NCBI GenBank assembly: GCA_938091655.1
Contig: CALKOA010000041.1
Coordinates: 1 to 53,686 of the forward strand
Reading direction: 5' to 3'
Source: an uncultured Balneolaceae bacterium
GTDB taxonomy: Bacteria > Bacteroidota > Rhodothermia > Balneolales > Balneolaceae
Length of the DNA: 53,686 nucleotides
Positions 1 to 53,686 of this stretch are shown piece after piece; the first letter of the stretch is position 1, and each line of letters opens with the position of its first letter. A program made the translations under genes and the position numbers. The notes under the pieces were generated by a model, which was given only the letters and a program-made list of their open reading frames with translations, was not told where the DNA came from and did not search any database.

Positions 1-724
1 TTGCCTTAAATTGGGCTTTAAACACTTTGAACTTATAGATTTCAGACTCGTTTATCTCTTCTGGACTATCTTTTCTTTGCTGGTTGATTGATCTTTCCAC
101 CGTGTCCATCGTTTCAATAGCTACATCCAATAACCTTTCAATTTCTAAAGCTAATTGGTAGCCAAAATAAAATCCGTGTAATTGAAGCTCTATTTCTTGT
201 TTAGTGGCTGTCTCTTGTTGCTCAATACTTTGAACACCGAATTGAGCTGCTTTTACTGCCTTATCCACCGCTCCCCAAATAAATAATGGTTGCACTCCAA
301 TAACGCGAAAGCGATTCGCAAAATCCCAATTATCCCAATCATAGGTAGCATCTGGGTCTAAGTATATCTGATTACTTGGGAAGCCCCTTGGAGAAATCAC
401 ACTAGGTAATATGCCATGCTCCGATTCCATTCTAAGTGAAGGTAAGAAGCGTTGATTACGAACTTGCTGGACCTGATTTTGGGCTAGGGAAACAGACACT
501 TGTTCGGCCTTTATTTGACCTATTTGCTCTAAAGCAAGATCGATAAACTCATCGTATTCAAGAAACATAGTATCTTGTGCAAATTCATTACTCAACCCAT
601 TTTCAGCTACCGTGTACACCCATGAGCCTGCGATAAGGGTAGGACTAAATAGTACTAATACTAGTGCTAGGGTATATTTTCCAAAATATGCTGGAGAGAG
701 TAAATGTGTCATAAATTTATTCAT
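1..724 (-). CDS. TolC-family outer membrane efflux protein, N-terminal part (cut by window start)
   Basis: My reverse translation from an ATG at 724 stays open for 241 codons and runs off the window edge. A basic start (MNKFMTH) and a hydrophobic stretch near residues 17-32 look like an export signal. Then come Glu/Gln/Ala-rich helices, including LALEQIGQIKAEQVSVSLAQ and a second helix rich in Q and E. This is the usual look of the periplasmic coiled-coil hairpin of TolC/OEP proteins, with beta-strand-like FRVIGVQPLFIWG between them. TolC proteins form outer-membrane channels for tripartite pumps. No partner pump gene is visible, since the neighbour lies outside the window. Met5 (712) is an alternative start, because a promoter-like box lies only 5 nt before the first ATG. 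The family call rests on overall pattern, not a diagnostic motif. Confidence 0.7.
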   Translation of the reverse strand, partial: MNKFMTHLLSPAYFGKYTLALVLVLFSPTLIAGSWVYTVAENGLSNEFAQDTMFLEYDEFIDLALEQIGQIKAEQVSVSLAQNQVQQVRNQRFLPSLRMESEHGILPSVISPRGFPSNQIYLDPDATYDWDNWDFANRFRVIGVQPLFIWGAVDKAVKAAQFGVQSIEQQETATKQEIELQLHGFYFGYQLALEIERLLDVAIETMDTVERSINQQRKDSPEEINESEIYKFKVFKAQFKA

Positions 725-729
725 AATCC

Positions 730-737
730 TAAAGATA
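730..737 (-). promoter_or_regulatory. Possible Bacteroidota-type -7 element before the TolC-family gene
   Basis: Read on the minus strand the box is TATCTTTA, one mismatch from the TAnnTTTG element of Bacteroidota housekeeping sigma promoters. It ends only 5 nt before the ATG at 724, so transcription would begin almost at the start codon. No clear TTTG element lies at the expected upstream distance. Confidence 0.3.
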
Positions 738-796
738 CGAATTCTTTAAACCACTATAACGATGTAGTACTTTCACTGGTATTACACGAGCACAAT

Positions 797-825
797 AAAA
801 AAAGCCCCTAAATAGGGGCTTTTTT
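797..825 (-). terminator. Rho-independent terminator after tRNA-Ser / atp operon
   Basis: A perfect inverted repeat: an A-run, GCCCC, a six-base loop (taaata), GGGGC, and a T-run. It works in either direction by sequence. It lies 4 nt past the 3' end of the tRNA gene and ahead of the TolC-family promoter region, so its main role is probably to end the long ATP synthase/tRNA transcript. Confidence 0.85.
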
Positions 826-829
826 GATG

Positions 830-914
830 CGGAGAGTGAGGGATTCGAACCCCCGGAGACTTGCGCCTCAACGGTTTTCAAGACCGCCGCATTCGACCAC
901 TCTGCCAACTCTCC
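830..914 (-). tRNA. tRNA-Ser(UGA)
   Basis: On the minus strand a 7-bp acceptor stem (GGAGAGT with ACTCTCC), a D-arm, an anticodon stem-loop CGGTCTTGAAAACCG with anticodon UGA (bases 880-878), a long class-II variable arm and a T-arm with GGTTCGAATCC can all be drawn. The discriminator base is G, as expected for serine. The CCA end is not encoded (the sequence reads GCA), so it must be added after transcription. It begins 19 nt after the atpG stop and is followed by a strong terminator, so it is probably processed from the end of the atp transcript or from its own promoter within atpG. Confidence 0.95.
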
Positions 915-933
915 AATAAGTATGTTGATTCTT

Positions 934-1824
934 CTAAGAATCACTAAGTGCTTGTGCACCTGAAACAATTTCTGAAATTTCTGTAGTAATTGCACTCTGT
1001 CTAGCTTGATTATATTTCAAGCGTAAACTACGTTCTAAATCCTTGGCATTTTCAGTTGCACTATCCATTGCGGTCATTCTAGCGCCCTGTTCCGATGCAT
1101 TGGATTCCAAAACTGCTTTCCAGAGCTGCATTTTTATGTGCTTAGGAAGTAACTCGGCTATAATAGCTTTCTGATCAGGCTCATAGATATAGTCAGAATG
1201 TACGGAGTTATCAGTATCAGCTACAACCAAATCTTCCGCTTTTAATGGTAATATTTTTTCAACCTTACGATTTTGCGCGATTACTGACTTAAATTCGTTG
1301 TAGGCTAAATAAACTTCATCAATTTCTTTATCGATGAAGTCTTCCATGACTTTACCAATTAAAGTGGTGCTAAGTTCATATTCCAAATTATCGAAAAAAC
1401 CAGGGTGTTTTGCGTCTATTGAATACGATCTTTTGCCAAAATAGGCTATCGCTTTTTTCCCTATTGTAATCAGGCTTAAGCCGTCGGTTTCTTTTCCCTG
1501 TTCAAAGTTGTTTGCAATAAATAACTCCACCTCTTTGAATAAGTTATTATTGAAACCTCCACAGAGGCCTCTATCTGACCCAACGACTATGACTAAGCTA
1601 CGTTTAGATTCATTGGTTTCCCGTAGTAAAGGATGTGTTAATTCCTGACCTTGAATCAAGCGTCCAATAACAGATGACAAAGTGTTAGCATAAGGACGCG
1701 TTTGTGTCATACGGTCTTGTGCCTTACGTAACTTTGCAGCCGCAACCATTTTCATCGCTTTGGTAATCTGCTGAGTATTATTTACGGATGTTATCCGATT
1801 ACGTATGTCGCGTAAATTGGCCAT
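934..1824 (-). CDS. atpG: F1F0 ATP synthase gamma subunit
   Basis: The rotor shaft of F1, converting rotation of the c-ring into catalysis in the alpha/beta head. The 296-residue length is normal. The N-terminal helix with [20 protein letters not shown] and the C-terminal helix with [19 protein letters not shown] are the two signature ends that form the coiled-coil shaft, and [11 protein letters not shown] is the conserved Rossmann-like core motif. The gene follows atpA by 11 nt and is the last protein gene of the operon. The genes for beta and epsilon do not follow as they do in Escherichia coli; they must lie elsewhere. Confidence 0.98.
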
Positions 1825-1835
1825 GTTAAAATGAA

Positions 1836-3443
1836 CTAGGCTGCGTTAATTTGTTCAATTATTTGAGAAGCAGTAGCTAATATTTGATCTCCAAATTCAT
1901 CGGTCAGTAATCCAGTAGTGGCTAAATTTGCCATTTCTTTTTCGTACTTCGATGTCACAACATCCAAAAATTCAGCTTGGAAATTAAGTATAGCTTCTAC
2001 CGCAAGCTTGTCAAGTAGCCCCTTATCATTCACCTTTAGAAGTACAATCTGATTTTCTACAGGAAGTGGCTCATAAACATTTTGTTTGAGAAGTTCAGCT
2101 GTTCTTTCACCTCTTCTCAACTGTGCTTGAGTAGCTGGGTCTAGATCAGATCCGAATTTAGCAAATGCCTCTAACTCACGGTACTGAGCCAAATCTAATT
2201 TAAGTGTACCAGATAGCTTCTTCATGGATTTCACCTGAGCCGAACCACCAACACGTGATACAGAAATACCGACATCGATGGCTGGTCTAATGCCGGAATT
2301 AAATAGATCGGTATCTAAGAAAATCTGTCCATCAGTGATCGAAATCACATTCGTTGGTATGTAGGCAGAAACGTCTCCAGCTTGGGTTTCAATAACAGGA
2401 AGTGAAGTTAAAGATCCACCACCCTTAACTAATGGTTTCAGCTCTTCTGGGATGTTGTTCATGGTGCGAGCTACTTCATCATCATTAATGATTTTGGCGG
2501 CTCGTTCCAATAAACGGCTATGAAGATAGAATACATCTCCAGGGTAGGCTTCTCGTCCAGGAGGTCGCTTCAGAAGTAGTGAAAGTTCTCGGTAGGCAAC
2601 CGCTTGTTTTGATAAATCATCATATATTACTAAGGCATGTCTACCTGTATCCCTAAAATATTCGCCTACTGCAGCACCAGCAAATGGTGCAATATATTGC
2701 ATCGGAGCAGCAGCACTAGCAGGAGCGTTAATAATGACAGAATATTCCATAGCACCATTCTCTTCAAGAGCTTGCTTGATTCCAGCTACAGTGGATGCCT
2801 TCTGACCTACAGCAACATAAATACAAAAAACGGGCTTATCGGTTTTTTGAGTTTCTTTTTGATTGATAATCGTATCAATTGCAACCGATGTTTTCCCTGT
2901 TTGCCGGTCACCAATAATTAATTCTCTTTGTCCACGACCGATAGGTATTAGTGAATCAATAGCTTTTATACCTGTCTGGAGGGGCTCAGCAACAGGTTCT
3001 CTGTAAATTACACCAGGTGCTTTACGCTCTAAGGGAACACGTATTGTCTTACCGATTATTGGCCCTTTACCATCCTGAGGGTGACCGAGTGGATCAATAA
3101 CTCGGCCTAATAATCCATCTCCTACAGAAATAGAGGCAATATCTTTTGTTCTTTTGACCGTTTGACCTTCTTTAACCATACTGGATGAGCCAAACAATAC
3201 TATACCTACATTATCTTCCTCTAGGTTAAGTACCATACCTGTTACTGATTCACCTTTTTCATTTTTGGCATCAGGTATGGTTACTAGCTCACCTGCTTGT
3301 ACTTTTGAGAGGCCATAAACGCGTGCAATACCATCACCTACTTCAAGGACGGTACCCACATCATAGGTATCGGATTCATTATCAAATCCGGATAACTGTT
3401 TTCTTAGTATGGCCGATACTTCATCTGGTCTTACTTGACTCAT
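1836..3443 (-). CDS. atpA: F1F0 ATP synthase alpha subunit
   Basis: The non-catalytic nucleotide-binding subunit of the F1 head. The Walker A motif GDRQTGKT is at residues 178-185, and [20 protein letters not shown] is the conserved core with the Walker B aspartate. [17 protein letters not shown] contains the arginine-finger region (SVSRVG). The 535-residue length is slightly above the usual 500-525. It lies between atpH and atpG (42 and 11 nt gaps). The N-terminal beta-barrel includes [17 protein letters not shown], typical of the family. Confidence 0.98.
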
Positions 3444-3485
3444 GTTGTTGTGTTTTATAAAGGTCTAGTTATTCTAAAAACAATA

Positions 3486-4025
3486 TTACTGAGAGAGAAG
3501 TGTGTGCTCTAGCTCATTTAACTTATGCAGAACACTCCCATCTACTACGGTGTCTTCCATTTGAATAGTGATACCACCTAATAGTGATGGTACTACTTCA
3601 ACTTGCAAATGCACTTTCTTTTTTGTGGAAAATTCAAGTGCTTTAGATATAGATTCTAACTGTGCAGCTTCCAGTGGATATGCTGATTTTAATGTAACCT
3701 CAGTTATTCCTACAGCCTCATTATATAAGCTGATGAAAGCTTCGGTTATTAAAGGCAGCAATGCATATCGTTCTTTCTCTGCAATCAGCAATAAAAATTG
3801 CATTGCGAGAGTTCCAATATGCTCGGAGAAAATTTCGCCTAATATGATGGTTTTGTCAGAAGGTTTGACAATAGGACTTTTCAATGTAACCTGAAGGTCA
3901 CGTGAACCTTTGATGGTGTCACGAATTGTCCTGATATCCTCTAATACTTCTTCTAAGTTACCCTGTTCTTGAGATAGCGTTAAAAGAGCTTTTGCGTATC
4001 GTTTTGCCGCCTTAGAGCTGATCAT
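3486..4025 (-). CDS. atpH: F1F0 ATP synthase delta subunit
   Basis: The peripheral-stalk subunit joining b to the top of F1. It is 179 residues. The start SSKAAKRYAKALLTLSQEQG matches the family's N-terminal helical domain, and the C-terminal signature LLGGITIQMEDTVVDGSVLHKL (split here: LLGGITIQMED, then VVDGSVLHKL) is clear. It starts 5 nt after the atpF stop and precedes atpA, the usual F-H-A order. Sequence outside the two ends is variable, as normal for this subunit. Confidence 0.96.
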   Translation of the reverse strand: MISSKAAKRYAKALLTLSQEQGNLEEVLEDIRTIRDTIKGSRDLQVTLKSPIVKPSDKTIILGEIFSEHIGTLAMQFLLLIAEKERYALLPLITEAFISLYNEAVGITEVTLKSAYPLEAAQLESISKALEFSTKKKVHLQVEVVPSLLGGITIQMEDTVVDGSVLHKLNELEHTLLSQ

Positions 4026-4030
4026 ATACC

Positions 4031-4543
4031 TTAATTCTTAGACAAATCGTTGATGTAATTATCAACTAATTTTTTGTTTTTCTCTTCATCCAGTTCAGCA
4101 TCTAAAATCATAGAGGCTGATTTGATAGCCAAATGAGCAACTTCTTGTCTAAGGGCTAATAAAGCAGACTGCTTTTCTTTTTCAATGTCTACTTTCGCCT
4201 GTTCAATTATTTGCTCTGCTTCATCTTTAGCTTTTGCAACTCGTTCACTTCGTATACGCTCTGCCTCTTCTTTAGCTTCTTTGCGAATTTGATGAGCTGT
4301 TTGTTCAGCCTCACGAAGTGCTTTTTCGTTGTCCTTGGAAATAGCCTCGGCTTTTGCCAAAGCAATTTCAGCTGCCTCTAAGGATTCACGTATTCTGGTT
4401 TCACGTCCTTCAAGGGCTGCCATAATCGGCGGCATAGCGTATTTCATCATGATTAAGAGAAATACAACCAGTGAAATTGCTATCCAGATAGCAAACCCAG
4501 TATTAAAAGAGAGTAAACCTCCGCTAGCTAAAAGGTAAAGCAT
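4031..4543 (-). CDS. atpF: F1F0 ATP synthase b subunit
   Basis: The membrane-anchored peripheral-stalk subunit. One N-terminal membrane helix lies at about residues 12-34, followed by a long charged coiled coil of Ala/Glu/Lys/Arg repeats to the end (170 residues). The motif PPIMAALEGRETRIRESLEA just after the helix is the family hallmark. It sits 18 nt after atpE and 5 nt before atpH. Only one b-type gene is present, so the stalk is probably a b homodimer. Confidence 0.96.
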   Translation of the reverse strand: MLYLLASGGLLSFNTGFAIWIAISLVVFLLIMMKYAMPPIMAALEGRETRIRESLEAAEIALAKAEAISKDNEKALREAEQTAHQIRKEAKEEAERIRSERVAKAKDEAEQIIEQAKVDIEKEKQSALLALRQEVAHLAIKSASMILDAELDEEKNKKLVDNYINDLSKN

Positions 4544-4561
4544 AGTGATCTTTGTTAAGGA

Positions 4562-4780
<219 letters not shown>

Positions 4781-4812
4781 TTATTTATTAAATTTTGATT
4801 TTTGTTCTAAGG

Positions 4813-5871
4813 TTATACTGATAAATCAGCATGAATATGTTCATCATGGTCATGACCATGTTCATGCTCTTCAACAGCCATTCCAATGAAAACTGCAGAT
4901 AATAATGAAAAAATATAAGCCTGCAGAATAGCCACTAATAGTTTTAAAATATACAGTATTGAAGTTACTACTACTGAGAAAATACTTACTCCGTATGCTG
5001 CAATACTTCCATACATTTCATTAAAAATAAAAATCAAACCAAGAATTGCGATGATCATTATTTTTCCAGACATCATATTCGCAAATAGTCGGATAGCTAA
5101 AGCAAAAGGTTTCGTAAAAAGTCCTATTAATTCTACTGGGATCATAAGAAATTTGACACCCAAAGGCACTCCAGGAAACCAAAATACATGCTGCCAATGG
5201 TCTTTACTGCCACTGAACTGGGTTACAAAAAAGGTAAATGATGCAAGAACAGCAGTAACTGTAATATCAGCAGTGGCTGTCGCAGCCCATGGCAGTAACC
5301 CGAAAGTATTCATGAATGCTATTGACATAAACATGGTAAACAAATAGGGCACGTACTTTTTATGCTTATCCCCTTCAATGTTTGGTTTGGCAACCTCATC
5401 TCTAATGAATTCATAAAATACTTCAAATAGATTTTGAAGCACGCCTTTTGGCGCGGTAGATGTACCAATGCCTTTTTTATATCGTGAGCCGGCATACATG
5501 GTAAAGAGCGCAAGCGCACCAAGTCCAAACCAGAAATACAAGAGGTGTGATGTTAATGAAAAATCAATGAGCATAGATCCATTTACCGGAGTAATGCTAT
5601 AGTCTACTTGTTCAAACTCACCTGAAGCCAAGGCTTTCTTAGTCGAGCCATAGGTCGAAAGCTGAGTAGATCCATTATCATCTTGCCACAAAAATATTTT
5701 AGGAAGGTATAGTTTTGTCCCAAAAAACGTGAAGTAATCGTGATCAGCAACCGTACCCATAATGTCAATAGGAGACTCACTTTTCGTGTCAGCATCAGCA
5801 GCAAGAACCGTTGATTGACCCAATAAAAGTACTACGATCAGTAAGGATAAAAACGTGAAATATTTTGTCAT
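4813..5871 (-). CDS. atpB: F1F0 ATP synthase a subunit with signal-like N-terminus and two Lys in the half-channel
   Basis: The proton-channel stator subunit, 352 residues. The first ~24 residues look like a cleavable signal (hydrophobic, then VLAADAD), followed by a ~90-residue soluble region before the membrane core, as in many Bacteroidota AtpB. The essential Arg (R261) is in AIRLFANMM, with Asn265 and Gln317 also at conserved positions. At the site of E. coli Glu219 (His in mitochondria) there is Lys270 (SGKIM). At the site of E. coli His245 (Glu in mitochondria) there is Lys310 (ILKLLVAILQ). Both codons read AAA. The C-terminus is His-rich (EEHEHGHDHDEHIH). The start overlaps the preceding gene by 4 nt (ATGA). 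Confidence 0.96.
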   Translation of the reverse strand: MTKYFTFLSLLIVVLLLGQSTVLAADADTKSESPIDIMGTVADHDYFTFFGTKLYLPKIFLWQDDNGSTQLSTYGSTKKALASGEFEQVDYSITPVNGSMLIDFSLTSHLLYFWFGLGALALFTMYAGSRYKKGIGTSTAPKGVLQNLFEVFYEFIRDEVAKPNIEGDKHKKYVPYLFTMFMSIAFMNTFGLLPWAATATADITVTAVLASFTFFVTQFSGSKDHWQHVFWFPGVPLGVKFLMIPVELIGLFTKPFALAIRLFANMMSGKIMIIAILGLIFIFNEMYGSIAAYGVSIFSVVVTSILYILKLLVAILQAYIFSLLSAVFIGMAVEEHEHGHDHDEHIHADLSV

Positions 5872-6269
5872 TCCTCTAAGGGATGTTTCAATAATCTATG
5901 ATGGATAAGTAACAACTCTATTACAGATTGATAAAGATAGGAAATAATAAAATTAACTGTAAAGAACATTTGTTCAAATTTTATGGTCGATAGTGAAATA
6001 AAGAGTGACAAGATGACCATAGAAAATCTAACTAGGGTGGTAATGTAATAGACCTTGATAAAATTTTGAGAGGAAACCGTCCAAAATCTTACCCAAACCC
6101 ACATTGCGCCACCAACAAATACAAGTGCAATCAAATAAGCGATCAGCGTTTCAGATAAGATTCCAGGCAGAATCCAATACACTATAAGTAGCAAAGCGAC
6201 TAAAAAGGGTATTTGAGCATATAGGAATACATAGAAAACTGGCGCTTCAAAAAAATATTTCTTTAGCAT
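5868..6269 (-). CDS. Small membrane protein of the ATP synthase operon, unknown function
   Basis: A 133-residue protein with four likely membrane helices (about residues 12-34, 38-60, 75-95 and 100-118) and short basic or His-rich ends (HHRLLKHPLEE). It lies between the AtpZ-like gene and atpB and overlaps the atpB start by 4 nt, so its translation is coupled to that of the a subunit. Position and topology resemble AtpI, a c-ring assembly helper, but I see no diagnostic motif and do not assign a symbol. It could also be a lineage-specific partner of the a subunit. Confidence 0.8.
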   Translation of the reverse strand: MLKKYFFEAPVFYVFLYAQIPFLVALLLIVYWILPGILSETLIAYLIALVFVGGAMWVWVRFWTVSSQNFIKVYYITTLVRFSMVILSLFISLSTIKFEQMFFTVNFIISYLYQSVIELLLIHHRLLKHPLEE

Positions 6270-6316
6270 AAGTATATTATCACGACAGTGGTTTTAGTAG
6301 GCCCAGCTTGTTTAGG

Positions 6317-6556
6317 TTACTTATCCCCTCGTTCTCTGTCTCGCCCATCTAGGGCTGGATCTTTGAGCAGGCGAACAATTCGAAATAAAAATAAAATGAG
6401 CCCAAGGATAACACCACATAATATACCAACTGGTTTAATTCCAAAATATGCATCAATATAGCTACCTAAAATAGTGGGTAGTGAGAGTGACAAGGCTATT
6501 TCAGTCCCCAAACTAAGGTAGGCACGATAGGGTGCTGGTAACCACTTTGAAATCAC
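6317..6556 (-). CDS. AtpZ/AtpI-family ATP synthase accessory protein
   Basis: A 79-residue protein with two membrane helices separated by SYIDAYFGIKPVG, the pattern of the AtpZ/AtpI family (helix, short loop with Asp-x-x-x-Gly, helix, charged tail). Such proteins sit at the head of atp operons and are linked to assembly of the ATP synthase or to magnesium/calcium transport. The tail KDPALDGRDRERGDK is unusually charged. It lies 22 nt after the bactofilin gene and 47 nt before the next membrane gene, at the head of the atp block. Confidence 0.85.
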   Translation of the reverse strand: MISKWLPAPYRAYLSLGTEIALSLSLPTILGSYIDAYFGIKPVGILCGVILGLILFLFRIVRLLKDPALDGRDRERGDK

Positions 6557-6578
6557 ATTAAAGCCCGATTTTAAGGTT

Positions 6579-7007
6579 TCATTGTTCTACATCGTTGAAT
6601 GTTGTTTCTGCATACTCTTTAGTATCCAGTACCGAAGTATCACCCATTTTACAAAGCCCGTTTACTTTAGCACCTTCTTCAATAACTAAAATCTTAGTAG
6701 TTACATTACCTTCAAGGACCGCTGTTTTTCGAAGTGTAATTTTATTTTTCCCCAACACATCTCCGCTTACCTTCCCAGCAATATCAGCATTTTGACAAAC
6801 TATATCACCTGAAACAAACCCTTGCTCGGTTATGATAACTTTAGATTCTGTCTCAAGAGTACCCTTTAAGACTCCACCTATACGTATATCGTGTTCTGAT
6901 TTTAGAAAACCTTCTAATTTTGACCCCTCGCTAATTATATTTACAGATGGATAATTGGTTTCATTTGCCATAGTTGTACTCGTGGTTTTTCTTTTTCTAG
7001 ATATCAT
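6579..7007 (-). CDS. Bactofilin (polymer-forming cytoskeletal protein)
   Basis: A 142-residue protein with the right-handed beta-helix repeats of bactofilins, spaced by hydrophobic/Gly patterns (IGGVLKGTLETESKVIITEQ, then VSGDIVC, IAGKVSGDVLG, LEGNVTTKILVIEEGAKVNG). The short polar N-terminus and C-terminus flanking the repeats are typical. Bactofilins form membrane-associated filaments that place wall enzymes. The gene begins 1 nt after the M23 peptidase stop; bactofilin/M23 pairs are known to control cell shape in several bacteria, so a shape role is likely. AtpZ and the atp genes follow directly. Confidence 0.93.
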   Translation of the reverse strand: MISRKRKTTSTTMANETNYPSVNIISEGSKLEGFLKSEHDIRIGGVLKGTLETESKVIITEQGFVSGDIVCQNADIAGKVSGDVLGKNKITLRKTAVLEGNVTTKILVIEEGAKVNGLCKMGDTSVLDTKEYAETTFNDVEQ

Positions 7008-7008
7008 T

Positions 7009-7866
7009 TTATTTCAATAAATAGACTTCAGGATCTTGCGGTAACCCGTCTTTCCATATTTCAAGATGAAGATGAGAAGCAGTGCTTTGCACACCGGCAT
7101 TACCTACCGATGCAATTATATCACCTTTTACCACCACATCCCCTTCTCGCTTGTAAGATGTCCGGCAATGCTTATACACACTTAATAGACCGTTGGTATG
7201 TTGAATAGATATTACATAACCATTCGCTATCGTCCAATTAATATTCACAATAGTACCCTCTGCCAAAGCCCTAACCTGTTCACCCTCGGTGGCTGCAATA
7301 TCTAAACCAAAATGCTCTTCATTGGGTTTAAATGATCGAGAAATAGTACCATCGACTGGATATGCTGTAGGAAATATGGGTTCACTTTTTAACAATGAGG
7401 ATGATATTAATCCTTGTGTGCTTAAATTTAACACTTCTTGTGGAGTACTTCGGGGAACCCCACCCAATACCGTTTGATTTTGCATTAACAGCAAACTCTG
7501 CAACCGTTCATCTAGAGTTAAAGTTGTATCGGTGTTTAGCCGGATAATACTCCTAATTTGCCCAAGTTGTTCATCGCGTACATCCAATGAGTCCTGAAGA
7601 GTATCCAGCCTGCCTAATACATGCTCAATTTGCATATTTATTTGTGATTCTTTGCTTCTGTATACCCATTCTCCAAGAGGTGTAAACATGAGTATGAGTA
7701 TAAAGACTATTAAAACAGAGACCAACAAGGCGACTAATCCCAAAAAAAACTGACGAGGTAAAAATTGATATTCACGAGAACCATCTGGAACCGACTCATC
7801 AATTAGAATCAAACGTATCCATTTGTCTTTAAGTCGAACTAATGTTTTTAATAATTCGGTATTCAT
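7009..7866 (-). CDS. Membrane-anchored M23 (LytM) metallopeptidase
   Basis: A predicted murein endopeptidase, 285 residues. A cytosolic N-terminus of about 38 residues is followed by a membrane helix (about 40-62), a helical region likely to be coiled coil (about 70-130) and a C-terminal M23 domain in the periplasm. The zinc ligands are visible: His185 and Asp189 in HFGLD, and HLHLE at 265-269 with the catalytic/ligand histidines; YKHC supplies the other conserved His. An intact site suggests an active enzyme. It abuts the glycosyltransferase stop with no gap and is followed by the bactofilin, which probably localises it. Confidence 0.93.
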   Translation of the reverse strand: MNTELLKTLVRLKDKWIRLILIDESVPDGSREYQFLPRQFFLGLVALLVSVLIVFILILMFTPLGEWVYRSKESQINMQIEHVLGRLDTLQDSLDVRDEQLGQIRSIIRLNTDTTLTLDERLQSLLLMQNQTVLGGVPRSTPQEVLNLSTQGLISSSLLKSEPIFPTAYPVDGTISRSFKPNEEHFGLDIAATEGEQVRALAEGTIVNINWTIANGYVISIQHTNGLLSVYKHCRTSYKREGDVVVKGDIIASVGNAGVQSTASHLHLEIWKDGLPQDPEVYLLK

Positions 7867-9237
7867 TTAATTCACAAAATGTTGATCAAGTAGCGAATCT
7901 AATTTATTGGCAAGACTCTCAGCGATCGCTTTTCTTGTAAATGTTTCCAACCATTGTTCATTCAAAGGTTTTAGATTCCCTTTTTGAACATCAGCAATTG
8001 ATTGTAAAATAGTTTTTTTCACCTTTTCAATGTCGTCAGGTGAAGTAATATAACTGCGTGAATAATCTTTTAAAACCTTTTTTGTATCACCCTCAGGTAT
8101 CAATGCTATAATGGGCCGCCTGGTTGCCATATATTCATAGGTTTTGCTTAGAGTAATGGTATGCTTTCGCTTTCTATGCCCATTGTTTAACCAAAGAATG
8201 GAGGCTTGTTGCATGCGAAGAATAGCCTCATTATGAGGAACATACCCATGATCATGAACTATCTCACCTAAGCCTAATTGATTAATCAATTGTAAATACG
8301 GCTCCATTGGACTACCTTGAAAGTGCAATTCTAAGATATTGGCAAGTGAGGGTACTTCTTTAATAAGTTTATTAACTGCCCTTAAAAAAATGCCTGGCCC
8401 GCTATCAGCATAAAAAGTACCTGAATAAAGTATTCGGATGGGTTCATTTTGGCTAAGGCTCTTTTCTTTAATGGGTTTCTTTTCTATTGAACTATCAGGA
8501 AACAAGGAAGTATCAAAATCATCTGAATCATAGCCATGGGTTTGAACCACAACACTGGGTAATGAGGGGTACCTTCTACTTATGGCACTAGCTATAGGTT
8601 CATTTATTGCAATGACCGTGTCTGCCACTGCAAGTACATTTGCTTCAAGTCGCCTCATTAGTCTTTTGTGAATGGGTGTTGGATACGCAATTAGATGACT
8701 CTCCAACCAATCGTCCCTAAAATCCATTATAGTTGGAATATTAAGATGGGTTTTAAGCTTAGCCGCTAACATTAAATTACTATAGGGAGGCGCTGTTGCA
8801 TATATCGCCTGGATGGAATGCTTTTCAATAATTTCTTCGGCTTTTTTAAAACCCTGTTTAATCCATCCTTTTTTGTTGTCGGGAAAATAGAAAAAATGAG
8901 AGAACCTTCGCAACCATTTTTCTAAACGAATCCCCGGACGCCATTGGGATTTCGAACTGTTCCAATGCAAAGGAGTCCCACCTCTGACCCGATAAACTTG
9001 TACTTTATTCTGATCAATGAGTTTTTGGAGCTCTTGTTCTAAAGAGGAGTCGAAGGTGTGATAAAGACCTGGCTCTGGCACTAAAATTATTGGCTTCCAA
9101 CCAAATTCATTTAGATACTTTACATATTTAAGTGGCCTTTGCACACCGCTTCCACCCATAGGTGGGAAGAAATAAACGATAAATAACAGCTCCTTTAGTG
9201 GCTTTTCATGGGGGGGTATCTGTTGAATCACACCCAC
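7867..9237 (-). CDS. Glycosyltransferase, family 4/1-like (GT-B fold)
   Basis: A 456-residue GT-B enzyme. The N-terminal Rossmann domain begins with LLFIVYFFPPMGGSGVQRPL, the glycine-rich loop of GT4 enzymes, and includes IMDFRDDW. The C-terminal domain has ILYSGTFYADSGP and the sugar-nucleotide region KTYEYMATRRPIIALIPEGD (the family's E-x(7)-E-like area). The acceptor cannot be read from the sequence; a surface polysaccharide or lipid-linked sugar is likely. It is 2 nt after guaB and immediately before the M23 gene, so it belongs to an envelope module within the long operon. Confidence 0.88.
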   Translation of the reverse strand: MGVIQQIPPHEKPLKELLFIVYFFPPMGGSGVQRPLKYVKYLNEFGWKPIILVPEPGLYHTFDSSLEQELQKLIDQNKVQVYRVRGGTPLHWNSSKSQWRPGIRLEKWLRRFSHFFYFPDNKKGWIKQGFKKAEEIIEKHSIQAIYATAPPYSNLMLAAKLKTHLNIPTIMDFRDDWLESHLIAYPTPIHKRLMRRLEANVLAVADTVIAINEPIASAISRRYPSLPSVVVQTHGYDSDDFDTSLFPDSSIEKKPIKEKSLSQNEPIRILYSGTFYADSGPGIFLRAVNKLIKEVPSLANILELHFQGSPMEPYLQLINQLGLGEIVHDHGYVPHNEAILRMQQASILWLNNGHRKRKHTITLSKTYEYMATRRPIIALIPEGDTKKVLKDYSRSYITSPDDIEKVKKTILQSIADVQKGNLKPLNEQWLETFTRKAIAESLANKLDSLLDQHFVN

Positions 9238-9239
9238 CT

Positions 9240-10736
9240 TTATACCGAATAATTAGGCGCTTCTTTTGTTATTTGTACCGTATGTGGATGACTTTCTTTA
9301 TAAGAGGCCGCTGATATTTGAACAAAATGTGCTTTTTTGAGATCTGAGATATTTTTTGCTCCACAATATCCCATAGCGGCTCGTAATCCACCCGACATTT
9401 GATGAACGACCTCACTTAAATATCCCTTGTATGGTACCCTGCCTTCAATTCCTTCAGGTACTAGTTTTTTCAAATCATCTTCCACGTCTTGGAAGTAGCG
9501 ATCTTTGGATCCTTTTTGCATAGCTCCTATACTACCCATTCCACGGTACGATTTATACTTTCTTGAGTCAAAAATAATGGTTTCGCCTGGACTTTCATCA
9601 ACTCCGGCAAACATAGACCCCATCATAACCACGTCAGCGCCTCCAGCAATAGCCTTTGGTATATCACCCGTTTGCTTAATTCCACCATCTGCCACGAGCC
9701 CGATGCCATGATCCGAGCAAAAATCACTTACTTCCATCACCGCGCTTAACTGTGGTACTCCTACTCCAGTCACAATTCGCGTGGTGCATATTGAACCAGG
9801 TCCAACCCCAACTTTCACTACATCAGCGCCGGCATCTGCTAATGCTTTAGCCGCATCTCGTGTGGCGATGTTACCGCCAATCACATTCAATGAGCCATAC
9901 TTTTTCTTTATGGCTTCGACGGTTTTGAGAACTCCCTCCGAATGACCGTGTGCTGTATCGACGGTAATAATATCTACGCCAGCGCCTACTAAAGCGCTTA
10001 CCCTATCCATAGTGTCTGCGGTAACCCCTACGGCAGCTCCGACGCGTAAACGCCCTAATTCATCCTTACAGGCATTAGGGAAATTCATTTTCTTTTCAAT
10101 GTCCTTAAAGGTGATTAAGCCGACCAAGATCCCTTTTGAGTCCACAATGGGTAGCTTTTCAACTTTATGGGATTGAAGAATCTCCTCAGCTTGTACTAAA
10201 TTGGTCCCCTCCTTCGCTGTTATTAAGGGCTGCTTTGTCATAATGTCCCCTAATTTCTTGGTCATATCAGACTCGAATCGTAAGTCTCGATTAGTCACAA
10301 TACCCTGAAGAGCTCCATGCTCATCAATAATTGGAATACCACCTATTCGGTGCATCGCCATAAGATCACGAGCATCCTGAACCAAAGCAGACGAAGTTAA
10401 GGTCACAGGATCCACGATCATCCCGCTTTCGCTTCTTTTAACCAATCTAACTTGCTCCGCCTGATTTTCTATACTCATATTCTTATGAAGCATGGCTATT
10501 CCACCCTCCCTGGCTAAGGCAATTGCCATTCTGTATTCAGATACGGTATCCATTGCCGCGCTCAAAATAGGTGTATTCAGGGTAAGTGTAGGAGTTAGTT
10601 GCACACTAATATCTACATCTCGCGGGAGAACCTGAGAAAAGTGCGGAACTAATAGTACATCGTCATAGGTAAGTCCTTGTCTAGTGATTCGATCAAAGCT
10701 ACTCTGGGCGGATTGGGTGGATGAAGGTTTCGACAT
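9240..10736 (-). CDS. guaB: IMP dehydrogenase
   Basis: Oxidises IMP to XMP with NAD+, the committed step to GTP. The 498-residue length fits the bacterial enzyme. The catalytic loop [18 protein letters not shown] has Cys317, two CBS domains occupy about residues 105-215, and [14 protein letters not shown] is the conserved flap region. The start ([19 protein letters not shown]) is typical. It is likely the first gene of the guaB-glycosyltransferase-M23-bactofilin-atp run, since 116 nt with a promoter-like box precede it and only short gaps follow. Confidence 0.98.
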
Positions 10737-10763
10737 TGGTCTGATAGATTTAATTCAATTTAG

Positions 10764-10771
10764 TAAAGATA
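10764..10771 (-). promoter_or_regulatory. Possible -7 promoter element for guaB
   Basis: The minus strand reads TATCTTTA, matching the TAnnTTTG box of Bacteroidota promoters at all fixed positions but the last. It lies 27 nt before the guaB start codon, a sensible leader length. No good TTTG element is seen at the expected distance upstream. The same octamer occurs before the TolC-family gene. Confidence 0.4.
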
Positions 10772-10852
10772 CAAACTTCTCTTCTGTAATTGAATGCGAA
10801 AATCAGAAAAACCCCTATCCTTTAACCAAAAACATGAGTATACAATCAATCG

Positions 10853-11245
10853 TTACAAAGGGTGAATTTTTAGAGCTTCAATGGCGGTATTTAGACTGGT
10901 ATTCCCATCTAAATATGACTGTACCCAATAATGAACTCTATTCCTTCTATTTCGAACGTAAGGGTCGCAGCTTGAGTAGTTTCCCTGCAACTCTTCTACC
11001 ATTACACGCACATCGTCATAAATTTCAACTTTTAACCCATCCGGCACTTCATGCCATCCTAATAAGGAAAATACTTGTTGGAGTTCTTGGTATTCTCGTT
11101 CACTTTCGCTGCTTATTCGTGCCAATAACGGTCGAATAAACGGGTTTTTGGTTTTCTTGATAACCCTGTTCGAAGGAATTCTCAACGAATTTAGCGTCGA
11201 TGATGAAGTAGTAAACGTGGGTGTTGTATTAGGTGAAGTAAGCAT
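10853..11245 (-). CDS. Small protein of unknown function between folD and guaB
   Basis: A 130-residue protein. An upstream in-frame Met at 11302 exists, but the ATG at 11245 has a clear AGGAG 5 nt before it and is the better start. The N-terminal ~35 residues are Thr/Ser/Asn-rich and probably disordered. The rest is predicted mixed helical and charged, with SESEREYQELQQVFSLLGWH and the basic PYVRNRRNRVHYWVQSYL. There is no signal peptide or membrane helix. I recognise no family. It lies 76 nt after folD and 116 nt before guaB, with a hairpin in its leader, so it may be its own transcription unit. Confidence 0.7.
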   Translation of the reverse strand: MLTSPNTTPTFTTSSSTLNSLRIPSNRVIKKTKNPFIRPLLARISSESEREYQELQQVFSLLGWHEVPDGLKVEIYDDVRVMVEELQGNYSSCDPYVRNRRNRVHYWVQSYLDGNTSLNTAIEALKIHPL

Positions 11246-11250
11246 ATTTT

Positions 11251-11255
11251 CTCCT
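11251..11255 (-). promoter_or_regulatory. Shine-Dalgarno site deciding the start of the small gene before guaB
   Basis: The minus strand reads AGGAG with a 5-nt spacer to the ATG at 11245. It favours this start over the upstream Met at 11302, which has no such site. Confidence 0.75.
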
Positions 11256-11290
11256 GTTTTGTTTTGATTCAAGAGAAACTTACAAACGTG

Positions 11291-11312
11291 GAGTGACACC
11301 ATTATGTCACCC
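11291..11312 (-). promoter_or_regulatory. Leader hairpin between folD and the small gene
   Basis: An 8-bp stem with one G-U pair (GGGTGACA with TGTCACTC) and a 6-nt loop lies 9 nt past the folD stop and 45 nt before the next start. No T-run follows on the minus strand, so it is not a standard terminator. It may be a processing or attenuation element. Confidence 0.4.
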
Positions 11313-11321
11313 TAAAATCAT

Positions 11322-12212
11322 TTATTTTGGGTATAACGATTTTTTTGCTGCTAACAGCGTGTTCTTCATAAGCATAGCCACCGTCATAGGGCCTACACCA
11401 CCAGGAACAGGAGTAATCCAACTTGCTTTTTTTCGTACCGATTCAAAATCGACATCACCTACTAGTCGGTATCCTTTTTCATGGGTTTCATCCGCTATTC
11501 TATTTATACCAACATCGATGACAACAACGCCTTGTTTAACCATTTCAGCTTTTATTAAGTTTGGCTGCCCTGCTGCAACAATCAATATATCGGCACCAAT
11601 GGTGTGAGCTGTCAAATCTCGGGTATATTTATGACAAATAGTAGTGGTAGCTTTGCCAGATGAATTCTCTCTAGACAACATAACCGCCATTGGGCTACCT
11701 ACTATGGTACTCGCTCCAACAACAACTGCATGTTGAGATTTAACGGGAATGCTATAGTACTTCAGGAGTTCCATCACCCCAGCGGGAGTACAGCTTTTAA
11801 AGCATGGCTGATCTAATGACAGGCGCCCCACATTCATAGGGTGGAATCCGTCTACATCTTTTCGGTGATCTATAGCCTCTATCACACTGTGTTGTGATAA
11901 ATGACTCGGTAAGGGCATTTGAACTAGTATACCGTCTATATTATCGTTGGTATTACAAGAATGAATAATTTCAGTGAGTTCTTTTTCTGAAATCGTGTCT
12001 TGTAAAACCATTGTATCGGTTTCTATACCTACTTGTTGACAAGCTTTAGTCTTAGTACCGGTATAGACAATGGATGCGGGATCATCTCCTACCAAAATAA
12101 CCTGCAAGAATGGCTTTCGATTACCTTTTTTACACCACTGCTGCACATCCTCCTTCACTCTATTGCGAAGAAGCTCTGCCACCATTTTACCGTCGATAAT
12201 TTTTGCACTCAT
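11322..12212 (-). CDS. folD: Bifunctional methylene-THF dehydrogenase / methenyl-THF cyclohydrolase
   Basis: Interconverts 5,10-methylene-, methenyl- and 10-formyl-tetrahydrofolate in the cytosol. The 296-residue length is usual. Conserved blocks are VGDDPASIVYTGTKTKACQQ with the catalytic Lys in TKTKAC, GILVQMPLPSHL, KDVDGFHPMNVGRL, the dinucleotide motif VVGASTIVGSPMAVML and VPGGVGPMTVAMLMKNTL. GAS in place of GRS also occurs in the E. coli enzyme. It is separated from dacB by 86 nt containing a hairpin. It links to GlyA, FolC and the PabC-like enzyme elsewhere in the window. Confidence 0.98.
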   Translation of the reverse strand: MSAKIIDGKMVAELLRNRVKEDVQQWCKKGNRKPFLQVILVGDDPASIVYTGTKTKACQQVGIETDTMVLQDTISEKELTEIIHSCNTNDNIDGILVQMPLPSHLSQHSVIEAIDHRKDVDGFHPMNVGRLSLDQPCFKSCTPAGVMELLKYYSIPVKSQHAVVVGASTIVGSPMAVMLSRENSSGKATTTICHKYTRDLTAHTIGADILIVAAGQPNLIKAEMVKQGVVVIDVGINRIADETHEKGYRLVGDVDFESVRKKASWITPVPGGVGPMTVAMLMKNTLLAAKKSLYPK

Positions 12213-12263
12213 AGCTCACTCATAGGTTTTTAGCTTACATGTTACTCGTAAAATTCAAGAAAC

Positions 12264-12292
12264 GTTGATGTCCAAGCTGGGCACACATCAAC
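12264..12292 (-). promoter_or_regulatory. Hairpin just after the dacB stop
   Basis: A perfect 8-bp inverted repeat (GTTGATGT with ACATCAAC) encloses a 13-nt loop that can itself pair CCA with TGG. It begins 7 nt past the dacB stop and lies in the folD leader. The T-run expected of a strong terminator is missing, so a partial terminator or mRNA-stabilising stem is more likely. Confidence 0.4.
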
Positions 12293-12298
12293 CAGAAA

Positions 12299-13909
12299 CT
12301 AATAATTATAGTAAAGGTACGTCAATATCTTTTCATGTACTGCATCTATGGCCGATACTTTTGACACAAAATTATTGGCTGACAAACTGAAAATAAGGGT
12401 ATTACCAAGTTCTGTAGTTAGGTATCCGCTTAGGCTTCGAGCTCCTCCTACAAATCCGGTTTTGGCCTGCACCCGTCCTCTAAGTGGGCTGGATTTCATC
12501 CGGTAATGCAGCGTACCATCTTCTCCCATGACAGGCAGTGAAGCACGAAAAATCTCTGAATTTGAACTGTGATGCATACTGAACAGCAAATCGGTTAAGA
12601 ACGAGGTGGTTAAAAAATTTCCGCCTGCCAAACCCGAGCCATCCCGCATAATTACATATGTCGTATCTAATCCCATAGAGCCTAAGATTTCACGTGTTTT
12701 TTGAGCGCCGTCACTTGTACTACCTGGTCCTTCATGGGTTTCAGCTGAAAGGGTTTTCAGGAGCATCTCAGCATAAAAATTATCGCTTTCCTTATTCAGC
12801 CAACTAACTAATTTACCAAGTTCGGGCGATTCCACTGCTCCTAGGTACTCCCATCCTATTAGTGCATCTGAAGCCGAATCGGTAGCATACCAATTGGGTG
12901 CATATCCAGTCCATAAGGCAGAACCTAGTTGTTCGCTGGCAAGACCTGTCAATGATTCGTTGACTTCGGGTTTAAGTTCATCAGGCCACCAACGTTCAAT
13001 TCGATAGGGAGAGGTATCTTCCTGGGTATCTACTAGGCCATTTGCCCACAAATAATCGACAAATGAGTCCATAAAGAATGCGGGGGCATCATAAATAGCA
13101 AGAGCTTCTGTCTCTTTGTACCCCATTGGTAAACTACTAGCTAAATAGAGTTCATTTGTTTGCCACGATCTTCGGTAATATTCATCGTATTTGGTATGAG
13201 CAGGTGCTATACGCTGTTCGTTAATAAATCGTACATAATCAGTTTGATTAGGAAACCAACTTATTTGTGGTTTGGCTCCTATCTCACCCTCGGCGACTAC
13301 TTCAAGATCTACCGCGTTATTATTAAAACTGAGTTCACTAATTTCTACTCCATAGTAGAAGTTCAAATCCTCCCAATCCCATCCTTTTGGATACACTTCC
13401 GCATCAAAATAGCCTAAACGGCCAATCCATTGACCGGTCCATCCAGTAATTCCTGCATTTTTGAGCACTTTAAGAAGTTTTTCAAACACATGATATCTAT
13501 GTTCATCGTATAAAAAACCAGAGATACTAGGATCTCCTTTACCCACTATCATTAAATCACCCACCCATACAGAATCCACCAAATATCCTCGTCCATAAAT
13601 GGGTGTTTGGTAGCGAAATTCAGCACCTAATTTTTCTAACACCGCAGCCGATGTGACAAGCTTCATATTAGAAGCTGGAACTATCCACTTTTGATCGTTC
13701 CAAGATTCTAAAAACTGACCCTGTTCATCTATAACCGAAATAGACCAGTGCACCCCTTTGGATTCGTGCTGCATAATAATGTCTTCCACACTTTGAGCCT
13801 GAAGTTGCACAGGTACAAGGTAGATTGGGGCTAAAACAAAAGACAGCAGTGCCAATTGTTTAACATTCCAATAATACTTCTGCAAGCTCTTATATTTATA
13901 CCACATCAT
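12299..13909 (-). CDS. dacB: D-alanyl-D-alanine carboxypeptidase/endopeptidase, PBP4 (S13) type
   Basis: A periplasmic enzyme that trims or cuts peptidoglycan cross-links. It has 536 residues with a signal peptide ending about VQLQAQS (residue 40). The three active-site motifs of penicillin-recognising enzymes are present: S80-N-M-K83, SDN in KESDNFYAEML, and K483-T-G. The long insert between the first two motifs is the S13-specific extra domains. It starts 9 nt after the ptsN stop, so the two are probably co-transcribed. It complements the M23 peptidase further along the same strand. Confidence 0.95.
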   Translation of the reverse strand: MMWYKYKSLQKYYWNVKQLALLSFVLAPIYLVPVQLQAQSVEDIIMQHESKGVHWSISVIDEQGQFLESWNDQKWIVPASNMKLVTSAAVLEKLGAEFRYQTPIYGRGYLVDSVWVGDLMIVGKGDPSISGFLYDEHRYHVFEKLLKVLKNAGITGWTGQWIGRLGYFDAEVYPKGWDWEDLNFYYGVEISELSFNNNAVDLEVVAEGEIGAKPQISWFPNQTDYVRFINEQRIAPAHTKYDEYYRRSWQTNELYLASSLPMGYKETEALAIYDAPAFFMDSFVDYLWANGLVDTQEDTSPYRIERWWPDELKPEVNESLTGLASEQLGSALWTGYAPNWYATDSASDALIGWEYLGAVESPELGKLVSWLNKESDNFYAEMLLKTLSAETHEGPGSTSDGAQKTREILGSMGLDTTYVIMRDGSGLAGGNFLTTSFLTDLLFSMHHSSNSEIFRASLPVMGEDGTLHYRMKSSPLRGRVQAKTGFVGGARSLSGYLTTELGNTLIFSLSANNFVSKVSAIDAVHEKILTYLYYNY

Positions 13910-13918
13910 CTACTCACC

Positions 13919-14398
13919 TTATATTTTGGATGAACTAAATTGACGCAACTCCTTTTCTTTGAAGTGCTCAATGAGTTCTTTTTCATTTTGTACGACCAAT
14001 AATTTTGTACGAAAATCGTCATAATTCATAAGAGTTGAAACTCTGCTTAATAATCGTATATGACTTCGGTGGTCTGAATAAGGGCCTACTATCAAAAAAA
14101 TAAGTTGAACGGGTACTGAATCAATGGAATTAAATTCTATTGGTTCTTTCAAACGTGCAAAAGCGGCATAATAATGGTCAACCGCATCTGTTTTACCATG
14201 GGGTATTGCCAAACCTTGTCCAACCCCTGTAGACATAATTTTTTCACGCGAAACAATAGCCTCCCTTATTTCTAGTAGCTGTTCGGTATCAATTGTACCA
14301 ATAAACGTATCTACCAATGCATGAATAGCATCAAATTTATTATCCACCTCAAGGTCGAGCAGAATATGTTTTAAACTAAGTAACTGATGAATAGTCAA
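13919..14398 (-). CDS. PTS EIIA-type (PtsN/fructose family) phosphoryl-carrier protein
   Basis: A 159-residue single-domain EIIA protein. The phosphorylated His is His67 in GLAIPHGKTDAV, preceded by REKIMSTGVGQ, typical of the nitrogen/fructose EIIA family. No membrane EIIBC or HPr gene is nearby, so it is probably a regulatory PtsN-like protein rather than part of a sugar uptake system. It is the first gene of the minus-strand series, divergent from ccmB across 149 nt. Its linkage to dacB could couple wall trimming with metabolic state, but that is inference. Confidence 0.88.
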   Translation of the reverse strand: MTIHQLLSLKHILLDLEVDNKFDAIHALVDTFIGTIDTEQLLEIREAIVSREKIMSTGVGQGLAIPHGKTDAVDHYYAAFARLKEPIEFNSIDSVPVQLIFLIVGPYSDHRSHIRLLSRVSTLMNYDDFRTKLLVVQNEKELIEHFKEKELRQFSSSKI

Positions 14399-14487
14399 TG
14401 GTAATTCAGCTTAGATTGATGATTAGTGCGTAAAAAAATAAAAAAAGGAGCATGGCGTTAGAAATCCTCCCTTTTCAGTGTTTTCGA

Positions 14488-14517
14488 CTCACAAAGTAAT
14501 GACGAAACTTACAAAGT
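14488..14517. repeat. Direct repeat in the ptsN/ccmB divergent region
   Basis: CTCACAAAGT at 14488-14497 and CTTACAAAGT at 14508-14517 differ at one base and are spaced 20 bp start to start, about two helical turns. The position between divergent genes suits an operator, but two copies may also be chance in A/T-rich DNA. Confidence 0.3.
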
Positions 14518-14547
14518 GAAAGACTTCATTTTTTTGTAAACTTCGGC

Positions 14548-15216
14548 ATGTTAATTCGCCAAATTTTATCGGTATTTGAGAAGGATCTTCGCATCGAATT
14601 TCGCAGTAAGTATGCTTTAAATATGGTTTCGGCTTTCATTGTAGCTGCCTTATTACTCATTTTGTTTACTCTCCGGGCCCAAGAGCTGCAGCCTACGCCT
14701 AAAAGTGGTCTTATTTGGATTGTGGTCTTGTTCGCGTCCCTAACCGTTCTGGGGCGAAGTTTTATCATGGAAACAGATAAAGGAACTTTTCAAACGTTGC
14801 AGATTTACTCCAATGCTACAGCGGTCTATTTAGGGAAATACCTATATAACATGGGATTCAGTCTTTTAATTTACCTACTCAGCTTTAGCTTATATGGCTT
14901 TTTAATCAAGTGGTCGATTGTATCCTATCCTGCCTTTTTATACATCATGGTGTTTGGAACTATGGGTTTATCCTCGGTATGCACCTTAATTGCAGCAATA
15001 GTCTCGCAAGCAGATCGGCAAGGGGCTATTTTTTCGGTTCTTAGTATCCCCTTATTTGTACCTTTTATTCTGTTGTTGTCTCGCTTAACCAAAAAAGCTT
15101 TCGTGGACGGGATGCAAGGTTGGTGGAATTCTGAAGTAGCTGCACTTTTCGGCTTTGTTGGTGTTACCAGCGTGGCTGGTTGGTTGTTATTTGACTTTAT
15201 TTGGGAGGAAGATTAA
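14548..15216 (+). CDS. ccmB: CcmB-like heme exporter / cytochrome c maturation membrane protein
   Basis: A 222-residue protein with about six membrane helices. The pattern EKDLRIEFRSKYALN at the start, LGRSFIMETDKGTFQTLQIY after helix 2 and QADRQGAIFSVLSIPLFVPF before helix 5 match CcmB. CcmB works with ATPase CcmA in the export step of cytochrome c maturation. No ccmA, ccmC or other maturation gene lies nearby; the next gene is holB, whose ATG overlaps the ccmB stop (TAATG). The first gene of a plus-strand operon. Confidence 0.88.
   Translation: MLIRQILSVFEKDLRIEFRSKYALNMVSAFIVAALLLILFTLRAQELQPTPKSGLIWIVVLFASLTVLGRSFIMETDKGTFQTLQIYSNATAVYLGKYLYNMGFSLLIYLLSFSLYGFLIKWSIVSYPAFLYIMVFGTMGLSSVCTLIAAIVSQADRQGAIFSVLSIPLFVPFILLLSRLTKKAFVDGMQGWWNSEVAALFGFVGVTSVAGWLLFDFIWEED
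15203..15210 (+). promoter_or_regulatory. Shine-Dalgarno site setting the holB start
   Basis: GGGAGGAA inside the end of ccmB lies 5 nt before the ATG at 15216. This favours that ATG over a TTG at 15201 and indicates coupling of ccmB and holB translation. Confidence 0.75.
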
Positions 15217-16376
15217 TGGCTTTCGTGTCAGATGATTTAGTTGGTCAACATAGGGTTAAAGAACTTTTAAATAACATTATTGAGCGCAACCGAGTTGGTC
15301 ATGCCTATTTATTTTCCGGCCCAAAAGGAAGTGGTATGTTGCCTTTTGCCCTGCGATTCGCCGAATGCATAAACCAAAAAAAAGATGGGCAGAAAATGGA
15401 ATTACCGTGGCATAAACATCCTGATATCCACGTGTTCATCCCTATGCCTAGCTCAGCGGGAATCCAAGAAAAAAATGAGCGCCTAGAATGGCTCAGTGAA
15501 GATAGCTACAACCTCATTGAGTATGCCGACCGCCCAGACTCCGATAAAGAGCGTAGTAAAAATCGTCAAGCTTTTTATTCCATAGATTATTTTCGCTCGG
15601 AAATACGCCCTGTGACTAGATTACGTCCGTATCAAGGCAAAAAGGTGGTAGTAATTATGACCCAGGTCGAAACCATGAGGAAAGAGACGGCCAATTCTTT
15701 TTTAAAACTACTTGAAGAGCCCTCTGAAGGAGTTTTGTTTATCCTAACCACTCATCATTACGAACAGCTCCTACCCACTATAACCTCCCGTTGCCAGCAT
15801 ATTACATTCGGCCAAAATACACTAGAAGAGGTACAGAAGGCATTGATCGAACGCGACCAAATGCCCAAAGATAAAGCAGCGATGGTTGCTAAATTAACGC
15901 AAGCCAATTACGCCAAATCCAAAGATATTGACCTAGATGTAATCCATAAGATCCGTTCAGAAATGATTGATTTCATTCGCAATTCTTATGTCTTAGATGC
16001 AATTAAAATAAACTCCATTATTCTAAATTGGACCTCAACACTAAATACCGAAGGCCTTATCCAACTCATCGAACTCTTAGAATCATTCTTGCGAGATTTA
16101 ATCGTTTATTCTCACACCCAAAATACGGAATCACTTATTCATGAGGATGAAGTGGAAACCATTAAAAATATTGTATTGAATCTCAAAGAAGCAGATTATC
16201 ATGCTATGATCGATATACTGGCTCCTGTTTACACTGAATTACGGCAAAATGTTCAACCGAAATTATTACTCACCGTTTTAGCCTTAAATTTTTCAACCCT
16301 CCTGCGCGGACAAGGGCAATCCATTCCAAAAGAAAAAGCCTTTATGCATTTACCCGCATTACAACTAAACCCATAG
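15216..16376 (+). CDS. holB: DNA polymerase III delta' subunit (clamp-loader AAA+ protein)
   Basis: A clamp-loader subunit, 386 residues from the ATG supported by GGGAGGAA. The start FVSDDLVGQHRVKELLNNII and HAYLFSGPKGSGML are typical. The P-loop is degenerate (Met where Lys is expected), as usual for delta', which does not hydrolyse ATP. ETANSFLKLLEEPSEGVLFI is the conserved core, and SRCQHI holds the Ser-Arg-Cys arginine finger. The zinc-binding Cys cluster of the E. coli protein is absent, and an insert follows HPDIHVFIP, as in other Bacteroidota. dapF follows after 3 nt. Confidence 0.93.
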   Translation: MAFVSDDLVGQHRVKELLNNIIERNRVGHAYLFSGPKGSGMLPFALRFAECINQKKDGQKMELPWHKHPDIHVFIPMPSSAGIQEKNERLEWLSEDSYNLIEYADRPDSDKERSKNRQAFYSIDYFRSEIRPVTRLRPYQGKKVVVIMTQVETMRKETANSFLKLLEEPSEGVLFILTTHHYEQLLPTITSRCQHITFGQNTLEEVQKALIERDQMPKDKAAMVAKLTQANYAKSKDIDLDVIHKIRSEMIDFIRNSYVLDAIKINSIILNWTSTLNTEGLIQLIELLESFLRDLIVYSHTQNTESLIHEDEVETIKNIVLNLKEADYHAMIDILAPVYTELRQNVQPKLLLTVLALNFSTLLRGQGQSIPKEKAFMHLPALQLNP

Positions 16377-16379
16377 TTC

Positions 16380-17315
16380 ATGTCCGAAAAATTTCATTTT
16401 CTAAAACTAGAAGCTACTGGTAATGATTTTATTCTGGTTGATGCAAGCAAGCAAGACATTCCCTTAGAACATCTAGAGCACATTGCCCCAGAAATTTGTA
16501 ATCGAAAGACCGGAATTGGAGCCGATGGATTACTCATTCTTCACCCTATTTCCACCTTGGGTGCAGACTATACTATGATCTATAAAAATGCGGACGGTAG
16601 TGACGCAGGAATGTGTGGTAATGGTGGAAGAGCTATTGCATTTTATGCCTCACAAAATGGCTATTCAGATACCCATCGCTTTCAAGTAAATGAACAAGTA
16701 TATGAGGCTTTCGTGCACCCTGGAAGCCATCAGGTCGAAATTAGCTTTCCTGATTGTGATGCTCCAAGTTCTGTTTCTAATGAGTGGCTGACTTGTCTGA
16801 ATATAGATTCTACTGAACAAAGTTCACAACAGGCCTCTATGTTATCCTCACTATTCAAAGCCGATGCTGCCTTTAGAGCCTACCCTCAAACCGAACACGT
16901 TGTGCTTTTTTCCAATGATCTTTTGGCTATTCAACCAACGGAAGAGTTGGCAAAATTAGGGCGTAGTATTCGTAATGATGAGCTTTTTCATCCCAGAGGA
17001 ACCAATGTGAATTTTGTTTGTAGCCAACAAGCGAATCATATTCAGCTAGAGACCTATGAACGCGGGGTGGAGGATTTCACCTTAGCATGTGGTACAGGTG
17101 CCATTGCAAGCGCGATGGCTCTGCATATGAAAGAAGGTGGTAAAGCTGGTTCGCACCTTTACCATGTCACAGTCCAAGGAGGATTCTTAGAGGTTTCTTT
17201 TGATTGCACAGGTACCGATGCATTGACTCACAGTGAACATGGTCCATTGTTTAAAAAAGTCTTACTCAAAGGTCCTGCACGATTTGTATTCAACGGTATT
17301 TGGGCTGGTAATTGA
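16380..17315 (+). CDS. dapF: Diaminopimelate epimerase
   Basis: Converts LL- to meso-diaminopimelate for peptidoglycan and lysine. The two catalytic cysteines are Cys79 in MCGNGGRAIA and Cys237 in ACGTGAIASA, with the start FLKLEATGNDFILVD and TYERGVEDFTLACG as further signatures. The 311-residue length is about 30 more than usual, from an insert around residues 130-165. It lies 3 nt after holB and 7 nt before the next gene. It fits with Alr and the wall hydrolases in the window. Confidence 0.97.
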   Translation: MSEKFHFLKLEATGNDFILVDASKQDIPLEHLEHIAPEICNRKTGIGADGLLILHPISTLGADYTMIYKNADGSDAGMCGNGGRAIAFYASQNGYSDTHRFQVNEQVYEAFVHPGSHQVEISFPDCDAPSSVSNEWLTCLNIDSTEQSSQQASMLSSLFKADAAFRAYPQTEHVVLFSNDLLAIQPTEELAKLGRSIRNDELFHPRGTNVNFVCSQQANHIQLETYERGVEDFTLACGTGAIASAMALHMKEGGKAGSHLYHVTVQGGFLEVSFDCTGTDALTHSEHGPLFKKVLLKGPARFVFNGIWAGN

Positions 17316-17322
17316 AATTCAA

Positions 17323-18654
17323 ATGGGTACTAAAATCAGTTCGAATTTCTTTACTCAGTATCTGTTGACCTATACCTACTACATGCTGGGTTTTATTTCG
17401 CTGCTTTGGATGAGTTGCAGTTCAACTATTAATCTAGCCCCAAGCAGCCCACCTATTCCTCAGGTAAACAGTTTACTGGTACTTCCTGAACAACGAAGTA
17501 TCCCCGATAATATTCGTAGTGTTCAGTTTTTCAGCTCTTCTCAAGCCTCTTCCCCGTTGGTTAGCGCTCGATTAGGATCCAGTGACCGACTTGTTCTTCG
17601 CTTCGATGAGTTGAGTGAGATCAACGGAATGTTTCGCATTCATTTTTCTCACCGAAACAAAGACTGGACACAGAGCAATCTCCCAACTACATGGTTTATG
17701 AATACCCCAAATCAGCGAATTGTCCAGGGCGGTTCTAAAAACCAAAGTAATAGTATACCATTTCACTCATATGATATTCAGTTTTCTCTGCGAGATCTTG
17801 AATTTTTAGCCAGTGGTTTTTACTTCATTCATGTATCTGATTACACCACAGGTATTGAATTGTTTAGCCTTCCGTTCGCACTTACTGAGCAGCTTGGCAC
17901 CCTTGATTTGAATGGAGAAACTCTATACAACAAAGGGAACTTAGGGGCGGCTGTAGATAGAATTTTTGCTGAATTTAGTTATCCAGAATTTATTGATATG
18001 CCCGTTTTTGATTTGAGCTTTCAGGTACTTCAAGATGGATTTTTACGAAAGGCTATACTAGCAAGAGGTAAAGATTTTAGCGAAGGAAAGGTAGCTAAAT
18101 TTTACCTTGAAGACTCCCAAAGCTATCCTGCTAACACGCGCTATTATGGCCTTAATCTATCCACATTTAGCCTTTCTAACCGAGATATATTAGAGTATGA
18201 AGAGTCCGATGAACTTCCACAGATAACCTTAAGAGAAGATTTTATATCATACAGCGATACCCCATATACTCTTCAATCGATGTATGGTAATCCCAGTTCA
18301 AAGATCACTGCACGATATGCAATGATCAATTTCCGATTTAACCCAATGGGTACGAGGCCTACCTATGATGATGAACTTTTTGTTGTAGGTGACTTTAACC
18401 AGTGGTCGGAAAACAAACAGCATAAAATGAAGTGGAACCCAGAGTTGCGTTTATTTGAAGCCCAAGTATTATTAAAAGAAGGCACATACAGATACACTTA
18501 TGCCACTCGTAATGGTAGTGATCTCGACATTATTGAGTTAGGAAGCAGTCTTACCAAGGAAAATCAATGGTATACAGGTATTTTATTTTATAGAGATCCT
18601 AATCGACAATACGACCGAATCCTTTACATTGGAAAGCTTCAACTTAGCCCTTGA
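17323..18654 (+). CDS. DUF5103 lipoprotein, candidate type IX secretion plug protein
   Basis: A 443-residue protein from the ATG at 17323, 7 nt after dapF; upstream in-frame Mets lie inside dapF. A hydrophobic N-terminus ends at a Cys (SLLWMSCSS), a non-ideal lipobox. The all-beta body has VQFFSSS, RLVLRFDEL, RIHFSHRNKDWTQS and FYFIHVSD, matching the DUF5103 family, whose members plug the type IX secretion channel in Bacteroidota. The C-terminal ~80 residues (FVVGDFNQWSENKQHKMKW, then GTYRYTYA) look like a CBM48/AMPK-like beta-sandwich. No other T9SS gene is present here. Confidence 0.75.
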   Translation: MGTKISSNFFTQYLLTYTYYMLGFISLLWMSCSSTINLAPSSPPIPQVNSLLVLPEQRSIPDNIRSVQFFSSSQASSPLVSARLGSSDRLVLRFDELSEINGMFRIHFSHRNKDWTQSNLPTTWFMNTPNQRIVQGGSKNQSNSIPFHSYDIQFSLRDLEFLASGFYFIHVSDYTTGIELFSLPFALTEQLGTLDLNGETLYNKGNLGAAVDRIFAEFSYPEFIDMPVFDLSFQVLQDGFLRKAILARGKDFSEGKVAKFYLEDSQSYPANTRYYGLNLSTFSLSNRDILEYEESDELPQITLREDFISYSDTPYTLQSMYGNPSSKITARYAMINFRFNPMGTRPTYDDELFVVGDFNQWSENKQHKMKWNPELRLFEAQVLLKEGTYRYTYATRNGSDLDIIELGSSLTKENQWYTGILFYRDPNRQYDRILYIGKLQLSP

Positions 18655-18712
18655 GTTTATCATCTATTGAGGCAATGACTACCGTTTTAGCAGTGAGAGA
18701 TCAATTAGGACA

Positions 18713-21700
18713 CTAAAAATCTATCCCTATAGAAAAGTAGTGAATAGGTGCATTTGAAAAACCGTCTCTATTATATGCCCAGCCCACATCATAACGTAGT
18801 GGTAAGCCAAAAACAATGGTTCTTAAACCAAATCCAGAGCCAATTAAAACATCTCCATCGAGATAAGAAAAAATATTCCCATTCTCATCTTGAAACGTGG
18901 TAGGTTCACTCACCTTAAAGTCGAGCGAAGCATCGTTAATTATTGGATTTCCGTCAATATCGGTGATTCCATAATCTATCTGCTGGCCCCAGGCTGTTCC
19001 CACGTCAAAGAAAGCTACACCTGTTACATTATATAATGGTAGAATAGGAAGAGCTCCTGGAATGACAGCAGCAAATAATGGAAATCTAAACTCAGCGTTT
19101 ATGAGCCCAAAATTATCTCCGTACACCGAATTGTATCTGTGCCCCCTGAGTGGAACAGCGGGTTGAGTAAAAAAAGTATCGGCTAAGCGTTCAAAAGGAA
19201 TTCCATTATTTGACCACTGATAATTAATCCATCCCATCATTCCCCCTAAAAAGTAGGTCTGCGAATCTTTTCCTACTGATGCTCCTCCACTGCCACGTAG
19301 TGCAATAGTATAGGAGTAACCAAGATTGATATAACTTCTAAAGTCTCCCATGACCGAGGCGAAGCTAGGCGCATCTGACCCAAGTCCAGGACTACCTGAA
19401 AAACTTAGAGTGTACCGAATCCCTCCTTGTGGAGTAATGAATCCAGGCAAGGTAGCATCTTTGGTAAAGGACATAGTGGGATATAAAAAAGAACTCTTCA
19501 GGTTGCTAGCCTCAGTAACACCGTAGGAATAAAGTCCACCAAAAGCAGCAACCGCGTCATAGTCACGAGCGATCCCAATCCAATTTAGCCCTCCGTCAAT
19601 ACGCGTGAATTTGTCAAATGGATATTGAATGGATACCCCACCACCGAAGGTTCTGAAGCGTAACAAATCACCCCCGAAGGTTTGATATTGCCTAGAAGTA
19701 TGGAAATACGAGGCAAACCAATTCATTCTATTTTTTAAATACCCATACTGTAGTGTGTAATCACTATTGCGTAGATCCGTCTGGAAATTGGTCCCCATTG
19801 CAAGCTGATGATCTCCTAGTAGGTCGCTGATCATAAATTGTGTAAGTGCATATGCACCGTAGCTAGAAGCTGCTACGGTTGGACTGTACGCAATATCAGT
19901 TGAGAATGTTAATCTATATGCTCTTGGTACGTATCGACCGTCTGTGGTAATATTGTTGTTAGGTTCAAAAATAAATTCATCTTCTAATAAGATGGTACTA
20001 TCTAAAATAACCTCCTCTGAAAACACGTAGTTTCTGAAATCGATTTCACCAGTTTCTTCAAAATCAACCACTTGATAATCTGGATCACTAAGTCGTTCTT
20101 GCTCCTCTAATTCTTCGCGCTCTGCCCCACTCATTAATCCTTGACTGTAGAGTTCATACGCATAACGAATTGCTGGAACACGTTGTTCTGGAGCCTCAAG
20201 ACCTCTACGCTTTGCCCAGTAATTTGGTTTAAGATTACTAGCTTTTGCGTTATTCAATGGATTTTTCAACAGGAAAATATCTAAATAACCTTCATTGATG
20301 GAACTAAAAGCTACTCTTGAGCCATCTGCGCTAATTGAAAACTGTGAAATTCCTGTCTGTAGGTTGGTGAGTACCTTCCATTCCTTGGTTGAAGGATCAG
20401 TTTGATATAGGTTCTGGATTCCGTTTTGATCCGATTGGAATATAATAGTACCATCTTGGATCTGTTGAGGTTGACGTTCGTTCCAATCCTTACTTAAGGT
20501 AATTCTATTTAGGGTATCACTACCTATTTCTAGCTGATAAATGTCACTTTGGTAGATTGTTTTTTGCTCGAGTAAGGTACTTTCTAAAGTAGCTTGTTTA
20601 AGTGCTAATTGATTTCCTCGCTCCGAACTAAACAAGATACTCTTAGAGTCTAGTGTCCAACTAGGCTCGTAATCAGAAACAAAATCTTGGGTGAGGTTAA
20701 TTAATTGTTTCTCACTTAAATCGTACATGAATATGTCTTGATACGGACCTATGTTCCCATCAAAGGCTAACTTAGTACCATCTGGTGACCAAGAAACAGA
20801 TCCAATTGCATCCAATTCAGGCATTGAAATTTTTTCTACTTCAGTACTCTGGTAATCGATAATTGCAATTTCATCAAAGCCCTTACTTTTTGTAGATAAC
20901 ACTATTTTACGACCGTCCGGAGACCAACTAAGATTGGGTTTCAAAATATTCAACTCTTCGAAAGCAGGGTCATCTTCGCCCTGGATGACTGTTTTTAACC
21001 TTTTTTTGGTTAATGCATCTATCACAATAACATCGAAATACCCTCTTTTATTGGTAATAAATGCTATTCTATCTCCCTGAGGTGAAATTTTTGGGGAAGT
21101 GTTATAGGACCCATAGTCCCCTCTTTCTGTCATAAGAGTTGCTATACGATCAGCTAACTCACGATCGGCGACTTCTGGGAAGTACCTTTTCCGAAGCGCA
21201 TCTTCCCACCGCTCTGAAAGTTCTTGTACCGTTAGGCCAATAGACTGCTGGAATCCATTCTCAACACTTCTTGTACTTTTAACCTTTTCAAGTACTTCTG
21301 CTATCTTTTCTCGTCCATATTCTTCGGCAATAAAATTCCAAACAGACTGTCCACCTCGGTAGGCGTAATACCCACTCAGATAGGGAATTGGAGGCAGATA
21401 ATTATTGAGTACTGCGTCCCGAATAAACATGTCGGTGTTGGTATCCCAACCCAAAGCCATATATTCTGCTAATCCTTCTTCAAACCAAAGGGGCAAGACT
21501 AATTGAATGTTATTGCGAAGTATAGATTGTATAGACCCGCCATAAAATAAATCATTAAATACCGCATGTACCAACTCATGATGCAAGGTCCTCCTAAAAT
21601 CATTGTAATCCCCATCAAAGGGTACTGTCATCCTATTCTTCATCTTATCAGTAACCCCCCCTATACCCTCTGCACTGGTGGGCAGTGCAACCACATTCGT

Positions 21701-22015
21701 CTGAGAGAAATCGTTATGAGAATCGTAAATAATGAGTGGAATCCGACTCACAATTTCATGTTGAAAATCTTCGCTAAGTTGTTGGTATGCAGATTCAATA
21801 CTTTTAGCTGCAAATTCTGCTAATTCGTAGTTCTTATCACCATAGTAGTAGACATCAAAATGTTTGGACTGTATAAATCGCCATTCAAACTGTTGATATT
21901 GAACTCTATTCTTACCAAAATTAGCATATTGAGCCTGTGCCACAGGGGAATATGCTAAGGAAAAAAGAATACCAAAAAAGAATAGTTTTTTAGGAATAGT
22001 GATTCTGAATTTCAT
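18713..22015 (-). CDS. Signal peptide / HExxH peptidase-like / PD40 propeller / BamA-like barrel fusion
   Basis: An 1100-residue secreted protein with a signal ending about VAQAQY (residue 30). Residues 40-290 form a gluzincin-like peptidase domain with HELVH at 146-150 and WFEEGLAEY at 177-185 as the third-ligand helix. Residues 300-620 carry TolB-type propeller repeats (NLSWSPDGRKIVLST, SVSWSPDGTKLAFDG, QFSISADGSRVAFSS). Residues 700-1100 look like a surface-antigen/BamA beta barrel ending in the aromatic IHYFSIGIDF. It is likely an outer-membrane protein with a periplasmic or surface protease part. Its start is 172 nt past the rnr stop. The substrate is unknown. Confidence 0.85.
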   Translation of the reverse strand: MKFRITIPKKLFFFGILFSLAYSPVAQAQYANFGKNRVQYQQFEWRFIQSKHFDVYYYGDKNYELAEFAAKSIESAYQQLSEDFQHEIVSRIPLIIYDSHNDFSQTNVVALPTSAEGIGGVTDKMKNRMTVPFDGDYNDFRRTLHHELVHAVFNDLFYGGSIQSILRNNIQLVLPLWFEEGLAEYMALGWDTNTDMFIRDAVLNNYLPPIPYLSGYYAYRGGQSVWNFIAEEYGREKIAEVLEKVKSTRSVENGFQQSIGLTVQELSERWEDALRKRYFPEVADRELADRIATLMTERGDYGSYNTSPKISPQGDRIAFITNKRGYFDVIVIDALTKKRLKTVIQGEDDPAFEELNILKPNLSWSPDGRKIVLSTKSKGFDEIAIIDYQSTEVEKISMPELDAIGSVSWSPDGTKLAFDGNIGPYQDIFMYDLSEKQLINLTQDFVSDYEPSWTLDSKSILFSSERGNQLALKQATLESTLLEQKTIYQSDIYQLEIGSDTLNRITLSKDWNERQPQQIQDGTIIFQSDQNGIQNLYQTDPSTKEWKVLTNLQTGISQFSISADGSRVAFSSINEGYLDIFLLKNPLNNAKASNLKPNYWAKRRGLEAPEQRVPAIRYAYELYSQGLMSGAEREELEEQERLSDPDYQVVDFEETGEIDFRNYVFSEEVILDSTILLEDEFIFEPNNNITTDGRYVPRAYRLTFSTDIAYSPTVAASSYGAYALTQFMISDLLGDHQLAMGTNFQTDLRNSDYTLQYGYLKNRMNWFASYFHTSRQYQTFGGDLLRFRTFGGGVSIQYPFDKFTRIDGGLNWIGIARDYDAVAAFGGLYSYGVTEASNLKSSFLYPTMSFTKDATLPGFITPQGGIRYTLSFSGSPGLGSDAPSFASVMGDFRSYINLGYSYTIALRGSGGASVGKDSQTYFLGGMMGWINYQWSNNGIPFERLADTFFTQPAVPLRGHRYNSVYGDNFGLINAEFRFPLFAAVIPGALPILPLYNVTGVAFFDVGTAWGQQIDYGITDIDGNPIINDASLDFKVSEPTTFQDENGNIFSYLDGDVLIGSGFGLRTIVFGLPLRYDVGWAYNRDGFSNAPIHYFSIGIDF

Positions 22016-22121
22016 CGATGAAATGTTTGGATTCTACGTTTTTACCCTCACTTAATATACTGTAACATAACGAATGTAGGAATGTTATTCTTGTGCTATT
22101 TATGCAGCCTACCAATATATA

Positions 22122-22153
22122 AAGCGTTGAAAAAAAGTATTCGTTCAACGCTT
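22122..22153 (-). terminator. Hairpin terminator candidate after rnr
   Basis: A perfect 10-bp inverted repeat (AAGCGTTGAA with TTCAACGCTT) with a 12-nt loop lies 34 nt past the rnr stop. The trailing minus-strand sequence is T/A-rich (TTATATATT) but not a clean T-run, so termination may be partial. Confidence 0.55.
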
Positions 22154-22186
22154 AGTTTACCAAGAACAAGTTTTTTACGAACAGGT

Positions 22187-24319
22187 CTATTTATTTCTAC
22201 CCGCAGGAATAAAATCTATTTGCCTTTTTTCCGGGTTAACTGCATCTACTTTAACATTAATTGCATCGCCTAATTGATATCTAGCCCCTGATCGCCTACC
22301 TATGAGTGAGTGTGATCTTGGCTCATAGTGAAAATAGTCACCTTTCAAATCGCCCACTCGAATCATTCCTTCACAAAACACCTCATTCAAGGTTACAAAT
22401 ATTCCTCGCTCCACAACTCCACTTATGACCCCGGTAAACTCTTCACCGATATGCTTACTAAGGTATTCGACTTGCTTCAGTTTGATGGAATCTCTCTCAG
22501 CATCTACGGCTACCTTTTCTCGCATACTACAGTGCTCACCCTCCTTTCGTAATTGATTTAGCTCATAGACTTTTTTGTTTTGAGCATATGCTTTTAACAA
22601 TCGATGAACAATCACATCAGGATACCTCCGAATGGGAGAGGTGAAATGAGCGTAATGGTGAAAACCCAAACCAAAATGACCTAAATTATCTGGGCTATAT
22701 ACCGCTTTGGCCATGGCACGCAAAGTAAGCCCATTTACTATATACTCCATTGGGGTTCCTTTTACACGTTCTAATAACTGGTTGATTGATGCAGGTTTGG
22801 CTAGCTCATCCAACTGAAACGATATCCCCAAAGGGCGAACTTGTTCGAGTACATCAGCTAATTTTTTCTCATCTGGTCGATCGTGTATACGATAGAAAAA
22901 AGGGAAGGCATCTTTCTTAGTTTGATCTCTGAGGTGCTGCACGTGTTCAGCCACCGTACGATTGGCCAGGAGCATACATTCTTCAATTAAACGATGGGCA
23001 AAAAGTCGTTTCTTTAAAATTACCTTTTCAGGTTCACCCTTATCATTTAGCACAAATCTTGGCTCCGGCGTATCAAAATCTATAGCTCCTTCTTTAAACC
23101 TCTTCTTGAGCAATTTTTTAGCCAAGTCAGCAACCAAATTTACTTCTTTAGACAAAAAATGGTCGGTTCCATCCAAGATTTCCTGTGCTTGTTCGTACGT
23201 AAATCGATGGTCAGAATGAATAACAGTTTCCTTAATTTCATACCGAACTAACTCAGCCTTTTGGTTTACTTCCATAAAACAACTGTAACAAAGTTTGTCT
23301 TCATTTGGACGTAGACTACAAACCCCATTACTCAAACGCTCTGGCAACATTGGAATAACCCGATCAACCAAGTAAATACTGGTTGCACGTTTATGGGCCT
23401 CTTCATCCAAAGCCGAACCCGGCTGCACATAATGAGTTACATCTGCAATGTGAACTCCTAAACGAAGATGACCATTCTCTAATTCTTCAATACTTAGGGC
23501 ATCATCAAAGTCTTTAGCATCGACGGGGTCAATGGTAAATACGGTTTTATTTCTGAAGTCTATCCTTTGATCAATGACTGACTGCTCAATAGCAAGTGAA
23601 ATGGCATCTGCTTCTGCCTCTACTTGTGACGGGAAATCAGCAATAAGTCCATTTTCAGCTAAAATAGACAACATGTTTGCATCATTTGTACCGGATTTAC
23701 CCAATCTACTAAGAATTTTAGCTTGGGGTAATGCCTGCCTATGCACCCAATTTTCTAGATTAAAGGTAACTTTCTCCCCTTCTTGGGCACCGTTTAAATC
23801 TTCTTTTTTTACATAAAAATCGACGTTTGCTGACTTCCTATCGCTTTCAATTATATAGGTGTCTGATTCTGTTTTGCGTAAGGTGCCTACGTAAAAGGAA
23901 CTTCCCCGTTCTAGTACATCAACCACTTTAGCTTTGGGATTTCGAGCCTGCTTTTTACTTTTTAGCACCTTGACCGCTACTCTATCTCCGGCTAAAGCAA
24001 GTCCGGCGTCACTTGCGTGCACCCTTAAATCTTCATCCAGCCCTTCTACTATGACAAATCCTGTCCCTCTCTGGTTAAATTCTATACGCCCTTCCAATAC
24101 CGAATGATCTCGGTTTAATCGAACCCAACCTTGATGTATTCGTACTCTTTGTTTATTGCTTAAACTAGTTAGTGCTTTTTCTAATCGCTTGTATTCTTTT
24201 TTGGAATACATTTCTAGGGTTTCCTGAAATTCATTTTGATGGATTTTCTTCTCAGGATGTATGCTAAGTAATTGTAGTAATGTCTCTTCTAAGCTACTTA
24301 ATCGGTCGTTTCGACTCAT
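22187..24319 (-). CDS. rnr: Ribonuclease R (RNB-family 3'-5' exoribonuclease)
   Basis: Degrades structured RNA. The 710-residue protein has N-terminal cold-shock-type RNA-binding regions, a central RNB domain (about 240-570) with the acidic catalytic cluster DPVDAKDFDDALS and GVHIADVTHYVQPGSALDEEA, and HFTSPIRRYPDVIVHRLL. A C-terminal S1 domain (EEFTGVISGVVERGIFVTLN) follows. The length and domain order fit RNase R rather than RNase II. It is flanked by tamB upstream (47 nt) and the large fusion gene downstream. A possible terminator follows it. Confidence 0.96.
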   Translation of the reverse strand: MSRNDRLSSLEETLLQLLSIHPEKKIHQNEFQETLEMYSKKEYKRLEKALTSLSNKQRVRIHQGWVRLNRDHSVLEGRIEFNQRGTGFVIVEGLDEDLRVHASDAGLALAGDRVAVKVLKSKKQARNPKAKVVDVLERGSSFYVGTLRKTESDTYIIESDRKSANVDFYVKKEDLNGAQEGEKVTFNLENWVHRQALPQAKILSRLGKSGTNDANMLSILAENGLIADFPSQVEAEADAISLAIEQSVIDQRIDFRNKTVFTIDPVDAKDFDDALSIEELENGHLRLGVHIADVTHYVQPGSALDEEAHKRATSIYLVDRVIPMLPERLSNGVCSLRPNEDKLCYSCFMEVNQKAELVRYEIKETVIHSDHRFTYEQAQEILDGTDHFLSKEVNLVADLAKKLLKKRFKEGAIDFDTPEPRFVLNDKGEPEKVILKKRLFAHRLIEECMLLANRTVAEHVQHLRDQTKKDAFPFFYRIHDRPDEKKLADVLEQVRPLGISFQLDELAKPASINQLLERVKGTPMEYIVNGLTLRAMAKAVYSPDNLGHFGLGFHHYAHFTSPIRRYPDVIVHRLLKAYAQNKKVYELNQLRKEGEHCSMREKVAVDAERDSIKLKQVEYLSKHIGEEFTGVISGVVERGIFVTLNEVFCEGMIRVGDLKGDYFHYEPRSHSLIGRRSGARYQLGDAINVKVDAVNPEKRQIDFIPAGRNK

Positions 24320-24366
24320 ATATGGGATAAGGGAATGGTTAAAATTATACCTATGCTAAAATAGCT

Positions 24367-27300
24367 TTATTCCATGCTAAGTGCAGGTTCTTCTTCTTTT
24401 CTTGTGAAAAGCCTAGTTACAGGCTCAAATAGCTGCCCGAGAAAACTTCGCCATGAACTAAATGAAACTTCTGTTTCTAAACCAATCCCATTTATGTCTT
24501 GAGATTGCTGAGAATTGTCCGACCCAGAATAATTACTAAATGTGGGGTCTTGTCGGTGAAATGCAGTTAAGGCAAGTGCCTGATTTATCTTGTAGGTGGC
24601 CCCTATATCACCAATAGTGGACTGACTACCTGTAATTTGTCCTTCTCGACTCAAAATAATGCGATCGTTATATAATCGAAGCGCTACTCCCAAATCAATG
24701 TTGTTATAGGTATTTAAATTAAAATCAATGTCTAGACTTCCAATATCACTACGTAGCAATGAATTCATTTGATTAGAAAGAAGTGGACTTATCAACTGAC
24801 TAGATAATAGTGGATTTAATACGGCCGCACTTCCACTAAAATTATTGGTTAAAGAATTTGTTGCATCCGAAACAGCGGACGATGACGGGATAAAGTCACC
24901 CATTAACAAGAAACTAGTTGCTTGAATGAGTTTTTCGTCTTCGTTGCGATTAAGTGCATTAATTTGCGTTTTTAGGGTAGAATTTTGTTGGGTTTCGAAC
25001 GTATTTGGTAACCTAAAAAAGAAATCATTTTCAATACTTTCTAATGATCCACCAATACTAAGCACCAATTCGACGGGAACACGTGAGGCTTGTTCTTGGT
25101 CGATTTGATCGCGTGTTCTGGTCAAAGTATTTATATCGGGTCTAGCTTCGTATAAGGCCTGAACATTTAATTTTGCATCTATTGGGTCGCCATCCCAACG
25201 AAGGGTACCGCCAGGTATGAGCTCAAAGGTACGCGTAAAAATATCCCCACTCACGAAATTGTATTCACCATCTTGAATATCGAACTGGCCAAAAACAGAA
25301 AATGCTTCGTCCTGTAACTGAATACGAATATTACCTAGGCCATTGGCAGTAATTTGATCACCCGTTATTGGGTCAAAAATAAGCTCTACTGTCATTGGTA
25401 TTTGAGACTCAAATTGTAAGTCAAGAGTGAAGCGCTCGGTAAAACTACGCGTTTCTTGAACTCCCATGCTCTCATACTGACCCCCATTAATTCCCGATTT
25501 ATTATTCAAATTAGCGAAGTCAACATTTGTGAAGTTCTCGACGAATCGAATAAACTTGTTGTTTTCTTCAAATTCTGTGCGCTCAATCAACGGCAGCCCT
25601 ATTGAAGAATATGGCCCAATTTGTATAGGACCCTCTGAAAATAAGAGTGGATTTTCATTGGTTCCTGTCAAACGAATGAGCGCAGTACCGTAGCCTTGGC
25701 CAAAAAATGGTGCCTCTTCATCAAAGCCAGTATTCAGGAAATGAAATTCATTCATTTGAAGATTTAGGTCAATATCATGAATTGGCCCAAAGCGATTTAG
25801 ATTATAACTTCCATTTAAGTTGGCAGTACCCCCAGAAGGATCCATGATAAAGAAGTCCTGAAAAACCAACCCATTTTCACTTGAAAACTCGAGAGGCCCT
25901 GCGGCATAGTAGTAGGTATCTAAAAATCTTGGGCGTATAAACACAGGGTCAATTTCCCCGATGGAGTAATTTATACTAAAATCATATCCCGAATTAGAAC
26001 CCCAGACATTCCCCATTCCAGATGCGGTACCCGACATTTCAGAAAATACATTCGGAGATAGAAAAGGTAATATCCATAAATCAATATTTTCAAAATTCAG
26101 GTCAAAGTAATAGAGTGTATCCGTCGTTAGAGTTTGATTAATTCCAGGGGTATTGATGTATCCATTAAAGGCCACATTTTGACCCGCTCGCCCAGAACTG
26201 TTAAAATAGTCAGGGTATAGTGTAGAATCAGTGAAAACAGAAATTTGAGTGTCAAACCTATTTTTTAACGAATTAAAGGTGGAAATCAACGATAAATCGC
26301 CCACCACTTGGTTGTTTAAAGAAAAACTATTGATAGTCAAATATCCTTGAACACTTGGCGATTTTTGAAGAGTTCGCGTAGAGAATTGACCATCCATGAC
26401 CCCGTCAATATCTTGTTTTACGTTCAATAATTCAGCCAGACGATCTAGTTGAATTTGATCAACAATAAATTGTATAGAATCCTCTGGCGAATCACTGTAG
26501 ACTCCACGAATATCTAAAAGCTCATCATTGTTATGCATACTAACCTGATTAAATGCTACACTAAGCTCACGATCTACATTGATGGCTATATCGCCTAAAT
26601 TACTCCAAATGTATGAACCAGACCCTAGTTCCAATGCATCAAATACGATGTTATGTTGACTTTCTGCGGCAAAAATATCTCCACTGGACTCCAAAAAAGC
26701 CCCAGAGGGTAATGAACCGATACGTTGATTAAACCGAATACTATCCGCCTGCATAGATACCTGCCATTGTACATCGCCCAGTTCTAGATCTGACGTTTGG
26801 ATGGCTTTGACATTGGTACGGGATTCCACTACTGAAAAATTCAAACTGGTTGAATCATACCTAAAACTTGCCGTTAATTGTGAGTTTAAACTATCTATCT
26901 GTATGGTATTCCACTGGAAATCGGAATCAGAAATATCCACATTCATAAGGATTCGATCCCTATTTGCATCTAAACGCCCATTGACTACCATAAAACTCTT
27001 TTGAATGGGATTATTAGCCCAAATAGCCTGCACTAATTCGTTGTCCTTAAGAGCAAACTCCCACTCTAACTGTGTCTGATAGGACACGCCATTAGCAAGA
27101 CTAGATTTAGTCCCACTTGATTCTTTAAAGGCTATTGACGGAGTTTGAGGCAGTTCGTTGAAACGAAGTCTATTCCATTCTCTGTTTAAGTAGTCAGACC
27201 AATGATAGTACAGAAAGGTCATACTTGATGGATTAAGTGCTCCTACTACCTGAAAATCTAATGGAGAGGAAGTCACTCGTAATTGCTGACGTTGGGGTGA

Positions 27301-29250
27301 TTCAGCAATGTAATCGATAAAAAACTGCCTATCTAACCACGTTGTATCCTGGGTAATGATAGATGGTATATCTGCACTTAACACCCCTTCTGAGAGTTTA
27401 TTATTTTCAAAAATAGCGTTAAAGATGCCGCTAATTTTTGGAATCGAACTAGTATGATCCGATAGATAGCGACTTAGCGCTGCTCTATCAGTTTTTTTAT
27501 GGGCCTCGTTCGGGTTCAGTTGAGAATTCTGGTTCATTTGTGAACTAGCTAATGCATCCTGAGGTTTAGAATAAAGGAGTACACTATCCATTTGAAAGCT
27601 ACTCTCTATCTCCATCACAGACAACCCGTAACGTCCCCATCCTTCCCAGCTGAGCTTCCCGAACTCTGAGTCAAATCCTGCTGAAATAGTGTAGGGCTGA
27701 ACGCGCTGCAAATAAGCGCCGGTACCTACTTCTACGCGCCCTATTTGTGCGGTATCCGGTGCTATATTTAGTACCACATTATCATATTCTAGCTCACCAA
27801 TATTCACCTTTGGGAGTTGAAGGCTTAGATTATATTCAGGTCTAAATTCCGCTGAATTGACTTGATGCACGTCAACAGTGCCGCTAATAGTTACTTGCTC
27901 CTTTGGTAACACATCAACTAACCAATCACTTAGTACAAATTGATTAAAATTAGCTGATGCTTTTAAAGATGGAATAAATGAAGAGTAAGTGGAGTTAGAT
28001 TTTTTTTGTCTACGAATATCAATAGTCAGGTCAATTTCTGAAACTGGATCAGGATTTATTTGCTGGTTCGTTATAGTACGTAGATCTATTCTTTGCTTTT
28101 CGCCGGTATCTTCGAATGAAAAATACATCTGTCTAGAAGCCAAATTTTCAGTAGCCAAAAAAGAATGATGCCTGGCTATCGAGGCTAATATTTCTGGATC
28201 CCATTCCAATACATCTCCCTCTAAGAACCATCTATCACCGCTTTTATTTCCTTCCAATACTAGCCTCCCTTGTCTGGATATTGCCTGCAGGTTTTCGATT
28301 CTAATATCTTCTTTATCGAACGATATGGTTCCTAATAATTCCGTGATAACTAAGCCATATTTATCCATTGTTTCTAATGCCGTGCTTGGTAGTATAAGAG
28401 GAGCTAAGCCATTATAAAATGTGGAATCGATTTTAACCGATTGTAGCGCTAACTGGTACGTAGATCCAGACTGCTTTAGTTCAGCTTCAGAGGAAAATTC
28501 AGAAGTTGTTAAGATGAGATTTTCAGCTATCCAGGATATAGGAGATCCTGTAAAGCGCCCACTAAAATTGATCTCATCTTGCCAATTAGGTAGGGTTAAT
28601 TCAGAACGAACCTCAGGAATGTCTATACGAACATCCACTCCTCTCTTTTGAATTCCCAGGGTCGCACCACCACCTCTGAAAACAAGCTCTTTTTGAGAAG
28701 ATAAATTGGCACGATCTTTATCGGAATGACCCAGAAAATCCAGTCCCTTACCGCTCGACTTTACTTTAATGGAATCGATGTCCACAATCAACTCGGTTAT
28801 AAGAAGATCTAAGCCACGGTTAAATTCCGATGAAACTGAATCAACAAGTTCATTATGAGCCTTATCAGTAGGCATAGATCCGCCAATACGTGCGCTAACG
28901 CCTTTTGCATGTAGAAATGGGAATTCCACCTGACCTTTGGCCAAAGCTGTCACCTTCCAAGCATACGATAAATCGCTAATAATCAACGATTCTAGTCCTA
29001 CTACACTATCCTCAATGATTATATTTAGCTGGTTCATGTGCGAGTTAAACGGGAAAAAACCGGTAGAATGTTCAAAGTCTAATTGATACGGTATATCCTC
29101 GGGGAGCAATATCGAATTGATTAACCACTTTTTGGGGGCATCGAATTGAAAAGACGCCAACACTAGCACGAATATGGCTATTAAGACACTAAACCCACCT
29201 ATAAGGTTTCGCCAGAACAGTGAGGGAGTATGTTGTTCTGAACTATGCAT
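24367..29250 (-). CDS. tamB: TamB-like translocation and assembly module protein
   Basis: A 1627-residue protein with an N-terminal membrane anchor (about residues 13-32) and a very long beta-rich periplasmic part. The C-terminal ~350 residues carry the TamB signature region (PGGTLRWDGDPIDAKLNVQA, ATSFLLMGDFIPSS and LRLYNDRIILSREGQI). TamB proteins bridge inner and outer membranes and aid outer-membrane protein insertion or lipid transfer. It begins 3 nt after the aroB stop, so it is likely co-transcribed with aroK and aroB. The nearest barrel protein is the BamA-like fusion beyond rnr; no classic TamA gene is seen. Confidence 0.93.
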   Translation of the reverse strand: MHSSEQHTPSLFWRNLIGGFSVLIAIFVLVLASFQFDAPKKWLINSILLPEDIPYQLDFEHSTGFFPFNSHMNQLNIIIEDSVVGLESLIISDLSYAWKVTALAKGQVEFPFLHAKGVSARIGGSMPTDKAHNELVDSVSSEFNRGLDLLITELIVDIDSIKVKSSGKGLDFLGHSDKDRANLSSQKELVFRGGGATLGIQKRGVDVRIDIPEVRSELTLPNWQDEINFSGRFTGSPISWIAENLILTTSEFSSEAELKQSGSTYQLALQSVKIDSTFYNGLAPLILPSTALETMDKYGLVITELLGTISFDKEDIRIENLQAISRQGRLVLEGNKSGDRWFLEGDVLEWDPEILASIARHHSFLATENLASRQMYFSFEDTGEKQRIDLRTITNQQINPDPVSEIDLTIDIRRQKKSNSTYSSFIPSLKASANFNQFVLSDWLVDVLPKEQVTISGTVDVHQVNSAEFRPEYNLSLQLPKVNIGELEYDNVVLNIAPDTAQIGRVEVGTGAYLQRVQPYTISAGFDSEFGKLSWEGWGRYGLSVMEIESSFQMDSVLLYSKPQDALASSQMNQNSQLNPNEAHKKTDRAALSRYLSDHTSSIPKISGIFNAIFENNKLSEGVLSADIPSIITQDTTWLDRQFFIDYIAESPQRQQLRVTSSPLDFQVVGALNPSSMTFLYYHWSDYLNREWNRLRFNELPQTPSIAFKESSGTKSSLANGVSYQTQLEWEFALKDNELVQAIWANNPIQKSFMVVNGRLDANRDRILMNVDISDSDFQWNTIQIDSLNSQLTASFRYDSTSLNFSVVESRTNVKAIQTSDLELGDVQWQVSMQADSIRFNQRIGSLPSGAFLESSGDIFAAESQHNIVFDALELGSGSYIWSNLGDIAINVDRELSVAFNQVSMHNNDELLDIRGVYSDSPEDSIQFIVDQIQLDRLAELLNVKQDIDGVMDGQFSTRTLQKSPSVQGYLTINSFSLNNQVVGDLSLISTFNSLKNRFDTQISVFTDSTLYPDYFNSSGRAGQNVAFNGYINTPGINQTLTTDTLYYFDLNFENIDLWILPFLSPNVFSEMSGTASGMGNVWGSNSGYDFSINYSIGEIDPVFIRPRFLDTYYYAAGPLEFSSENGLVFQDFFIMDPSGGTANLNGSYNLNRFGPIHDIDLNLQMNEFHFLNTGFDEEAPFFGQGYGTALIRLTGTNENPLLFSEGPIQIGPYSSIGLPLIERTEFEENNKFIRFVENFTNVDFANLNNKSGINGGQYESMGVQETRSFTERFTLDLQFESQIPMTVELIFDPITGDQITANGLGNIRIQLQDEAFSVFGQFDIQDGEYNFVSGDIFTRTFELIPGGTLRWDGDPIDAKLNVQALYEARPDINTLTRTRDQIDQEQASRVPVELVLSIGGSLESIENDFFFRLPNTFETQQNSTLKTQINALNRNEDEKLIQATSFLLMGDFIPSSSAVSDATNSLTNNFSGSAAVLNPLLSSQLISPLLSNQMNSLLRSDIGSLDIDFNLNTYNNIDLGVALRLYNDRIILSREGQITGSQSTIGDIGATYKINQALALTAFHRQDPTFSNYSGSDNSQQSQDINGIGLETEVSFSSWRSFLGQLFEPVTRLFTRKEEEPALSME

Positions 29251-29253
29251 GGA

Positions 29254-30354
29254 TTATGAAAACATGTCAATGGTTTGCTTCCAAATATCAGTTAACCGAT
29301 CCTCTTCTTCTACCGTGTAGGCAACTGGCGCTTCAATATTTTGAAGAAGAACCAATCGAATATGTGACTGTTGTACTTTTTTATCTCGTCTCATTTGCTT
29401 AATAAGATCGGGGATTACCGATCTAAGAGAAGCTAAACTAAAGTCATAACGAGGTGCATATTGTAGGATTAGATTTGGGTCAAGCTGTGCACCTAGAAAT
29501 TCGTTAGAAGCTAAAATAGCCGCGTACATGCCAGCAAATACCGCCTCTCCATGACTAAAAGTGCCATAATCTGCAATATTTTCAATCGCATGGCCAAAGG
29601 TGTGACCAAAATTCAAATACTCTCTTCTACCCTTTTCTAATGCATCCTCTGCCACTATTTCTGTTTTAATTTGAGCACTACGATGAATTACCTCAACCCA
29701 TTTTGACGGTTCATAATCCAGATTATGATCAAAAAGTGCTTCTAAACTGGTGAAAATTCCTTGATCCTGAATGCAGGCATACTTAAGAATTTCACTTAGT
29801 CCGTTGGTCCATTCTTTTTTATCGAGAGTTGATAGGAAATGAGTGTCAGCAAAAACCCCTACTGGTTGGTAAAAAGATCCTATCACGTTTTTACCAGTTG
29901 AATGATTAATCCCTGTTTTACCGCCTATGGAACTGTCAACCATAGCTAATAAGGTGGTTGGTATATGAAATAAAGGTAAACCTCGTAACGTACTTGCGGC
30001 TACAAATCCACCCAAATCTCCAACAACACCCCCACCAATAACGATAACGGGGGTATTACGCTCGATCGGCTGCTCTAATATCCAGTGCAACAAACTACCA
30101 AATTGACTGAGATTTTTACTTTTTTCACCAGAAGGAACAATGTAACTCGAAAGATACCTAAAGGTTTTTGCCAAGCTACTCTCAATCCAATCGCGATGAT
30201 AATGATGCACTTGTTCGTCCACAATGACTAGGGCTCTCTCAGAAACTATTGGTCCCAAAAAATACTCCGATACCTTTTCCAACTCATTGTGCACAAGCTT
30301 TATGGTATAGGTTGATTCATTGATAATTCGAAGAGTGGTAGATCTGATGTCCAT
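29254..30354 (-). CDS. aroB: 3-dehydroquinate synthase
   Basis: Second step of the shikimate pathway, making 3-dehydroquinate with NAD+ and a metal ion. The 366-residue length is normal. The NAD-binding GGGVVGDLGGFVAASTLRG, TTLLAMVDSSIGGKTGINH and the metal-binding GHTFGHAIEN and HGEAVFAGM are clear. It lies 3 nt from aroK and 3 nt from tamB, so the three are probably one operon. Residues for substrate binding appear intact. Confidence 0.97.
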   Translation of the reverse strand: MDIRSTTLRIINESTYTIKLVHNELEKVSEYFLGPIVSERALVIVDEQVHHYHRDWIESSLAKTFRYLSSYIVPSGEKSKNLSQFGSLLHWILEQPIERNTPVIVIGGGVVGDLGGFVAASTLRGLPLFHIPTTLLAMVDSSIGGKTGINHSTGKNVIGSFYQPVGVFADTHFLSTLDKKEWTNGLSEILKYACIQDQGIFTSLEALFDHNLDYEPSKWVEVIHRSAQIKTEIVAEDALEKGRREYLNFGHTFGHAIENIADYGTFSHGEAVFAGMYAAILASNEFLGAQLDPNLILQYAPRYDFSLASLRSVIPDLIKQMRRDKKVQQSHIRLVLLQNIEAPVAYTVEEEDRLTDIWKQTIDMFS

Positions 30355-30357
30355 AAA

Positions 30358-30912
30358 CTATGTTGACTGAAACTGAGATACTTGATCGAAAATCTTACTA
30401 GCCACCTGATAGGGTGACCAGTCGGATTCTACCGGTTGCGTGATATGTGCTTGCTCGTACAATGGTAAACGATTTAAATATACGTTTTTTATACGTTTTT
30501 TTACTATTTCCGGATTTCTTGACTCAGCCCATTCCCGAGCAATTAAAGGGCGCTTTTTATTCGCGATTAACCGTTTAAAAATGAGCTCAAAGTCGGGACG
30601 AATAAATACGAGAATAGATTGCTCCTTGATCCTATTCAAAATCTCTTGATTCTGTAAAGCCCCCCCACCTAAAGAAATAATTTTCGGGGATTCATGTATC
30701 ACTTGTATAACTGTCTTACGCTCTACACGCCTAAAATAATCTTCACCATGCACTTTGAATATTTCGGGAATCGATGCCCCTTCTCGACGCTCTATTTCGG
30801 CATCGAGATCAACATAGTCGGAATGAATTATAGCCCCCATAGCCTTGGCCGTTGCAGTTTTTCCACTTGCCATAAAACCACATAATACGATAGGATGTGT
30901 GAATTTACTCAT
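30358..30912 (-). CDS. aroK: Shikimate kinase
   Basis: Phosphorylates shikimate at O3 with ATP. It has 184 residues, a normal length. The Walker A loop GFMASGKT (12-19), the DLDAEIERR motif with the substrate-binding Asp, FRRVERKTV with the conserved Arg, and ISLGGGA (the Gly triad) are all present, followed by the lid region NKKRPLIAREW. It is the first gene of aroK-aroB-tamB. The RqcH-like gene lies 53 nt upstream on the same strand, so read-through is possible. Confidence 0.97.
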   Translation of the reverse strand: MSKFTHPIVLCGFMASGKTATAKAMGAIIHSDYVDLDAEIERREGASIPEIFKVHGEDYFRRVERKTVIQVIHESPKIISLGGGALQNQEILNRIKEQSILVFIRPDFELIFKRLIANKKRPLIAREWAESRNPEIVKKRIKNVYLNRLPLYEQAHITQPVESDWSPYQVASKIFDQVSQFQST

Positions 30913-30965
30913 AATTCAATTCTTTCAGCGTTTATACCTTATAATATAAGGGTTTATCAACTATT

Positions 30966-32708
30966 TTATGCGTCTCTCGGTTCTATAGGTTGCACCATGA
31001 CTACGTGCTCTTTTTGAACAATTACCGCACCTGGAGCTGAATTTTTAGCTTTTCTGACATACTTTTTTGGGGTAAAAATAACAGGAACCCATTCAGATCC
31101 TTTCGCCTTTGACTGATGAGCTGCAAAAGAGGCTGCTATTTCAATGACGGATTTATCAGGCATTTTTTGCTGAGCCCGTATGATAACATGAGAGCCCGAG
31201 ACAGATTTTGCATGTAACCAAATATCGTCCTTATGGGCCAAACTAAGCATTTTGTCATTAGATCGTGCGTTTTTTCCAATCCAAATTGAAAATCCAGACA
31301 CCGTACATTCGTGATAGGGCTTGGACATCGTCTGAGTAGAATTTTGTTTTTTTGAATGGGTATTCGACCGGGCTACTCTAGCCTTTGTACCAATGCTATG
31401 ATTACTGGTTAAGCCATGTCCGGGTTCATTATTCAGCAATCCTTTTTCAACCATGTCTTTGCGCCAATTATTCAAATCTTTGATGTCGTTTATAATGCGT
31501 AACGATTCCTTCCCGACCAGCAATGCTTCTAATCGCTGCTTAAGTAGTGGTAATTGTTGCTTTACCGCCTCCATACTGCGTTTAGCATTACTGGCTTTTT
31601 TATAGTAGCGCTGCGCATTGTCCACAAAACTTCGTTCTATATCTAGCTTAATTTTGGCTTCTTCATTATTTCTAAAATAATTTTGTACGGTCAACATTTC
31701 AGATTCTGGCTTTGCTCTATGGGCCATAGTCATTAAAATATGTCCATATTCCTCCCAAATGATTGCTTTTTCTTGATTTTGAACAGCTTTTTCTAGTTGA
31801 TTTACATTCACCTGAGTCCGCTTTGTTGCTTTGTCTAATTCTTTTAAACTCGCAGCCATCAGTTGCTTATATCTTCGCTCGCGTTGTATACTGGAGGTAT
31901 GTCGAAATAGCAAATCGGATATACTAGAAAAAGTTTCTCTGGAACTTTTAGGTAAATAAGCCTCAGGAAATAGCGTTCTAGAGCCATCATCTAACAGCCT
32001 AAACTCTGCATGTTCGGTTAGTTGATGATGACATTCTTCTATAAAAAGGTGGATTTCTTTGAGCTCAGAAGCTTGAGAGAGGTATAAATCGATAAGTGAT
32101 TCTAAATGAGTTCTTTCTATGCTGGGATGCAGTGTACAGAGCTTCTTCTTGAGGACTTTTGGATCAGAATCTATTCTTACGGCATTATCACTCTTGATAA
32201 GCGCATCATTTAGGGTGGACTTTTTTATAGCCTCTGCCACTGCACTGAATAACTTTGTATCGCTGCTAGACAATGTATTTTCTTTCATTGCCCATTTCCA
32301 TCTTTTTTCTGCACCCTTCAAATTTGGATGGCAGGTCTTGAAAGAATCACACAGCTGACCTTCTACCTCCAAATACAAATTTGCCCGTGATCCAAATACT
32401 TCAAACCAAATGGTTGCACCGCCTGAAAAACGTATACCTAGATACCTTTCTTGAGTCAATGAGAGTATTTCTTGCACTTTTTGACCATATAGCTCAGGAA
32501 AAAAGTTAATTACGTTTTTTTTCTTAACTGAATTCCAGCTGCGTACATACATATAAGGGGTTGGTGGGACTGCATGAAATCGAATACAGTGCTCTCCTAT
32601 GTAAAGCTCAACAATGTTTTTTTGGGGAGAAATTATACGATGTAAAGTTTCTGACCTTAATTTGACGTTCAGCTCTTTATTTAAATATATTAATTCGTAA
32701 TAATTCAC
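30966..32708 (-). CDS. rqcH: NFACT-family protein, RqcH-like ribosome quality control factor
   Basis: NFACT proteins bind stalled 50S subunits and, in bacteria, recruit tRNA-Ala to add C-terminal alanine tails. The 580-residue protein has an N-terminal NFACT-N domain (about 1-140), a central helical/coiled-coil part (about 260-410) and a C-terminal NFACT-R domain with FSIWIGKNARSNDKMLSLA, DIWLHAK (495-501) and GSHVIIRA. At the position of the essential Asp-Arg pair in the Bacillus subtilis protein I read Glu87-Arg88 (TQERYLGIRF), a conservative change. It has its own upstream region, divergent from the next gene. Confidence 0.88.
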   Translation of the reverse strand: MNYYELIYLNKELNVKLRSETLHRIISPQKNIVELYIGEHCIRFHAVPPTPYMYVRSWNSVKKKNVINFFPELYGQKVQEILSLTQERYLGIRFSGGATIWFEVFGSRANLYLEVEGQLCDSFKTCHPNLKGAEKRWKWAMKENTLSSSDTKLFSAVAEAIKKSTLNDALIKSDNAVRIDSDPKVLKKKLCTLHPSIERTHLESLIDLYLSQASELKEIHLFIEECHHQLTEHAEFRLLDDGSRTLFPEAYLPKSSRETFSSISDLLFRHTSSIQRERRYKQLMAASLKELDKATKRTQVNVNQLEKAVQNQEKAIIWEEYGHILMTMAHRAKPESEMLTVQNYFRNNEEAKIKLDIERSFVDNAQRYYKKASNAKRSMEAVKQQLPLLKQRLEALLVGKESLRIINDIKDLNNWRKDMVEKGLLNNEPGHGLTSNHSIGTKARVARSNTHSKKQNSTQTMSKPYHECTVSGFSIWIGKNARSNDKMLSLAHKDDIWLHAKSVSGSHVIIRAQQKMPDKSVIEIAASFAAHQSKAKGSEWVPVIFTPKKYVRKAKNSAPGAVIVQKEHVVMVQPIEPRDA

Positions 32709-32730
32709 GGGAGTAATTGCAGTGCTTTTT

Positions 32731-32761
32731 TTGATAAATAGGATACATCTATTGTTATAAT
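32731..32761 (+). promoter_or_regulatory. Sigma70-like promoter candidate for the unknown gene at 32823
   Basis: TTGATA and TATAAT are spaced by 19 nt, slightly long, and lie 61 nt before the gene start. In this phylum the usual boxes differ, so this is weak support. Confidence 0.3.
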
Positions 32762-32822
32762 GGAATTATCCAAGTAGTAAATGAATAGTACACCAAAGGT
32801 ATAGGAACAAAAATTAAACCGA

Positions 32823-33485
32823 ATGAACTACCCTATCTTCCTTTCCATCGTTAACACTATCCAATCGGATGTTGAAAGTAAACATATCCAAATGGAAAGC
32901 TTTAGAACATGGCAAGATAATACAATATTTGCAACTGGATTAGAACTGAACATTAACCTGGAAAGAAATACTCGCTATCTAAAAAAACTATCTATAAACT
33001 TTGATTGGGACCAATATCGTGAATTCATACTCGCTGATCAGTTGAATGGACTTGACAGCCATCCATTACTTGATGTTGATGGATTAAAACAAGCCAAAAC
33101 TAAGCCAACTATTGATGTTGAACTTATGTGGATTCTGAATCCTGAGCACTGCCAACCCAACTTTAAGGAAAAAAAGGGCAATTACAGAACGGACTTTGCA
33201 AGTCACTGGATGGATTTAATTTCTAAACGAATTCATGCTAATTTTGGCCCTCAAAATAATGTCACACGCTGGCATGTAGAAATTGAGGGGGATAGCGAAG
33301 GAAAATACTTATCTAATATCCAACTCATTTCTTATTTCCAGTTCGATTTAAGTAAAACAAAAAATATGCAAGACCTACAGATTTTTGTTCAAAAGAGCCT
33401 TAAATCCTTACTAGTACGCAGTAGCAGAGTTGTAAAGATTTCAGAAGCATTGATAGAGCATTCGATTAATTCAGTTACGGATTAA
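32823..33485 (+). CDS. Conserved-looking cytosolic protein, function unknown
   Basis: A 220-residue protein with no signal peptide, membrane helix or recognised motif. The middle has short charged segments with Trp/Phe (INFDWDQYREFILADQ, VELMWILNPEHCQP, ASHWMDLISKRIH) and the end is helical (MQDLQIFVQKSLKSLL). It is oriented plus, divergent from the RqcH-like gene (114 nt apart) and convergent with the mS38-like gene. The composition is like that of its neighbours, so there is no sign of recent transfer. I do not recognise it; the evidence that it is real is length, codon-like composition and lack of a better overlapping frame. Confidence 0.65.
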   Translation: MNYPIFLSIVNTIQSDVESKHIQMESFRTWQDNTIFATGLELNINLERNTRYLKKLSINFDWDQYREFILADQLNGLDSHPLLDVDGLKQAKTKPTIDVELMWILNPEHCQPNFKEKKGNYRTDFASHWMDLISKRIHANFGPQNNVTRWHVEIEGDSEGKYLSNIQLISYFQFDLSKTKNMQDLQIFVQKSLKSLLVRSSRVVKISEALIEHSINSVTD

Positions 33486-33630
33486 CCTTGCTTTAGCAAT
33501 GATTATGTGGCACTAACCTCGTCAAAGTACTTTGTGTCAATGTTATTTTTTAATACTGTATGTACTTCAATGGCAGTGTTGTTAGCTACATACTTTATGT
33601 TATGCAAAATAAAATCGCTCGCATAAAAAA

Positions 33631-33648
33631 GGCCTCTTATAAGAGGCC
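33631..33648 (-). terminator. Terminator after the mS38-like gene
   Basis: GGCCTCTTATAAGAGGCC is a near-complete palindrome, followed on the minus strand by TTTTTTATGC. The T-run is present only on that side, so it ends the mS38-like transcript, 8 nt past its stop codon. Confidence 0.8.
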
Positions 33649-33655
33649 TTAAAAA

Positions 33656-33748
33656 TCATTTTTTCTTCTTGTGACGATTCTTGCGTAATCGTTTTTTTCG
33701 CTTGTGCTTAGCTATTTTGGCGCGTTTTCTTTTTTTACCACTTGGCAT
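33656..33748 (-). CDS. Very small ribosomal protein, AURKAIP1/COX24 (mS38-like) family
   Basis: A 30-residue, extremely basic protein (about 18 Lys/Arg), starting MPSGKKRKRAKIAKHKRKKR and ending in four Lys. Proteins of this length and pattern occur across Bacteroidota and match the mitochondrial mS38 (AURKAIP1) family, which sits on the small ribosomal subunit; a similar tiny protein, bS22, is known in mycobacteria. The ATG is at 33748 and a strong terminator lies 8 nt past the stop. It is one of the shortest annotatable genes here and is easily missed. The HU/IHF gene is 96 nt upstream on the same strand. Confidence 0.85.
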   Translation of the reverse strand: MPSGKKRKRAKIAKHKRKKRLRKNRHKKKK

Positions 33749-33844
33749 ACTTGGTATCCTGTAAACTATTTACGTTAATTTTCAGACTTAAAATATAATG
33801 ATTTATTCTAGTAAAGCCTATTTGAATTCTAAAATAATTCAAAT

Positions 33845-34132
33845 TTACATGGAAAGTGTTTTATTTACTGACTCTTTAAAATCTTTTGAGATTTTCAAAA
33901 TAGGGGCATACTGTTCAGGTACAATAACCTCTTCGTTCGTTTTTGGATTTCTCGCTACTCTTTGAGCACGCTTTACAACTTTAAAGCTACCAAAACCTCG
34001 AAGTTCAATATGTTCTCCTCTTTTCATGGCATCGATAACTGTTTCCATAAAGCCGTTTACCACCGCTTCTGTTTCTACTTTAGTTAATCCAACCGACGAG
34101 GATATGATATCTACTATGTCTGACTTTGTCAT
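33845..34132 (-). CDS. HU/IHF-family DNA-binding protein
   Basis: A 95-residue nucleoid protein. It starts with TKSDIVDIISSSVGLTKVET, followed by LRGFGSFKVVKRAQRVARNP, in which GFGSF and the arm tip RNPKT with the intercalating Pro are hallmarks. The C-terminus FKESVNKTL is typical. Whether it acts as HU (homodimer) or IHF subunit cannot be decided; the arm sequence RVARNPKTNEEVIVP is consistent with either. It is divergent from the alanine symporter and has an inverted repeat in its leader. Confidence 0.95.
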   Translation of the reverse strand: MTKSDIVDIISSSVGLTKVETEAVVNGFMETVIDAMKRGEHIELRGFGSFKVVKRAQRVARNPKTNEEVIVPEQYAPILKISKDFKESVNKTLSM

Positions 34133-34175
34133 AATAAGCCTTTTATTTTAATAACTTAGGTAAATTTCTATCTAT

Positions 34176-34204
34176 TGAACGACAGTTCTTTATTAAATCG
34201 TTCA
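34176..34204. repeat. Inverted repeat upstream of the HU/IHF gene
   Basis: TGAACGA (34176-34182) and TCGTTCA (34198-34204) are perfect 7-base arms around a 15-base centre, 44 nt before the HU/IHF start and 126 nt before the symporter. It could be a dyad operator or an mRNA leader stem. Confidence 0.35.
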
Positions 34205-34329
34205 TTCTCTAAAAATTAATCCTCCCATCTCATTATTAATTAATCTCACGTATACTTTCCAAAATCTTTATTACTTTGATTGGTATGTTTCAACAATAAA
34301 TAACCAATAATCACCACATCTACTAGCAC

Positions 34330-35970
34330 ATGGAAACTTTTGAGAATATAGTTGGCACGTTAAATGATTTGGTTTGGAGCACTCCATCCTTCTTCCCCTT
34401 CATGGTTGCCGTACTACTCAGTTTTGGAATTTTTATCACCCTTCGATTAGGCTTTGTTCAAATAAGACATTTTAAGCATGGGATTTTAACCGTAATGGGA
34501 AAATTTGACCATCCTGATGCAATCGGGGACGTCAACCATTTTCAAGCATTGACTACAGCCTTATCAGCTACTGTGGGGATTGGTAATATTGCAGGTGTTG
34601 CCATTGCCATACATTATGGTGGTCCAGGAGCACTGTTCTGGATGTGGGTTACAGCTTTTTTTGGTATGGCAGTTAAATATACTGAGTGTACTCTGGCCGT
34701 GAAATACAGAATACAAAATAGTGATGGGTCGGTCTCTGGTGGTCCTATGTATTACATTGAGAAAGGTCTAGGTGAACAGTGGAAGTGGTTAGCCGTCTTC
34801 TTTGCTGCTATGGCCGTTATATGTTCTTTCTTAACTGGAAATGCCGTACAAGCAAATACCGTAGCTGACACTATGAAAGCCACCTTTCTTATCCCAGGAT
34901 GGATTACTGGGCTAGCAACAGCCTCTGTTGTTGGATTCGTTATAGTTGGTGGAATCAAACGTATTGGTCGAGTAACCGCAAGTTTAATGCCCGTAATGGC
35001 AATCATATATGTACTTGGTGCACTCATTATTTTATTATTGAATGTGGAAAAAGTACTACCAGCATTCGGAACAATCATTGAATATGCCTTTACACCTAAG
35101 GCAGGTGCTTTTGGAATTGGTTCGGGCTTGTTCTTAACTACCTTAGTGTGGGGTATTAAAAGAGGTTTATTTTCAAATGAGGCGGGTCAGGGGTCTGCAC
35201 CCATTGCTCATGGCGCTGCAAAAACTAAAGAACCCGTTCGTGAGGGAGTTGTTGCCCTTTTAGAGCCATTTATTGATACTCTTGTAGTTTGTACCATGAC
35301 CGGTTTAGTCATTGTAAGTACTGGAGTATGGGAGCAAAAACACCCGACAGTTTTTACCACAAACGCCTTAGAAGCTAGCTTTGAAATAGAAGACGAAAGT
35401 ACCATTTTAACCATATCAAACGGTGTACCTGTCAATGGTGATATTCTTCGGAATGACTATTCATATGGAGAATTTTACACAGATAAAGACAGAGAAAAAC
35501 TATTTAATGGCCAAATTATTGTCTTAGAAGACGGATCTGTAGCCATTCAAACATTGACCGGTGAAAACTTAGGTGAACTTCAGACCAGTATTGTTGAGAA
35601 TGGAGCACCATTAACCGCATTAGCTTTTGAGAAAGGTCTTTCCCCCCTATTTGCTGGTGGTAAATATATCGTTACCATTTGTGTGATTTTGTTTGGAGTC
35701 TCCACCGCTATTAGTTGGAGTTATTACGGGGACCGATCTATTCAGTACTTAGCTGGTGATTCTTCCATCATTTATTATAAAATGGTGTATTTAGTCATGC
35801 ACTTCTTAGGAGCTATATTAGCCCTTGAAACGGTTTGGGCTATTGGAGACATTGCATTGGGACTTATGACATTCCCGAATATAATCGCCTTATTTGCCCT
35901 TTCTGGTGTAGTTGCAAAAGCAACAAAAACCTATTTTGATTCCTATAAAGCAAACCAAGGCACGGAATGA
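34330..35970 (+). CDS. Alanine:cation symporter (AGCS family) with large soluble insert
   Basis: A sodium-coupled alanine/glycine importer of the AGCS family. The signature region TALSATVGIGNIAGVAIAIH is at about residues 76-95, with GGPMYYIEKGLG and GIKRGLFSNEAGQGSAPIAH as further hallmarks. It is 546 residues, against about 450 for many members; the extra ~85 residues (about 337-422, VFTTNALEAS to LTALAF) lie between membrane helices and look soluble and acidic. It is the first gene of a plus-strand run; upp begins 1 nt after its stop. Confidence 0.94.
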   Translation: METFENIVGTLNDLVWSTPSFFPFMVAVLLSFGIFITLRLGFVQIRHFKHGILTVMGKFDHPDAIGDVNHFQALTTALSATVGIGNIAGVAIAIHYGGPGALFWMWVTAFFGMAVKYTECTLAVKYRIQNSDGSVSGGPMYYIEKGLGEQWKWLAVFFAAMAVICSFLTGNAVQANTVADTMKATFLIPGWITGLATASVVGFVIVGGIKRIGRVTASLMPVMAIIYVLGALIILLLNVEKVLPAFGTIIEYAFTPKAGAFGIGSGLFLTTLVWGIKRGLFSNEAGQGSAPIAHGAAKTKEPVREGVVALLEPFIDTLVVCTMTGLVIVSTGVWEQKHPTVFTTNALEASFEIEDESTILTISNGVPVNGDILRNDYSYGEFYTDKDREKLFNGQIIVLEDGSVAIQTLTGENLGELQTSIVENGAPLTALAFEKGLSPLFAGGKYIVTICVILFGVSTAISWSYYGDRSIQYLAGDSSIIYYKMVYLVMHFLGAILALETVWAIGDIALGLMTFPNIIALFALSGVVAKATKTYFDSYKANQGTE

Positions 35971-35971
35971 T

Positions 35972-36613
35972 ATGCCTCAAAACAAGTATCTGCAGGTCAT
36001 TGAACACCCCCTAGTCCATCTCTATATAACCAAACTCAGAGATCAACACTCAGGCGTTCAAGCGTTCAGAGAAGCAATGGATAGATTGGGGGGTATTTTA
36101 GGATATCATGCACTCTCACATGTGAGTACCAAAGACGTACAGGTTCAAACACCCCTGGAACGTACATCGGGGGTGGAGTTGGCTAAAACCGTTCATGTAG
36201 TTCCCATACTTCGAGCAGGCTTAAGTTTGGTTCAAGGAATCCTGCATTTCGTGCCCAATGCCAAAGTGGGCCATATTGGTGTGTACCGTGATCACCAATC
36301 ACATGAGCCCATTAACTACTACGACAATTTACCTGAAGGACTGGATAAAGGGACATGTATCGTAGTTGATCCTATGCTTGCCACAGGCGGCAGTGCATCC
36401 CATGCTATTAGCTACTTAAAAGAAAACGGAGCAAATGATATCGTTTTCACTTGTGTAATTGCAGCACCGGAAGGTGTTGAGAGGGTGCATAACACTCATC
36501 CCGATGTCCCTATTATTACCACCTACCTCGATCGTGAATTGAACGAGCAGGCGTACATACTTCCTGGACTCGGTGATGCAGGAGACCGGTACTTTGGTAC
36601 TACTCCTTCGTAA
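35972..36613 (+). CDS. upp: Uracil phosphoribosyltransferase
   Basis: Salvages uracil to UMP with PRPP. From the ATG at 35972, 1 nt after the symporter stop, it has 213 residues, close to the usual ~208. An upstream in-frame Met at 35912 lies inside the symporter and is rejected. The PRPP loop CIVVDPMLATGGSASHAI and the uracil-binding end YILPGLGDAGDRYFGT are diagnostic, with VPILRAGLSLVQGI also conserved. lptC follows after 9 nt; the functional link is not obvious. Confidence 0.96.
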   Translation: MPQNKYLQVIEHPLVHLYITKLRDQHSGVQAFREAMDRLGGILGYHALSHVSTKDVQVQTPLERTSGVELAKTVHVVPILRAGLSLVQGILHFVPNAKVGHIGVYRDHQSHEPINYYDNLPEGLDKGTCIVVDPMLATGGSASHAISYLKENGANDIVFTCVIAAPEGVERVHNTHPDVPIITTYLDRELNEQAYILPGLGDAGDRYFGTTPS

Positions 36614-36622
36614 CTATTTGTT

Positions 36623-37192
36623 ATGAAAGAACTGCATCTTACACATATCGCATTCATTTTCTGTACCGCCTTTAGTGTTACACTATTGTCTTGTCAGGAT
36701 TTATCCGAATTTGATACCCAACAGATTGATCAGGTCTTACAAGCCGATAAAATCGGTTCTTCTGAAAGCTGGGGTTTCCGTCTAAATCTAATGGATGAGG
36801 GTCGAAAAGTACTCGATTTAGAAGCTAGTTATGCAAAATTTGTGGAGAATAATGAGGAAAGCTTTACTGAAATATCAGGTCCTATTTTAATTACTATTTA
36901 TGACGAAGCAACAGGCGAATTACAGAGCACCATAACCTGTGATAGTGCTCTTTATAGGTCGTCTGTTGGAGTATTTGAAATGTATTTCAAGGTTGAAATT
37001 AACACAACGGAGGAAAAAATCTTGAGATCTGACTATCTAAAATGGCAGCGTTTTCAGGATCGAATGAGCACTCCCCTATTTGTAACCTTTATTGCTCCTC
37101 CGGATAGTATTTCTGCTTTAGGTTTTGAAGGAAATACAGATTTAAGTGAGTATACTTTAAACGAAGGGGGTGGTACTGTTGTCATCGATTAA
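36623..37192 (+). CDS. lptC: LPS export periplasmic protein LptC
   Basis: A periplasmic bridge protein of the LPS transport chain. It has 189 residues with a lipoprotein-like start (hydrophobic, then TLLSCQDL with Cys25 as candidate lipid site). The following beta-jellyroll pattern (LEASYAKFVENNEESFTEIS, STITCDSALYRSSVGVFEM, LRSDYLKWQRFQDRM) matches LptC. The next gene, LptA-like, overlaps its end by 23 nt. LptB, LptF and LptG are not in the window. Lipidation is inferred from the N-terminus only. Confidence 0.88.
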   Translation: MKELHLTHIAFIFCTAFSVTLLSCQDLSEFDTQQIDQVLQADKIGSSESWGFRLNLMDEGRKVLDLEASYAKFVENNEESFTEISGPILITIYDEATGELQSTITCDSALYRSSVGVFEMYFKVEINTTEEKILRSDYLKWQRFQDRMSTPLFVTFIAPPDSISALGFEGNTDLSEYTLNEGGGTVVID

Positions 37193-38768
37193 ATGTGCCT
37201 ATAGCCGAATAAAAAATTGTTGGGCGCCTGCAGCGAATAGTCAAATGAGTTTATTCTTATTACTGGGTGGTATTGGGGCGTTATTTAGCATCGTTAGCAG
37301 TCCATTGCAGGCTCAAAATGTTGTCGAATTGTTACGTTTCGAATCAGCCGAACGAACCATATACGAACAAGAGCCTGTTCAACGCTTAATTCAAGCACGT
37401 CTCACCGTAGATGGGTTAGCCATGGTATGTGATACTGCGTATCGGTACTTAGATCGCAGTGAACTACTAGCGATTGGTAACCTTCAAATTGAAACAGAGA
37501 ATGCCATTATTTGGACCGATTCTCTCCGCTATTTTAGTAAAAACGAACGTAGCCTCTTAAGAGGCAGGGTGATTATTGAACAGGAGAATACTCGTCTATT
37601 TGGCAGATCGGTAGATTACAATTTCGAAGAAAAAATTGCTTATTTCACCAATGGTATAAGGCTTGAAGATAGCACAGGAGTACTCACGGCTAACAGAGGA
37701 ACATATTTTGAAGAACAAGATAGTGCCCTCTTTATTGAGCATGTACAACTGCTTAGCGAGGAAGAATATGCGGAGAGTGACTTCATGACCCTCGCACGTA
37801 CGACAAAAAGGAGTTACCTATCCGGTAATGTACTCATCGATAATCTTAGCGATCAGCAACGAATTCGGGCCGATTCAATCTACGCAGACTCCACAGGCTT
37901 CCGTCAACTCATTGGAAATGCCGTTATACGTACGATTGACTCTGCAGCTAATGATACTTCAGATGAACTAACGCCAGATAGTAACACTCCAAATGAATCA
38001 AATCCAGATATTGACACTCCAGATGATCCAAATCCAAAAAGCAATACCAATATCGAATCTGATACAACCTTTGTATTTGCCCCCATCATTAACGTGTACG
38101 ACAAAGATAGCACTTTCACATTTCAAAGTGACTCACTGAGTCAAAGCTGGAGTACTAACTTTTCTACCCGTTCGGACAGTTTACAATACGATTCCGAGCT
38201 CGAAGAATTCACCTTAACAGGCCAACCCATAGCCTGGTATGATAATACCGAACTAAATGCAAAAACCATTATTGCGCAAACTGATAGTAATGAACTAAGC
38301 CTATTATACCTACTTAATGATGCCTTTGTTACTGTTAGAGCAGAGGAATCGGGCCGTTTTAATCAACTAAAAGCCGATACGATAATAACTCGGTTTAAAG
38401 ATGGTCGACTTAATACTATGACCTTAGAGCCTAATGTGACCATTCTTTATTTTACCCAAAATCAAGAAAATGAAAACGATGGGGCAATTGAACTAAACAC
38501 TCCTCTGGCGAATATACGTTTTGTAGAGGATGATATCGACGAATTAACTGCTGCTGCTTCTCAAGGCTTTGTTTTTGAAGAAGACAGTAGCCTTTCTTTA
38601 CGGAGACTGGAAGGTTTTCGTTGGAGTCCGAACAATCGTCCAAGTAAACCTACTATTGATTTGGAGTATCGTTTTGATGCCGTGCCAACTAAACCCGAAT
38701 TTATTCTACCCCTTCGATTCCAACAGTATGTAAAGGATAAGAAAAGTGTTAATTTTAATCCAAAATAA
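37170..38768 (+). CDS. OstA-like / LptA-type LPS transport protein with acidic repeat linker
   Basis: A 532-residue periplasmic protein. The GTG at 37170 overlaps lptC by 23 nt and has GAAGGGG upstream; an ATG at 37245 is an alternative start that would still leave a signal-like segment ending SSPLQAQN. The N-terminal half has OstA/LptA beta-strand repeats (LAIGNLQIETENAIIWTDSL, RLFGRSVDYNFEEKIAYFTN, LTANRGTYFEEQDSALFIEH). An Asp/Asn/Pro-rich linker (about 260-300) with two 30-bp repeat units separates it from a second beta-rich region. It probably forms the LPS bridge with LptC. Confidence 0.83.
   Translation: MVLLSSIKCAYSRIKNCWAPAANSQMSLFLLLGGIGALFSIVSSPLQAQNVVELLRFESAERTIYEQEPVQRLIQARLTVDGLAMVCDTAYRYLDRSELLAIGNLQIETENAIIWTDSLRYFSKNERSLLRGRVIIEQENTRLFGRSVDYNFEEKIAYFTNGIRLEDSTGVLTANRGTYFEEQDSALFIEHVQLLSEEEYAESDFMTLARTTKRSYLSGNVLIDNLSDQQRIRADSIYADSTGFRQLIGNAVIRTIDSAANDTSDELTPDSNTPNESNPDIDTPDDPNPKSNTNIESDTTFVFAPIINVYDKDSTFTFQSDSLSQSWSTNFSTRSDSLQYDSELEEFTLTGQPIAWYDNTELNAKTIIAQTDSNELSLLYLLNDAFVTVRAEESGRFNQLKADTIITRFKDGRLNTMTLEPNVTILYFTQNQENENDGAIELNTPLANIRFVEDDIDELTAAASQGFVFEEDSSLSLRRLEGFRWSPNNRPSKPTIDLEYRFDAVPTKPEFILPLRFQQYVKDKKSVNFNPK
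37984..38043 (+). repeat. Two imperfect 30-bp tandem units inside the LptA-like gene
   Basis: Units begin ACACTCC at 37984 and 38014 and share about two-thirds of their bases, encoding the acidic linker TPNESNPDID and TPDDPNPKSN. In-frame units of ten codons allow the linker length to vary without breaking the gene. Confidence 0.6.
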
Positions 38769-38780
38769 TCAATCGATACG

Positions 38781-39581
38781 ATGACGGATATGTTAAAAAA
38801 TACCCCCTATTTATTACTCTTAAGCATCTTTATGATGCTTGGTTTTTATGGGTGCAGTAACACCCCCGAAACATCTAAAGATAAAGTGGCTAATGAGACT
38901 AAGAACTCTTTAGAACCAAAAATAATGGTTGAATCTATCTCGGATTGGGTCGTATTGTTTGATTCGCAAACCCACTCAACTATGGATGCTTGGACTGGGT
39001 TTAATCAGGAAGTTATTCCGGAAAAATGGGAAATTATCGATGGAATACTCACTGTTTCAAAACAAGGAGATGCGGTTGAAAAAAATACGGGATTTGGTCA
39101 ATCCATTGCGAGTAGAGACCTCTTCGAAAACTTTGAATTAGAAGTCCATTACAGAATGTCACCTGGTGGAAATAGCGGTATCATGTATCATGTAATCCAA
39201 GGGAGTGACTACGAAGATGACTATGAAACCGGACCTGAATATCAATTATTGGACAATGAATTAGCTCCCTCTGAATCACTTCCTCATCGCCAAGTAGCCT
39301 CTTTGTATGATATGTATGCTCCTAATTCATCACCATACCTACCTGCAGGGCAATGGAATATAGCAGGAATAAGAGTGCTTGATAACGAAGTCGAACACTG
39401 GTTAAACGGAGAATTAGTTCTCCAATATAATCTCAGAAGCGCCGATTTTCTCCAACGCAAACAGGAAAGCAAGTGGAATGACGATGCTGATTGGGCCAAA
39501 GCAGGAATTGGACACATTTCCCTGCAGGATCATGGGGATAAAGTCGAATTCAAGCGGGTTGCAGTTCGTCGGATAAAATAA
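38781..39581 (+). CDS. DUF1080 (3-keto-disaccharide hydrolase-like) lipoprotein
   Basis: A 266-residue lipoprotein with a signal and candidate lipid Cys in MLGFYGCSN (Cys25 region). The DUF1080 jelly-roll starts at WVVLFDSQTHS and contains KWEIIDGILTVSKQ, NFELEVHYRMSPGGNSGIMY, GPEYQLLDNE and WNIAGIRVLDNEVEHWLNGE, the laminin/concanavalin-like core. The family includes periplasmic 3-keto-glycoside hydrolases. It follows the LptA-like gene by 12 nt and closes the plus-strand run. Its sugar substrate is not readable. Confidence 0.88.
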   Translation: MTDMLKNTPYLLLLSIFMMLGFYGCSNTPETSKDKVANETKNSLEPKIMVESISDWVVLFDSQTHSTMDAWTGFNQEVIPEKWEIIDGILTVSKQGDAVEKNTGFGQSIASRDLFENFELEVHYRMSPGGNSGIMYHVIQGSDYEDDYETGPEYQLLDNELAPSESLPHRQVASLYDMYAPNSSPYLPAGQWNIAGIRVLDNEVEHWLNGELVLQYNLRSADFLQRKQESKWNDDADWAKAGIGHISLQDHGDKVEFKRVAVRRIK

Positions 39582-39647
39582 ACAGTGCCATGGGCCCAAA
39601 CATTCGAACAAAGCTCGTTCAAACCCGTGTAACGACTATTTGCTAAT

Positions 39648-40796
39648 TTAAAAAGAACGCACAGGTTGTTGTTGACTAAGGCAATGAAAGGCCCCAAGTC
39701 CCCAAACCAATTCACGTGCATTTACTCCTCGTACCACTTTATTAGCAAAACACTCCTGTAAAATACCTATAGCTTGTTCATCATTAGGATCGTCAAAGAC
39801 TGGAACCCAAACAGAATCATTGCTAATATAAAAGTTTGCATAGGAAGCAGGTAATCGTTGCCCTTCATGCACAACCGGAGAAGGCATTGGAAGCGCAACA
39901 AGTTCGGGTTTAGAACCATCGGCAAAGTAGAAGCCATGTAGGCGTTCCCAATTTTCTTGTAATGCCTGATAGTTTTCATCTTTACTATTATTCTCTACAG
40001 CACTAACAATGGTATTGGGTGAGACAAATCTTGTCATATCGTCAATATGACCGTCTGTATCGTCCCCTACAATACCATCACCTAGCCACCAAATTTCCTT
40101 GGCGCCATAAAAACGTTCCAAGTATCCCTCAATCTGCGATTGATTTAGATTGGGATTACGGTTTGGGTTCAGCAAACATGCCTTGGTTGTCATTATAACT
40201 CCCTGGCCGTTGGTTTCTATTGCACCCCCTTCCATTACAATACCTGGTCGGATACTAGGTATGGCTAAAAAATTCGCTACCTGCGCTGGAATTGCATTAT
40301 CTAGGTCAAAAGGGGGATATTTTTGGCCCCATGCATTGTATTCCCAATCCAGCAGTATTACCGAGTCAACTTCCTGATCTCGCACCAAGAAACAAGGCCC
40401 ATGATCGCGACACCAAGCATCGTTGGTTGGGAATTGATGCAACTCTAGACTGCTTACATCCCCTCCTTTCTGCTTAATTAATTCGTGAACATATTCAGCC
40501 ATTTTAATGGTATTAACATTAATGTGAACTCGTTCTTCATGGGTCAGACCTGCGGCGAATTCTGCATAAATGGGAATAATCCGGTCCAACATTCCCGGCC
40601 AAGTATTGGGATTGTGTGGCCAACTTAACCACGTTGCCTCATGAGCTTCAAATTCTCCTGGGAAGCGATATCCCATCTCAGTGACATTAACCCGAGATGT
40701 ATCTACGTGGTTTAATGAGTACACATTTGAAGAGGCTTTAGTCGGTATTTGATCGGCGCCTGCTGAATGTCGGTCTTCGTTCAATTCAGGATTCAT
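39648..40796 (-). CDS. aguA: Agmatine deiminase
   Basis: Converts agmatine to N-carbamoylputrescine. It has 382 residues with a ~40-residue N-terminal extension before MGYRFPGEFEAHEATWLSWP; the start could be that Met (40676). Catalytic features are visible: WCRDHGPCFLV, GDDTDGHIDDMTRFV with the conserved His, and the nucleophile Cys372 in GLGAFHCLSQQQP. It overlaps aguB by 11 nt, so the two steps of the pathway are translationally coupled. Note LSQQQ where many enzymes read ITQQ. Confidence 0.95.
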   Translation of the reverse strand: MNPELNEDRHSAGADQIPTKASSNVYSLNHVDTSRVNVTEMGYRFPGEFEAHEATWLSWPHNPNTWPGMLDRIIPIYAEFAAGLTHEERVHINVNTIKMAEYVHELIKQKGGDVSSLELHQFPTNDAWCRDHGPCFLVRDQEVDSVILLDWEYNAWGQKYPPFDLDNAIPAQVANFLAIPSIRPGIVMEGGAIETNGQGVIMTTKACLLNPNRNPNLNQSQIEGYLERFYGAKEIWWLGDGIVGDDTDGHIDDMTRFVSPNTIVSAVENNSKDENYQALQENWERLHGFYFADGSKPELVALPMPSPVVHEGQRLPASYANFYISNDSVWVPVFDDPNDEQAIGILQECFANKVVRGVNARELVWGLGAFHCLSQQQPVRSF

Positions 40797-41691
40797 CGTC
40801 TAAAAACCGCTTAGTAATGGGGTGATAACTGTCAATTCTTCGGTCTCTTAGAAATGGCCAATGAATTCGGTAGGCATCCGATTGGCTATAATTAATCGGT
40901 TGAATCAAAATCTCTTCTTTGCCTTCAGAGGCTTGACAAAGCACCTTGCCAAAGGCATTGCATGCAAATGATTGTCCCCAGAATTGCATGTCACCTTCTA
41001 CCCCAACTCGGTTAACTGAAAGTATAGGAATTCCATTAGCTACAGCATGAGAACGCTGTATGGTATGCCAAGCTTGATGCTGCTCATCGTTGGTCGCAGG
41101 ATCTTGTGATTGAGCCCATCCTATGGCAGTCGGGTACACCAATACATCAGCCCCTTTTAACGCTGTTAATCTAGCCGCTTCTGGATACCATTGGTCCCAA
41201 CAAATAAGCACTCCTATTCTGCCAAATCGTGTGGGGAAAACCTTGTAACCAAGATCTCCCGGAGTAAAATAAAATTTCTCGTAATAGCCAGGATCGTCTG
41301 GTATGTGCATTTTTCTGTACATTCCAACCATCTCACCATCGGCATCGATAACAACCGCGGTATTGTGGTAGAGTCCTTGAGCCCGTTTTTCGAACAGCGA
41401 GGCCACTATAACCACCCCTAGTTCTTTTGCTAGTTCAGAAAAGGTTCGAGTCGATGTCCCAGGTATCGTTTCTGCTAAGCCAAAATGATCATAATCTTCC
41501 GTAAAGCAGAAATATTGTGAGGCAAATAACTCTTGCAGAACCATCACTTGTGCTCCCTGTTCTGCTGCCATTCGAATCTTGGTAACCGCTTTTTCCCGGT
41601 TTTCATCTGGATCGGTACCACAGCTCATTTGGATGAGCGCAAAAGTGACTTCTCGGATTTGCTCTGAATAGGTAGAGTGACTCATAGACAT
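40786..41691 (-). CDS. aguB: N-carbamoylputrescine amidase (nitrilase superfamily)
   Basis: Hydrolyses N-carbamoylputrescine to putrescine, completing the agmatine route with AguA. The 301-residue protein has the nitrilase Glu-Lys-Cys triad: Glu54 in LQELFASQYF, Lys127 in YRKMHIPDDPGYYEK and Cys164 in VLICWDQWYPEAARL. The block DDPGYYEKFYFTPGD is specific to this subgroup. It lies 39 nt after suhB on the same strand and overlaps aguA. The substrate is supported by the neighbouring aguA rather than by sequence alone. Confidence 0.95.
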   Translation of the reverse strand: MSMSHSTYSEQIREVTFALIQMSCGTDPDENREKAVTKIRMAAEQGAQVMVLQELFASQYFCFTEDYDHFGLAETIPGTSTRTFSELAKELGVVIVASLFEKRAQGLYHNTAVVIDADGEMVGMYRKMHIPDDPGYYEKFYFTPGDLGYKVFPTRFGRIGVLICWDQWYPEAARLTALKGADVLVYPTAIGWAQSQDPATNDEQHQAWHTIQRSHAVANGIPILSVNRVGVEGDMQFWGQSFACNAFGKVLCQASEGKEEILIQPINYSQSDAYRIHWPFLRDRRIDSYHPITKRFLDDES

Positions 41692-41730
41692 AGAATTAAA
41701 CTCTGGATCATAGAAAATTATTCATAGAAT

Positions 41731-42555
41731 TTACGGAGAACCAAATCCTGGATAAATACCTTGAATGCGTTCGAGTAAATATTTTTTTATAGGTTTGTTC
41801 CCTGCGATTATTTGCTTTCCGGAGAGCCACTGATCTCCGCCTTCCCAATCGCAAATATATCCCCCTGCTTCTTGAACAATGAACGCACCGGCTGCTACAT
41901 CCCATGCATGTAAGCCTTCTTCAAAAAAACCTTCAACCCAACCAGCGGCAACCGCACATAAATCATACGAAGCTGCCCCCGCTCTTCGAACACCATGAGT
42001 TTCTTGGAATAGTACCTTAAGCAATGTTAAAAATGAATGAACCCGTGAGAATTCTGTATAGGGAAAGCCTGTAGCTATGAGAGAGTCTTCGGGCTGTGTA
42101 CAAGGGCTGACTGAAAGTACAGAGCCATCCAAATAAGCCCCTTGTCCTTTTGTAGCATAGAAACATTGTTTATGCGCCAACTCATAGACTAACCCGAGCA
42201 CCAATTCCGTTCGGTCCCAAAGAGCAATGGAAACACAATAAGGCGCAAAACCATGCGAAAAATTGGTCGTGCCATCGATGGGATCTATAATCCAAATTCG
42301 TTGATCTAGTTCCTCTGGTCGGGCATGATTTTCCTCGGCCCAAATCACATCATCCGGAAATAATTCACTCAACCGATTAACTATGAACTCTTCAGAGGCA
42401 AGATCCGCGGTGGTTACTAAGTCATTTTTAGCTTTACGCTCGATTTTAAACTGGTTATCGGCTCTAATCTTGTGAATGATATCATCCAATTCGGGCAATA
42501 GTGCTTTAATGGCATTGAGTTCTGTTTCGTAGCTTTTTTCAGGTAAACTTTTCAT
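41731..42555 (-). CDS. suhB: Inositol-1-monophosphatase family protein
   Basis: A 274-residue magnesium-dependent phosphatase of the IMPase/SuhB family. Motifs are WAEENHARP (Glu ligand), WIIDPIDGTTNFSHGFAPY (the DPIDGTTNF signature) and HAWDVAAGAFIVQEAGG with the WDxAAG motif. The natural substrate could be inositol phosphate, a sugar phosphate or NADP-like molecules; the sequence does not decide. It is the first gene before aguB-aguA on the minus strand and divergent from rpiB across 210 nt. Confidence 0.9.
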   Translation of the reverse strand: MKSLPEKSYETELNAIKALLPELDDIIHKIRADNQFKIERKAKNDLVTTADLASEEFIVNRLSELFPDDVIWAEENHARPEELDQRIWIIDPIDGTTNFSHGFAPYCVSIALWDRTELVLGLVYELAHKQCFYATKGQGAYLDGSVLSVSPCTQPEDSLIATGFPYTEFSRVHSFLTLLKVLFQETHGVRRAGAASYDLCAVAAGWVEGFFEEGLHAWDVAAGAFIVQEAGGYICDWEGGDQWLSGKQIIAGNKPIKKYLLERIQGIYPGFGSP

Positions 42556-42765
42556 CGATATGACTGGTTAAGAGGTAGTATTTGAGGCTATAGAATGAGC
42601 TCAAAGCCCCTTTTAGCCCGGTATCTCGCCTCTTTTTCGCCTCTTTGACTGGGGGCCATAAGCTTACAAGCTCCACCACAATTTAGGGTTTCTTCTTTAA
42701 ACTAAGCGTTTTTTTAAAGATATTTAGCGTACTTTTTATTCTTCCCAGTAACCCTACTTATTTTT

Positions 42766-43218
42766 ATGAAAATCCCCATTGCAAGCGACCATGCAGGATA
42801 TGCAGCAAAATGTGTTGTGCTGCAAATATTAAAGGATCTTCGGGTAGATGTAGACGACCTAGGCACTCATAGTGAAGATTCCGTAGATTACCCAGAATAT
42901 GCCGTGCAAGTTGCACAAAGAATTGATCAAGGCGATGCCGAATTAGGCATTCTTATTTGTGGCAGTGGTCAAGGAGTCTGTATGACCGCCAATAAGTATA
43001 GCGGCGTAAGAGCCGCATTGGTCCAAGATGCGCAAACCGCTGCCCTGACTCGACAGCACAATAACTCTAACATATTATGTCTGCCAGGACGAAGTTTAGA
43101 ACACGAACCTGAATTACTTAAAAATATTCTAAAAAGCTGGTTAGAAACACCGTTTGAAGGTGGTCGCCATGAACGTCGCGTCCAGAAAATCTCTAGCCTA
43201 ACCTCATCACACTCATAA
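42766..43218 (+). CDS. rpiB: Ribose-5-phosphate isomerase B
   Basis: Interconverts ribose 5-phosphate and ribulose 5-phosphate. The 150-residue length is usual. [10 protein letters not shown] at the start with Asp8-His9, the catalytic Cys65 in [22 protein letters not shown] and [15 protein letters not shown] are family signatures. GSGQGVC departs slightly from the common GTGIGM pattern. glyA follows after 16 nt, the usual coupling of pentose and serine/glycine genes in many bacteria. Confidence 0.96.
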
Positions 43219-43234
43219 ATTATTAGCTATATCT

Positions 43235-44518
43235 ATGAATAGTATTCAATCTCAAGACTCCGCTATTTTTGATTTGTTACAAAAAGAAACTACTCGCCAA
43301 AATGATAATCTAGAGCTTATTGCTTCTGAAAATTTTGCCTCTAAAGCAGTTATGGAGGCAAATGGAAGTGTTCTAACCAACAAATATGCAGAAGGGTATC
43401 CTGGAAAACGATACTATGGTGGGTGTGAGTTTGCCGATGTTATCGAAGACTTGGCAAGAGATCGAGCTAAAAAATTATACGGTGCTGACTGGGTGAATGT
43501 ACAACCTCATTCTGGAGCTTCGGCGAATGCGGCGGTGTACTTAGCGCTTATGAAGCCAGGTGAGACCTTACTCGGGTTTGATTTAGCTCACGGGGGACAT
43601 TTAACCCATGGTTCACCAGTAAATTTTTCAGGAATATATTTTAAACCCGAGTTTTATGGGGTAGATGAACATACTGGACTTTTGGATTATGACAAAATCC
43701 GAGACAAGGCAAAAAAGGTTCAACCCAAGCTCATTTCCATTGGAGCCTCTGCCTACTCTAGAGATTATGATTATGAAACATTTCGTGCAATAGCGGATGA
43801 AGTAGGTGCTTTACTCTGGATGGATATGGCCCACACTGCTGGACTTATTGCGACGGGTAACCTAAACGACCCCCTTCCTCATGCCCATGTAGCTACCACT
43901 ACCACCCATAAAACACTGAGGGGACCTCGGGGTGGAATGATTTTAGTGGGTAAGGATGGCCCTAATACGCTAGGCGTCGTAGCGGCTAAATCTGGAAGAA
44001 CAAAAAATTGGTCAGAACTATTTGATTCTGCTGTATTCCCTGGTACACAAGGCGGACCTCTTATGCATGTGGTTGCAGCAAAAGCCGTCGCCTACCAGGA
44101 AGCGCTTAAACCCGATTTCAAACAATATCAAACCCAGGTTCAAGCCAATGCTAAAGCGCTAGCAAACCGATTTTTAGAGCTAGGATATACTATTGTAAGT
44201 GGCGGAACGGATAATCACCTCATCTTAATTGATTTACGGAATAAAAATGTAACGGGTAAGGTAGCCGAAGAAGCGCTCGGTTTAGCAGCCATCACCGTGA
44301 ACAAGAATATGGTTCCTTTTGATACCGAAAGTCCTTTTGTAACCTCTGGAATACGAATAGGAACCCCCGCTATGACCACCCGAGGATTCAAGGAAAGTGA
44401 GTTCATTGAGATCGCAAACCTGATCGATCAAGTAATACAACATCCAGAAAGTGAATCGACTCACAAAACGGTGGCTGATCGAGTTAAAGAGATGTGTGAT
44501 CAATACCCGCTCTATTAA
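43235..44518 (+). CDS. glyA: Serine hydroxymethyltransferase
   Basis: Interconverts serine and glycine, loading tetrahydrofolate with a one-carbon unit. The 427-residue length is typical. The PLP lysine is Lys226 in [52 protein letters not shown] and [14 protein letters not shown] are further signatures. It works upstream of FolD in one-carbon supply. It lies 16 nt after rpiB and 42 nt before tatC. Confidence 0.98.
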
Positions 44519-44545
44519 TATAACAGATAACAGAGGCCCACTTTG

Positions 44546-44550
44546 AAGGA
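44546..44550 (+). promoter_or_regulatory. Shine-Dalgarno site for tatC
   Basis: AAGGA lies 10 nt before the ATG at 44561 and inside the frame that would begin with TTG at 44543. It supports the ATG as the true start. Confidence 0.5.
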
Positions 44551-44560
44551 ACGCCAAATC

Positions 44561-45388
44561 ATGAAAGGCACTCCTCCGAAGGCTCAACAGCCTAAGGATC
44601 GTACGGATCAGATGTCTTTTTTGGAGCATTTGGAAGAGCTTCGCTGGCGCTTGATTAAGGGTATGGTCGGAGTTGTAATTGGTGTAGTCGGAGCCTTTAT
44701 TTTTTCTGATTTCATCATAGATACCCTGCTTCTTGGCCCTACTAGAGCGTCATTTTTCATGTATGATATCATTCGTGTAGATGCGATTGATCTCACACTT
44801 CAATCCAGGAAATTACCTGGGCAGTTCTTCACCTATTGGGGTATGTTATTTATTTCTGGATTCATCATTGGCTCCCCCTTGTTTTTTTATCAAATATGGG
44901 CTTTTATTGCGCCTGCTTTAGAGAAACAAGAACGTTGGAAAACTATTTTAACCGCTTTTTTCATTACTTTCTTTTTTGGCGTTGGAATCGCATTTGGCTA
45001 TCTCATCTTGGTCCCCTTTGCTTTACAATTTTTTGCCAATTTCAACATCTCAGATAGTGGACTGGTTCGAAACGACTTTGACATAAACGCATACTTCAGT
45101 TCATTGGCTATGTGGGTCGTAAGCTGTGGGATTATTTTCCAGGTACCTGTTCTTAGTTACGGATTATCTAAAGCAGGTTTTTTAACCCCCTTGTTTCTTC
45201 GAACCTACAGAAAACATGCCATCATTTTATGCTTAGTTTTGGCAGCATTTTTAACTCCTCCAGATCCAATTTCACAAGTCTTAATTGCTATTCCGTTAGT
45301 TATTCTATACGAAATCGCCATCGGCGTTTCTGCAATAGCAGTCCGACAACGTACTAAAGAATTACGTAAAGCGTTTGGTGAGGAATAA
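44561..45388 (+). CDS. tatC: Twin-arginine translocase subunit TatC
   Basis: The receptor subunit of the Tat pathway for folded proteins. It has 275 residues from the ATG at 44561 and about six membrane helices. The signature MSFLEHLEELRWRLIKG is near the start, with GSPLFFYQIWAFIAPALEKQE and FGVGIAFGYLILVPFALQFF, and PDPISQVLIAIPLVILYE near the end. TatA/TatB genes are not adjacent and must lie elsewhere. It follows glyA on the same strand. Confidence 0.96.
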   Translation: MKGTPPKAQQPKDRTDQMSFLEHLEELRWRLIKGMVGVVIGVVGAFIFSDFIIDTLLLGPTRASFFMYDIIRVDAIDLTLQSRKLPGQFFTYWGMLFISGFIIGSPLFFYQIWAFIAPALEKQERWKTILTAFFITFFFGVGIAFGYLILVPFALQFFANFNISDSGLVRNDFDINAYFSSLAMWVVSCGIIFQVPVLSYGLSKAGFLTPLFLRTYRKHAIILCLVLAAFLTPPDPISQVLIAIPLVILYEIAIGVSAIAVRQRTKELRKAFGEE

Positions 45389-45458
45389 CTCTTTCGCATG
45401 TGAGGGAAAATGTCGTAAAAGAGCCTTATATTTTATTATTCTAACATCTACGATTTTT

Positions 45459-45962
45459 ATGCAATACAACACCTTTTTTTCTTCTATTTCTAAAACATCC
45501 TTCGGTTTTTTCATGCTAGTCTTAATCGCATCAATGGCCACAGGATGTGAAGAAGATCCTTTTTACTTCACCTACGATTATTCTGATGCCCCTAGTTTAC
45601 CCGACGTCTCTGAAGCCATAGAAACCATAAACTATGATGATGGATTAGTAGTATATATAATGAAGCGTGGAACGGGTACCCAAGAAGTAACAATCCGAGA
45701 TAACATCTTTTTGTATTACACGACTTTTAGAGGGGGAACTTCTAGAGATAATATCGTTGACAGCTCCTACCTAAATGGGTCACAAGCTTCTACTCAATTT
45801 GCTGAAATTGGCACTTATCAAAGCTCTCGAGGTGTTGGTTTTGTTCGAGGTGTTTTGGGAATGACCGAAGGAGAACATCGAGTGATTCAGGTTCCAGACT
45901 CACTGAATGCTTATGGAGATTTGGTATACTGGAATCTAACCTTAGATTATATTGCCTATTAG
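45459..45962 (+). CDS. FKBP-like lipoprotein (divergent peptidyl-prolyl isomerase)
   Basis: A 167-residue protein from the ATG at 45459; Met codons upstream belong to a frame overlapping tatC. A hydrophobic stretch ends in ATGCEED, a lipobox-like site (ATGC). The C-terminal ~100 residues follow the FKBP pattern: VYIMKRGTGTQEVTIRDNIF, YTTFRGGTSRD, GFVRGVLGMTEGEHRVIQVP and YWNLTLDYI. The aromatic pocket residues are partly missing, so activity is uncertain; a chaperone role is possible. Its stop overlaps the alr stop on the opposite strand. Confidence 0.75.
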   Translation: MQYNTFFSSISKTSFGFFMLVLIASMATGCEEDPFYFTYDYSDAPSLPDVSEAIETINYDDGLVVYIMKRGTGTQEVTIRDNIFLYYTTFRGGTSRDNIVDSSYLNGSQASTQFAEIGTYQSSRGVGFVRGVLGMTEGEHRVIQVPDSLNAYGDLVYWNLTLDYIAY

Positions 45963-47113
45963 CCTATATATACCCTAGGTACCTTAGGGGATATTCTTGT
46001 TGTAATCTCATGTGCAATGGTTTGGGTTTTCTCCGCCCACATATTGGCCCGAAGCTGGTCAGAATCAAGTAAAAACACAGGTGAACCTAGTGGGATTTTA
46101 TTCTCACCAAGCCAAACAAGGGTGAAATCCATGGTAATTGAGCCTACCTGTTCGTACAGTATTCCTTCGATACTTAGTTGCATTTGATTGCTTAACAAGC
46201 GAGGTAAACCATGAGCGTAGCCTACAGGAATGACCCCTACCCAACCCTCGCGTGGCGCTCTCCATCGCGCTCCATAACTCACCGATTCCCCTTTCTTCAC
46301 GGGTTGATGATGTATCAGCCGGCTCTGCCATGAAAGCAACGGACTCAGTGAGTCAATGGCTTGAATACCCGCACTATATCCATATAAACACACACCAGGT
46401 CTAACTGCATCAAATGATAAGGGTAGTTGCTTTGCATAATGAAAAATAGCCCCGCTATTAGCTGTATGCCGAAGCCACTCAATTGGAAACTGAGATTGAA
46501 GCTTTTGAAATAAATCTAGTTGTTTGGCTACAGTGGAGGAACCAGGATCATCGGCCTTATAAAAATGGGTATAAACCCCTTTGCCATAAATGTCTTTTCG
46601 CTTTTCTATGGCCTGCGAAAGCACCGGTAGCTCTTCGATAGAAGCACCCAAGCGCTTCATCCCGGTATCTATATTCACATGATACGAGCAGCCCGGCTCT
46701 AACAGGTCTAAATGCGTGATATGACTCACAGAAGCGATTAAATTATGAGATTTATATACAGCTATGTTATGCTCATTTGGAGGCTCAAACACCAATATTG
46801 GCTGTCTAATACCAGACTCTCGAAGGATGACTCCCTCCGACGGGCGAACTACACAAAATCCATGAACTTGAGATGCTAATCGTTTAGCAATAGGAATAGC
46901 TCCATGTCCATATGCATCATCTTTAATCACAGGCCAAAGTTGTGTATCAGGAGCAACATTGTTCGTAATGGCCTCAATATTTTGATGCAACTTTAAAAAG
47001 TCTATCGTGATATGTTGATTCATACTAGCTTGATCAACAACTATACTAGATTGGGCGTTTATTTTCACCAGGGAAGAATTATCCGATGGTAATTCTATGT
47101 GCTCTGAAGCCAT
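45959..47113 (-). CDS. alr: Alanine racemase
   Basis: Converts L- to D-alanine for peptidoglycan with PLP. It has 384 residues with ~30 residues before MNQHITIDFLKLHQN; that Met (47023) could be the start. The PLP lysine is Lys64 in VIKDDAYGHGA, the catalytic Tyr is in VSYGARWRAP, and TGMKRLGA and AVRPGVCLYG are conserved. GYAHGLPR has His where most have Asp, and ITMD replaces the usual VCMD. The start overlaps the preceding oxidoreductase by 19 nt and the stop overlaps the convergent FKBP-like gene. Confidence 0.94.
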   Translation of the reverse strand: MASEHIELPSDNSSLVKINAQSSIVVDQASMNQHITIDFLKLHQNIEAITNNVAPDTQLWPVIKDDAYGHGAIPIAKRLASQVHGFCVVRPSEGVILRESGIRQPILVFEPPNEHNIAVYKSHNLIASVSHITHLDLLEPGCSYHVNIDTGMKRLGASIEELPVLSQAIEKRKDIYGKGVYTHFYKADDPGSSTVAKQLDLFQKLQSQFPIEWLRHTANSGAIFHYAKQLPLSFDAVRPGVCLYGYSAGIQAIDSLSPLLSWQSRLIHHQPVKKGESVSYGARWRAPREGWVGVIPVGYAHGLPRLLSNQMQLSIEGILYEQVGSITMDFTLVWLGENKIPLGSPVFLLDSDQLRANMWAEKTQTIAHEITTRISPKVPRVYIG

Positions 47114-48714
47114 GAGCGTTTTTTATACTTTTTCAAAATAACCTGAGCGGCATTGTAACCAGCCGCACCAAATACCCCTCCACCAGGGTGGCAGGAAGCA
47201 CTCGATAAGTAAAGGTGCTCAATAGGTGTTTCATATGCACTCATTTCAGGAATAGGTCGAAACATAAACATTTGATCAAAACTCATTTCGACATGCATTA
47301 CATTACCCTTGAGCAGCCCGTGCTTTCGTTCAATATCTAGAGGACTTTGGATGTACCAATCAATGAGTTTATCTTTCATATTTGGGGCGTAATCAACCAC
47401 TACATCGTAGATTTTTTGAGCTTCTCGCTCACGGATATCGTCCCACTTTTCGCCATTTGCTAGGTTGTAAGGATGCCATTGAGCCCAAACGAACATAGTA
47501 TGTTTCCCATCCTTGGCCACTTCTGGATCAATTTTCGAAAAGGTCATCGCAAGTGCTGCCGGTTTACGTGGCGGTTTGGATTGCATGTAGTCTCCAATAG
47601 CTTCATTCATGTACTGCACAGATGGAGCCAGCAACTGAATACCATTATGGATAAAGGGGTCTTCTGGAGCTGCTGTGTACACAGGTAACTCCTCTACCGC
47701 ACATCGAATGACCATTCCAAATCCGTTCCCCACATTAATATTTTCGACTTTTTTCACCATAGAACTAGCCAAATGATCCGGTCCCACCATTTTTAGCATG
47801 GTTGTTTGAACATGGGCGTTTGAAACGACAATGGGCGCAAGGAATTCTTGGCCTTCTTCGGTTTGAACACCTATTGCACGACCTGAACGAACCAGAATTT
47901 TTTCTACAGGGGTATTCGTTAAAATAGTTCCTCCATGAGCCTGAATGAGATTTTTCATGGCTTGGGTAAGCATCCCGCTACCTCCTTTGGGATGCTTTGC
48001 GCCCGACTCATGCAACATAGATTGCCATCCTACAAAATCACCCGTAGCGCTCTGATCGGGTAAAGGTCCAGATTGGGCAGCAAACCAAACTAAGGCCGCT
48101 TTCAAATAGGGACTTTCAAAGGCATCATCAACTACTTTTCCATAGCTAGATAAAATACGTTGTAAGCCATTCATGTGTTCCCCTTTATTGAACATAGATC
48201 CATCTCGGATCTGAGCTTTCACTATTTCACTTACAATTTTACCTCCCTTAGGGGGAGTCATGAATGAGGCTAGAACTCCTTTGTTAATTTTTGCCCAGAA
48301 TTCAATAAAATCCTTATAGTTTTTAACATCTTTGGGAGCCACACTAGCGATGGATTCGAGGGTTCTTTCCAGATCTTTCCAGAAATGTATAACTCCTTTT
48401 GCCGTTGGTACTGGGTAAGACATAATTGGGTCCATGTCTATATATTCCAATCCGTACTTTTCCAATTCTAACTCTTCGATAATTCCTGTTTGGTGAATCA
48501 TAATATGAACCGATGAACCCACATCCATGCGAAACCCATGAGGATTTTCAGCAGATTCAAACATGGTCTCGGTACGTACTGCCCCACCGATGGTATCATT
48601 TTTTTCGGTAACTAAGACTTTATAACCAGCTTTAGCAAGATAACAAGCCGTGACCAACCCATTGTGTCCCGAACCCACTACTATGGTATCAAAAGATGGA
48701 GATGAAAGGTTCAT
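47095..48714 (-). CDS. FAD-dependent oxidoreductase of the phytoene desaturase/PYROXD2-like group
   Basis: A 539-residue flavoprotein. The N-terminal FAD motif VVGSGHNGLVTACYLAKAGY is followed by VTEKNDTIGGAVRTE, the conserved pattern of the CrtI/PYROXD2 group, and the C-terminal CHPGGGVFGAAGYNAA is the second family signature. Members include carotenoid desaturases and less-studied oxidoreductases. There is no carotenoid gene next to it, and the all-over sequence looks more like the PYROXD2 branch, so I do not name a substrate. alr follows with a 19-nt overlap. Confidence 0.88.
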   Translation of the reverse strand: MNLSSPSFDTIVVGSGHNGLVTACYLAKAGYKVLVTEKNDTIGGAVRTETMFESAENPHGFRMDVGSSVHIMIHQTGIIEELELEKYGLEYIDMDPIMSYPVPTAKGVIHFWKDLERTLESIASVAPKDVKNYKDFIEFWAKINKGVLASFMTPPKGGKIVSEIVKAQIRDGSMFNKGEHMNGLQRILSSYGKVVDDAFESPYLKAALVWFAAQSGPLPDQSATGDFVGWQSMLHESGAKHPKGGSGMLTQAMKNLIQAHGGTILTNTPVEKILVRSGRAIGVQTEEGQEFLAPIVVSNAHVQTTMLKMVGPDHLASSMVKKVENINVGNGFGMVIRCAVEELPVYTAAPEDPFIHNGIQLLAPSVQYMNEAIGDYMQSKPPRKPAALAMTFSKIDPEVAKDGKHTMFVWAQWHPYNLANGEKWDDIREREAQKIYDVVVDYAPNMKDKLIDWYIQSPLDIERKHGLLKGNVMHVEMSFDQMFMFRPIPEMSAYETPIEHLYLSSASCHPGGGVFGAAGYNAAQVILKKYKKRSWLQST

Positions 48715-48863
48715 ATATACTATTTGATGGTTTAGTGTTCTACCGTTAACCTATCGTATACCAGGCTTGGGCTTATCAAGCATCTTTAAGCAATAAATAA
48801 GTGCATTTCCTTGCCTTTCCCATGCTAGCCCTACATATTTGTGTTCGTTAAGGTGAACTCAAA

Positions 48864-50477
48864 TTAGCGTTTATTCATTGAGACTAGAAAATCTAAATTA
48901 TCTCGAGTTCCTTTTACTTTATCAAGAATGAATTCCATTGCCTCAAAAGGACTCATATTGGTTAAATGTCGACGTAATAAAACTACTTTCTCGCGCTCTT
49001 CTTCACTAACCAATAGCTCCTCACGTCGCGTTCCAGATCTAAATATGTCAATGGCTGGATAAATTCTACGATCCGAAATACGGCGATCTAGTACAATTTC
49101 ACTATTCCCTGTTCCTTTGAATTCTTCAAAAATAACATCATCCATACGAGAACCGGTATCGATTAATGCGGTTGCAACAATTGTTAGTGAACCGCCTCCT
49201 TCTATGTTACGCGCAGAGGAGAACAGTTGTCTTGGTACCTTAAGCGCTTCCGAATCCACCCCTCCACTCATAGTCCTACCCTTGTTACCCGCACATACGT
49301 TATAAGCTCGTGCTAATCGGGTAATTGAATCCAACAATAGTAGAACATCATGCCCACTCTCAACCAATCTTTTAGCTTTTTCAAATACAATTTCCGATAA
49401 ACCCACGTGATTTTCTGGCTTTTCGTCGAAGGTAGAAGCAGCTACCTCTGCCCCTCGTACACTTCGCTCCATCTCGGTAACCTCTTCAGGGCGCTCATCA
49501 ACCAGTAAAATTAATATTTTTGCTTCTGGATGATTTTGACTGACTGCGTTGGCAATATTACGTAGTATAGTGGTTTTACCCGTTTTCGGCTGTGCAACAA
49601 TTAGGCTTCGTTGACCTTTACCTATTGGGGCAAACATATCGATTAAGCGTGTGGTGTACTCATTTGGAGCGTATTCTAAACGATAACGGTCTTCGGGATG
49701 TACGGGCAATAACTCATCAAAATAGCCTCGATTATCTACATCTCGGGGGATGTGCCCGTTAACCCCTTCCACTCTAAGCAAAGCAAAATATCTCTCACCT
49801 ACTTTAGGAGGCCGAATAATACCAATTACACTATCACCTTGCCGCAGTCTAAATCGTTTAATCTGCGAAGGGGATACATAAATATCATCCGGACTTGCCT
49901 TATAATTATAATTCACAGATCGTAAAAATCCATACCCATCTGGAAGAATTTCTAAGGTTCCCTCATTAATTAGATAAGGACCAAGCTTCGGTTCCAATTC
50001 CGCTAAACGTTCTTTTAGAGTAGGCGCATCGGAGGTTGGAAGTTCATCATGTTCGTGCTTTTTACGATTTCTTGATTTGTTAGAGACGTTATGATGTTGA
50101 TCATTGGAATCTCTGTTGCCTCTGCGCCCCCTGTTTTTAGGCTCCTCGGCTTCCACTTTTTCTTCTTTATAACTAACCACATGTTCGCCGCCGCCATATA
50201 GGTTATTCGCAGCGGTATTAATTTGGGTCGCCGTGCGAGTTTCGTTGAATAAATCTGGGGTTCTGCCTGTTTTGGAGCTATGTTCTGCGTTAACTTCTTC
50301 ATTTGAAGCATGATTGGCACTTGTCTGTATAATGGCGTCAATAAGCAATTGCTTCTTTAACCCAGTTACCCTCTTCACCCCTATAGACTTAGCTATAGCT
50401 TGTAAATCCGGTAGTTTTTTAGATTTCAATTGCTCAGGGTTATTCCAAGAATTCCCATCATTCGTTAGTGATGACAT
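48864..50477 (-). CDS. rho: Transcription termination factor Rho with long disordered insert
   Basis: A hexameric RNA helicase that ends transcription. It has 537 residues, longer than the usual ~420. The Rho-N helical domain (about 15-50, [15 protein letters not shown]) is followed by a ~100-residue polar, Arg/Asn/Glu-rich region (about 52-150, with [14 protein letters not shown]). The cold-shock domain includes [10 protein letters not shown] (179-188). The ATPase has the Walker A AQPKTGKT (295-302) and [16 protein letters not shown]. Such inserts are known in Bacteroidota Rho and have been linked to condensate formation. No terminator is evident after it. Confidence 0.96.
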
Positions 50478-50577
50478 AAAATATAATTAAATAAACGTGT
50501 TAGTACCGACTTCATTAATACTTCGAATTCATGGATGGTAAAGGAGTCAAAATTCTGGCCGTACAAGAAAAGCATAT

Positions 50578-51828
50578 TCACATTCGGCTCATCCAATCTT
50601 TAACAATAGGGTAAAAGTAAAAACTTCCAGTAAAAATAACCAAAGTTGTCTTCAATTCACTTAACATATATTCTACATCACCGTCATTCATGGCTTTCAT
50701 ATGTAAATGAGACGGAATACCTGCCAAAGAAGCAGCCCTATCCCCTTCTAATTTGTAAAAAAAACGATCCGAAAAACCGAGTGTTTGATCTAAAATTTCC
50801 TTGCTTATTTTATCTTTCATCATTCCCATTACAATAACTTTTCTCTTGTTTTTAAATGACTTAATAGTTTTAATGGTAGATGTGATTCCTTCTAAATTAT
50901 GAGAGCCTGAGAAATACCATGGGAAGGTGGGATGCATTCGCTCAAATCTCCCTGGAACGCCAGGGAATTCTTCAATAGCCGCAACAAAATCTTCTTCACT
51001 TACTGGAAATTGATCCTTTAAACACTGAATTGATTGGTAGATCATAGCTACATTCCAGGCATTAACAGGTTCAAAAAAAGAAGTTTTGAGCGTAATATTG
51101 GGTTCGCTCAGTGTGATATTTTTCTTTGAAAAACTTGGGTTTAATTGTTCCGCTTCAAATAAAGGGGCATTCTGTTTATATGCAAGCTCTTCAATTACTC
51201 TAAATGCTTCATCCGGTACTTTACCTACAATGCATGGTACTTTCTTCTTAATAATGCCTGCTTTTTCCCAGGCAATTGAGGCTAAATCATCTCCAAGTAT
51301 GTCGGTATGATCGTAGGAAATACTTGTAATAACACTTAATAAAGGTAAAAGTACATTGGTAGCATCTAATCTTCCTCCCAAACCTGTTTCAATAATGGCA
51401 ACATCTACAAATTCATGGTCAAATAGAGTGAATGCAATGACCGTACTTAACTCGAAATAAGTGAGTTTATACGTGTCTAGTAAGCTGGAAAATTGGGCAA
51501 AAAAGGCCACTAATTTCTTATCAGAAATGGGCTTACCGAGTATGCGAAATCGTTCGTTAAATGAAATTAAATGGGGAGATGTGAACAAGCCCGTTTTATA
51601 TCCAGCACGGCGGTAAGTAGCTTCAAGAAGGTGACATACTGTGCCTTTTCCATTCGTTCCAGCTACGTGAATAGTAGGGAAGTTTTTATGAGGATTGCCC
51701 AATTCTAGTAGAAAATTCTTGACCTTTTTTAATGAAAAATTAGCGGCTTTGGCTCCAACCATACTAAATTTTGGAAGGGTAAATAAATACCTCTCAACAT
51801 CTTTAATATGACTAAATTCTTTAGGCAT
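50578..51828 (-). CDS. folC: Dihydrofolate synthase / folylpolyglutamate synthase
   Basis: Adds glutamate to dihydropteroate and to tetrahydrofolate. The 416-residue protein has the ATP loop GTNGKGT (57-63) in HVAGTNGKGTVCHLLEA, then GLFTSPHLISFNERFRI and DVAIIETGLGGRLDATNVL, the Mur-ligase-like family signatures. FPGVPGRFE and GSHNLEGI are the C-terminal domain signatures; GSHN replaces the more common GAHN. It begins 22 nt after the PabC-like gene, which favours a folate role for both. Confidence 0.95.
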   Translation of the reverse strand: MPKEFSHIKDVERYLFTLPKFSMVGAKAANFSLKKVKNFLLELGNPHKNFPTIHVAGTNGKGTVCHLLEATYRRAGYKTGLFTSPHLISFNERFRILGKPISDKKLVAFFAQFSSLLDTYKLTYFELSTVIAFTLFDHEFVDVAIIETGLGGRLDATNVLLPLLSVITSISYDHTDILGDDLASIAWEKAGIIKKKVPCIVGKVPDEAFRVIEELAYKQNAPLFEAEQLNPSFSKKNITLSEPNITLKTSFFEPVNAWNVAMIYQSIQCLKDQFPVSEEDFVAAIEEFPGVPGRFERMHPTFPWYFSGSHNLEGITSTIKTIKSFKNKRKVIVMGMMKDKISKEILDQTLGFSDRFFYKLEGDRAASLAGIPSHLHMKAMNDGDVEYMLSELKTTLVIFTGSFYFYPIVKDWMSRM

Positions 51829-51850
51829 TGACTACAATTTTGGGTATTTC

Positions 51851-52801
51851 TTACGAAATAGTTAACTGATATATGTTTCTGATCATGTCTAGTATGGCCT
51901 GATCTGTGACAAGTTGAATTGCGTCTATATTGTGTATGGGTTGAATTCCCTTAATGGTACTAGTGGAAAAAACCACATCTGCTTCATACAGTGATTCTAC
52001 GTGATACAATCCCTCTTGAATGCTAAAAAAAGATTGTCTGTGCAACGCAGTCAATAATGCGTCACGTCTTGTGCCTGCTAATATACCACAATTTATAGAG
52101 GGGGTATATACTGTTTGTTTATTTATCCAAAAAATATTGGCCGAACTACTTTCTCCTACATAACCATTTGCACTACAAAGCAGTGCATCATCATAGCCAT
52201 TTTGTAGAGCCTCAGTAGCAGCCAGTACATACAACAAAGCATTAGATGTCTTTAATGAACTCACCTGTGCTGCTTTAACGGGCAAATGAAAGGAACTTTT
52301 CATAATCCGGATACCAGACAATTGATCCAATTGATCGGGCATTGGGTGGAAAGAAAGAAACCAAGACCCCTTAGAGCTTGTACTAGGGTACCCTCTTCCC
52401 CCATTCCTCCAACACTGCAAGCGAATAATGTGTTGTAAGCCTAAATGACCATTTTTTTGTATTCCAACCCTAAACAAGCGTCCCCACTCTTCGGAGGATA
52501 TGTGTAAATCAATACCTAAACAGTCTAAGCCTTTATGTAAACGCTTTAGGTGCAAGTCTAGCAACTTAACCTGCCCATTAACACTAATCATTGTTTCAAA
52601 TAAACCATCCCCATACATCATTCCTCTGTTTTCAACAGGTATTCTCGCCTCTGACTCTCGCAACCAAGTCCCATTTAGGCAGACCAACGGCTCATCTAAT
52701 ACTGGGTCTAGTTTTTTTTTCAACGGTGAAGGTCCGTCTACTTTTCGTTTTCCAGGCTTATCTGTTCCCTTATCTTCGAACTTATTTATTCTCAAACTCA
52801 A
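51851..52801 (-). CDS. Aminotransferase class IV, probable 4-amino-4-deoxychorismate lyase
   Basis: A PLP enzyme of fold type IV, 316 residues. PLP binds Lys184 in SSLKTSNALLYVLA; RGMMYGDGLFETM and SSSANIFWINKQ are family hallmarks. D-amino acid and branched-chain transaminases share this fold; the placement directly before folC supports a PabC-like role making p-aminobenzoate for folate. The N-terminus has a ~35-residue Lys/Gly/Pro-rich extension before the family core. The start overlaps the preceding gene by 20 nt, implying coupled translation. Confidence 0.8.
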   Translation of the reverse strand: MSLRINKFEDKGTDKPGKRKVDGPSPLKKKLDPVLDEPLVCLNGTWLRESEARIPVENRGMMYGDGLFETMISVNGQVKLLDLHLKRLHKGLDCLGIDLHISSEEWGRLFRVGIQKNGHLGLQHIIRLQCWRNGGRGYPSTSSKGSWFLSFHPMPDQLDQLSGIRIMKSSFHLPVKAAQVSSLKTSNALLYVLAATEALQNGYDDALLCSANGYVGESSSANIFWINKQTVYTPSINCGILAGTRRDALLTALHRQSFFSIQEGLYHVESLYEADVVFSTSTIKGIQPIHNIDAIQLVTDQAILDMIRNIYQLTIS

Positions 52802-53423
52802 CCTCTAAAAGACTGACTAAAGGCTCTAATTGTGATGAATTTCGATAGCCTACCTGAGTCCAAAGGATTTGTCCATCGACTAAATAGACAAGGGTGGGTA
52901 TTCCTGGGATTTGAAACTCATTAAACAAGGCACTTCCATCTACTACAAGATGCCGCTTGGAAAATACATCATCACCTTCATAAGATACACCATTATTTTT
53001 TTGTAGCTTCTCTCCGTCTGCTTGTTGAATATATCCCTCACTCGTATCTAGAACTAGAGCAATAACCAGTTTTGGAGCCGTTGGATTATCTACAGAGTAG
53101 ATAGAATCAAATCTAGCGATATTTTGTTCTAATTGGTCCACTACTTGAGTTGACTTATCCGACCAGCGCGCAGCAAATAGTATGATGATTGGTCCATCTA
53201 ATAATGTAGCCATTTGTACACTATCCCTTTCTTGCTCTAAAAAACCTGTTTGCAATACTGATACATGGGCCTCTAAAAACTGACTGGTGCCTTCTAGTAG
53301 GCCGCTATTGAAGGTCTCCAATTGTTTTGAATTAAAATTGAAGGAAGAAAATACTATAGCGACCAAACCTATAAATGCTATCACTAGCACAAATGGGACA
53401 AATTGTTTGGAGTCTAATCTCAT
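52782..53423 (-). CDS. Membrane-anchored thioredoxin-like protein lacking both active-site cysteines
   Basis: A 213-residue protein from the ATG at 53423; a TTG at 53483 would give 20 more residues but has weak support. One membrane anchor (about residues 8-26) is followed by a periplasmic thioredoxin-like domain. The strand-helix start IILFAARWSDKST (from 80) aligns with the usual W-C-G-P-C, here W87-S-D-K-S91, so both cysteines are Ser. The cis-proline loop FQIPGIPTLVYLVDGQI and the end GYRNSSQLEPLVSLL are typical. It is therefore unlikely to be a redox enzyme. It overlaps the PabC-like gene. Confidence 0.82.
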   Translation of the reverse strand: MRLDSKQFVPFVLVIAFIGLVAIVFSSFNFNSKQLETFNSGLLEGTSQFLEAHVSVLQTGFLEQERDSVQMATLLDGPIIILFAARWSDKSTQVVDQLEQNIARFDSIYSVDNPTAPKLVIALVLDTSEGYIQQADGEKLQKNNGVSYEGDDVFSKRHLVVDGSALFNEFQIPGIPTLVYLVDGQILWTQVGYRNSSQLEPLVSLLEVEFENK

Positions 53424-53426
53424 ACC

Positions 53427-53434
53427 CAAAGTTA
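53427..53434 (-). promoter_or_regulatory. Possible -7 element directly before the thioredoxin-like gene
   Basis: The minus strand reads TAACTTTG, an exact match to TAnnTTTG, ending 3 nt before the ATG at 53423. If used it would give an almost leaderless mRNA. No TTTG element is found at the expected upstream distance, and a chance match is quite possible. Confidence 0.22.
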
Positions 53435-53545
53435 TGGTTTTCTGCACTTTATCGCCTGATTTAATACGGCTAGGCGAAGGCAATTTGAGTTACAAGAAAA
53501 ATACTTTACTGAGTTTTGGAACCATTTATTTTAATGCGGTTCAAT

Positions 53546-53686
53546 TTATTTATGCGCCCGATAAATGACATATGAATAGGGTAGGATACCCTGCTTATTC
53601 TCCTGAATAACGAGGCCGTTACTTCTAACTTCGTAGTTTTTCTCGTGATGAGTAACCCTAAGGTCAGTTTTTTGGCCTAAAGATGT
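53546..53686 (-). CDS. C-terminal end of an unknown gene (cut by window end)
   Basis: An open frame of 46 codons enters from the window edge and stops at TAA (53548-53546), ending in ILPYSYVIYRAHK. The frame has no ATG and cannot be identified; the mixed beta-like pattern (YEVRSNGLVIQEN) is compatible with a normal protein end. It is on the same strand as the thioredoxin-like gene, 122 nt upstream of it, so the two may be in one operon. Confidence 0.5.
   Translation of the reverse strand, partial: TSLGQKTDLRVTHHEKNYEVRSNGLVIQENKQGILPYSYVIYRAHK

Follow-up and report, generated by a model that had tools for sequence, protein, structure and literature searches.

Proteins that join a propeller to an Omp85 barrel were catalogued in 2014 as WD40-Omp85 and likened, in the main text of that survey, to a fusion of BamA and BamB (Heinz and Lithgow, PMC4104836). 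The same main text mentions no peptidase domain, no split into catalytic and dead versions and no linkage to tamB. In the patatin-Omp85 protein PlpD of Pseudomonas aeruginosa an enzyme domain is carried on an Omp85 barrel and resides in the periplasm (PMC11116518), whilst the edge strand of BepA, an M48 peptidase of E. coli, serves both proteolysis and promotion of LptD assembly (PMC8423444). How barrels stalled during insertion are recognized and cleared has yet to be settled (for a review, see PMC13067283). Two Omp85 signatures, one at the L6 tip and one on strand 13, make the lid lock, the latter having the form FxDxG in the TamA/BamA insertases and GxDxG in the translocase FhaC (PMC4490367).

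The gene described here lies in a stretch of 53,686 nucleotides from an uncultured Balneolaceae bacterium, referred to as the window. As in WD40-Omp85, a TolB-like propeller precedes an Omp85 barrel in its product, which carries a metallopeptidase-like domain in addition. A preliminary description had held the role of this architecture to be undescribed; its propeller-Omp85 part belongs to the subfamily catalogued in the 2014 survey, which is known but unstudied. In the literature searched, which lay mostly outside subscription journals so that absence is no proof, no description was found of the peptidase-propeller-Omp85 combination, its lineage split or its link to tamB, and the passages searched in recent papers on Bacteroidota BAM and TamL do not mention the architecture. 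What appears to be new is thus a WD40-Omp85 that bears a peptidase domain, with a pseudopeptidase branch confined to certain lineages, and a function hypothesis is offered for a subfamily known, as far as found, only from the 2014 survey.

Architecture and predicted structure of the product

The open reading frame noted in the preliminary description was confirmed exactly, and its reading as an HExxH peptidase-like region, a propeller and a BamA-like barrel in one chain was borne out by Pfam, AlphaFold2 (AF2) and Foldseek. The features are as follows, in window coordinates.

18713..22015, minus strand: whole gene, peptidase-propeller-Omp85 fusion, 1100 aa, ATG start
21932..22015, minus strand: putative type I signal peptide, residues 1-28 (...VAQA-Q), read from the sequence, no lipobox Cys
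21140..21928, minus strand: Peptidase_MA_2 / gluzincin-type domain, residues 30-292 (Pfam, AF2, conservation)
21566..21580, minus strand: HELVH, residues 146-150, predicted zinc ligands H146 and H150, predicted general base E147
21461..21487, minus strand: WFEEGLAEY, residues 177-185, predicted third ligand E180 and second-shell E184
20246..21139, minus strand: six-bladed TolB-like beta-propeller, residues 293-590 (PD40, TIGR02800, Foldseek)
19916..20245, minus strand: linker, helical then disordered, residues 591-700 (pLDDT below 50 at 643-681)
18716..19915, minus strand: 16-stranded Omp85 barrel, residues 701-1100, C-terminal Phe (AF2, Foldseek, PF01103 in orthologs)
19139..19150, minus strand: LRGH at the L6 tip, residues 956-959, equivalent of the Omp85 motif (V/I)RG(Y/F)
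18998..19012, minus strand: FxDxG as FFDVG, residues 1002-1006, strand 13, insertase-type lid lock

The probable signal-peptide cleavage site (VAQA-QY) was assigned by manual reading. The window protein exceeded the Pfam cut-offs for Peptidase_MA_2 (PF13485; residues 76-274, 47.7 bits vs 32.4) and for PD40 propeller repeats (60.6 bits vs 20.9). PF13485 was matched by 35 of 41 family members at E 0.01, and PF01103 by four of the 41; the latter is not listed for the window protein itself and exceeded its cut-off of 24 in the Ignavibacteria locus L096 (43.5 bits), in the Balneolaceae genome G025 (45.8 bits) and in G073 (62.1 bits). No POTRA family, of which BamA/TamA-type proteins have at least one domain, was present among the Pfam matches of the 41 members, and the linker is predicted to be disordered. 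An M48 profile was absent from the window protein's Pfam matches up to E = 1. The only strong sequence relatives in the PDB were TolB chains, and a profile of the peptidase domain matched no solved structure among PDB sequences. Identity as a TolB ortholog was rejected, since TIGR02800 scored 116 bits vs an equivalog cut-off of 343.15; the protein resembles TolB in its six-bladed propeller, its top structural match, but falls far below the TolB model cut-off and has the propeller fused to other domains.

The AF2 model, built from a 41-sequence alignment (mean pLDDT 78.3, pTM 0.76), places HELVH on helix 137-158 and E180 and E184 on helix 176-188, giving the peptidase domain the order strand, active-site helix, Glu helix. 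The region is therefore predicted to fold as a zincin-like domain, and the failure to fold that had been named as grounds for doubt was not seen. Six propeller blades lie between approximately 293 and 590 and 16 barrel strands span 704-1096; blades and strands, here and in the model of a homolog, were counted by manual reading of the DSSP string. In whole-chain Foldseek searches the top structures were TolB (E 6e-14), with BamA at E about 4e-10, so that the C-terminus too is predicted to form the barrel proposed for it, of the 16-stranded Omp85 type. In the model LRGH falls after strand 11 and before strand 12, and FFDVG is part of strand 13. Although the window protein reads LRGH at the L6 tip, the RG core is conserved: among intact homologs (see below) R957 is present in 134/141 and G958 in 136/141, and both are present in 27/27 of the others. 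F1002, D1004 and G1006 are invariant in all 168 homologs.

Distribution and state of the catalytic residues

Of 58 sampled Balneolales genomes, 56 have an ortholog, whole or partial, and the other two (G005 and G016, 78-79% complete) give weak matches only. MAGs of Balneolaceae/Balneola are 95-97% identical to the window. Of 296 genomes sampled across the phylum, 187 (about two thirds) match at 1e-30. This figure is a minimum for homologs, since two of ten presumed negatives were picked up by a broader profile.

The metallopeptidase site had been called apparently intact, and in the window protein the five catalytic positions are indeed complete, with the spacing HExxH-(29)-E plus a second-shell E. 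Of 168 distinct homologs, 141 have the full set (H, E, H, E, E), some of them with as little as 29% identity to the window in the peptidase domain; a chance occurrence of HExxH, expected 0.005 times per protein of such composition, was therefore rejected. In this intact group the mean majority frequency is 0.645 for the peptidase domain, 0.548 for the propeller and 0.557 for the barrel. The peptidase is thus the most conserved domain and its catalytic set is complete in the large majority of homologs, as expected of a working enzyme.

The remaining 27 homologs have lost the catalytic set wholly or partly, whilst domain, predicted fold and architecture stay. Misalignment was rejected as a cause, since HExxH occurs nowhere in the 27 sequences and the dead and intact domains are homologous over their full length in a colinear profile alignment (hhalign E 3e-64, 258 columns). 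In a 105-row tree, which was quick, without bootstrap and with an unfixed root, 26 of the 27 dead proteins form one clade (SH-aLRT 100) containing loci of Cytophagales, Rhodocytophaga, Cyclobacteriaceae and Bacteroidales. Two changes account for the intact and dead states on this tree, compared with a mean of 24.0 after shuffling, and none of 500 shuffles was as low. The direction, loss rather than gain, follows by parsimony because HExxH is present in the divergent L182-L192 subfamily and is the defining feature of the parent peptidase family. By parsimony there was one ancestral conversion to a pseudopeptidase, in Cytophagales, Bacteroidales and allies, and one independent loss, that of L213, outside the 26-member clade. 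At L213 (5815-9273, genome G313) HExxH is replaced by REL although both downstream Glu residues remain, which may reflect a separate inactivation that has gone less far.

In the dead proteins the peptidase-like domain and the barrel are about equally conserved (mean majority frequency 0.504 vs 0.499), and the AF2 model of a dead homolog, with a pTM of only 0.53, has the domain's helices and strands in an unchanged order and 16 barrel strands. A domain that is whole, keeps its element order and is conserved like its own barrel points to a retained non-catalytic role, and because Bacteroidia lose the protease residues and keep everything else, proteolysis is not the whole function across the family. 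This suggests that the domain has a further task beyond cleavage, for instance holding proteins or checking them en route into the membrane. The natural occurrence of active and dead versions of one architecture would let proteolytic and scaffold roles be separated through exchange or mutation of a single domain.

A divergent HExxH-bearing peptidase-propeller subfamily of approximately 1050 aa was also observed (L182-L185, and L190, L191 and L192 in G218, G092 and G116). The last three genomes, of family f30, each have a dead ortholog and a separate divergent member, as if the active role had split off into the divergent subfamily.

Candidate functions of the barrel and its attached domains

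The reading that best accounts for these data is the one first proposed for this gene, a self-anchored outer-membrane protease or quality-control assembly factor: a periplasm-facing, barrel-anchored protein that would work like BepA combined with an Omp85 insertase. It is held tentatively, at a probability of about 0.45. A barrel-anchored factor of this kind would explain both the strict retention of catalysis in most lineages and the survival of the domain without it in Bacteroidia. Like BepA, which has proteolytic and non-proteolytic roles, it would place a periplasmic HExxH peptidase at a site of barrel assembly, but BepA is a separate protein of another peptidase family and has no barrel. 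By Omp85 topology and the precedent of PlpD, the peptidase and propeller probably lie in the periplasm.

In the outer membrane, a barrel that has a lid lock of the insertase type would carry a periplasmic part in which the propeller and the predicted zinc-metallopeptidase domain replace the POTRA domains. Like BamB or TolB, the propeller would give barrel or surface-protein intermediates a platform to dock on, and the TamB-like protein encoded in the same cluster might deliver them. The peptidase domain would bind exposed strands of an intermediate and help it on, or cut it if stalled, as BepA does at BAM; in Bacteroidia the cutting step would have been lost once and the binding or scaffold role kept. 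Zinc binding, proteolysis, the substrates and the partnership with TamB are all presumptive in this scheme.

PlpD likewise has a hydrolase domain on an Omp85 barrel, with a periplasmic placement that is expected here too, but it is a lipase rather than a peptidase, has a POTRA domain, is without a propeller and has been shown to be a homodimer. It also stands as precedent for a reading in which the barrel is a mere anchor, possibly oligomerising, that holds the enzyme in the periplasm (PMC11116518), the peptidase processing or turning over a periplasmic protein or peptide unrelated to OMP assembly. The absence of POTRA domains, which insertase function usually uses, is in keeping with this, and a protein so built may insert nothing. 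However, the insertase-type lid-lock motif is invariant even in dead-enzyme proteins, and an anchor for an enzyme would leave unexplained why dead-enzyme proteins are retained over a whole clade, which makes this reading somewhat unlikely.

PlpD also bears on the notion that the N-terminal domains are exported through the barrel, in a type Vd-like or autotransporter-like manner, to act as an exoprotease at the surface. A metallopeptidase is a plausible surface hydrolase, and surface export was considered for another enzyme-Omp85 class in the 2014 survey's own text (PMC4104836), but PlpD, the model for the idea, keeps its enzyme in the periplasm (PMC11116518). Moreover, a folded propeller-peptidase of 560 residues would need to pass a lid-locked barrel, and variable exoproteases are unlike this core gene, which is kept across Balneolales with a single close ortholog in each genome. 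Export of this kind appears highly improbable.

Also encoded in the same genome is a conventional BamA that has five POTRA domains; its gene adjoins an uppS-like ORF by manual reading. Replacement of BamA was therefore rejected and the peptidase-propeller-Omp85 protein is not the main insertase. Three more Omp85 proteins besides BamA are present in the incomplete genome G000 (L144:566-3037, L145:2823-5012 and L147:2120-3520), none seen beside a TamB gene; among these three, the protein of 467 aa has no N-terminal domain match.

Neighbouring genes and the tamB cluster

A relation to TamB had been suggested earlier, and it exists in the form of the gene order tamB-rnr-peptidase-propeller-Omp85 gene. 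The two genes concerned are as follows.

22187..24319, minus strand: rnr, ribonuclease R, next gene upstream (TIGR02063 757.9 bits), adjacency conserved
24367..29250, minus strand: TamB-like protein, upstream in the same cluster, assigned through relatives in its ortholog family

The TamB/AsmA-like protein (1627 aa) has no Pfam match of its own; its relative L218 matches PF04357 (TamB) at 124.8 bits, and one Balneolales relative matches AsmA instead. A TamB match on contig C66 of the same genome was rejected, being weak (12.2 bits) and falling within the ORF of a TonB-dependent receptor. Where Balneolales loci have enough flank, the order is rqcH-aroK-aroB-tamB-rnr-peptidase-propeller-Omp85 gene. 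Outside Balneolales tamB-rnr and the peptidase-propeller-Omp85 gene occur in this order at 12 loci, of families f18, f20, f23, f26, f38, f41 and f47, and rnr adjoins the gene in L160 and L219.

This conserved order could mean that the peptidase-propeller-Omp85 protein is the outer-membrane partner of the TamB-like protein, replacing TamA or TamL in the handling of lipids or a subset of OMPs, with the peptidase as an accessory. In six non-Balneolales genomes (G058, G073, G066, G104, G165 and G108) the TamB of the cluster is the only PF04357 match, and the gene link is of interest in lineages where the outer-membrane partner of TamB is not obvious. As in TamA/TamL with TamB, there is an Omp85 barrel with the insertase form FxDxG and, in many lineages, tamB in the same cluster; unlike those systems the window protein is without POTRA domains and without a lipobox, and rnr lies between tamB and its gene. 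In known TAMs it is the POTRA domain that contacts TamB. In five high-completeness Balneolaceae a separate TamB lies approximately 4 kb from a different Omp85 (656-671 aa), so that the TamB-like protein of the cluster is a second one there, another TAM-like pair exists and the peptidase-propeller-Omp85 protein need not be the partner of TamB. Moreover, no such link is seen at the Bacteroidia loci, at the Ignavibacteria locus L096 or in the further families sampled from the class to which the window belongs. The position of rnr suggests a housekeeping operon, and linkage alone argues weakly for partnership. A TAM-like module is thus unlikely.

The barrel-anchored assembly and quality-control factor preferred above can be extended to a POTRA-less Omp85 insertase fed by a dedicated TamB-like bridge, insertion and proteolytic proof-reading being united in one chain and the protease switched off once in the Bacteroidia ancestor. 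So full a scheme is quite improbable.

In many Balneolales a plug-dapF-holB-ccmB group converges on the peptidase-propeller-Omp85 gene from the other side. In the window the converging neighbour (17233-18654, plus strand) encodes a Type IX secretion plug protein (NF052315, 137 bits), a pairing kept in many Balneolales, and the C-terminus of this plug protein gives a weak AMPK1_CBM-like match.
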